DNA of 39,133 nucleotides. Source: Bacteroidota bacterium (GTDB lineage: Bacteria; Bacteroidota; Bacteroidia; UBA4408). Both the position numbers and the translations under genes were made by a program. Below are positions 1 through 39,133 of this stretch, one piece after another (position 1 is the stretch's first letter; each line of letters begins with the position of its first letter). The DNA lies in NCBI GenBank assembly GCA_963169745.1, contig CAUJCU010000015.1:1-39133 (forward strand), in the 5' to 3' direction. Below the pieces are notes generated by a model. It did no database searches, was not told where the DNA came from, and saw nothing but the letters and a program-made list of their open reading frames with translations.

Positions 1-1645
1 ACTTTAAAGCTGCGCCACCGGCTACTGTAATTCCTTTCCACATTTCTTTGCAGGCTGCTTTAAGCACCGAGCCATTTTCTATAGTTAATGTGCAGTTAGG
101 CATTACATATATTGATGTTTGCGGTAATAGTTCAACAATTAAACTGCTTGTAATTGTTAAATTCATATCAACCACAATGTTTCCACCCAATACCACATGG
201 TAATATGGTCCGCCTGTGCCGGGCCAGCCGGTTACATAAAACCCGGGGCTAAGCACATTGTTGGTTGACAATGTATTAGCAAAAATCTGACTCAGATAAA
301 TATCATTTGTGGTGTTGTTATCATCTTCAAAACCGTTGGCAAAAAAAGTATATTCTGTACCATTGGCACAGCAAGGCTCTACATATAAATAGCCGGGTAG
401 CAAACAAGGAGAACTTTGATTGCTTGTTACTTCAACAGTTCCATAGCCCGGCCAAGTGTTAGGATTCCAAGTAACAATAATTTGGTTGCCTATATTAGTG
501 CTATAAGTACCACCTGTTACAGTCCAATAGTATGTAACACCATTTATAGGATTAGCAATGGTGTATGTACTTGTGTTACCATTGCAGTTACTGGTATTGC
601 CAGCTATTTCAATAGTTTGTTCAGCGATTACAGTAATTGTTAAATTTGCGTTTCCGCTACACCCACCAGGTAAAGAAGCAAGTGCTGTGTATGTAGTAGT
701 ACTGCTTGGCGCTGCTACGTTAAGCGGATTTCCAATTCCTAATGAATTGCCATTTTGAAACCATTCAACACTTACTCCTGCCGGAACAGATGCGCTTAAA
801 TTAACAATAGCAGTGCCTTCGCAAATAGTTAAGTTATTTGTTAAAACAGGTACCGTATCATACACAGTGTAATTTTGAGTAAATTGTGTAGTTCCGCAAG
901 CATTGCTTAAATTAAGAGTTACTGTATAATTACCTGAATTGTAATAAGGATTTAATCCAACTGCAGGGTTGGTAAGTTGGTTGAACATACCTTGTGTTAA
1001 AGTTTGATAACCATTTCCGTCTCCAAAGTCTATTGTTGAATTACTTAGGTCTAAAGGTACTGTTGATGGGTCAAAATTAAAATATATTTTAGCATAACTC
1101 GCACAGCCAACATAAGGCGGAATAAAACTTCCTACAGGTGCCGATGCCAGTACGTACAAAGTTGCTACATTCATACCTTGTGATAAATTCGGATTATTAT
1201 TATCATTAAACCAAACCTCATAGACACCGGGAGTATTAAATGCAGTTGTAGGAAAAGAATAGGTATTAATATCCCCTAAAACCACATTACTTGTCCCGAT
1301 TGAAAAAGGAGTTCCACTACCCGCAATAGAGGCAAACCAAAACAAATTAATTGGAGAACCATTTGGAGCGTACCCCTCACAAATATCAGCAAACATTGTT
1401 ACAGTATCTGAGGCACAAATTGTTTCATTTTCTGACATAGAAGGATAAAACAGAGTGTAATGATAGCAAGTTGCGTTAGACGAACTTACAATAAATAAGC
1501 TAAAAAGAAACGGAAGAAGTATCTTTTTTAGTTTCCTTACCCCCCCCCCATGAGGGTGTTTAAAGATGCTTACAGCGATGTTATGTTGCTTTCTGCTGTC
1601 ATTAAAAATGTACTTTGCAGGATTAAAAGTAGTAAATTTTTTCAT
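1..1645 (-). CDS. Large secreted surface protein with Ig/PKD and beta-helix modules, likely T9SS cargo (partial, 3' end beyond the window)
   Basis: The minus frame from the ATG at 1645-1643 is open to the window edge (548 codons, no stop found on reading every codon). Residues 1-38 are polar and include a Gly run encoded by ten Gs. A signal peptide then follows: a basic RKLKK, a hydrophobic core, and SSSNA as probable cleavage region. The mature part is rich in Thr, Asn, Gly and Tyr. It holds a PKD-like stretch (IDFGDGNG, then SGNYTVTL) and Ig-like modules with paired cysteines (TICEGTAIVNLSASVPAG; YYWTVTGG). The last visible part, with LTIENGSVLKAAC followed by MWKGITVAGG, looks like the start of a parallel beta-helix common in Bacteroidota surface proteins. 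A T9SS C-terminal sorting domain would lie outside the window, so the export route is inferred. Function is unknown; adhesion or gliding are possible roles. No gene precedes it closely and no consensus promoter box was found upstream. Confidence 0.8.
   Translation of the reverse strand, partial: MKKFTTFNPAKYIFNDSRKQHNIAVSIFKHPHGGGVRKLKKILLPFLFSLFIVSSSNATCYHYTLFYPSMSENETICASDTVTMFADICEGYAPNGSPINLFWFASIAGSGTPFSIGTSNVVLGDINTYSFPTTAFNTPGVYEVWFNDNNNPNLSQGMNVATLYVLASAPVGSFIPPYVGCASYAKIYFNFDPSTVPLDLSNSTIDFGDGNGYQTLTQGMFNQLTNPAVGLNPYYNSGNYTVTLNLSNACGTTQFTQNYTVYDTVPVLTNNLTICEGTAIVNLSASVPAGVSVEWFQNGNSLGIGNPLNVAAPSSTTTYTALASLPGGCSGNANLTITVIAEQTIEIAGNTSNCNGNTSTYTIANPINGVTYYWTVTGGTYSTNIGNQIIVTWNPNTWPGYGTVEVTSNQSSPCLLPGYLYVEPCCANGTEYTFFANGFEDDNNTTNDIYLSQIFANTLSTNNVLSPGFYVTGWPGTGGPYYHVVLGGNIVVDMNLTITSSLIVELLPQTSIYVMPNCTLTIENGSVLKAACKEMWKGITVAGGAALK
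1540..1549 (-). repeat. Homopolymer of ten G (minus strand) inside the 5' end of the surface-protein gene
   Basis: Ten consecutive C on the plus strand lie 94 bases inside the coding region and before the signal peptide. With ten bases the frame is open. With nine, the codon right after the tract becomes TAA. With eleven, the frame runs about a dozen codons to a TAG. Either slip therefore abolishes the protein, as expected of a phase-variable contingency tract. A sequencing or assembly miscount of the run cannot be excluded. Confidence 0.85.
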
Positions 1646-1947
1646 CTCGATAAATTGTTTTAAAGGTTAAATAAAATAAGCTTTATTGTTATAACACCAT
1701 TAATGTAAGGTAAAATTATAACAGGGCTGTTTCATAAAAATTAGTTGAGCAATAATAATTAAAATGCTTTTTTTAAAAAAAACAATGTTGCCTCACCATT
1801 AAAACTTGCGGTTGTTTGTTTTCGGGTTGGGCTTTTTAAAACCAACAAACAAATATATTTAATGCAATGGGCACATTAATTATGATTGTGCATAGTTAAG
1901 AAAAATAATTGAAATTTGAACTAACAAATGGCAATAATTTTTTTGTA
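1646..1947. other. Intergenic AT-rich region without a recognisable gene
   Basis: This stretch separates the surface-protein start from the transposase remnant. I see no ORF of substance, no RNA gene and no consensus TAnnTTTG promoter box facing the surface-protein gene. Its right part may include the outer end of the decayed insertion sequence, but no matching terminal inverted repeats could be paired by eye. Confidence 0.5.
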
Positions 1948-2569
1948 TTATTTTGAATTGATTTTAAGTTTTAGCGAATCGTTTGTCTTTTCAAAATAGG
2001 TTCCTATTGCAAATGTTCTGTATCGTTGTGTTGAAAGGTTTTTTTGTGTTTTTTCTAAAATGCAAAAAGGCGAAATATGGGCATTAAATTGCAGGTAATC
2101 ATAGAGAAAAAGAGTGCAGTTTCTGTAGGAAAGAACCCTTTTAGGTTAAAACTCTCTGCTCCAAAATTAGTGAGCGTTTTTTCTAAAAATCTCACAAAAT
2201 TATGAGCAGAAGAAGGGTCTCCACTTCGTAACCAAAAATGGGCTTGATTGATACTTTGATTAAATTTACCCCAATACAACTTGTATGCGTCCTGAGCAGG
2301 GGTTTGTTTCCAGTCAAATATCTTAACCAATGCTTTATTTGACCGGGTGATTTCCGTATGTAAAAACCGATTGGTCCCACACCAAATACGGGTAATGAAC
2401 GATTCCAAAATAACATCAATTCCATAAGCTCTGTAGGAATTTTGGGAAGGCAAATGCTCACAAGATTGAATCAGCTCCCGAAAGCCGATTTTATCCAACT
2501 TTGCTTTAAAAATACCATCCCACCCCATGGTGTAATCTCTTTATTGGTAAAAGATAACTCGAATTTCAT
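1948..2569 (-). pseudogene. Decayed IS1380-type transposase with internal deletion and two frameshifts
   Basis: The original start is most likely the ATG at 2569-2567, giving an N-terminus with TNKEITPWGGMVFLKQ, typical of IS1380-family transposases. A missing base near 2500 shifts the frame; the next frame carries KIGFREL, then ILESF..IWCGTNRFLHTE and KALVKIFDW, again matching the family N-terminus. After KFNQSINQ (near 2243) the sequence jumps to family C-terminal motifs (FGAESFNLKGFFPTE, NLMPIFRLF near 2065-2150), so the catalytic DDE core, roughly the middle half of a protein of about 430 residues, is gone. A second one-base deletion near 2064 precedes the terminal part (EKTQKNLSTQRYRTF...), which ends at the stop at 1948-1950. 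The 157-codon open frame at 2055-2528 is only a piece of this remnant. It cannot encode an active enzyme. Confidence 0.85.
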
Positions 2570-2581
2570 ACATCAAGTTTC

Positions 2582-2600
2582 TCTAACGCTGCGCATTAGA
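2582..2600. repeat. Short imperfect inverted repeat
   Basis: The arms TCTAACGC (2582-2589) and GCATTAGA (2593-2600) pair with one mismatch around a three-base loop. It lies just outside the transposase remnant and upstream of the dehydrogenase promoter. It may be an IS end or part of a terminator, but no T-run follows directly, so no function is claimed. Confidence 0.35.
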
Positions 2601-2688
2601 ATTTTATAACTTAAAAATACTCTTTTTTTTCTACTGCATAATTTGGGTTAAAATAAAAGAACTTATGATTTTTTAAGGACTACCCCTA

Positions 2689-2716
2689 TTTGCAATGCAA
2701 AATAGGATTAACTTTG
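2689..2716 (+). promoter_or_regulatory. Bacteroidota-type promoter of the dehydrogenase gene
   Basis: TAACTTTG (2709-2716) matches the -7 consensus TAnnTTTG. TTTG (2689-2692) is a possible -33 element, with 16 bases between them, slightly shorter than the usual 19-21. Transcription would start near 2722, about 15 bases before the ATG at 2737. This argues against the longer frame starting at 2695, which would begin upstream of its own transcript. Confidence 0.6.
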
Positions 2717-2736
2717 CACGTTTAAAAACAAATAAT

Positions 2737-3963
2737 ATGAAGGATTTATTACGCCAATTTGAGAACAAAACTCCCGAAATTGTATTTGAATGGAACGATA
2801 GTGAAACTGAGGCGCAAGGCTGGGTTGTTATTAACTCGTTGCGAGGTGGTGCTTCAGGTGGAGGAACCAGAATGAGGGCTGGTTTAGATAAGCGAGAAGT
2901 AGAGAGCTTAGCCAAAACTATGGAGGTTAAGTTTACGGTTTCAGGTCCGGCAATTGGTGGTGCCAAATCAGGAATTAACTTTAATCCCGCTGACCCTCGT
3001 AAAAAGGGCGTTCTGGAGCGCTGGTATAAAGCAGTAATGCCATTACTTAAAAATTATTATGGAACAGGTGGCGATTTGAATGTAGATGAGGTACATGAAG
3101 TAATTCCAATTACCGAAAACTATGGTTTATTACACCCCCAAGAAGGTGTTGTAAATGGTCATTTTAAGAGCAATGCTGAAACCCGAAACAAACAAATTCA
3201 AAATTTAAAAATAGGAGTTTCTAAGGTTATAACAGATACTACTTTTACACCTGATATTAATAGAAAATATTTAGTTGCCGATATGATTACAGGGTATGGT
3301 GTAGCACAGGCAATAAAACATTATTATAAGATTTATGGAGGACAGATTTCTGAGAAGAAAGCACTTATTCAGGGTTGGGGAAATGTTGGCTCTGCTGCGG
3401 CCTACTATCTTTCATCAATGGGAGTTAAGATTGTAGGTATAATAGATAAAGATGGTGGGATTCTTAACAAAAAAGGTTATACTTTTGAAGAAGTTAAGCA
3501 TCTTTATTTAAACAAAAAAGGAAATCAACTGAATACTCCCGATTTGATTCCTTTTGCCGAAATCAATGAAACGATATGGCATTGTGGAGCTGATATTTTT
3601 GTTCCGGCAGCCGCCTCGCGTTTAGTTACCCAAGAGCAAATGAATAATTTGATAAAGGCTGGTTTAGAGCTTGTTTCATCGGGTGCAAATGTTCCATTTG
3701 CGGATAAAGAAATATTTATTGGCCCCATTGCTGAAGATACCGACAATAGAATTAGCTTGATTCCTGATTTTATTGCCAACTGTGGTATGGCTCGTGTTTT
3801 TGCATACCTCATGCAACCCGATGCCCAATTAGACGATAAAGCTATTTTTGAAGATGCTTCAGAGACTATAAAAAAAGCATTGGAAAAGGTTTATGACACA
3901 AGCTCTTCAAAAACACATATTGCTCAAAAAGCATTTGAGATAGCCTTAAAGCAATTGATTTAA
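2737..3963 (+). CDS. Glu/Leu/Phe/Val family amino-acid dehydrogenase
   Basis: A 408-residue NAD(P)-dependent oxidative deaminase of the Glu/Leu/Phe/Val dehydrogenase family, which interconverts an amino acid and its 2-oxo acid with ammonia in the cytoplasm. The N-terminal dimerisation/substrate domain carries GGASGGGTRMR (37-47), K65 and the catalytic-lysine motif GGAKSGI (74-80), then GTGGDLNVDE (109-118). The Rossmann domain has GWGNVGSA (213-220) and ends with NCGMARVFAYL, where family members bind substrate. Start chosen at 2737 because a promoter lies inside the longer frame from 2695; the extra 14 residues there look untranslated. The substrate cannot be fixed from these motifs. The mscS-type gene follows after 24 bases and is probably cotranscribed. 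Confidence 0.92.
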   Translation: MKDLLRQFENKTPEIVFEWNDSETEAQGWVVINSLRGGASGGGTRMRAGLDKREVESLAKTMEVKFTVSGPAIGGAKSGINFNPADPRKKGVLERWYKAVMPLLKNYYGTGGDLNVDEVHEVIPITENYGLLHPQEGVVNGHFKSNAETRNKQIQNLKIGVSKVITDTTFTPDINRKYLVADMITGYGVAQAIKHYYKIYGGQISEKKALIQGWGNVGSAAAYYLSSMGVKIVGIIDKDGGILNKKGYTFEEVKHLYLNKKGNQLNTPDLIPFAEINETIWHCGADIFVPAAASRLVTQEQMNNLIKAGLELVSSGANVPFADKEIFIGPIAEDTDNRISLIPDFIANCGMARVFAYLMQPDAQLDDKAIFEDASETIKKALEKVYDTSSSKTHIAQKAFEIALKQLI

Positions 3964-3987
3964 ATAATTTCTAATATAGAAAGAGGC

Positions 3988-5106
3988 ATGCATAGAGTAT
4001 TTTGGGGAAACACGGTAAATGAATACTTGTGGTGTGTTGGAATACTTATAATTGGGGTATTGTTCCGACAGCTATTATCTAAACTTTTTTCATGGATTGC
4101 CTACAAGGTTGTTCGGCAGTATTCTGATGCTGAAATTGGCTTTACAAAATTTTTAGAATTACTAAAAAAACCTTTTAGTTTCTTAATATTAATACTTACG
4201 GTATATTTTGCTTTTTCGCAATTAAAATTTCCGGCACAGTGGAATATGGCTAGTGCCGATAAATGGGGCATGCATATGTTCTTGCTAAGACTAATGCACA
4301 CCTTAATTATTATTTCTTTTTCATGGATAATATTAAGAATTATTGATTTTATAGGCTTAATTTTAATTTTTAAAGCACAACAAACAGAATCTAAAGCCGA
4401 TGATCAAATTGTTCCCTTTATTAAAGAGGGAATAAAAATTTTGGTCATGATTGTTTCAATGTTCACTATTTTGGGTGCGGTATTTCACTTAGACATAACC
4501 TCACTTATTGCAGGTCTTGGTATAGGAGGCTTGGCCATTGCTCTGGCAGCTAAAGAATCTCTTGAAAACTTAATCGGGTCATTTACCATATTTTTAGACA
4601 AACCTTTTTTAGTGGGCGATTTAATAAAGGTTGGTGAAATTGAAGGTAATGTTGAAAAAATTGGATTTAGAAGCACCCGAATAAGAACACTCGAAAAAAC
4701 CTTTGTTACCGTTCCAAACAAAAAATTAGTTGATTCTGAGTTGGATAATCTTACCAACCGTCAATTACGAAGAGTTAAGTTTGACATAGGGCTTCGGTAC
4801 GACACACCCATAGAAACTATTGATAATATTATTGTTGAAATAAAAGAAATAATTGAGAATGACCCCCTCCACACCGAAGAGGCTTCGGTCTATTTTTTTG
4901 AGTTTAAGCCAAGTTCTCTGATAATTAGAGTTTTATATTTTGCAAATACAAACGTTTGGAGTGATTATATGCTCATGCGCCAACGAATCAATTACAAAGT
5001 TATTGAAATAGTAAAAAAGAATAAGGCGGACTTTGCTTTCCCATCAAATACTGTTATCCTTGAATCACCCCACAATAAAATAGATGAAACCATAAAGTCA
5101 TCTTGA
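3988..5106 (+). CDS. MscS-family small-conductance mechanosensitive channel
   Basis: A 372-residue inner-membrane channel that would open under membrane tension to release solutes on hypo-osmotic shock. Hydrophobic segments lie at about 12-36, 62-78, 98-127 and 145-165. The pore-lining helix follows (TSLIAGLGIGGLAIALAAKESLEN in part, 171-194) with the Gly/Ala packing typical of MscS TM3. The beta domain begins with DKPFLVGDLIKVG (204-216) and IGFRSTRIRTLEKTFVTVPN (225-244 in part), both highly characteristic. The C-terminal alpha/beta domain is present, so the protein is complete. A purine-rich AGAAAGAGG precedes the ATG by two bases. It sits in the same transcription unit as the dehydrogenase. 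No clear terminator follows before the next promoter. Confidence 0.93.
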   Translation: MHRVFWGNTVNEYLWCVGILIIGVLFRQLLSKLFSWIAYKVVRQYSDAEIGFTKFLELLKKPFSFLILILTVYFAFSQLKFPAQWNMASADKWGMHMFLLRLMHTLIIISFSWIILRIIDFIGLILIFKAQQTESKADDQIVPFIKEGIKILVMIVSMFTILGAVFHLDITSLIAGLGIGGLAIALAAKESLENLIGSFTIFLDKPFLVGDLIKVGEIEGNVEKIGFRSTRIRTLEKTFVTVPNKKLVDSELDNLTNRQLRRVKFDIGLRYDTPIETIDNIIVEIKEIIENDPLHTEEASVYFFEFKPSSLIIRVLYFANTNVWSDYMLMRQRINYKVIEIVKKNKADFAFPSNTVILESPHNKIDETIKSS

Positions 5107-5295
5107 AAAGAAGTACTTTAATAAAAATTGTACCTTAAATTATTGTTCTTTAATTTGGTATATCTTAATTTGAAAAGTTAAAATCTGTAGTTTTTAACAT
5201 TTGTGAATAACTATACTTTTTAACAGAAAAGCTGTAATATGCGTATTATTTACTTGTTTTAACGAACCAACAATATAAAAATGGCGATAAATTTT

Positions 5296-5326
5296 TTTGT
5301 GAATTCAATTTTTTGCTATACATTTG
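5296..5326 (+). promoter_or_regulatory. Near-perfect Bacteroidota promoter abutting the DUF6089 start codon
   Basis: TTTG (5296-5299) and TACATTTG (5319-5326) are separated by 19 bases, matching the -33/-7 consensus TTTG-N19-TAnnTTTG. The ATG of the DUF6089 gene is at 5332, only five bases after the box, so the predicted transcription start falls at or next to the start codon. Confidence 0.75.
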
Positions 5327-5331
5327 CCAAC

Positions 5332-6312
5332 ATGAAAAAAATAGTACTCTTATTAATCACAGTAGTGAGTTTGCCTCAGATTGGCTACTCTCAGTTTAAA
5401 TGGGATTTTGGTGGCTCTTTAGGCGCCTCAAATTACTTGGGAGATATAGGTGGAAAAGAAAGACCACGAAGAGATTTTGTGTACGATATGAAAATATCGC
5501 AAACAAGATGGGATGTAGGCGGTTTTGCCCGATATAAATTAACACCAAGTATATCAGTAAAAGGCTCATTAAACCATATACGAATTCAGGGTAATGATGC
5601 ACTAAGCACAAACCCTGAACGGTATTCAAGAAACCTTAGCTTTCGAAACAATATGTTTGAACTCTCTACTACCGGAGAATATTACTTTTATAAATCTAGT
5701 GATATTAGCGGAAGGCCAGGCTTAAGAGGTAGTCGTAAGCGTGTTGACTTTAGAACCTACATTTTTGCCGGAGTAGGTGCAGTTTACCATAACCCTCAGG
5801 CAGAGTATAAGGGCAAATGGGTAAACTTAAGAGATTATAAAACCGAAGGTGTAGCTTATGGTCCTATTGCTGTAGTTGTTCCTGTAGGATTAGGATTAAC
5901 CTATACCATTAACAGACATTATCGTTTTGGCTTTGAATTAGGCTACAGACATAGTTTTACCGATTATTTAGATGATATTTCCAGCACTTATCCAACCGAA
6001 ATTTTTGAGAATGAAAAAGGTGCTATTGGTCAGCCTTATGCTACGGACAGAGCTAATTTGTCAAACAGAAATGTTGAATTAGCGCAAAGTGGTAACTCCA
6101 AAATAAATCCGGCTAATTATGGATGGGATAAAGAATTTAACGGTAGTAAATTAAATAAAAGAGGCGATGATACCCATAATGATACCTACTTAACAGCTAC
6201 AGTTAGCTTTAGTTATGTCATAAAAGGTAAAAATAAATTCTATAAGCAAAAGTATAAGAGTTTAAGTCAGCGTAGAAAAGTTGTGAAGCGTAAGACAAGA
6301 GCTAAATTCTAA
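5332..6312 (+). CDS. DUF6089 outer-membrane beta-barrel protein (PorG-like family)
   Basis: A 326-residue exported protein. The signal peptide MKKIVLLLITVVSLPQIGYS precedes QFKWDFGGSLGASNYLGDIGG, the signature opening of DUF6089 proteins. Alternating beta strands with barrel character follow (DVGGFARYKLTPSISVKG; YIFAGVGAVYHNPQAEYKG; VPVGLGLTYTINRHYRFGFE; ELGYRHSFTDYLDDIS). The T9SS component PorG belongs to this type of barrel, so a role in the secretion machinery is plausible, but not proven by sequence. The ATG at 5332 is chosen over 5281 because it gives a proper signal peptide and the promoter lies between the two. The last 29 residues are strongly basic (14 Lys/Arg) and end in Phe, like many outer-membrane proteins. 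A strong terminator follows directly. Confidence 0.8.
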   Translation: MKKIVLLLITVVSLPQIGYSQFKWDFGGSLGASNYLGDIGGKERPRRDFVYDMKISQTRWDVGGFARYKLTPSISVKGSLNHIRIQGNDALSTNPERYSRNLSFRNNMFELSTTGEYYFYKSSDISGRPGLRGSRKRVDFRTYIFAGVGAVYHNPQAEYKGKWVNLRDYKTEGVAYGPIAVVVPVGLGLTYTINRHYRFGFELGYRHSFTDYLDDISSTYPTEIFENEKGAIGQPYATDRANLSNRNVELAQSGNSKINPANYGWDKEFNGSKLNKRGDDTHNDTYLTATVSFSYVIKGKNKFYKQKYKSLSQRRKVVKRKTRAKF

Positions 6313-6320
6313 AAAATATA

Positions 6321-6350
6321 AAGAGGCGGTAATTCCGCCTCTTTTTTTTA
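6321..6350 (+). terminator. Intrinsic terminator after the DUF6089 gene
   Basis: A perfect nine-pair stem (AAGAGGCGG / CCGCCTCTT) with a five-base loop runs straight into a run of T (6342-6349). It begins nine bases after the stop codon and separates this gene from tatA. Confidence 0.93.
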
Positions 6351-6369
6351 TACTTAATTGTATTTTCAT

Positions 6370-6377
6370 TATCTTTG
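6370..6377 (+). promoter_or_regulatory. -7 promoter box of tatA
   Basis: TATCTTTG matches TAnnTTTG and lies 15 bases before the tatA ATG, just after the upstream terminator. No good -33 TTTG is seen at the usual distance. It supports the ATG at 6393 rather than a TTG start at 6375 inside the box. Confidence 0.55.
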
Positions 6378-6392
6378 CCTAAAATCTATTTC

Positions 6393-6584
6393 ATGTTAGT
6401 ATCTATATTACTTGGTTTTTTAGGAGGTATTGGCGGTAGTGAAATTATTCTTATCGTTGCTCTTGTATTACTTTTATTTGGTGGAAAAAAAATACCTGAA
6501 CTAATGAAGGGTTTAGGTAAAGGAATTAAAGAGTTTAAAGATGCCTCAAAGGGCATAGATGAAAAAACTGATAACTCCAAATAG
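6393..6584 (+). CDS. tatA: Sec-independent protein translocase subunit TatA
   Basis: A 63-residue TatA/E-family protein that forms the pore-like element of the twin-arginine translocase in the inner membrane. It shows the family architecture in full: a short N-terminal segment, one hydrophobic helix (about 17-30, [16 protein letters not shown]), the hinge [14 protein letters not shown], then an amphipathic helix ([12 protein letters not shown]) and a short charged tail. Length is normal. The start is set by the promoter box upstream and the family's usual N-terminus. The gene stands alone between two terminators, so it is likely transcribed as a single-gene unit; tatC is not in the window. 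Confidence 0.92.
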
Positions 6585-6604
6585 TTTCCGTTTATACTTC
6601 TTGT

Positions 6605-6641
6605 AAATCCAATGATTGTTTCACAGTTATTGGATTTTTTT
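6605..6641 (+). terminator. Intrinsic terminator after tatA
   Basis: Arms AAATCCAAT (6605-6613) and ATTGGATTT (6629-6637) pair perfectly over nine bases with a 15-base loop, followed by a T-run that overlaps the right arm. It is AT-rich and so weaker than the terminator before tatA. Confidence 0.75.
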
Positions 6642-6672
6642 ATATTGTACATAGTTTTATTCGAGATAAATT

Positions 6673-8763
6673 ATGAACATTTGGAATATCCTTCCATTTA
6701 TTCGCTTATTGATAGCATTTTTAGGCGGTCTTCTCGTGGCCATTAATTACCCTCAATTCCCTGATTTTCATTTCGCTTTTTTTGCCATTACTCTAATAGC
6801 TTATTTTTTACTGTTTAAAATTTTTAGAAAAAACTATAAGTGGCGATTTTTAATTGGAGTGCCGATCGTATTTTTTTTTGGTCTTTTTGGAATTAAACTT
6901 GTTAAGCTGAATACGGAGCTCAACTATACCAATCACTTCAGTAAGCAAACATTTAATTCATATTTAATTAAAATTACAGACTCTCCAAAATTAAAAACTA
7001 AAACATTAAAGTTCACGGGAGAAGTAATTCAAGTTGAAAATGGAAAAAAGTGGGAGCGTACAACCGGCAAAATTCTGGTTTATATTTCACTAAATAGTAA
7101 ATCTAAAAAATTAAAATATGGTGATGTTATTTTGTGTAATTCACCAGTAGTTGAAACACCCGCTCCTAAAAACCCCTATGAATTTAATTATAAAAAGTAT
7201 TTGGCTTTCCATCAAATATTTAAACAGACCTACATCGCTCCTAAAAACTGGACTTTTACAGGGATTAACCAAGGAAATATTGTACTAAGGAATACTTATA
7301 AATTACGAAATTTCCTGCTCGGACAGATTGCAAAGCATCATGTTCAAGGAGATGAGTTTGCTATTGGCTCAGCTCTGATATTGGGCTATGAAGATGACCT
7401 GTCGGGTGAAGTTGTTAGTTCTTTTGCTGCTACAGGAGCCTTACATGTATTAAGTGTTTCGGGTTTACATGTTGGAATTGTATTTATAGTTCTTAATTTT
7501 TTTTTAAAGTATCTCGGAGAGCGTAAGAGGGCTCAACTTTTTAGATTTTTAATAGCCTTAACAGGCTTATGGTTTTATGCTGTTTTAACCGGTTTATCTC
7601 CTTCTGTATGCAGGGCGGCAGTTATGTTTACTTTAATAAGTATAGGTAAGTTTTATAATAAAGACACCAACACTTTAAATATTGTAGGTTGTTCGGCTTT
7701 TCTAATCCTTTGTGTAAATCCTTTTATCCTTACGGAAGTGGGTTTTCAATTGTCCTATTTGGCAGTAATAGGAATAGTTACTTTACACAAAAAATTTTAT
7801 GAACTGATACCCTCTTTTAAAAACAAGCTTTTTGAAAGTATTTGGTCAATTACAAGTGTTTCTGTTGCAGCTCAGTTGGTTACAGCTCCACTGGGGCTAC
7901 TTTACTTTCATCAGTTTCCGGTCTATTTTTTATTATCTAATTTAATAGTTATACCACTCTCTACTTTGGTACTTTATAATGGCATGCTGCTTATGGTAAT
8001 TTCGTCTGTTCCATTTGTTGGAGCCCCTACTGCATGGTTGCTTCACTTTATTCTTTTCGTATTGAAGAGCTCCGTAAATTTTTTTGAACAACTTCCCTTT
8101 GCTCTAATAGAAAATATTTCTATTACAACAGTAGAAACATTTATACTTTATGGAATTATTCTTAACCTGGTGCTTTATTGGTTAAATAAAAATATAAGGG
8201 TGTTAAAAATAGCATTAATACTGGCAGTATCACTAGGAGCATTTCAAATTTATGAAAAAGCAATTCAAAAACAACAATCGTTTATGGTGGTATATGCTGT
8301 TAGTAAACATAGCGCTATTGATATTGTTCAAGGCCAAAATAGTTTATTTATTGCAGACTCTTTGTTATTAGCAGATAAGGAAAAAATACGTTTTCATATT
8401 CTTCCCAATTGGATAAACAATGGAATCAACAAAAAATCTATTTATAGCAATAATCAGAATTTTACTTATAACTATGCTCAGGTATCTACTTTGTATCCGT
8501 ATTTAGTGGTGAATAATAAAGTAATTTTGCTTACAGGAAAAAGATTTGAAAATTTTTCGGAGTTAAAATATAGACCTGATGTGATCGTTTTAAACAAAAA
8601 CAATAAACACAGATTTAATACGCTTATTCAGCTTTTTCCTGAGGCCTTTTTTGTTTGCGATGGTACAGTTTCGGTATTTACCTTTCAAAAGCTGACCGAT
8701 AAACATAAAAATATTAAAATATCAAGTGTTTTAAAAGACGCTGCTATTACTATTAAAGTATAA
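6673..8763 (+). CDS. comEC: ComEC/Rec2-family DNA uptake channel
   Basis: A 696-residue polytopic inner-membrane protein of the ComEC/Rec2 family, which carries single-stranded DNA across the inner membrane during natural transformation. The N-terminal part has membrane segments (about 8-50 and 58-78) and a soluble DUF4131-like OB-type region (about 95-200). The competence domain begins near 225 with ALILGYEDDLSGEV and the hallmark FAATGALHVLSVSGLHVGIV (251-270), followed by many hydrophobic helices to about 540, including LSPSVCRAAVMFTLI and EVGFQLSYLAVIGI. The C-terminal 160 residues (SKHSAIDIVQG...) do not show the HxHxDH metallo-beta-lactamase motif found in some ComEC proteins; many Bacteroidota versions are also without it. 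Single gene, convergent with the LOG gene on the other strand. Confidence 0.92.
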   Translation: MNIWNILPFIRLLIAFLGGLLVAINYPQFPDFHFAFFAITLIAYFLLFKIFRKNYKWRFLIGVPIVFFFGLFGIKLVKLNTELNYTNHFSKQTFNSYLIKITDSPKLKTKTLKFTGEVIQVENGKKWERTTGKILVYISLNSKSKKLKYGDVILCNSPVVETPAPKNPYEFNYKKYLAFHQIFKQTYIAPKNWTFTGINQGNIVLRNTYKLRNFLLGQIAKHHVQGDEFAIGSALILGYEDDLSGEVVSSFAATGALHVLSVSGLHVGIVFIVLNFFLKYLGERKRAQLFRFLIALTGLWFYAVLTGLSPSVCRAAVMFTLISIGKFYNKDTNTLNIVGCSAFLILCVNPFILTEVGFQLSYLAVIGIVTLHKKFYELIPSFKNKLFESIWSITSVSVAAQLVTAPLGLLYFHQFPVYFLLSNLIVIPLSTLVLYNGMLLMVISSVPFVGAPTAWLLHFILFVLKSSVNFFEQLPFALIENISITTVETFILYGIILNLVLYWLNKNIRVLKIALILAVSLGAFQIYEKAIQKQQSFMVVYAVSKHSAIDIVQGQNSLFIADSLLLADKEKIRFHILPNWINNGINKKSIYSNNQNFTYNYAQVSTLYPYLVVNNKVILLTGKRFENFSELKYRPDVIVLNKNNKHRFNTLIQLFPEAFFVCDGTVSVFTFQKLTDKHKNIKISSVLKDAAITIKV

Positions 8764-8807
8764 ATGGTTAGGTTCTAAAATGAATAGGAATACTTTCAAA
8801 GCTGCAT

Positions 8808-9518
8808 TTAAAAATTAGGTTTGTGAAGATATTTTGAATAAAATTTCTCGATTGCTTGTACCGCTTCATCAGCAGTATCTACTATGGTAATCAAATCTAA
8901 ATCAGGAGCGCTGATATTATGCTCTTTCTCAAGTAGTGTGCTGTGAATCCAATCAAAAAGACCTCCCCAGAATTTTTTTCCTACCAAAATTAGTGGAAAG
9001 GCAGCTACTTTATGTGTTTGGATAAGCGTCAATGCTTCAAAAAATTCATCTAAAGTTCCGAATCCACCGGGAAGAACGATGTACCCTTGGGCGTATTTCA
9101 TAAACATTACCTTTCGAACAAAAAAGTAATCAAAATTTATTAATTTATCTGGATCTATATAAGGATTAGAATATTGCTCGTGAGGGAGCTCTATATTTAA
9201 ACCCACCGAACGTCCTCCGCCTTTGTGTGCTCCTTTATTAGCAGCTTCCATAATACCTGGGCCGCCACCGGTAATAACTCCATATCCTTTTTGGGTCAAT
9301 TTATAAGCAATCTCTTCAGCCAATAAATAATATGGAGAGTCGGGCTTTGTACGGGCACTTCCAAAAATAGAAACACATGGTCCTATTTTACCTAATTTTT
9401 CGAAGGCCTCAACAAACTCGGCTATTATTTTAAAAATTTGCCATGAGTCTTTTACTTTAATTTCACTCCAGTCTTTAGGTTGAAATGCTTTTCTTATTCT
9501 GTCTTCTTCGTTCATCAT
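8808..9518 (-). CDS. LOG-family protein (TIGR00730), probable nucleoside 5'-monophosphate phosphoribohydrolase
   Basis: A 236-residue cytoplasmic Rossmann-fold protein. The diagnostic motif PGGFGTLDEFFEAL and the preceding GGGPGIMEAANKGA are those of the LOG family, whose members cleave N6-substituted AMP or related nucleotides to base and ribose 5-phosphate. SIFGSARTKPDSPYY forms the first nucleotide-binding loop. The N-terminal 40 residues are an extension common in Bacteroidota members. The start could be either of two adjacent Met codons. It begins 7 bases after uvrA on the same strand and is probably the last gene of that transcription unit. Biological role in bacteria is uncertain. Confidence 0.88.
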   Translation of the reverse strand: MMNEEDRIRKAFQPKDWSEIKVKDSWQIFKIIAEFVEAFEKLGKIGPCVSIFGSARTKPDSPYYLLAEEIAYKLTQKGYGVITGGGPGIMEAANKGAHKGGGRSVGLNIELPHEQYSNPYIDPDKLINFDYFFVRKVMFMKYAQGYIVLPGGFGTLDEFFEALTLIQTHKVAAFPLILVGKKFWGGLFDWIHSTLLEKEHNISAPDLDLITIVDTADEAVQAIEKFYSKYLHKPNF

Positions 9519-9525
9519 TACTTTT

Positions 9526-12369
9526 TTAATGTTGTAATAAATTATTTAGTTCTTTTTTTAAGTAAGGAGCTGTGTGGCTGCTTTTACTTTGAGCTACTTG
9601 TTCGGGAGTTCCTTGACACACAATAGTTCCGCCCTCATTGCCACCTTCGGGGCCCATATCAATAATGTAATCAGCCACTTTTATGATATCCATATTGTGT
9701 TCAATAATCAAAACAGAATTTCCATTGTTAACCAATTTTTGAATAACTTCTAAAAAAATACGAATATCTTCAAAATGAAGACCTGTACTAGGCTCATCTA
9801 AGATATAGAATGTATTTCCTGTATCTCGTTTAGAAAGTTCAGCAGCCAGCTTTATCCTTTGAGCCTCACCGCCCGAAAGCGTGGTACTAGACTGCCCAAG
9901 TGTTAAATACCCTAAACCCACCTCATTCATGGTTTTTATTTTTTGAGTGATTGAGGGTATCCCTTTGAAAAATTCAACAGCATCTTCAATAGTCATGTTT
10001 AGCACATCACTAATAGATTTTTCCTTGTAACGCACTTCTAAAGTTTCACGATTGTATCGCTTTCCTTGGCATTCGTTGCACATAACATATACATCAGGAA
10101 GAAAATTCATTTCAATAGTTAGTATCCCTGCTCCTTGGCAGCTTTCACATCGTCCCCCTTTTACATTAAAGGAAAACCGACCGGGTTTATAACCTCTTAT
10201 TTTAGATTCCGGTAATTCAGCAAATAGGCTTCGGATATCATTAAAAACATTGGTATAGGTAGCTGGGTTGCTTCGTGGTGTACGCCCTATGGGTGATTGA
10301 TCAATTTCAATTACTTTATCAAGGTGTTTTAATCCCTCAATTTTTTTGTGAGGTAAAGGATTTTGATGACTTCGGTAAAAATGTTTGTTTAAAACAGGAT
10401 ATAAAGTTTCTTTAATAAGTGTTGATTTTCCACTACCAGAAACGCCAGTTACACATACCAGGCACCCTAGAGGAATATCCACATTAATATTTTTTAAGTT
10501 ATGTCCGTGTGCTTCTTTGATAGAAATAAAGTGACCATTGCCTTTTCTGCGTTTCTCAGGTATTGGGATTTGTAATTCTTGTTTTAAGTACTTGGCTGTA
10601 ATAGAGGGGTATTGTAATAGTTCAATGGGTGTTCCGGAGGCCACTACTTTACCTCCATGGATACCCGCTTTGGGGCCCATATCAATAACATAATCAGCCA
10701 TTTCTATCATTTCTTTATCATGTTCCACCACAATAACCGAATTTCCTATATCTCGGAGGTTAATGAGCGATTGAATAAGTCTTGAGTTATCTTTCTGGTG
10801 TAAACCTATGCTTGGTTCATCAAGTATGTATAAAACACCCACCAGTTGAGACCCAATTTGGGTAGCCAAACGAATACGTTGTGATTCACCTCCTGAGAGT
10901 GATTGCGAGCTTCTGTTTAAAGTCAAGTAACCCAAGCCCACATCAAGTAAAAACTGAATTCGTGGTCTTATTTCCTTAAGTATTTCAAAGGCTATTTTAT
11001 TTTGTCTTTCAGTAAACTTACTTTCAATTGTAGCAAACCAATCATTTAAGATGTTTAGGTTCATGGTGCTTAAATCAAAAATATTCTTGTTGTCAATTTT
11101 AAAAAATAAGGATTCTTGTTTTAGTCGTGCTCCATGGCATTTAGAACAAACAACCATATTCATAAAACTAGCAGCCCATTTTTCAATATTTTTAGATTCG
11201 AGTTCTTCTTTTTGCCTTGTAATAAAGTTTACAATTCCTTCAAATTGTACGGTAATGGTAGCTCCTGTATAAATATTCTTGGTTCTGATAAGTTCGTTAC
11301 TTCCATAAAGAATAATGTCAATTACCTCATCAGATAAATCTTCAATTGGAGTGTCAAGGCTAAAGCCATGCATTTCAACTAAAGCTTTTAATTGATCAAA
11401 TATCCAATTGTTCTTGATTTCGCCTAATGCCGCAATTCCTCCCTTTTTAATACTTAGTTTAGGATTGGGCATAAGCTTTTTATGATCAACCTGGCTCATA
11501 GCACCTAGTCCGTTACATTTTGTGCAGGCTCCAAAAGGAGAGTTAAATGAAAACATGTTGGGAGCAGGGTCATCGTACGAAATACCTGTATCCTCACACA
11601 TTAGCGTACGGCTAAAAAAGCCAAGTTCATTTAACTCGTTATCCAGCAGGGCTATACTGCCTTTTCCCATTTTCATTCCAACAATTAAGGCCTCTTTTAA
11701 TCGAACTTTTGTTTCTTCGTCAACCGTAAACCGATCAATTACGATCTCAATATTGTGAATTTTATATCGATCAAGTTGCATACGAGCTTTTAATTCTGTT
11801 ACATTCCCATCAATACGTGCACGAATAAAACCTTGCTTAATAATTTGCTCAAAAAGCTCGCGATAATGACCTTTACGGCCTTTGACAACGGGAGCTAATA
11901 AGGTAATTTTACGCTTATTGTATTTTTCTAAAATAATTTGAATAATTTGTTCATCAGTATATTTAACCATTGCTTTACCGCTATGATAAGAATAAGCTGT
12001 GGCAGCTCTGGCATACAATAAACGCAAGAAGTCGTATATCTCAGTAATGGTTCCTACCGTTGAGCGTGGATTTTTATTTGTTGTCTTTTGCTCAATAGAG
12101 ATTACAGGACTAAGCCCCATAATTTGATCTACATCAGGGCGTTCTAAATTACCCAAGAACTGCCGTGCATAAATTGAATAACTCTCAATATATCTTCGCT
12201 GCCCTTCGGCAAATAGTGTATCAAAAGCTAAAGATGATTTTCCGCTACCGCTTAAACCGGTAATAACTACTAATTTATTGCGTGGAATGACAACATCAAT
12301 GTTTTTTAGATTGTGTACTCTTGCACCGATAACTTCTATTTGTTCTTCCTCTTCAAAGCTTTTCATCAT
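9526..12369 (-). CDS. uvrA: Excinuclease ABC subunit UvrA
   Basis: A 947-residue damage-recognition ATPase of nucleotide excision repair; it works with UvrB to find bulky lesions. Both ATPase halves are intact: Walker [11 protein letters not shown] (37-46) and [10 protein letters not shown] (641-650), ABC signatures [12 protein letters not shown] (491-502) and [12 protein letters not shown] (831-842), and Walker B regions [11 protein letters not shown] (514-524) and [11 protein letters not shown] (855-865). Zinc modules are complete: C282/C285 with C408/C411, and C741/C744 with C764/C767. Length fits the family. The start could be either of two adjacent Met codons. It lies 19 bases after the transglycosylase gene and 7 bases before the LOG gene, so all three are likely cotranscribed. 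No SOS-type operator was recognised. Confidence 0.97.
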
Positions 12370-12388
12370 TAAAAATAATTTGCATCAA

Positions 12389-13426
12389 TTAATGGGTACT
12401 AAAAGTACTGTCTGATGCAATACTTAAAATAAAACCTAAACTATCATTTTTCAATCTGTAAGATGGATTTCCTTCATATATTTCTGTGAGCATAATTTCA
12501 TCATAATTTTGAGATGGAAACAGAATTTCTATTGTTTTGTTGTCTTTATTTTCGAAGAAGTTTTGGCGTAACCATGGATTCATTAATTTAAGAATTTTAT
12601 AATTACTACCCATTTTCTTTGCAAATGCTGCCAGATTAGTAATAGAACTATCAATACGAACAATTTTATCAGGAATTTGTGGGTACAAATCCTTTTTTCG
12701 GATATTGAAACCATATTTTTGAGGCGACTCTAATATTTCTTTTAAGGCTAAAATGCGGTATATATACCTTGCTGTTTCTTGATTTAACAGTAGGTTGTAA
12801 TAATCATTTTCCTGTTGTGTTTCCATTTGATTACTTAAACCGGTCATTCCTATATTGTATGAAGCGGCTGCTAAAGTCCAGTTGCCAAATTTTCGATAGG
12901 CTTCCTTGATATATTTACAGGCTGCCAAAGTTGATTTTTCAACATGATACCTTTCATCAATATTTTCGGTAATGGTAAGCCCATATTTAGTTGCTGTTTT
13001 TTCAATAAGCTGCCAAAATCCAGTAGCACCTGCCGGAGAAACAACATTGGTAAAACCGCTTTCGATAAGCGCAAGATATTTAAAATCTTCTGGAATACCT
13101 TGTTGCTTTAATATAGGTACAATTTTTTGAAACCAACGATGTGCTCTTTTATGTAGTAAAATACTTTGAGATTGCCAATAAGTATTTAACAATAACTCTC
13201 TGTCTAATGATTCACGAACATCAAATTGATTGAGTGGCACAGCCTCACCGGAAAAGTTCATTTTAGTAGGCAGGTTTAATGAATATACCTTGTAATTATT
13301 CTCTAATCCTGATTTTGAGTACTCATCGGTTTTAAACTTATATGAGAAAACATACAGATTAACACCAAGTAAAATAATAGTTAGTACTATTAAAGCTATA
13401 AAAAACTTAATATGTGTTTGCTTCAT
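12389..13426 (-). CDS. Membrane-anchored lytic transglycosylase (MltD-like SLT domain)
   Basis: A 345-residue murein hydrolase acting in the periplasm: it would cleave the MurNAc-GlcNAc bond with formation of 1,6-anhydro-MurNAc. One N-terminal membrane helix (about 8-29) anchors it. The SLT domain starts near 95; catalytic Glu is E122 in ALIESGF, followed by the family motifs [21 protein letters not shown] (in part) and AAASYNIG. The C-terminal 90 residues ([19 protein letters not shown]...) resemble a degenerate LysM-type region ([22 protein letters not shown]), the usual position of LysM in MltD. Between the wecA-type gene (50 bases upstream) and uvrA (19 bases downstream). A TATTTTTG box at 13467-13460 may give it its own promoter. 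Confidence 0.88.
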
Positions 13427-13459
13427 CGCGAAGGTCGTAATAAGGTGCTAAAACCAATA

Positions 13460-13467
13460 CAAAAATA
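13460..13467 (-). promoter_or_regulatory. Possible -7 box of the lytic transglycosylase gene
   Basis: Minus-strand TATTTTTG matches TAnnTTTG, 33 bases before the ATG. No -33 TTTG is seen at the usual distance, so this is a weak call in AT-rich DNA. Confidence 0.35.
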
Positions 13468-13476
13468 AGGTTTATT

Positions 13477-14550
13477 TTAGTGTTTGGGTTTTCTAGTTTT
13501 TGTGATATAAAAAAGCACCCCAAAAACTGTAAGGAAATAAGCGGCTAAAAAGCCTGCAATAAGTAAATTCCAAAAGCTTAAGGTTAAAATATATAAAGTT
13601 ATAAGGCACGAAAACATAGAAATGCTACCTATTATTATGGCTACTTGTCTGTCAGAAAATCCGGCATAGGATAAATGATGTGTTGTATGATCTTTCCCCC
13701 CAACAAATGGTGATTTTCCTTTAGACAAGCGATTAATGGTAACCGTAGTAGTGTCAACAATAGGAATTATAAATATAGTAATTGTAAGTAAAATTTGTTT
13801 TGTTTGCATATGTCTCAATTCATCAAAAGGGGTATTCCAGAAACATGTTATTGCCATGGCTCCAAGTAGTACACCTAAAAATTGACTTCCGGTATCGCCC
13901 ATGTATATTTTTGATGGATTCCAATTGTAAAATAAGAATCCAACTAAAGCCGACAAAACCCCTATTAATACGATAAACTCTATACTTTTAAAACTGTTTA
14001 ATGCCACCAATACAAATAAAGCCGAAATTATAATTGAAATTGAAACTGTTGTAGTAATTGCGTCCATATTGTCAAGCATATTTATAGAGTTCATAATGCC
14101 AACAATCCAAAATATAGTAATGAAATAATTTAATAAAATGGAATTAAACAGATTAATATAAGTTCCCGTTAAGCACAAAATTACTCCGCATAGCACTTGA
14201 GCAGAAAATTTCAGAAGAGGTTTTGTATTGTAAGCATCATCAGCTAATCCAACCAAAAAACCGATTGTTACGGCCAGCATCAAACCTGAAAACTTAACAT
14301 TTTCAAGAATATCATGTTGATCGGAAATCATAAAGAAAAAAGAGATGGCAAATAAAAAATTCAAAAAAAATGAGATGCCACCTAAAGCCGGTTTAGATCG
14401 GCTTCCCCATCTAATATTATTTTCATCGATATTCCGCATACCAAGATTTTTTGAAAATTTGATAAACAAACCATTTACCAAAAAAGAAAAAACGGTAGCT
14501 AGAACCCCAAAAAAAAGATAAAATATCAGTAAACTATATTTGTCAAACAT
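13477..14550 (-). CDS. MraY/WecA-type polyprenyl-phosphate sugar-1-phosphate transferase
   Basis: A 357-residue polytopic membrane enzyme of the glycosyltransferase 4 (WecA/TagO/MraY) superfamily. It would transfer a HexNAc-1-phosphate from a UDP-sugar to undecaprenyl phosphate, starting a surface glycan. Key motifs: SKPALGGIS (52-60), the Asp pair in GLADDAYN (101-108), NSINMLDNMDA (154-164) with its nucleophile-region Asp residues, NWNPSKIYMGDTGS (about 209-222) and the His-rich loop GGKDHTTHHLSYAG. The His motif and lack of a peptide-specific signature favour WecA/TagO over MraY. It follows the Wza-Wzc-rfbC block by 42 bases, so it likely initiates that polysaccharide. A promoter box lies 24 bases upstream. 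Confidence 0.9.
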   Translation of the reverse strand: MFDKYSLLIFYLFFGVLATVFSFLVNGLFIKFSKNLGMRNIDENNIRWGSRSKPALGGISFFLNFLFAISFFFMISDQHDILENVKFSGLMLAVTIGFLVGLADDAYNTKPLLKFSAQVLCGVILCLTGTYINLFNSILLNYFITIFWIVGIMNSINMLDNMDAITTTVSISIIISALFVLVALNSFKSIEFIVLIGVLSALVGFLFYNWNPSKIYMGDTGSQFLGVLLGAMAITCFWNTPFDELRHMQTKQILLTITIFIIPIVDTTTVTINRLSKGKSPFVGGKDHTTHHLSYAGFSDRQVAIIIGSISMFSCLITLYILTLSFWNLLIAGFLAAYFLTVFGVLFYITKTRKPKH

Positions 14551-14573
14551 AAAATTCCAAAAAAATCAACGCA

Positions 14574-14581
14574 CAAATATA
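14574..14581 (-). promoter_or_regulatory. Possible -7 box of the WecA-type transferase gene
   Basis: Minus-strand TATATTTG matches TAnnTTTG in the rfbC-wecA gap, giving a leader of under 20 bases. No -33 element was recognised. It suggests an internal promoter within the polysaccharide block. Confidence 0.4.
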
Positions 14582-14592
14582 GTTAAAAAAGT

Positions 14593-15138
14593 TTAAAAAT
14601 AGATGTGTTCGTGATTAAAATTAGGTAAAATGAGATCTTTTTCAGATATTATTGGGTTTTGGATATTTCCCCAATTGATATTCAATGTTTTGTCGTTCCA
14701 GATGATACCATCTTCAGAAGTTTTATTATATGGAGCACTACATTTATAGGCAAAAATTGTATTGTCTTCTAAGGTATGAAACCCATGGGCAAAGCCAATT
14801 GGGATATAGAGCATAAAATTATTGGCTTGAGATAATTCTACAGCAAAATATTGGCCAAATGTTTTAGACCCGTGTCTAAGATCCACCACAATATCAAGTA
14901 CTTTTCCTTGAATTACACGAACAAGTTTTGCTTGTGCAAATTTTCCTTTCTGGAAATGTACGCCCCTTAATACATTGTATTTTGAAATGGATTGGTTGTC
15001 TTGAACAAAAGTATCTTGAATACCGGCTTTATGAAACAGATCCTGGTTATAGGACTCAAAAAAGGCACCTCTGTTATCTTCGAATTTAAGTGGTTCAATA
15101 AGTTTTAAACCCTCAATGGGCGTATTTATTATTTGCAT
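14593..15138 (-). CDS. rfbC: dTDP-4-dehydrorhamnose 3,5-epimerase
   Basis: A 181-residue cytoplasmic cupin enzyme of the dTDP-L-rhamnose pathway (RmlC), epimerising dTDP-4-dehydro-6-deoxyglucose at C3 and C5. Motifs: FEDNRGAFFESYN (19-31), the catalytic-base His H61 in VLRGVHFQ, KLVRVIQGKVLDIVVDLR (71-88) with its core Asp, and PIGFAHGFHTLED (conserved His). Length is normal. It begins 7 bases after Wzc on the same strand. The companion genes rfbA, rfbB and rfbD are not in the window, so precursor supply must be completed elsewhere; a related deoxyhexose epimerase role cannot be excluded. Confidence 0.92.
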   Translation of the reverse strand: MQIINTPIEGLKLIEPLKFEDNRGAFFESYNQDLFHKAGIQDTFVQDNQSISKYNVLRGVHFQKGKFAQAKLVRVIQGKVLDIVVDLRHGSKTFGQYFAVELSQANNFMLYIPIGFAHGFHTLEDNTIFAYKCSAPYNKTSEDGIIWNDKTLNINWGNIQNPIISEKDLILPNFNHEHIYF

Positions 15139-15145
15139 TCTTTAA

Positions 15146-17590
15146 TTAACCCTTTGTAAAAAATCGTTTTATAAATGATGGTTTTTCAGGTTCGTCTTCT
15201 TCGTAATACCCATATCCATACCCGTAACCATATCCGTAACCGTACCCATATCCATATCCATATCCATACCCATAAGAAGAACCGTAATTATAACCATATT
15301 TACTATTGCTGTTTTCAACTCCGTTAAGAATAATAGAAATATTTTTAATATTCTTTTCGTCAACCAATGTATTAATATTATCAAAGAAAGCTCTTTTAGA
15401 ATAGTTAGCTCTGAAAATGAAAATAGGGTAGTCAGCCTTTTCAATATTAGGAATCCCATCAGATACAATTCCTACTGGTGGGTTGTCAATAATGATAATA
15501 TCGTAAAGTGTTTTCAGTTCTGCAATAAATTCGTCCATTCTAGGCGATATAATTAATTCAGAAGGATTAGGAGGGATTGGACCGGCTGTAATAAAATGTA
15601 GATTGTTTAATCCACTTTTTTGAATACAATCTTTATAATTATCTTTTCCAATTAGAATAGTACTCATGCCATGTAAATTTGGAGCATCAAACCCAATATG
15701 TACTTTAGGTTTTCTCATGTCAAGGTCAAGTACTATAACTTTTTTACCGGCATAAGCAATAATACCGGCTAGATTAATGGCCACAAAAGTTTTTCCTTCA
15801 CCTGATATTGAAGAAGTGATAGCAATTACTTTTGAATTAGAATCGTTAGAAATAAACTGCAAGTTGGCTCTAATAGACCTGAAAGCTTCTGAAATAGATG
15901 ATTTTGGGTTCTTATCTACTAACAACTGTGAAACAGGAATTTCCTTTTTGTATTTGGGCACAATTCCTAAAATAGCTAAATCAGTATATTTTCTTATTTC
16001 AGCAACTGTAGTAATGTTGTTGAATGCCAAAAAACTAATGAGAATTGTAAGTACAGAAATAATAGTTGCTATCCCTAAAGAAATAATTAATATTGTATTT
16101 CTGTTTGGATAAATAGGTAGACTGGGTTCTTGGGCTTGTTCTAAAATTGAGTTTTGAGGAACAAAACCGGCTATTGCAATAGTATATTCTGCTTTTTTGT
16201 TTAAAAGCATATTGTAAAAATTGGCTGTTACGTTATAAAATTTTTCAATTCGACTAAATTCTAATTCTATGGCAGGTATTCCTGAAATCTCGGCCTCAGT
16301 GTCTATTATTTCTTGATTTATTTCGGTTATTCTGGATTTGTAGTTTTCCTCGATCAGGACAAGGCCATTGTAAAACCCTTTTTTTGATTTTGAAATACTT
16401 TGAGAAATCTCTTTATATTTTTTATTTTCTGGGGTAATATCTTTTGATAATTCTTCTCTCTTTCTAAATAGAGTCTCAATATGACCTACTTCGCTAATGA
16501 TATAACTCTCTACTTTAGTGCCAGTGCCTAGGATAGAGATATTTTGAATGTTAAATTTATTGCTGTCAACAAACTGCTCTTTCATTTCAGCAATAACTGA
16601 AAGTTGAAATTTAAGGTCTAATAATTCTTTTTGTAAATTATCTAACTTTGTAAAATAACCTTGTGAAAAGTCACGTTTTGATGTTGTTCTTGTGTCTCTC
16701 CTGAAATTCTGTAATTGCAATTCATAATTATTCAAATCAGTTAAAACAAAAGAGATTTGTTTATCGATAAACTCAATTGTTTTTTGAGCACTTTCTGATT
16801 TTTTCTCTACATCATAATTAATAAAATCAGAGGCTACCTGATTTACAATATCGGAGGACTTACGGGCATTATTTTCTTCAATGGTTATACGAAGTGTTTT
16901 AGCCAGATAATTTAACACCGTAATATCGAGTTTATTAATATACGGATCGGCCATTGTTTCGGGGTCGTTAATGACAAAATAGAAAACATCTTTTTTTAGA
17001 TTTGTTTGATAATCTTCAATAGTTTGATATTCTCTTATTTGAATTTTAAACTGCAAATCAGGAAAAACTACTAATGAGTTTGGTTTTGTTTTAACAAGGT
17101 GTCTTTTGTCATTTAAAATATAGGACACTTCAATATTATCTTGCGATTTGAATTTTATAAAAATGGATTTACCATAAATGGCCTTATTGGTAACTTTGAA
17201 GTCAATAATTTCATAAGGGCTATTCCTATAGCTTTCGTTTACTTTGAAAGTACCTTTTACTAAATAATTAATTTGAATGGGAAGATGAGAAATTGATTTA
17301 CGAAGGAATAACTTTGAACGCATCAACTCTACAATACCGTCTAAACCATTTTCATTATCTAGTACTTTTCCAACATTAATAATACGAGCTGCCCCGCTAT
17401 TATTGGTTATTTGAATTACAGAAGCGCTCTTAAATATTTCATTTTGGTATCTGATATACAAAAGAGCTCCCATGAGAGCAATTAAAAAAAAGAGAATAAT
17501 ATAGATTACATTTTTTCGGAAAATGTATAGAAGCAAACCAAGGTCAAAATCACCCATTGCGGATGTGTCTTTTCTCTTTGCTGCTGCCAT
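15146..17590 (-). CDS. Wzc/GumC-type polysaccharide co-polymerase and tyrosine autokinase with Gly-Tyr tail
   Basis: An 814-residue inner-membrane protein that would control chain length and export of a surface polysaccharide through phosphorylation of its own tyrosines. TM1 lies at 28-47; a Wzz-type periplasmic domain with coiled-coil stretches (260-440) follows; TM2 is at 498-522 after a Pro-rich PSLPIYPN. The cytoplasmic BY-kinase has Walker A SISGEGKT (594-601), Walker A' VIVLDLDMRKPK (618-629) and Walker B IIIIDNPP (698-705). The C-terminus (765-796) holds 16 tyrosines, mostly strict Gly-Tyr alternation, then an acidic EEDEPE and a basic tail. It starts 2 bases after the Wza gene, so export and control partners are translationally coupled. 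Confidence 0.94.
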   Translation of the reverse strand: MAAAKRKDTSAMGDFDLGLLLYIFRKNVIYIILFFLIALMGALLYIRYQNEIFKSASVIQITNNSGAARIINVGKVLDNENGLDGIVELMRSKLFLRKSISHLPIQINYLVKGTFKVNESYRNSPYEIIDFKVTNKAIYGKSIFIKFKSQDNIEVSYILNDKRHLVKTKPNSLVVFPDLQFKIQIREYQTIEDYQTNLKKDVFYFVINDPETMADPYINKLDITVLNYLAKTLRITIEENNARKSSDIVNQVASDFINYDVEKKSESAQKTIEFIDKQISFVLTDLNNYELQLQNFRRDTRTTSKRDFSQGYFTKLDNLQKELLDLKFQLSVIAEMKEQFVDSNKFNIQNISILGTGTKVESYIISEVGHIETLFRKREELSKDITPENKKYKEISQSISKSKKGFYNGLVLIEENYKSRITEINQEIIDTEAEISGIPAIELEFSRIEKFYNVTANFYNMLLNKKAEYTIAIAGFVPQNSILEQAQEPSLPIYPNRNTILIISLGIATIISVLTILISFLAFNNITTVAEIRKYTDLAILGIVPKYKKEIPVSQLLVDKNPKSSISEAFRSIRANLQFISNDSNSKVIAITSSISGEGKTFVAINLAGIIAYAGKKVIVLDLDMRKPKVHIGFDAPNLHGMSTILIGKDNYKDCIQKSGLNNLHFITAGPIPPNPSELIISPRMDEFIAELKTLYDIIIIDNPPVGIVSDGIPNIEKADYPIFIFRANYSKRAFFDNINTLVDEKNIKNISIILNGVENSNSKYGYNYGSSYGYGYGYGYGYGYGYGYGYGYGYYEEDEPEKPSFIKRFFTKG
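15203..15274 (-). repeat. Tandem hexanucleotide repeat encoding the Gly-Tyr tail of Wzc
   Basis: Seventy-two bases encode 13 Tyr and 11 Gly (residues 773-796) as GGN-TAY units, with codon variation between units (GGG, GGA, GGT; TAT, TAC). The variation lowers, but does not remove, the chance of slippage. Three more tyrosines lie just before it. Confidence 0.9.
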
Positions 17591-17592
17591 TT

Positions 17593-18345
17593 TTACTTTT
17601 TAAAGTAATTTATAACTAATAATAAAGTTGTTAAAAGAGATAAGTAAGGCCCTATTTCTGTCATTAGTTTTCGTGCAACCTGCGGAGAAGGAGTAACATA
17701 AACAACATCATTAGATTCCATAATGAAATCTGCTTTTTTCAAATCTTCCATAGTTCTTAAACTAAAATGGTAAACTTTTGGTGTGGCATACTCTCCTCTA
17801 ATTACTTTAATGTCATACGCTCTTCCAGCTCTTGATATACCACCTGCTTGTGCAATTACTCTAAGTAAATTTGTTGTTTCATCTGGGAGAGGTACTATCT
17901 TGGCCCCCCCATCAACACCATTAAAAACCAACACTTTCCTATTGGTAATTTTTAAAAGTACAAAGGGTTGAATATAATAGGTTGCGTAGGCTTCTTCTAA
18001 AGCAGCTTCTGCTTCTCTAATGGTAAGTCCTCCTAATTTTACTCTGCCAATTATGGGTAAATTTACCAAACTGTCAAATTCTACTCTATAAAAGGTTGAG
18101 TTTGCCATTTGGTTTGTGTTAATTCGAGTTTCGCTAGTTAAATCGAGCAATTTAAATCCGTCATTGGTAAATACCAACATAGTAATTTGGTCGTTAGGGT
18201 TAAGTCGAGCTTCTCTGTCAACTACTTTAGGAGTTTCATCATATTTATAGTCTTTTGGAGTATGTAGCATAAGGCTGGGATTCAGGAGCTTGCAACTGCT
18301 GAATAAGGCCATTATGAGTAAAAAAAGTGAAAGTTGCTTTAACAT
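17593..18345 (-). CDS. Wza-type polysaccharide export lipoprotein
   Basis: A 250-residue outer-membrane lipoprotein forming the exit channel for a surface polysaccharide. A lipoprotein signal peptide (LFLLIMALFSSC) puts the lipidated Cys at 18. The Poly_export domain starts at RLNPNDQITMLVF (48-60) and includes LPIIGRVKLGGLTIREAEAAL (in part). An SLBB-type domain follows (KVLVFNGVDGGAKIVPLP; AQAGGISRAGRAYDIKVIR), and VTPSPQVARKL leads into a C-terminal amphipathic helix (232-247) ending in KK, as in Wza. Start chosen at 18345 rather than 18369: the promoter box 18374-18367 overlaps the upstream Met, and the shorter form has a proper signal peptide. Two bases separate it from wzc. Confidence 0.92.
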   Translation of the reverse strand: MLKQLSLFLLIMALFSSCKLLNPSLMLHTPKDYKYDETPKVVDREARLNPNDQITMLVFTNDGFKLLDLTSETRINTNQMANSTFYRVEFDSLVNLPIIGRVKLGGLTIREAEAALEEAYATYYIQPFVLLKITNRKVLVFNGVDGGAKIVPLPDETTNLLRVIAQAGGISRAGRAYDIKVIRGEYATPKVYHFSLRTMEDLKKADFIMESNDVVYVTPSPQVARKLMTEIGPYLSLLTTLLLVINYFKK

Positions 18346-18366
18346 ACCTAGATGTTTAATTTTTTG

Positions 18367-18374
18367 CAAATCTA
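18367..18374 (-). promoter_or_regulatory. -7 promoter box of the wza-wzc-rfbC unit
   Basis: Minus-strand TAGATTTG matches TAnnTTTG; transcription would start near 18361, about 16 bases before the chosen ATG. It overlaps the alternative upstream Met codon and so decides the start of the Wza-type gene. No clear -33 element. Confidence 0.5.
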
Positions 18375-18424
18375 AAACTAAATTAGGAATACTTTAATTT
18401 AACGCAGAATATTTAATTTTATTT

Positions 18425-19612
18425 CTATTCAATACCCAATAATCTATTATACAAATTCTTAGTGTCGTTGCATAAGCGGGTATAATGAAAATTGTCTTTT
18501 ACAAATAACCAACCATCACTACCCATTTTCTCTCTAAGAGCATCATCTTCAACAAGTTTAACTAATGCTTTGTGAAATTCATCTCGGTTATCATTTTCGC
18601 AAAGTAAGGCAGTTTCATTTGTTTTTACAACATTCTCAATACCTCCTACATTGGTGGTTACTATAGGTTTATTGCAAGCTTGGGCTTCAATTAAACTTAC
18701 CGGAGTACCTTCATTAAAAGAGGTTAAGGCTACAACATCCAACCCCGGCAATACCTCATCAATTTGTTTTATCCATGAAGTGAAAATTACTTGTGCATTA
18801 TAATCAGGCTGGGTTATATAACTGTATGTCAATCCTAATTCTCGACACCAATCAAAGAGGTGCAACCTGAGTTCTCCATCTCCAATTATAAAAGCTTTAA
18901 CTTTTTTGTTTGTACTTATAACCAAATCGGCAAAAGCCGAAATAAATAATTCATGGTTTTTAACCGGAACTAAACGACCCACTGTACCAATACAAATAAC
19001 ATCCGGATCAATTTGGTAATGGGATCTAAACTTTTCTCTTTTTTTATCGATATTATTATTGAATTTATTTAAATCAAAACCTAAAGGAATAATAGTAATT
19101 TTATCTTTAGGACATATTTTATGTATTTCAGAGAGTTCAACTTTCTGTTTTTCACTAATGGCTATTATAGCGTCAGTTCGCTTGGCCAAATAACGTTCTA
19201 TATTTTTATAGAAATTAGATTTAAGAGTTCCGAAATAAGAGTGAAATACATGTCCATGGAACGTATGTGCAACTACAGGAACTTTACATGAGAATGCAGC
19301 CAAACGACCTAATGCTCCTGATTTTGAGGCATGGGTATGCACAATGTCTGGTTTGTAATCATGAATAATATTTTTTATTTTTTTATAGGCAATAAGATCA
19401 TTTTTAGGGTCTATTTGCCTTTTCATTTCATCAATTATAATGGGTTTCAAATCTAGATTGCTTGTAATGAAAGTCGAACTATCTTCGGTGTCGTCTTTCT
19501 CACCACCCACTAACAGTGTTTCATACCCCTCAATATATTTAGAAAGATAGGCTACATTGTATGTTGGCCCTCCCAAATTAAAGCGATTTATTATACGAAG
19601 TATTTTAGGCAT
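18425..19612 (-). CDS. GT4-family glycosyltransferase
   Basis: A 395-residue GT-B fold glycosyltransferase that would add a sugar to the lipid-linked glycan on the cytoplasmic side. The N-terminal domain opens with ILRIINRFNLGGPTYNVAYL (4-23 in part), followed by DIVHTHASKSGALGRLAA (89-106) and VAHTFHGHVFHSYFG. The C-terminal nucleotide-sugar domain has IGTVGRLVPVKNHELF (208-223) and the E-x7-E motif with E301 and E309 in FNEGTPVSLIEAQ, then PIVTTNVGGIENVV. Complete. Donor and acceptor sugars cannot be told. It begins 4 bases after the AsnB-type gene, so the two are cotranscribed. Confidence 0.92.
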   Translation of the reverse strand: MPKILRIINRFNLGGPTYNVAYLSKYIEGYETLLVGGEKDDTEDSSTFITSNLDLKPIIIDEMKRQIDPKNDLIAYKKIKNIIHDYKPDIVHTHASKSGALGRLAAFSCKVPVVAHTFHGHVFHSYFGTLKSNFYKNIERYLAKRTDAIIAISEKQKVELSEIHKICPKDKITIIPLGFDLNKFNNNIDKKREKFRSHYQIDPDVICIGTVGRLVPVKNHELFISAFADLVISTNKKVKAFIIGDGELRLHLFDWCRELGLTYSYITQPDYNAQVIFTSWIKQIDEVLPGLDVVALTSFNEGTPVSLIEAQACNKPIVTTNVGGIENVVKTNETALLCENDNRDEFHKALVKLVEDDALREKMGSDGWLFVKDNFHYTRLCNDTKNLYNRLLGIE

Positions 19613-19616
19613 TTAC

Positions 19617-21527
19617 TTAATTTATATAATATTTTTTGTACCATGTTTGAAACACCATTAAAGCCCATATTTGTGCTACAGAATCGCCAGGACTAGAGGA
19701 AAATAGCTTTTGTAGTGTTTGTTTAACAGCTACAGGATTAAAAATTTGTTGCTCTCGAACATAAGAGTCGGAAAGTAAATCTTCGGTAATTTTGGCTTTT
19801 AGATCGGCATTAAACCACTTTAACAAAGGAACTTCAAACCCTTTTTTGGAACGCTGAAATATTTCAATTGGTAATTCATTTTTAAAGGTTTCTTTCAAAA
19901 TAATTTTTCTGTTTTTGGAATTTATCTTAAAGTGCGAGGGAAGACTAAAAACAAAATCAACCACACGATAATCCAAAAATGGAGACCTTACCTCTAAGCT
20001 ATTAGCCATACTCATTCTGTCCACTTTGGGTAACATATCTCCGTCTAATACCATTTTTATATCAGTAAGTAAAATTTCATTTATAGTAATTTGATTGGGA
20101 TTATCGAAAGCGCTTAACAAATATTTTTTTTCTTGTTCATACATTTCAATTGAAAATTTATTCATAAAATCTGGATGAAAAAGATTGCGGAGTAAGTTAT
20201 AATTATAGAATCCAGCCCATTGCCAATAGCGCTCTTTGTCATTTAGATTAGCTCCATCACTTAATTTATGAAGTTGCCGTATGATGTTGGTAATTTTTGA
20301 ATTTCTAGATTGAGGTAGAGCCGCTAATAAAGGAGAAAAATATTTTAACCCGGCTGTTAGTTTTCTGCTATGAATAGTTTTATAAAGGGCAGCGTGTTTA
20401 TTATAACCAGCAAACATTTCATCAGACCCATCACCAGAAAGAGCTACAGTTACTTTTTTTCTAGTGTACATACTCAAAATATAGACATTTAGCGCTGATG
20501 AGTCTGCAAAGGGCTCGTCCATATATTCGAGCATATTATGTAAATTTTCATAAAGCTCGTTATTGCTCAGCATAAATGCAGTGTGTTGCGTATGAAATTT
20601 TTTGGCCACTATTTGAGCATACTTTGTTTCATCAAAAAAGGGCTCATCTTTAAAGCCTATTGAGAAGGTATTTAACTGATTTGTATGTTTTGATGCTAGG
20701 GCTGTTATAATAGAAGAGTCAATGCCACCGCTTAGAAAAGATCCCAAAGGAACATCGGCTATCATACGTAGTTGTACCGATTCGTCAAGCAGTTTATATA
20801 GCGTTTTGCATGAAGTTTCAAAATTGTTATTGAAACTGTAGGATTGCTCATTTAACTGTAACTTATAGTATGCCTGTATTTTAAAGTCTTTTTTTGTCAG
20901 TTTAGCAAAATGTCCAGGAGCTAACTTTTTGATTTCATTAAAAATACTATGAGTTCCAGCTATGTAATTTAAATGGAAATATTGCATTAATGCAGCCTTA
21001 TTTATTGTTTTATCAAGGCCGAATTTTAATAGCGCTTTTATTTCGGATGCAAAGCAAAAAAAGTTATCAGAAATACTATAAAAAAAAGGTTTTATTCCAA
21101 AGCGATCCCGAGCCATAAACAATTCATTCTTTCTCTTATTGTAAATTACGAAAGAAAAGAAGCCATTTAATTTATTCAAGCAAAGTTCTTGCTCTTCGAT
21201 ATACAGATTTAGTAAAACTTCGGTGTCGCTTTCTGATTTAAATTGGTATCCTTTGTTAAGCAACTCTTTTTTTAGTTCTTTATAATTAAAAATTTCGCCA
21301 TTAAAGACAATGGTAAAATCTCCGGATCTATCGGTAAAGGGTTGTTGTGCTAAACTACTTGTGTCAATAATAGCTAGGCGGGTATGAGCCAAAGCCGTAT
21401 CATTATGAGTGTAAATGCCATTAGAATCAGGCCCTCTTTTTGAGAGCGTACTAATGGCCAGAGAAATATTATCTAATTTCTTTTTGCTGTTTTCTTGGAG
21501 GGCATATCCGCCTACAATACCACACAT
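19617..21527 (-). CDS. asnB: Glutamine-hydrolysing asparagine synthase-type amidotransferase (AsnB)
   Basis: A 636-residue two-domain enzyme. The N-terminal Ntn glutaminase domain has the catalytic Cys2 (MCGIVGGYA), RGPDSNGIY (31-39) and FNGEIFNYKEL (75-85). The synthetase domain carries the ATP-pyrophosphatase loop FLSGGIDSSIITAL (264-277) and ALSGDGSDEMFAGYNKH (362-378). In plain metabolism it makes asparagine from aspartate with glutamine as nitrogen donor. Members in polysaccharide loci often amidate sugars or act in surface glycan synthesis instead; its position directly before a glycosyltransferase (4-base gap) supports such a role, but this is inference. It follows the PorE-like gene by 46 bases. 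Confidence 0.9.
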   Translation of the reverse strand: MCGIVGGYALQENSKKKLDNISLAISTLSKRGPDSNGIYTHNDTALAHTRLAIIDTSSLAQQPFTDRSGDFTIVFNGEIFNYKELKKELLNKGYQFKSESDTEVLLNLYIEEQELCLNKLNGFFSFVIYNKRKNELFMARDRFGIKPFFYSISDNFFCFASEIKALLKFGLDKTINKAALMQYFHLNYIAGTHSIFNEIKKLAPGHFAKLTKKDFKIQAYYKLQLNEQSYSFNNNFETSCKTLYKLLDESVQLRMIADVPLGSFLSGGIDSSIITALASKHTNQLNTFSIGFKDEPFFDETKYAQIVAKKFHTQHTAFMLSNNELYENLHNMLEYMDEPFADSSALNVYILSMYTRKKVTVALSGDGSDEMFAGYNKHAALYKTIHSRKLTAGLKYFSPLLAALPQSRNSKITNIIRQLHKLSDGANLNDKERYWQWAGFYNYNLLRNLFHPDFMNKFSIEMYEQEKKYLLSAFDNPNQITINEILLTDIKMVLDGDMLPKVDRMSMANSLEVRSPFLDYRVVDFVFSLPSHFKINSKNRKIILKETFKNELPIEIFQRSKKGFEVPLLKWFNADLKAKITEDLLSDSYVREQQIFNPVAVKQTLQKLFSSSPGDSVAQIWALMVFQTWYKKYYIN

Positions 21528-21573
21528 AAATTTCTACTCCATTAGCATTTAAGAAACAAATAAATTGTTAATG

Positions 21574-23889
21574 TTATTTACTAATTATTTTAAATTCAGT
21601 TCTTCTATTTAACTGCCTCCCTTCATCGGTATCATTAGTGGCAATAGGTTGCGTTAATCCATAGCCTTTAAACTCCAGTCTAGATTTGTTGATTCCTTTT
21701 AAGATAAGGTAATCAACACACGATTTAGAACGGGCATTGGATAGGGTAATATTATATTCGGCACTTCCTTTATTATCTGTATGACTTGATAATTCAATAC
21801 GCATAAATGGATACTCATTGAGTAACTGTACTAAGCGATCAAGCTCTATTATTGATTGAGGTCTTAAAGTAGCTCTGTCAAAATCATAAAAAACATTCTT
21901 TAAAATAATTTTAGAGCCAACTGCCAAACTGTTTAAAGGAAAATCTTTAATAATTTCTTGATTTTTTTGCGACACAGGTACATTTATTTCTCCGTAGGCA
22001 GTTTGATAATCGGTAGCTTTTGCAATCAATTCATATTTTTTCCCTGTAGGCACGGCAGCTTCATAGTTTCCTTCAATATCTGAACTTACAGTTATAATTT
22101 CTTTAGTTGTAATTTGGTCTAAAATTTTTACACTACCTTGTAATGGTTTTTTACTAGCAGCATCAAATACTTTTCCTTTAATTACAGCAATAACATCACT
22201 TTTAGTAGTTAACAGAAAATTTTTATCTACGACCAACTCTCCTTTTGAAGCGGGAATTTTTACCGTATCTGTTTTTGTTTTATAGCTTGGGGCGGTTATA
22301 GTGGCAAATAGTGTAGTTCCAGAAGGTATATAAACACCATAATATCCTGAAAGTTCTTCGGTTGTGAACTTTTCTATTATTTCATTTGATGCTGTATTAA
22401 TAATTTCTATTGTGGCATTTTCAATAGGTTTTTGGTTATACTGATCCAGTACCATACCTTTTAACAAAGCACTTGTTGGTGTTTTTTTTCCATGTATTAC
22501 AAGAGGGCCTTCTAAATTTTTATGCTCGGTTGAATCTGTTTTTTCTTTGTCGGGTAAAAATGAGATCATATAAATATCTTTTTCACCAAACCCATCTTTC
22601 TTAAATGAGGCGTAATAACCATGTAAACCATTTGCAGAAATTACAAAAAACACATCGTCATCACTTGTGTTAATTGGGTATCCAATATTTTTTGGTTCAG
22701 TCCATTGACCATTTACTTTAGTGGTTTTAAAAATATCAAAACCTCCCATTGACGTATGCGCCTGTGAACTGAAGTACATTGTTTTTCCATCAGGAAGAAT
22801 AAAAACTCCTTCTTCGTCATACTCTGTATTTAAAATAGGACCGGCATTGGTTAGGTTGCCCCATTTGTTAGTTTTAGGGTCTTTAATTACCATATAAATA
22901 TCTCTTCCACCATAGCCTCCGGGTCTTTCACTTATAAAGTACATGGTGTCTAAAGTAGAGTTGATAGTGGCCGAACTTTCATGATATTTGGTGTTAATAG
23001 GATCTTTCATTTTAACCGGTTTGCTCCACTGAAGATTTACCAAATCACATTCATATATGTCGCCCTGACCTTGATTGTCAATATTAATAAACAGTTTTTC
23101 CCCGTTTGGTGAGAGATTGTTGGTTGCATCGTGAACATCTGTGTTTACCGGTGGGCCAATATTTTTTGCTTTAGTCCATTTCCCACCAAAACTAAAACTT
23201 TGATAAATATCTTCCCAATATTCATCAATAGATTCATCTTTATCTCCTTCTGGACCTGCTGTAGTTCCTGGTCTTCTACTGGTAAACATAAGTACATCTT
23301 CATCAGCCGAAATAATAGGTCCATAATCGGTATAAGGAGAATTTATTTCAGGGCCTAAATTTTCAATTTTAACATTTACAGGTTTTTTAACCCTTTCCTG
23401 ACCGATATTAATTTCTTCTAAACGCTTATTTATTTTTTTTATGGCTTTTTCATCTTTGGCATTTGTTACTTGCTCTTTATATAACATATATTCGGTACGG
23501 GCTTTGTCCCAATTGTTTGCTAAATGATAACTCATTCCAAGCCAATAATGAATATCAGAAGCTACCTTGTTATCCAAATCATAAGCTTTTTCATAAAAGG
23601 CTTGAGCTTTACTTTTAAAACTACTGAACATGTAGCACATACCAATGGTATAATTCAAATTAGCATTGTCGGGATTAAAATCATTCGCTTTTTCTAATAG
23701 GGGTAAGGCCCTTTTATACCGCACAGGGCCTTCTTTGTATAATTTCATACCTTCAGATAAGTCTTTTTGAGCTTGAGAAAGCTCTAATGCCTTACCGGGG
23801 AAATTGGCTATATTAAAATCTTTGTTTTGCGCCTTAGCAGAGTAGCTCAGTACCATTAATAGGCATAAGAAAGTATAAACCTTATTCAT
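21574..23889 (-). CDS. PorE-like TPR / PD40 propeller / CarboxypepD_reg / OmpA protein
   Basis: A 771-residue periplasmic or outer-membrane-associated protein. Signal peptide 1-20 ends in AKAQ. A TPR region (about 40-145: EKANDFNPDNANLNYTIGMCY; AFYEKAYDLD) is followed by a propeller of PD40 repeats (about 185-450: MFTSRRPG, YFISERPGGYGGRDIYM, YFSSQAHTSMGGFDIF, KDIYMISFLP). Two carboxypeptidase-regulatory-like beta domains (about 474-550 and 565-650) lead to an OmpA peptidoglycan-binding domain (658-771: FDRATLRPQSIIELDRLV, SHTDNKG, NRRTEF). This domain order is that of the T9SS component PorE, which links the machinery to peptidoglycan; Bacteroidota carry several such paralogs, so orthology is not proven. 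It is the first gene of the minus-strand block containing the polysaccharide genes. Confidence 0.88.
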   Translation of the reverse strand: MNKVYTFLCLLMVLSYSAKAQNKDFNIANFPGKALELSQAQKDLSEGMKLYKEGPVRYKRALPLLEKANDFNPDNANLNYTIGMCYMFSSFKSKAQAFYEKAYDLDNKVASDIHYWLGMSYHLANNWDKARTEYMLYKEQVTNAKDEKAIKKINKRLEEINIGQERVKKPVNVKIENLGPEINSPYTDYGPIISADEDVLMFTSRRPGTTAGPEGDKDESIDEYWEDIYQSFSFGGKWTKAKNIGPPVNTDVHDATNNLSPNGEKLFINIDNQGQGDIYECDLVNLQWSKPVKMKDPINTKYHESSATINSTLDTMYFISERPGGYGGRDIYMVIKDPKTNKWGNLTNAGPILNTEYDEEGVFILPDGKTMYFSSQAHTSMGGFDIFKTTKVNGQWTEPKNIGYPINTSDDDVFFVISANGLHGYYASFKKDGFGEKDIYMISFLPDKEKTDSTEHKNLEGPLVIHGKKTPTSALLKGMVLDQYNQKPIENATIEIINTASNEIIEKFTTEELSGYYGVYIPSGTTLFATITAPSYKTKTDTVKIPASKGELVVDKNFLLTTKSDVIAVIKGKVFDAASKKPLQGSVKILDQITTKEIITVSSDIEGNYEAAVPTGKKYELIAKATDYQTAYGEINVPVSQKNQEIIKDFPLNSLAVGSKIILKNVFYDFDRATLRPQSIIELDRLVQLLNEYPFMRIELSSHTDNKGSAEYNITLSNARSKSCVDYLILKGINKSRLEFKGYGLTQPIATNDTDEGRQLNRRTEFKIISK

Positions 23890-23908
23890 TTTTAAAAGTA
23901 TAGTGTGT

Positions 23909-23916
23909 CAAATATA
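23909..23916 (-). promoter_or_regulatory. -7 promoter box of the PorE-like gene
   Basis: Minus-strand TATATTTG matches TAnnTTTG, 19 bases before the ATG, within the divergent region shared with the DUF4199 gene. No -33 element at the usual spacing. Confidence 0.45.
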
Positions 23917-24023
23917 CTTTAAAATTTTTTTAAATATTAAAAATTTAAAATTTTTCAAAAAAGAAATATTACTATTGTAACTAATGTTTGATAAAAAAAA
24001 ACTCACTATAAGAGCTTTTCATC

Positions 24024-24542
24024 ATGAAAAAAACCTTTTACCTGGAACTAAAATATGCTTTACTAATTTCGGTGTTTACCCTGCTTTGGATTGTTTTTGA
24101 ACAATTAATTGGCCTTCAGGACGAATATGTGGAATGGCATGCTATAGTGACTAATTTTAGTTTATTGATTCCGGCAATAGGAATTTATTTGGCCATTAAT
24201 GATTATAAATTAGCACGTATTTCAAAGTATTCATTTGAGAAAGGTTTTGGCATTGGGTTCAGGATTACGTTGATGAATTGCGTACTTATTGTGCCTATAA
24301 TTTATTTATTTTATGTTGTTATTAACCCCGATTGGCTTCAATTTATGGTAAAGAGAGCCCAAATACTGGCTCTTGAAAACAATGAAGATCCTATTAGTGC
24401 AATGGAAAAAGCCAGAACCTATTTTGGGTTTAAGTATTATCTTATTCAAAACGTAATTGGAACCTTTATTTTTGGGACTTTAATTAGCTCTATTAATGCT
24501 TTTATTCATAAAAATAGAAGAAAAGAAAAAACTTCATGGTAA
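24024..24542 (+). CDS. DUF4199 family membrane protein
   Basis: A 172-residue inner-membrane protein with four predicted helices (about 11-29, 41-59, 75-99 and 138-160). The helix pattern, the charged loop between helices 3 and 4 (KRAQILALENNEDPISAMEKA), the conserved EKGFGIGFR before helix 3 and a basic C-terminal tail match DUF4199 proteins, which are common in Bacteroidota and of unknown function. It is divergent from the PorE-like gene, with 134 bases between starts. A near-consensus TAATGTTTG lies upstream but has one base too many between TA and TTTG. The next 499 bases carry no gene. Confidence 0.8.
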   Translation: MKKTFYLELKYALLISVFTLLWIVFEQLIGLQDEYVEWHAIVTNFSLLIPAIGIYLAINDYKLARISKYSFEKGFGIGFRITLMNCVLIVPIIYLFYVVINPDWLQFMVKRAQILALENNEDPISAMEKARTYFGFKYYLIQNVIGTFIFGTLISSINAFIHKNRRKEKTSW

Positions 24543-25041
24543 TTTAAATTAAATAAAGTTTATAGTGCTTTGTTTTCAAAAAGAAATTATTGAGACAATT
24601 TCTAGATTTGAACCCTTGTTTACAACATAACTTATACTTTTAAATACTATGAAAGCTGTTTTCGTTGTAGTGTATTTAAAATGAATACACTTAAAATGAG
24701 TTACTTTAATAACAGGAGTAGTAAGCAGAATAAAAATGGAATCAAGTTTGAATTGCTACTTAAAAGTGAAAGGTCAGTTTTTTAAGAGGTTAATTTATTT
24801 ATGAATTATAGTTTATAGGTGCTCATAAACACTATTAAAACCAATAAGAATATCAAATAGGTAGATTATTTAAAGTAATTTTAATACTTTTATAATAGGT
24901 TATGTATAAAGTATTGCACATTATGTATTATAAAGATTCATTTTAGTATTATATTTATAGCCTTGTTTGTTTGAAAATTGTACTATTGTAGTTTTATTCT
25001 TGGCGCAGTTTTTGTGACTGTGTAGTAAATCAAAATTAAAA
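24543..25041. other. Long AT-rich intergenic region without a recognised gene
   Basis: Almost 500 bases with no convincing coding region. One 34-codon frame (24681-24785, starting MNTLKMSYFNN) has no recognisable family or promoter. A short inverted repeat GTGTATT / AATACAC (24670-24690, seven-base loop) is present without a T-run. The right end holds a likely promoter for the DUF4783-nadC unit. No tRNA or known RNA was recognised. Confidence 0.5.
24966..24996 (+). promoter_or_regulatory. Possible promoter of the DUF4783-nadC unit
   Basis: TTTG (24966-24969) and TAGTTTTA (24989-24996) are separated by exactly 19 bases. The -7 box departs from TAnnTTTG only at its last base. The leader would be about 40 bases. 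Confidence 0.4.
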
Positions 25042-25428
25042 ATGAAGAAGTTGCTTTTTTTTAGTACTGTTCTGCTTTTGTCCGGGTTTCTTTTGGCTGC
25101 TGATATTTTTTCGGATATTAACAATTCTATGAAAAGTGGAAATTACAAAACAATAGCTGCATATTTTAACACTTCAGTTGAGTTAAACATTCCAGGATCA
25201 GATGGATTGTATAGTAAAACGCAGGCTGAGCTGCTGATTAAAGACTTTTTTTCAAAAAATACACCAAGAAATTATCAAGTGAAACATGAGGGCGTATCTC
25301 AAGATGGTTCCAAGTATAGTATAGGTGTCTTAGAAACTACAGGAGGAAACTATCGCACTTATTATTATTTAAAAAACAATAATGGTAATTTTTTAGTAAA
25401 GGAATTACGAATAGAGAAAGACAGATAA
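25042..25428 (+). CDS. DUF4783 exported protein
   Basis: A 128-residue protein with an N-terminal signal peptide (KKLLFFSTVLLLSGFLLA, cleavage near 20). The mature part has an NTF2-like alpha/beta pattern: an initial helix (DIFSDINNSMKSGNYKTIAAYF in part), then ELNIPGSDGLYSKTQAELLIKDFF and beta strands (YQVKHEGVSQDGSKYSIGVL; YRTYYYLK; FLVKELRIEK). This matches DUF4783, a Bacteroidota family of unknown function typically found next to nadC. It lies 15 bases before nadC and is probably cotranscribed, but nothing in the sequence suggests a role in NAD synthesis. Confidence 0.85.
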   Translation: MKKLLFFSTVLLLSGFLLAADIFSDINNSMKSGNYKTIAAYFNTSVELNIPGSDGLYSKTQAELLIKDFFSKNTPRNYQVKHEGVSQDGSKYSIGVLETTGGNYRTYYYLKNNNGNFLVKELRIEKDR

Positions 25429-25443
25429 CCCTGATAAATAGAA

Positions 25444-26289
25444 ATGGCATCATTTGGAATAGAAGAATTTATAAAATTGGCATTAAATGAGGATGTTGGA
25501 AGTGGCGATTATACTACACTGGCTTGCATAGATGCGCAACAAGAATCAAAAGCAAGATTAATAGCCAAAGACAGTGGTATTCTGTCAGGAGTTGAGATAG
25601 CATTAATTGTTTTTAAAGAAATAGACAGCGATTTAAAGGTAAACACTTATATCCATTCAGCTCATGCTATCGAGAATGGAAATATTGTTTTAGAAGTAAG
25701 CGGAAAGACACATTCTATTTTGAAAGCAGAGCGCTTGGTACTCAATTTACTGCAGCGCATGTCGGGCATTGCAACCTTTACACATCAAATAAACAAGCTT
25801 ATAGCACATACGCGTTGCAAATTATTAGATACTCGTAAAACCACACCTGGTTTTAGATATTTTGAGAAATTGGCTGTAAAACATGGTGGAGGGGTAAATC
25901 ACCGATACGGATTGTATGATATGATAATGATAAAAGACAATCATATTGATTTTGCAGGAGGAATAAAGCAGGCGCTTATTAAAACGGATGCTTTTTTAAA
26001 AGCCCATCAATTAGTATTAAAAATAGAAATTGAAACCCGCAATATAAAAGAGGTTAAAGAGGTAATAAATAGTGGTGTTAAAGTGGACAGAATTATGTTG
26101 GATAATTTCAAACCTACAGAAATTAAAGAAGCATTGTGCTTGATTGATGGACAATTTGAAACCGAGGCTTCAGGAGGAATTGACCAAGACACTATAGTAT
26201 CTTATGCCGAAACCGGAGTTGATTTTATTTCTATGGGAGCCTTAACACACTCATATAAAAGTTTAGATTTGAGTCTGAAAGCATGTTAA
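25444..26289 (+). CDS. nadC: Nicotinate-nucleotide pyrophosphorylase (quinolinate phosphoribosyltransferase)
   Basis: A 281-residue cytoplasmic enzyme of de novo NAD synthesis, converting quinolinate and PRPP into nicotinate mononucleotide with release of CO2. Signatures: NEDVGSGDYTT (15-25), ERLVLNLLQRMSGIAT (96-111), the quinolinate-binding LLDTRKTTPGFR (127-138), HGGGVNHRYGLYDMIMIKDNH (147-167 in part), a later KIEIETRN, and EASGGI near 240. Complete and of normal length. The YihY-type gene follows after 4 bases, so DUF4783, nadC and yihY appear to form one unit. nadA and nadB are not in the window. Confidence 0.96.
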   Translation: MASFGIEEFIKLALNEDVGSGDYTTLACIDAQQESKARLIAKDSGILSGVEIALIVFKEIDSDLKVNTYIHSAHAIENGNIVLEVSGKTHSILKAERLVLNLLQRMSGIATFTHQINKLIAHTRCKLLDTRKTTPGFRYFEKLAVKHGGGVNHRYGLYDMIMIKDNHIDFAGGIKQALIKTDAFLKAHQLVLKIEIETRNIKEVKEVINSGVKVDRIMLDNFKPTEIKEALCLIDGQFETEASGGIDQDTIVSYAETGVDFISMGALTHSYKSLDLSLKAC

Positions 26290-26293
26290 CAGA

Positions 26294-27262
26294 ATGACCG
26301 AAATTTTTAAAAAATGGATTCATAAAATTAGCCGTCACAAGTTTTCAATCTTTCTTATTGATTTAAGTAAACGTATTATTTTGCCCGGCTTTGAAGGTGT
26401 TCCATTATTCTATGTTATTGTGTTTTTTATTGAAAATTTACGAAATTTAAAATTAGGTAATCAGGCGGCTTCACTATCTTTCAAGTTCTTTTTAGCTATA
26501 TTTCCAGGACTCCTTTTTTTAATTACTTTAATACCTTATATCCCGGTTCACAATTTTCAAGATTTACTTTTTAATTTATTAAAAGATTTAATGCCTCAAG
26601 GAGTTTTTCAGGCCTCACAAGAAACATTTATTGATTTACTGAACAACAAAAACGGAGGACTTTTATCATTTGGTTTTATTTTTGCTCTTTATTTGGCTAC
26701 CGATGGAGTTTATGCCATGATGCGAGATTTTAATGAAACTTCTTTTATTATTGAAAAAAGACCAGCATATAAAATTAGATTGATTTCGATTTTGCTTGTT
26801 TTTATAATTACCTTTTTGCTCGCATTGGCCACAACTCTAATTGTTTTTAGCGGGTGGTTTTTTAATTACCTTTTGCAGCATGAACTTATTAATGATAGTA
26901 TTACATTATATGGACTTCTTTTAGTGAAGTGGGTTATTTTACTAGGTTTGTTATTTACAGCCATTTCTTTCTTGTATTACTTTGGACCAAGCGGCAGTAT
27001 TAAATACAAGTTTATTTCGGCAGGAAGCACTTTAGCAACTTTACTGTTCATATTTGTTTCTTCGGGTTTTGCCTATTATGTTAATAATTTTGGGAACTAC
27101 AATAAGCTTTATGGCTCAATAGGTAGTATTATTGTAGTTATGCTGCTAATAAACTTTAATGTATTTGTAATTTTGTTGGGCTATGAGCTGAATAATAGCA
27201 TATACTTGGCTAAGCAAAAGCACTTGGCCGACAAACAAAAATTAACACCACCTATTATATAA
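26294..27262 (+). CDS. YihY/BrkB-family membrane protein
   Basis: A 322-residue inner-membrane protein of the YihY/virulence factor BrkB family (UPF0761), often misannotated as ribonuclease BN. The family signature GNQAASLSFKFFLAIFPGLLFLI (55-77 in part) is clear. Six hydrophobic segments are visible (about 37-48, 60-83, 126-142, 160-190, 207-228 and 235-290). The usual YGSIGSIIVVMLLINFNVFVILLGYELN (in part) lies near the C-terminus, followed by a short charged tail. Function is unresolved; transport is often suggested. It follows nadC by 4 bases. Confidence 0.9.
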   Translation: MTEIFKKWIHKISRHKFSIFLIDLSKRIILPGFEGVPLFYVIVFFIENLRNLKLGNQAASLSFKFFLAIFPGLLFLITLIPYIPVHNFQDLLFNLLKDLMPQGVFQASQETFIDLLNNKNGGLLSFGFIFALYLATDGVYAMMRDFNETSFIIEKRPAYKIRLISILLVFIITFLLALATTLIVFSGWFFNYLLQHELINDSITLYGLLLVKWVILLGLLFTAISFLYYFGPSGSIKYKFISAGSTLATLLFIFVSSGFAYYVNNFGNYNKLYGSIGSIIVVMLLINFNVFVILLGYELNNSIYLAKQKHLADKQKLTPPII

Positions 27263-27269
27263 CTTAAAC

Positions 27270-27277
27270 TAACTTTG
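27270..27277 (+). promoter_or_regulatory. -7 promoter box of the coiled-coil lipoprotein gene
   Basis: TAACTTTG matches TAnnTTTG and ends 23 bases before the ATG, just after the yihY stop. It is identical to the box of the dehydrogenase gene. No -33 TTTG at the usual spacing. Confidence 0.5.
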
Positions 27278-27300
27278 CCTTAATAATTTAAAATTATATT

Positions 27301-28152
27301 ATGAAAAAGCTCTTTTTTGCACTTACAGCATTAACATTAAGTCTTTCATCTTGTAAGAACGATAACCAGCAAGAACAATCTCTTACCGACAGTTTGAAAT
27401 ATGCTAATGAGGGGTTAAAAATGGTAGTGAGTGAAAAGGATTCCAGTATTGAATCATTTATTGTTGCTTTTAACGAAATACAAGAAAACTTAAATGAAGT
27501 GAAAGCCAGACAAAAAATGATTGCAACAAACTCAGGAGATGCTGAATTGAAAAAGAATATGAAAGATCAGATTATTTCTGACATACAAGGTATTAATGAG
27601 TTAATGGAACGTAACAAACAAAAAATTGCTTCTTTACAAGCAACCATAAAAAAATCAAATGGGAAAGTGGAAGAGTTAGAGAAAATGGTTACTTTTTTAA
27701 CGACACAATTGGAAGAAAAAGATTTAGAGATTACCAACTTAAAGAATCAATTAGAGCGTTTAAACATTGAAATTGCCGAAATTACATCTAAATACGAAGA
27801 GAAATCTGAAGAGAGCAACCAAAAAACACTTCAGTTAAATACGGCTTATTACGCTATTGGAACTAACAAAGAACTAAAAGAAAAGGGAGTGCTAACTAAA
27901 GAAGGAGGTTTTATTGGCTTAGGAAAAACCAAAAAACTGGCTGATGATTTTGATAAAACATATTTTACCAAGATTGACATCACTAAACAAAAGAGTTTCT
28001 CATTAAATGCCAAAAAGGCAAAACTTATTACGAACCATCCTCATAATTCTTATCAAATTGAAGGAAACAAACGAGCCGAAAAGTTGGTGATACTTAACCC
28101 TCAAGAGTTTTGGGCAAGCAGCAAATACATGGTTATTGTTGTTGAAGATTAG
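27301..28152 (+). CDS. Coiled-coil lipoprotein of unknown function
   Basis: A 283-residue lipoprotein: the signal peptide ends in LSLSSC with the lipidated Cys at 18, followed by KNDNQQE, which has no clear retention signal known to me. Residues about 20-185 are helical and heptad-rich (NELMERNKQKIASLQATIKK; VEELEKMVTFLTTQLEEKDL; NLKNQLERLNIEIAEITSKYEEK in part), so a long coiled coil is expected. A compact C-terminal region (about 190-283) begins LNTAYYAIGTNKELKEKG and includes GGFIGLGKTKKL and AKLITNHPHNSYQIEG, ending in EFWASSKYMVIVVED. I recall similar proteins as widespread in Bacteroidota, without an assigned role. It has its own promoter and is convergent with the DUF2027-Smr gene. Confidence 0.8.
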   Translation: MKKLFFALTALTLSLSSCKNDNQQEQSLTDSLKYANEGLKMVVSEKDSSIESFIVAFNEIQENLNEVKARQKMIATNSGDAELKKNMKDQIISDIQGINELMERNKQKIASLQATIKKSNGKVEELEKMVTFLTTQLEEKDLEITNLKNQLERLNIEIAEITSKYEEKSEESNQKTLQLNTAYYAIGTNKELKEKGVLTKEGGFIGLGKTKKLADDFDKTYFTKIDITKQKSFSLNAKKAKLITNHPHNSYQIEGNKRAEKLVILNPQEFWASSKYMVIVVED

Positions 28153-28236
28153 TTTTAAATTAACCTTTTGTATTAACATATAAGCCTTAGATAAAATATT
28201 TTATAAGAAAAACAGGAGGGAAACGAGAAGCTCAAC

Positions 28237-29208
28237 TTAAATAAATTCGACTTTTAGGGCACCTTTCCCATATTTTTGATAGCTGGCTTCGTAATACTTT
28301 ATTCCCTTATATTTTATTAGTTCTTTTAGTAAAGCTTCTTTTAAAATACCTTTACCTACACCATGAATAAAAACAACAGAGGCATAATTCTGTTGTATGG
28401 CCTCGTCCATTTTTTTTCGAAATAAGTTAAGTTGCAGCTCTAAATATTGATAGTGATTGGGTTGTGTAAAATCTTCTATTATTTCAGTGATATGTAAATC
28501 GAATTCTTCTTCTTTTCTATTATAATGATGGGGTTTTGAATTTTTATTTACTTGATTTTCATCTTTTGATTTGAAGTGTATATTTTCAATATTGATGTTC
28601 TTATTTTGGGTTATTATTTCTGTTTCGGAGGCTACACAAAAATTTATTGCTACACTTTTTATCATATTTGAGAAGCAATAACCTGATGGTTTAAAAAATT
28701 TATCAGCTTTTATTTTTATTTCTTTTTGAAGAGGAGGGATTAAAAGTTGCTGTCGGTCTAAATTAAACAAACATTGAAACCATAAGTTACAGTACATTTC
28801 AGTTTCAGCAGCATTTATAGAAACAACTTTGCTTGTATTTCCAGCGTTTATTTGTGCTTGATAAAACATCAGTTTTTTGTTGTTATCAATCTGGTATAGT
28901 TCAGCGTAAAAGCTATAATCTGTATTGTTGACTAGGAATAAGTCTAAACCATCATCATTATTACAGTTGTTTTTGGGTATATAAAATAAATAGACTCCTT
29001 TATTGTTTTTTTCATGCAGTGGCAAGTACGTTTCTCCCTGTTGGGATTTGGCTGCTTTCGGAAGTAATATCAATTCTTTTTCACGAAATTTTCTTGTAAA
29101 ACCATCTTTGTCGCAAACATCAATAGAATTGTCACGATTAATGGCAGTTACAACCCCCTCAGCTTTTTCGTTAAGTATAGAAACGTTATCGCCTAGCTTA
29201 AAATTCAT
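28237..29208 (-). CDS. DUF2027 and Smr domain protein
   Basis: A 323-residue cytoplasmic protein. The N-terminal part (MNFKLGDNVSILNEKAEG, then GVVTAINRDNSIDVCDKDG) is a KOW/Tudor-like opening; residues about 60-195 are a beta-rich DUF2027 region (PLHEKNNKGVYLFYIP; DYSFYAELYQ). A charged low-complexity linker (200-234) leads to a C-terminal Smr domain (235-323) with the hallmarks DLHITE (237-242), HGVGKGILK (282-290) and GKGALKVEF (314-322). Smr domains are DNA or RNA nicking modules, usually fused to MutS2; here the MutS2 of the same window has none. The gene begins 2 bases after ridA, so the two are translationally coupled. Its cellular role is unknown. Confidence 0.88.
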   Translation of the reverse strand: MNFKLGDNVSILNEKAEGVVTAINRDNSIDVCDKDGFTRKFREKELILLPKAAKSQQGETYLPLHEKNNKGVYLFYIPKNNCNNDDGLDLFLVNNTDYSFYAELYQIDNNKKLMFYQAQINAGNTSKVVSINAAETEMYCNLWFQCLFNLDRQQLLIPPLQKEIKIKADKFFKPSGYCFSNMIKSVAINFCVASETEIITQNKNINIENIHFKSKDENQVNKNSKPHHYNRKEEEFDLHITEIIEDFTQPNHYQYLELQLNLFRKKMDEAIQQNYASVVFIHGVGKGILKEALLKELIKYKGIKYYEASYQKYGKGALKVEFI

Positions 29209-29210
29209 GG

Positions 29211-29591
29211 TTATTTACATGCAATCATGCTAATTTCAACGTTAACACCCTTTGGAAGCCCTGCTACAGCAACCGTTTCACGTGCTGGGAAGTTGCTGCT
29301 GAAGTAGGAAGCATAAACCTCATTTACTTGTTGAAAATGTGACATGCTACTTAAGAAAATAGTTGTTTTTACAACATCTTCAATTTGATAACCGGCAGCT
29401 TCAAGTACTGCATTAATATTTTTCATTACCTGATGCGTTTCTACGACAATATTGTCTATTACGAGCTCACCGTTTTGCGGGTTAATTGGAATTTGACCTG
29501 AAAGAAACAACATGTTGCCAAATTGAACAGCTTGGCTGTATGGGCCAATAGCTTGTGGTGCTTTTGAGGTATGAATTATTTTTTTACTCAT
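29211..29591 (-). CDS. ridA: RidA family 2-iminobutanoate/2-iminopropanoate deaminase
   Basis: A 126-residue trimeric YjgF/YER057c/UK114 protein that hydrolyses reactive enamine/imine intermediates released by PLP enzymes. Landmarks are APQAIGPYSQAV (11-22), LFLSGQIPINPQNGELV (28-44), and FPARETVAVAGLPKGVNVEISM (101-122 in part) with R104 and E119, the active-site residues of true RidA. Full length. It precedes the DUF2027-Smr gene by 2 bases. No clear promoter box was found upstream. Confidence 0.95.
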   Translation of the reverse strand: MSKKIIHTSKAPQAIGPYSQAVQFGNMLFLSGQIPINPQNGELVIDNIVVETHQVMKNINAVLEAAGYQIEDVVKTTIFLSSMSHFQQVNEVYASYFSSNFPARETVAVAGLPKGVNVEISMIACK

Positions 29592-29644
29592 AATGTTATA
29601 TTAGACGGTGTTTGTATTTTATAAACAGCCAATTTACTTTAAAT

Positions 29645-29664
29645 AATTGTTTCTGAAAACAATT
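29645..29664. repeat. Perfect inverted repeat in the gap between ridA and the CpxP-like gene
   Basis: AATTGTTT (29645-29652) and AAACAATT (29657-29664) form an eight-pair stem with a four-base loop. It lies downstream of the ECF sigma operon on the minus strand, where a terminator would be expected, but no T-run follows. The remaining bases between 29592 and 29828 show nothing else. Confidence 0.4.
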
Positions 29665-29828
29665 TGTAAAAAATTAGCAGCGCTTGCCGTGTAATTGCAG
29701 AAATTTAACTGGTGTTGGTTCTCAAAAACTATACATAGAAGATTACCACATCTATACAGTAATAAAACAAAGTTTTACTATATGAACTTGAATATTCGAT
29801 AGTGTAAATTTGTTCTCAATAATGTATT

Positions 29829-30278
29829 CTAATTTTTATTTTTACCTTTCAGTTGCCGAAGCAATTCACGTTTAAAATCTTCTTCTGCTTTAAGGAGTAA
29901 AGCAGCCTTTTTAACTGAGAGTGTTTGTTTAAATTGGGTGTAATATTGTTTTTGTAATTGTGCCTCACTTATTTTAAAATCACATTCATTGTCAATAAAA
30001 ATATTCGCATCTTTATCTGTCCAAGTACTATCATTAAACATAATTTTGTTTTCTTTTTTTCGCGACTTTCTCATTTCTTCGAGCTTATCTTGATACTCGT
30101 TATAAACGGGCCAAAAAGTTTGTGCTTCTTTTGGAGATAGGTTTAGTTCTTTTGTAATAAAGGCCACTTTGAGAGATTTTATTTTTTCTTTCTTTTCATT
30201 GTTGCGCTGTGCTTTTAGTAATATAGGCTGTTGTAACAACAGAGCTATAAAAATAAGTTTAATCCAGTTTTTCATCAC
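29829..30278 (-). CDS. CpxP/Spy-like periplasmic protein
   Basis: A 149-residue exported protein. The signal peptide (KNWIKLIFIALLLQQPILLKAQ, in part) is followed by an all-helical, highly charged mature region: KEKIKSLKVAFITKELNLSP, then EAQTFWPVYNEYQDKLEEMRKSRKK, and a C-terminal helix rich in Lys (KKAALLLKAEEDFKRELLRQ). The pattern ITKELNLSPKEAQTFWPVYNEY (in part) is the form of the LTxxQ-type helices of Spy/CpxP proteins in Bacteroidota, which sense or chaperone misfolded envelope proteins. Identification rests on pattern, not on a signature residue. Seven bases after the membrane protein gene; last gene of the sigma operon. Confidence 0.7.
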   Translation of the reverse strand: MMKNWIKLIFIALLLQQPILLKAQRNNEKKEKIKSLKVAFITKELNLSPKEAQTFWPVYNEYQDKLEEMRKSRKKENKIMFNDSTWTDKDANIFIDNECDFKISEAQLQKQYYTQFKQTLSVKKAALLLKAEEDFKRELLRQLKGKNKN

Positions 30279-30285
30279 TTCATTT

Positions 30286-31011
30286 TTAGATTTCTTGTAT
30301 AATATCGTCTATATAAACCTCATTTTCTATGAGGTAACTACTAATAACTGATGGTGTTATACTATTTTTAGTACTTTTTATTTCAATAAGTTCAGGATTG
30401 TCAATTTCTTCTACTAAGCTGCTTTCATCAATTTCATAAACACCACCCATGGTAACATTAATTGAATTAGCTGAAGGAGATTCTATTAATTTTTGTTCTC
30501 CATTTTGATATATATTTAATATAAAATATGTAGCCATCATTAGAAAACAAGCAGTGACCATTGCAATACGATATGGCTTTAAAAGTGGTGAACTTGTTTT
30601 TTCTAGTTTAACTTTTTGATGGTATATCCGATTTTGTATTTGTTGAGGTAATTGCTCAAAGTAGCCTTCTGCACAATCCGTTTCTTTCATTTGATGGCAA
30701 ATTAAAGCATGCTGTTTTATGAGTTCAGGAAATTGATTGAAATAGTTCTTAGGAACAACAAATGGGTTTTTTAAATTTGATGCGTAACGATTAGCCATTT
30801 GTTCGGAGAGCTGCTCATAATACTCTTGTGGAGGTTCAAAATAGCTTGTTTTAGCTATTAGAGCATGTTTTGAAATATTTAGTTCTAATGTTTCAAAATA
30901 ATTGGGAGGAACAGAAAATACATTTTCGAAACAAACATGCTCTATAGTTTCAAGATTGGGTGCATTTTGAACAGTATTAAGAGGCTTATTATTTGGTAAA
31001 GAAGTTTTCAT
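30286..31011 (-). CDS. Single-pass membrane protein with internal repeats, possible anti-sigma factor
   Basis: A 241-residue protein of the ECF sigma operon. Residues 1-145 are cytoplasmic by prediction and hold four copies of a short motif with the pattern P-x-x-Y-F/Y-x-x-L/F-x-x-x-I/M (34-46, 60-72, 86-98, 114-125). The two halves repeat at about 52 residues: VPPNYF..SKHALI then EYYEQL..NR in one, and VPKNYF..KQHALI then GYFEQL..NR in the other. One membrane helix (147-168) and a short acidic periplasmic tail follow. Location and topology fit an anti-sigma factor, but no zinc-binding HxxxCxxC motif is present. Same strand, 40 bases after the sigma gene and 7 bases before the CpxP-like gene. 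Confidence 0.65.
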   Translation of the reverse strand: MKTSLPNNKPLNTVQNAPNLETIEHVCFENVFSVPPNYFETLELNISKHALIAKTSYFEPPQEYYEQLSEQMANRYASNLKNPFVVPKNYFNQFPELIKQHALICHQMKETDCAEGYFEQLPQQIQNRIYHQKVKLEKTSSPLLKPYRIAMVTACFLMMATYFILNIYQNGEQKLIESPSANSINVTMGGVYEIDESSLVEEIDNPELIEIKSTKNSITPSVISSYLIENEVYIDDIIQEI

Positions 31012-31051
31012 GACTCAATTCTTTTTTTTGACATTTCTCAGTGGTAAAGGT

Positions 31052-31600
31052 TTAATACGACCTGAGATCAGTTTCAATTTTTTTTACAGCATGATGATAG
31101 GAAGCCTTAAGTGAACCGATGGAGGTTCCTAATATTTCGCTTATTTCATCATACTTTAGAGCTTCAAAATATTTCATATTAAAAATTAGTCTTTGCTTTT
31201 CGGGAAGTTTTAATACTGCTTTTTGTAATCTTAATTGTATAGCGTCTCCTTTAAAATACGCATCACTTTCTAGTTGCCTTGATAATTTATGTTCAATATT
31301 AATAATAGGAACGAAAAAGTGAGTTCTCTTTTTCTTTAAAAAATTTAGTGATTCGTTTGTGGCAATACGATAAAGCCAAGTGAAGAGCTGTGCTTCTTCT
31401 TTAAATTCATCCAGATGATGCCAAACCTTAATAAAGGTGTTTTGTAATACATCATCAGTATCTTCGTGAACAATCAACATTCTGCGAATGATACTATACA
31501 GTTTTTTCTGATACTTTTTGATTAGTAGATTAAAGGCGAGATTTTTTGTATTCTCTGCTTTAAACATTTCCAGAAGTTCTTTATCGCTGTATTCTTGCAT
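31052..31600 (-). CDS. ECF RNA polymerase sigma factor (sigma-70 family)
   Basis: A 182-residue extracytoplasmic-function sigma factor. Region 2 includes EDTDDVLQNTFIKVWHHLDEF (46-65 in part) and FTWLYRIATNESLNFLKKK (73-91), which bind core polymerase and the -10 element. Region 4 spans about 132-177 with LPEKQRLIFNMKYFEALKYD and the recognition helix GTSIGSLKASYHHAVKKIE. No region 3. It heads an operon with a repeat-bearing membrane protein and a CpxP-like protein, suggesting control by an envelope signal. No consensus TAnnTTTG box was found upstream, so the operon could be autoregulated through a different promoter, but no motif can be shown. Confidence 0.93.
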   Translation of the reverse strand: MQEYSDKELLEMFKAENTKNLAFNLLIKKYQKKLYSIIRRMLIVHEDTDDVLQNTFIKVWHHLDEFKEEAQLFTWLYRIATNESLNFLKKKRTHFFVPIINIEHKLSRQLESDAYFKGDAIQLRLQKAVLKLPEKQRLIFNMKYFEALKYDEISEILGTSIGSLKASYHHAVKKIETDLRSY

Positions 31601-31650
31601 AGTTCCTATTGTTTATTAAGGTACAGCAAAAAAGAACAGTTATTAGGCCC

Positions 31651-32607
31651 TTATTTTTTTCGGGCTATAACATTTAGTGCTGCCTTAACAATGTTTGTAC
31701 TTGTCAAACCATATTTAATCATTAATTGTTCGGGAGTACCACTTTCCCCGAAAGTATCATTAACCCCCACAAATTCAAGAGGGGTAGGGTAATTTTGGGA
31801 TAGTGTTTGCGCTATACTATCACCAAGACCGCCATTAATTTGATGCTCTTCGGCACTTACGGCACAACCTGTTTTTTTTACTGAGGATAAGACCGCATTC
31901 CGATCAAAAGGTTTAATGGTGTGTATATTTATTATTTCAGCACTAATACCTTTTTCTTTTAAAATGTTATGAGCTAAAAGTGCCTGCCAAACTAAATGGC
32001 CGGTTGCAAAAATACTTACATCGTGGCCTTCCATTAGTTTTAGGGCTTTCCCAATTTCGAATTTTTGATTTTCGGGAATAAAATTTGGTACTACAGGACG
32101 CCCGAATCTCAAATACACAGGACCCTGATGAGCCGCAATGGCTATAGTTGCTGCTTTGGTTTGATTATAATCACAAGGGTTTATAACAACCATACCGGGC
32201 AGCATTTTCATAAGCCCTATATCTTCAAGGATTTGATGTGTAGCCCCATCTTCGCCTAAGGTTAATCCGGCATGCGAGGCACATATTTTTACATTTTTTC
32301 CGGAGTAGGCAATACTTTGCCTGATTTGGTCATAAACGCGTCCAGTTGAAAAATTGGCAAAAGTACCGGTAAAGGGTATTTTTCCTCCAATAGTTAAACC
32401 GGCAGCAACACCCATCATGTTGGCTTCAGCAATACCAACTTGAATAAATCTTTCGGGAAACTCTTTGGCAAATGCATCCATTTTCAACGATCCCGTAAGG
32501 TCGGCACAGAGAGCCACTACGTTGGGGTTGTTTTTTCCGAGTTCTAATAAACCTGCTCCAAAACCAGAGCGTGTATCTTTTTGGTTAATTACCGGGTATA
32601 ATGACAT
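31651..32607 (-). CDS. Transketolase, C-terminal half (split subunit)
   Basis: A 318-residue protein covering only the pyrimidine-binding and C-terminal domains of transketolase. The catalytic Glu is E61 in [24 protein letters not shown] (118-125) is the conserved transketolase motif; [12 protein letters not shown] and [11 protein letters not shown] mark the C-terminal domain. The N-terminal half that binds the thiamine diphosphate phosphates is absent from both sides of the gene (MutS2 upstream, sigma factor downstream), so the partner subunit must be encoded elsewhere. Split transketolases are known in Bacteroidota, commonly as adjacent genes. A related split DXP-synthase-like role is less likely. 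Confidence 0.9.
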
Positions 32608-32623
32608 AACAAAATATTTGTTC

Positions 32624-32631
32624 CAAATTTA
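32624..32631 (-). promoter_or_regulatory. -7 promoter box of the transketolase subunit gene
   Basis: Minus-strand TAAATTTG matches TAnnTTTG, 16 bases before the ATG in the gap after mutS2. The leader would be about 11 bases. No -33 element at the right spacing. Confidence 0.45.
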
Positions 32632-32703
32632 CAAACTCTTGGTATAGGATTGTTGTGAAATTGCTAACAAAACATAAGTTTCAAACAATTTTTACTTATA
32701 AAG

Positions 32704-34779
32704 TCAAGTTAATTCAAGGTTTTCAAGCGAAACAATACTTTTTATATCGCCAAACATAACTTTTGCTTTGTTTCGTTTAATTTCTATTACTTCACCGGTT
32801 TGTTTGCTATTAAACAGCCGCACAATACTACCTGGCTTTATTTCTTGTAATTTTTTAGCAATTACTTTTTCTTTATTTTTAGCTCGTGATTCAGCGCTCT
32901 TTTTTTCCAGTTTTTTCTTTTTTTCGGAAGTCATCAAACTTACAAATTTTTGGATAACTTCTTTCTTTACTTTGGATTTCTCCCATTCTTCACTTAAAAT
33001 ATTAAGACGCCTACCAAGTTCTAAAAGCTTGTTATGTTCTTCTTGCTTTTCGCGATTTTGAGTTGTTTTTTTTTCTAATTTTTGAATAAAATTTTGGTAT
33101 ATTTTTAGCGCCTCGGTAGCTTTTTTTTCCTGTTCTATATGGTGTTGTTGTAAGAGGCTTAATTTTTGTTTTTCTTTTTGTAAAGTGCCTAACATGGTGT
33201 TAAGCTTAAGTTTATCGGTTTTAATTTTCTTTTTGGCCCGATTAAGAATACTTACCGGCAATCCTATTTTCTGGGCTACTTCAAACGTGTATGAGCTTCC
33301 GGGGCGTCCTACCTGAAGCTCGTATTGAGGCTGCAAGGTTTCTGCATCAAAAATCATACAAGCATTTTGCACTCCTGTAAGTTTTTCGGCCAACAGTTTA
33401 ATATTTGTATAGTGTGTGGTAATTAACCCAAAGGCTTTTTTAGCAGTAAGTTCCTCAAGTAACACTTCAGCAATAGCTCCCCCCAGTTCCGGATCAGAAC
33501 CTGTTCCGAATTCATCAATAAGTACTAAAGTTCTGCGGGTAACATGTTCTAAAAAGTATTTCATTTTCAATAGTCTGCTGCTATATGTACTTAGTTCGTG
33601 TTCAATACTTTGGCTATCGCCAATGTCGCTATAAAGCTGCTGAAAAAGGCTCATTGTTGAGTCCTCAGAAACGGATACTAATAAACCACTTTGCAACATT
33701 ATTTGCAGTAGCCCTACTGTTTTTAAGGTAATGGACTTTCCACCGGCATTAGGCCCACTAATAACAATTATTCTGTTTTGTGTATTTATATGTATATTTA
33801 AGGGGACAGTAGTTTTATTAACTTGAATGTTTTGTAAATAGAGTAGGGGATGGCGCGCTTGTTTTAATCTTATAACGGGTTGTTTTTCAATTTGAGGCAG
33901 AATGGCACTTATTTCAATCGAGAAAAGGGCTTTTGCTCTTGTAAAGTCTATTTGAACCAATGCCTCTTGATAGTTTTTTATTAAATTATAATAAGGTTTC
34001 GTTTGCTCCGTAAGTTGACGTAGCAGACGGAAAATTTCGCGCTTTTCTTGTTGCTCGAGTTCGGCAATTTCGTTGTTTATTTCAATGGTGCTGTATGGTT
34101 CAATAAAGGTAGTTTTACCTGTGTCGCTACTGCCATGCACTAAACCTTTTACATCTCTTTTATGTTCAGCCAGCACAGAAAGCACTCTACGTCCGTTGTA
34201 AAAATTTTCTTCATTGTCACGTAGCCATCCAAGTTTTTTTAAGTCATTTACAAAGCTTCTGAATCTGCGATCAGATTCTCTTCTTTTACTGCTTAATTCA
34301 TTACGCACAAAGGTAAGCTCTTTAGAAGCTGAAGATTTTACCTCGGGTTGTATGTCTATTATTGCATTAATTTTATGAATTATATCTGAAGTAATATAAA
34401 GCTTTGCGACAAGCACATACAAAGCTGGAAATTGTTTTTGTTTTTCGTTTAAAAAGGCTATGATCGTGTTAACCGTATCGCTTACCGATCGGATCATACA
34501 AAATTGCTCGGCAGTTAATACAGAACCTTGAATATGTAGCAGTGCAATTACTTTACTTAGATCTGTAAAAGTGGTATCCGGGAACGGGATACGATGTTCT
34601 AAAGTTATTTTGTACTCGTTGGTTTGTTGCAACAATAACAATAAACGCTCTGTATTTTTAACGGGTTTAATTTGCTTTACTAACTCTCGTGAAGGTTGGC
34701 ATCGGCAATGAACAAGAATATAGTTTATTACTTTGTCAAATTCAAATTGTTGGGCGGTATCTACTGGGTAAAAATCCAT
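32704..34779 (-). CDS. MutS2-family ATPase lacking a Smr domain
   Basis: A 691-residue MutS2-type protein. The MutS2 core has an N-terminal helical region (1-330, including RVLSVLAEHKRDVKGLVHGSS and IEINNEIAELE), Walker A ISGPNAGGKSITLKT (340-354) and Walker B IDEFGTGSDPELGGAIAEVL (421-440). A long charged coiled-coil region (about 520-645) is followed by a KOW-like tail (GSIVRLFNSKQTGEVIEIKRNKAKVMFG in part). Canonical MutS2 ends in a Smr nuclease domain near 780 residues; none is present here. MutS2 proteins act on recombination intermediates or collided ribosomes, not mismatch repair. It starts 25 bases after the DUF5683 gene. Confidence 0.92.
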   Translation of the reverse strand: MDFYPVDTAQQFEFDKVINYILVHCRCQPSRELVKQIKPVKNTERLLLLLQQTNEYKITLEHRIPFPDTTFTDLSKVIALLHIQGSVLTAEQFCMIRSVSDTVNTIIAFLNEKQKQFPALYVLVAKLYITSDIIHKINAIIDIQPEVKSSASKELTFVRNELSSKRRESDRRFRSFVNDLKKLGWLRDNEENFYNGRRVLSVLAEHKRDVKGLVHGSSDTGKTTFIEPYSTIEINNEIAELEQQEKREIFRLLRQLTEQTKPYYNLIKNYQEALVQIDFTRAKALFSIEISAILPQIEKQPVIRLKQARHPLLYLQNIQVNKTTVPLNIHINTQNRIIVISGPNAGGKSITLKTVGLLQIMLQSGLLVSVSEDSTMSLFQQLYSDIGDSQSIEHELSTYSSRLLKMKYFLEHVTRRTLVLIDEFGTGSDPELGGAIAEVLLEELTAKKAFGLITTHYTNIKLLAEKLTGVQNACMIFDAETLQPQYELQVGRPGSSYTFEVAQKIGLPVSILNRAKKKIKTDKLKLNTMLGTLQKEKQKLSLLQQHHIEQEKKATEALKIYQNFIQKLEKKTTQNREKQEEHNKLLELGRRLNILSEEWEKSKVKKEVIQKFVSLMTSEKKKKLEKKSAESRAKNKEKVIAKKLQEIKPGSIVRLFNSKQTGEVIEIKRNKAKVMFGDIKSIVSLENLELT

Positions 34780-34804
34780 TATTTAACAAAGCAGACGTGA
34801 CTAT

Positions 34805-35416
34805 TTATTTAAATTTTAGTGAAAGTTTAAGTCCAGCTGTGTATTTATTTTCGAAAGAAGGAGCATAAACGGGTTGCCACTGTAAGCTTAAGTCATCGCT
34901 AACATCGAAAGTGTATAAATGGGCATCTACCAAAGCATCAACAATATTGAGCGCATACACCAAAGCCGTTACCATAATAAACATATCTCGATTTTGGTGA
35001 AATTGGTCTTGCAGGGTCAGGAGCTGATCGGTGGAATAAACATCAGCATATTTATCGGGGTTTATTTGGAGCGGATCATTTCGTTGCAAAAGAGCTTTTC
35101 GATAATCTTGATATGAAATATTATTACTTCGTACAAAATAAATACAGGTACCAAGCCCCCCTAATACTATAGGAACTTTCCAGTACTTTTTGTTATAAAT
35201 TTGCCCAGCACCCGGAATGGCAGCACTTAACCATATTGCCTTTTTGGGATTATGTATAGGAGACTTTTGTGTTTGTTTATGTAATGAATCAGGCACATTC
35301 CATGAGTACACATTTTGTAGTAGTGTGCTTGTGCTATTTGACTGTGCCCAAAGGGGGTAGGCAAACAGTATCAGTGCTAAAATGATAATCAAAATATATT
35401 TTTGAACAGGCACCAT
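34805..35416 (-). CDS. DUF5683 membrane protein
   Basis: A 203-residue exported or inner-membrane protein. A hydrophobic signal segment (8-24) ends in LWAQ. The core signature KKAIWLSAAIPGAGQIYNKKYWK (58-80 in part), followed by a hydrophobic stretch (VPIVLGGLGTCIYFV), is that of DUF5683, common in Bacteroidota. A second hydrophobic segment lies at MFIMVTALVYALNIVDALVDAHL (in part), and the tail has beta character. Function is unknown. It lies 24 bases after parB, an order (parA, parB, DUF5683) I know from other Bacteroidota. Confidence 0.88.
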   Translation of the reverse strand: MVPVQKYILIIILALILFAYPLWAQSNSTSTLLQNVYSWNVPDSLHKQTQKSPIHNPKKAIWLSAAIPGAGQIYNKKYWKVPIVLGGLGTCIYFVRSNNISYQDYRKALLQRNDPLQINPDKYADVYSTDQLLTLQDQFHQNRDMFIMVTALVYALNIVDALVDAHLYTFDVSDDLSLQWQPVYAPSFENKYTAGLKLSLKFK

Positions 35417-35440
35417 TTTTTATTTACCTGATTGGGTAAT

Positions 35441-36364
35441 TTATTTAAACAAGTGGTTTAAAAAAATCTTCATTTCTTCTTCAGAGTAAAAAGGAATAAT
35501 AATTTTCCCTTTTCCGTTTGTTGATTTTTTTAGTTCTGTATTTTTGTTAAATATTTCCTTCAATTCATTACTAATTTTCACATCTACGGTAGTATTAACA
35601 CCCAATTTTGTGGCTTTTTTTACGGGTATTTGCAAATCTTCTAATTCACTACCCTTAGCAGTTTCACGAACTAATTCTTCAGTATCTCTAACAGAAAGAT
35701 CTTGATCGAGAATGGTGTGAAATATTGCTATTTGCGTATCCCTGCTCTCAATATTAATTAGGGATCTGGCATGGCCCATAGTTATTTTTTGTTCTTTAAG
35801 CCCTAACTGAATTTCTTCTGGAAGCTTTAGAAGGCGCAGGTAATTAGTAACTGTACTTCTTTGCTTACTTACTTTTTCTGAAACGGCTTCTTGAGTGAGG
35901 TTACACTCATCAATTAATCTTTTATAACTGATAGCTATTTCAATTGCATCTAAATTTTCGCGTTGAACATTTTCAACCAAAGCCATTTCAAGCATGGCTT
36001 GGTCGTTAGCAATACGAATATATGCGGGTATTTCAGAAAGTCCGGCTAATTGTGAAGCCCTGAAACGCCTTTCTCCGCTAATAAGCTGAAACTTATCATA
36101 ACCCATTTTACGAACTGTAACGGGTTGAATAATGCCGTGCAATGTAATTGAATCGGCCAATTCTTGTAATGCTACTTCCTCAAAATGAGTTCTTGGCTGA
36201 AAGGGATTTGTTTCAATTTGAGAGATTTTGAGCATGGCTACACTGCCGGCAACTTCAGTAGAAACTTCGCTAACGGCATGGCTGCTGGTAATGTCTGTTT
36301 TATTGTCTTGCAAAAGAGCACTTAGCCCTTTTCCCAAAGCTCTTTTTTTTTGATTGTTGCTCAT
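35441..36364 (-). CDS. parB: ParB/Spo0J chromosome-partition protein
   Basis: A 307-residue parS-binding CTP-dependent clamp. N-terminal KKRALGKGLSALL (6-18) is the ParA-stimulating segment; ETNPFQPRTHF (51-61), LISGERRFRAS (94-104) and LVENVQRENLDAIEIA (129-144) are the ParB nuclease/CTPase motifs. The helix-turn-helix region is LTQEAVSEKVSKQRSTVTNYLRLLKLP (in part, 156-182). A C-terminal dimer domain ends in EEMKIFLNHLF. Complete. Two bases after parA, so translationally coupled. Chromosomal type rather than plasmid type; no parS site was recognised in the window. Confidence 0.96.
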   Translation of the reverse strand: MSNNQKKRALGKGLSALLQDNKTDITSSHAVSEVSTEVAGSVAMLKISQIETNPFQPRTHFEEVALQELADSITLHGIIQPVTVRKMGYDKFQLISGERRFRASQLAGLSEIPAYIRIANDQAMLEMALVENVQRENLDAIEIAISYKRLIDECNLTQEAVSEKVSKQRSTVTNYLRLLKLPEEIQLGLKEQKITMGHARSLINIESRDTQIAIFHTILDQDLSVRDTEELVRETAKGSELEDLQIPVKKATKLGVNTTVDVKISNELKEIFNKNTELKKSTNGKGKIIIPFYSEEEMKIFLNHLFK

Positions 36365-36366
36365 GA

Positions 36367-37173
36367 TTATTCTTCGGGTAATATTTTTTCATCGTTACTT
36401 AATCGGGTAAGGCCATTTTTTTGCAAGATTTCGCGTGCCAAATTAAGATAGTTTATAGCTCCTTTGCTGGTAGCATCATGCATAATAATGGTTTCGCCAA
36501 AGCTTGGTGCTTCGCCTAATTTGGTATTTCGTTGAATAATAACATCAAAAACCATTTGCTGGAAATGCGTTTTAACTTCTTCAACTACTTGATTACTGAG
36601 TCGCAAACGAATATCATACATGGTCAATAATATTCCTTCTATTTCGAGTTCTGTATTTAGTCTGCTTTGAACAATTTTAATAGTATTGAGTAGCTTTCCT
36701 AATCCTTCCAAAGCAAAATATTCACATTGTACAGGAATAATTACTGAGTTAGCGGCCGTAAGGGCATTAATGGTTACCAAACCTAATGATGGAGAGCAAT
36801 CAATAATTATAAAATCAAATTCATGCCGCGTTTCACTAAGTGCATTACGCATCATTAACTCGCGGTTGGGCATATTGATGATTTCAATTTCGGCACCTAC
36901 CAAATCAATATTTGCTGGCAACAGATATAAATTAGGCGTTGAAGTTTCTAAAATAATATCTTTAGGTTTGGCTTCATTTATCAAACATTCGTAAATGCTG
37001 GCTTTCACATTTTTAGGGTCAAAGCCTACACCTGAAGTAGCATTGGCCTGTGGGTCGGCATCTACTAACAAAGTTTTAAATTCTAAAACGGCCAAACTGG
37101 CAGCCAGGTTAATAGCTGTTGTTGTTTTTCCGACTCCGCCTTTTTGATTGGCAATAGCAATAATTTTCCCCAT
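36367..37173 (-). CDS. parA: ParA/Soj chromosome-partition ATPase
   Basis: A 268-residue deviant-Walker ATPase that positions replication origins with ParB on the nucleoid. [14 protein letters not shown] (11-24) is the Walker A box with the signature Lys; [15 protein letters not shown] (34-48) is Walker A' and [19 protein letters not shown] (in part) Walker [13 protein letters not shown] near 218-229 is typical of Soj proteins. No N-terminal DNA-binding extension, which supports the chromosomal type. First gene of the parA-parB-DUF5683 unit. No consensus promoter box was seen in the 31-base gap upstream, so transcription from the UPF0173 gene is possible. Confidence 0.96.
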
Positions 37174-37204
37174 TATTTATGTTATATTCCTCTGTGTTTT
37201 GTTT

Positions 37205-37885
37205 TTAATAATTTATTATCTCTCCAATTTTCATTAGAGTTAGCTCTTTGCCCTGATTACTGAATTTTGTAATAGCCTCCTGATGGTCAATTTTTATATA
37301 TCCAAAAGTATCAAAATGCATTCCAATAATTTTTCGACATTTTATAAAATCGGATGCAATAATTGCATTGTCAACACTCATAGTAAAATTATCTCCCAAG
37401 CATAAGAAAGCAAAATCAAGGGTTCTGAACTCACCAATGAGTTTCATTTCATAAGTAAGAGCTGTATCGCCCGAATAATAGAAATTAGCTTCATGTGATT
37501 CAATAATAAATCCCATAGCCGCCCCGCCATAAGATCCATCGGGCAAGCTACTGCTATGAACAGCTGCCACACATTTTACTTTGCCAAAATCAAACATCCA
37601 TTTTCCACCTGTATTCATGGGGTGTGTGTTTTCAATTCCATTTTTGTTAAGCCATTGTACAATTTCAAAATTGGATATTACTTTGGCATTGCTTTTTTGG
37701 GCAATTCGTACTGTTTCAGCAATGTGGTCGAAGTGGCCATGAGAAACAAAAATATAATCTGGATTTATTTTTGAAATATCAATATTTTTAGCTAGATTGT
37801 TTTCACTAATGAACGGGTCAAATAATAATTTCTTATTGTTTACGATTACTTCAAAGCAAGAGTGTCCAAAATATGTGATTTGCAT
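37205..37885 (-). CDS. UPF0173 metal-dependent hydrolase (metallo-beta-lactamase fold)
   Basis: A 226-residue protein of the UPF0173/YtkL family. It begins MQITYFGHSCFEV, followed by LLFDPFIS, and has the metal-binding motif SHGHFDH (48-54; H49, H51, D53, H54). Further ligands lie at AAVHSSSLPDG and YYSGDTALTYEM, and GMHFDTF carries the final His. The fold and metal site are clear, the substrate is unknown. It precedes parA by 31 bases and may be cotranscribed with it. Length is normal. Confidence 0.9.
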   Translation of the reverse strand: MQITYFGHSCFEVIVNNKKLLFDPFISENNLAKNIDISKINPDYIFVSHGHFDHIAETVRIAQKSNAKVISNFEIVQWLNKNGIENTHPMNTGGKWMFDFGKVKCVAAVHSSSLPDGSYGGAAMGFIIESHEANFYYSGDTALTYEMKLIGEFRTLDFAFLCLGDNFTMSVDNAIIASDFIKCRKIIGMHFDTFGYIKIDHQEAITKFSNQGKELTLMKIGEIINY

Positions 37886-38019
37886 ATATTAATTTTGTTT
37901 TTTTGTACTTCAATATTTTATGAGTAAATGAAGTCAAGTTAAAAAATTATGCGAATTTACAATTCTCAGCTCTTTTAAAATGTTAATAATTTGAACAGTT
38001 TTTTGTTGAAAAATATGCT

Positions 38020-38538
38020 ATGATAACACTTATAAACGGAACAAATAGGCCTGATAATCGGACTTCTGTAATTTCAGAAACTTATCAACAATTTTTAATA
38101 ACTCGCCAAACCCCCTTTCAATATCTTAATTTAGAGCATGTTGATGGACTTTGGTTTATACAAAAAAGTTTGGGAAAAGCTGTGCCCGAATTTGACAAAT
38201 TAGTTGAAAAATATTTTAATGAAGCCGATAAGTTAATTATTGTTATGCCGGAATATAATGGAAGTTTTCCCGGAATTTTAAAATTACTCATAGATGTATT
38301 ACCTTATAAAATTTTAGAAGGTAAAAAAATTGCATTAACCGGAGTAGCCTCCGGACGGGGAGGGAATTTACGGGGCTTAGATCATTTGACAGGTATTTTG
38401 CATTATTTGAATGCCTATGTTCATCCTTTCAAATTGCCTGTTTCTGGGGTGTTAAATATGATTCAGGATAATCATATTAAAGATGAAAACACACTTCGTG
38501 ATATACAGAAGCAATTAGAAGTGTTTCTAAAATTTTAA
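38020..38538 (+). CDS. NAD(P)H-dependent FMN reductase
   Basis: A 172-residue flavodoxin-like cytoplasmic oxidoreductase of the NADPH-dependent FMN reductase family. Phosphate-binding loop INGTNRPDNRTSV (5-17), the isoalloxazine-contacting MPEYNGSFPGILKLLID (76-92) and LTGVASGRGGNLRGLD (106-121) are diagnostic. Physiological electron acceptor is not known. Stands alone between two minus-strand genes; the 134-base upstream gap has no consensus TAnnTTTG box. Confidence 0.88.
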   Translation: MITLINGTNRPDNRTSVISETYQQFLITRQTPFQYLNLEHVDGLWFIQKSLGKAVPEFDKLVEKYFNEADKLIIVMPEYNGSFPGILKLLIDVLPYKILEGKKIALTGVASGRGGNLRGLDHLTGILHYLNAYVHPFKLPVSGVLNMIQDNHIKDENTLRDIQKQLEVFLKF

Positions 38539-38559
38539 ATTGTATCAGATATAAATTCA

Positions 38560-39133
38560 CTACTTGCTGAAAGGGAAAAAGCTTTTGAATACCCCTCGGG
38601 TAGCTTTGTTTTCGTTTAAATTATTACTCAACCCTTTTGATCTTTTAATATCTTCAATACTATAAAATGCTTGTGGTAATGCCTGATGAATGATATTTGT
38701 AAGTGAATTGATATTTTTTCGTTTTACCGTAATAAAAATCAATTTTACGGCTCCTTTTTTACCTTGCCCATCTAATATGGTATAACTATAATTATGTTGT
38801 ACGAGCATTTGAATAAATTTGCTGATATCCTGCTGTGAAAAAACACGAATTACTTGTGTTCCAATTGCTAATCTTTCTTCAATTGAAAGACCAATGTAAA
38901 TACCAGTGGCATATCCACCGGCCCAACCTAAGTAACAGAGTACATTGCTTAAATTTTTCATAACAGTACTTATGGCAAATAGCCAGAACAGTACTTCAAA
39001 AAAGCCTATAAAAGGAACCATTTTTTTCATCCCTTTACTAGCTAAGACACTTCTTAATGTTCCTAAACTAACATCGGTTGCTCTTGAAAGAAATATAACA
39101 AGCGGGAAGAATACCCATTCTATAAAAAACTGT
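38560..39133 (-). CDS. UPF0316 membrane protein with DUF2179 domain (partial, 5' end beyond the window)
   Basis: The frame is open from the window edge through the internal Met at 39030, which is not the true start: upstream codons give EWVFFPLVIFLSRATDVSLG and TLRSVLASKGM, the conserved N-terminal part of UPF0316 proteins. Three membrane helices are expected: one at the edge, GFFEVLFWLFAISTVM, and NVLCYLGWAGGYATGIYIG. A DUF2179 domain follows (RVFSQQDISKFIQMLVQHNY; GAVKLIFITVKRKNINSL). The C-terminus (KRSKGLSNNLNENKATRGVF) is a short polar tail. Function unknown; DUF2179 is also found in YitT-type transporters. Only a few N-terminal residues are missing. Confidence 0.88.
   Translation of the reverse strand, partial: QFFIEWVFFPLVIFLSRATDVSLGTLRSVLASKGMKKMVPFIGFFEVLFWLFAISTVMKNLSNVLCYLGWAGGYATGIYIGLSIEERLAIGTQVIRVFSQQDISKFIQMLVQHNYSYTILDGQGKKGAVKLIFITVKRKNINSLTNIIHQALPQAFYSIEDIKRSKGLSNNLNENKATRGVFKSFFPFSK

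Follow-up and report, generated by a model that had tools for sequence, protein, structure and literature searches.

Whether a run of ten guanines that separates the start codon of a surface-protein gene from its signal peptide acts as a translational switch is the question raised by the start of the window, the whole analysed stretch of 39,133 nt that makes up the initial 39 kb of contig C15 (genome of 2.99 Mb in 24 contigs). The placement of the ten Gs, as given in a preliminary description of this DNA, was borne out: the tract follows a leader of 32 codons, its first G lying 96 nt past the A of the start codon, and the open reading frame translates in the order MKKFTTFNPAKYIFNDSRKQHNIAVSIFKHPH-GGG-VRKLKKILLPFLFSLFIVSSSNA-TCYHY... 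(Table 1). One hallmark of slipped-strand phase-variable genes is a repeat long enough to slip (at least eight G/C) inside the translated region, and the G10 tract has this length and position. Based on the sequence comparisons below, the tract is probably a contingency locus for slipped-strand translational phase variation of an Ig/PKD-type surface protein. Slipped-strand mispairing at replication would add or delete one G, such a gain or loss would shift the frame between leader and signal peptide, and the protein would be on at 10 and 13 Gs and off at 9 and 12, with cells within a population switching. Frequent slippage of the tract in this organism, export of the protein to the surface (probably through the T9SS) and selection for switching are inferred.

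Table 1. Features of the surface-protein gene in the window, and G/C tracts in unrelated secreted genes of other genomes of the family
Feature	Location	Strand	Remarks
Surface-protein gene	2..1645	-	548 codons present; 3' end lost past the contig start
Start codon ATG of the surface-protein gene	1645-1643	-	frame open to the contig start
G10 homopolymer tract, proposed slippage switch	1540..1549	-	ten C on the + strand
Leader MKKFTTFNPAKYIFNDSRKQHNIAVSIFKHPH, apparently translated, 32 codons, 5' of the tract	1550..1645	-	frame open from the ATG
Second ATG, its G being the tract's first	1549..1551	-	in the signal-peptide frame at 8 or 11 G
Signal peptide region RKLKKILLPFLFSLFIVSSSNA	1469..1536	-	limits approximate, set by eye
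G9 tract	G006:C25		MKTNFIYKI-GGG-LLTLLFFVFFNKITVFAQ; in frame
C9 tract	G007:C246		22-residue leader, PPP, signal-peptide-like segment; in frame
C10 tract	G005:C104		out of frame; frame restored at 9
G13 tract, behind the signal peptide	G006:C99		out of frame; frame restored at 12

The consequences of slippage were followed by altering the tract length in silico and translating from the upstream ATG. With 10 and 13 Gs the frame stayed open across the signal peptide and as far as the end of the contig; nine Gs placed a stop directly behind the tract (product of 35 aa), and eleven led to a TAG 12 codons past it (product of 48 aa), in agreement with the stops described earlier for these two lengths. 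In the window gene, the protein frame has no ATG, GTG or TTG from the tract up to the point where the signal peptide ends, and a translation start downstream of the tract was thus rejected. The earlier claim that only ten Gs (or ten plus multiples of three) give an exported protein holds for frames read from the upstream ATG, but leaves out a second ATG that abuts the tract, which is formed by the preceding CAT and the first G (C-ATG-GGG). A tract of 8 or 11 Gs puts this ATG in frame and would give MGGGVRKLKKILLPFLFSLFIVSSSNA..., a short form that reads MGG(G)VRKLKKILLPFLFSLFIVSSSNA and presents an ordinary-looking signal peptide. The full product is therefore lost from the upstream ATG at both 9 and 11 Gs, but the tract ATG reopens the frame at 11.

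These frames allow for a three-state switch, in which lengths of n = 1 mod 3 would yield the long-leader form, 2 mod 3 (8, 11) the short form and 0 mod 3 none, the tract altering the N-terminus or the level of the protein instead of acting as a pure on/off device. We regard this version as unlikely, although it refines the contingency-locus reading and its probability overlaps with that of the latter. Eleven Gs bring the tract ATG into frame in both genomic copies of the gene (see below), as do eight in the window copy, the resulting signal peptide is compact, and the missing Shine-Dalgarno sequence does not exclude this start, since Bacteroidota initiate translation without one (PMC6847099). 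However, the context of the tract ATG is poor, with C at -3, a position at which A favours initiation in Bacteroidota (PMC6847099), compared with G at -3 of the upstream ATG, and the overlap between an ATG and a G tract can be a coincidence.

On inspection of the translation, the N-terminal segment KKILLPFLFSLFIVSSSNA resembles a signal peptide. The protein was shown to contain an Ig_7 domain (PF19081, CHU_C associated) at aa 265-339 (E 6e-9), followed by a PKD_6 match at aa 344-409 with a score below the cut-off. In total, 130 T9SS sorting domains (TIGR04183/PF18962) were identified in the genome; the window gene is cut before its C-terminus. The product is probably an Ig/PKD-type surface protein and T9SS cargo.

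A paralogue is located at the start of contig C6, encoding a protein that is 88% identical and shares the leader, with a G10 tract at the same place. Across the 32 leader codons, the two copies differ by four synonymous and five non-synonymous changes (pS 0.24, pN 0.06), compared with pS 0.16 and pN 0.06 in the mature part, corresponding to pN/pS ratios of ~0.26 (from nine substitutions only) and ~0.39, respectively. Since the differences favour synonymous sites, the leader looks to be translated from the upstream ATG under protein-level constraint, small as these numbers are. A block of 113 nt around the tract and signal peptide (window 1458-1570) is identical in both copies, compared with ~8% divergence in the rest of the gene, which suggests recent gene conversion. 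Because the tract falls within this block, its equal length in both copies does not represent independent evidence. That both copies carry ten Gs, without any length difference between them, is evidence against a switch. The shared length, being one event given the identical block, also suits a neutral origin, i.e. a G run that arose by chance in a leader that is dispensable, propagated by duplication and gene conversion with no selected switching, which we consider improbable in the light of the tract surveys described below.

Both contigs open with the same 140 nt (window 1-140 and G000:C6:1-140), and the 3' ends of contigs C21 and C22 (L142 and L143) carry matching T9SS sorting tails with 141 identical nt in common. 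Contig ends shared in this way are usual where an assembly breaks at a repeat, and the C21 and C22 tails are plausibly the missing 3' ends of the two gene copies. Such breaks, at which both copies lie, and the error-prone nature of homopolymers raise the possibility that the true length is other than ten and the apparent frame accidental. This explanation appears very improbable, as both copies read ten, both are in frame and the tract lies 1.5 kb from the break.

The length of the run was compared with chance expectation. The tract is the sole G/C run of at least eight in the window, and an equal match count was obtained in 1 of 100 shuffles of the window. Genome-wide, nine G/C runs of at least eight were found, including three of ten, two of which are those in the two copies of the gene. 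A first-order Markov estimate for the whole ~3-Mb genome gives 0.85 runs of at least ten by chance, compared with the three observed, a figure that is compatible with a neutral run. The rarity originally attributed to the run is thus evident within the window but weak at genome scale, and length alone is weak evidence, because the Markov estimate already yields 0.85 such runs; the position and recurrence of the tract are stronger evidence than its length. As for other leader switches in this genome, no leader tract was scored among the five G8 runs, the G9 run on C16 was rejected as being internal to a long ORF and the G10 run on C22 as lacking an ATG-started frame through it. This third G10 run (G000:C22:34764-34773; L012) is positioned a short distance 5' of a small ORF that lacks an ATG start (TTG is possible) and may belong to a 5' UTR or a promoter.

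Homologues of the leader were sought in the same genome, the family, the order and 395 genomes of the class, and none was found except in the C6 copy; weak matches were chance-like or confined to the signal-peptide region. Similarly, no orthologue of the gene was detected in the family (eight genomes, which represent the entire order set) or in the three other species of the genus, and a scan of contigs of named relatives returned a single match, distant and C-terminal. The family contains 20 G/C runs of at least nine, and four of these, in other genomes, fall close to the N-terminus in secreted genes that are unrelated (Table 1). Three of these four genes encode T9SS sorting tails, and the fourth encodes PKD domains. 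The recurrence of the same plan in unrelated genes, both in and out of frame, argues against a neutral run.

Tracts were then scored with a classifier demanding an ATG at most 150 nt upstream of the tract, an ORF of at least 150 aa in one of the three tract states, and a hydrophobic segment just after the tract with none following, random positions from the same loci serving as the control. In the family, 5 of 20 tracts were scored as leader, tract and hydrophobic segment, compared with 18 of 951 random positions (P=6e-5). The class sample yielded 11 of 67 tracts of at least ten (57 of 3403 random positions; P=4e-8), or 6 of 27 when one tract per genome was retained (45 of 3279; P=2e-6). Bacteroidia tracts of at least ten G/C thus lie in a leader before a hydrophobic export segment roughly 10-20 times as often as random positions do, an enrichment in both family and class that speaks against a neutral origin of the run. 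The hits L140, L082 and L138 are doubtful, and the assignment of L138 (G127) as ON was rejected, as the classifier had used a far ATG, and reading from the start codon common to the two paralogues leaves each copy out of frame. The in-frame share was given no weight, because free slippage and false positives would both produce it.

Tract length does vary between close gene copies in other Bacteroidia. Paralogues in G033 carry C10, C11 and C12 at one position, and those in G127 carry C12 and C16, in each case with conserved flanks; the frame state of single G033 copies is uncertain, because some loci contain masked stretches (N). With regard to the distribution of such runs, G117, G109, G120, G084 and G059 display dozens to hundreds of match positions for G runs of at least ten, and many Bacteroidia genomes display none; some runs at contig ends are possibly sequencing artefacts (G109:C20). 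Overall, the on/off switch put forward in the preliminary description is favoured by the leader constraint, the second copy, the unrelated secreted genes, the enrichment and the paralogue lengths, whereas its claim for ten Gs leaves out the tract ATG and its argument from rarity is weak at genome scale.

Several characterized systems resemble the proposed switch. Neisseria opa genes, present in several copies per genome, possess pentamer repeats within the region encoding the signal peptide. They share with the present gene a switch in the export-signal coding region, silencing of a surface protein by frame loss and multiple copies per genome, but the repeats are pentamers inside the signal peptide, whereas here a G homopolymer lies between leader and signal peptide. 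Poly-G tracts of at least eight are established switches in Campylobacter, including C. jejuni (PMC6321876), and the simple sequence repeat loci of Campylobacter and Helicobacter likewise combine a run of ~8-13 G/C in the reading frame, frameshift on/off control and surface-related products (PMC6321876, PMC2823697); they differ in belonging to another phylum, while the present genome has few tracts (nine of at least eight G) and the cargo is of the Ig/PKD type, probably secreted by the T9SS. The available part of a survey describes 5' homopolymers as a general device for poly(A)/(T), reporting A/T and not G/C tracts, and the 5' poly(A) tract of Listeria inlA, from another phylum, is similar in that a frameshift near the 5' end leads to a very short truncated product (PMC2831843). 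Bacteroides invertible promoters also make surface components of Bacteroidota phase-variable, but by site-specific DNA inversion instead of slippage, and it is mainly for inversion that Bacteroides is treated in the available part of a recent review (PMC11868660).

Searches of the open-access literature yielded no account of T9SS cargo whose phase variation depends on a G/C tract; the mechanism is classical, and its lineage and cargo setting seem not to have been described previously. We tentatively propose, at not quite even chances, that Bacteroidia harbour a widespread, little-described phasome in which G/C tracts of an N-terminal leader control whether T9SS surface proteins are exported, the window gene being a member that may be three-state. 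Such a phasome would represent the slippage-based counterpart of the Bacteroidia invertible promoters, phase variation in Bacteroidota having so far been described mainly as DNA inversion. If G/C slippage gates T9SS proteins across environmental Bacteroidia, such genes would regularly be mistaken for broken ones in assemblies, and heterogeneity of the cell surface (relevant to phage escape, attachment or gliding, for instance) would become testable from tract lengths in reads.

Finally, runs of C10-C12 were observed directly or a few bases before an ATG at L120 (G033:C23), L118 (G033:C20) and L102 (G105:C20). One of these three genes has a signal-peptide-like start, and the tracts possibly act at the level of initiation or the promoter.
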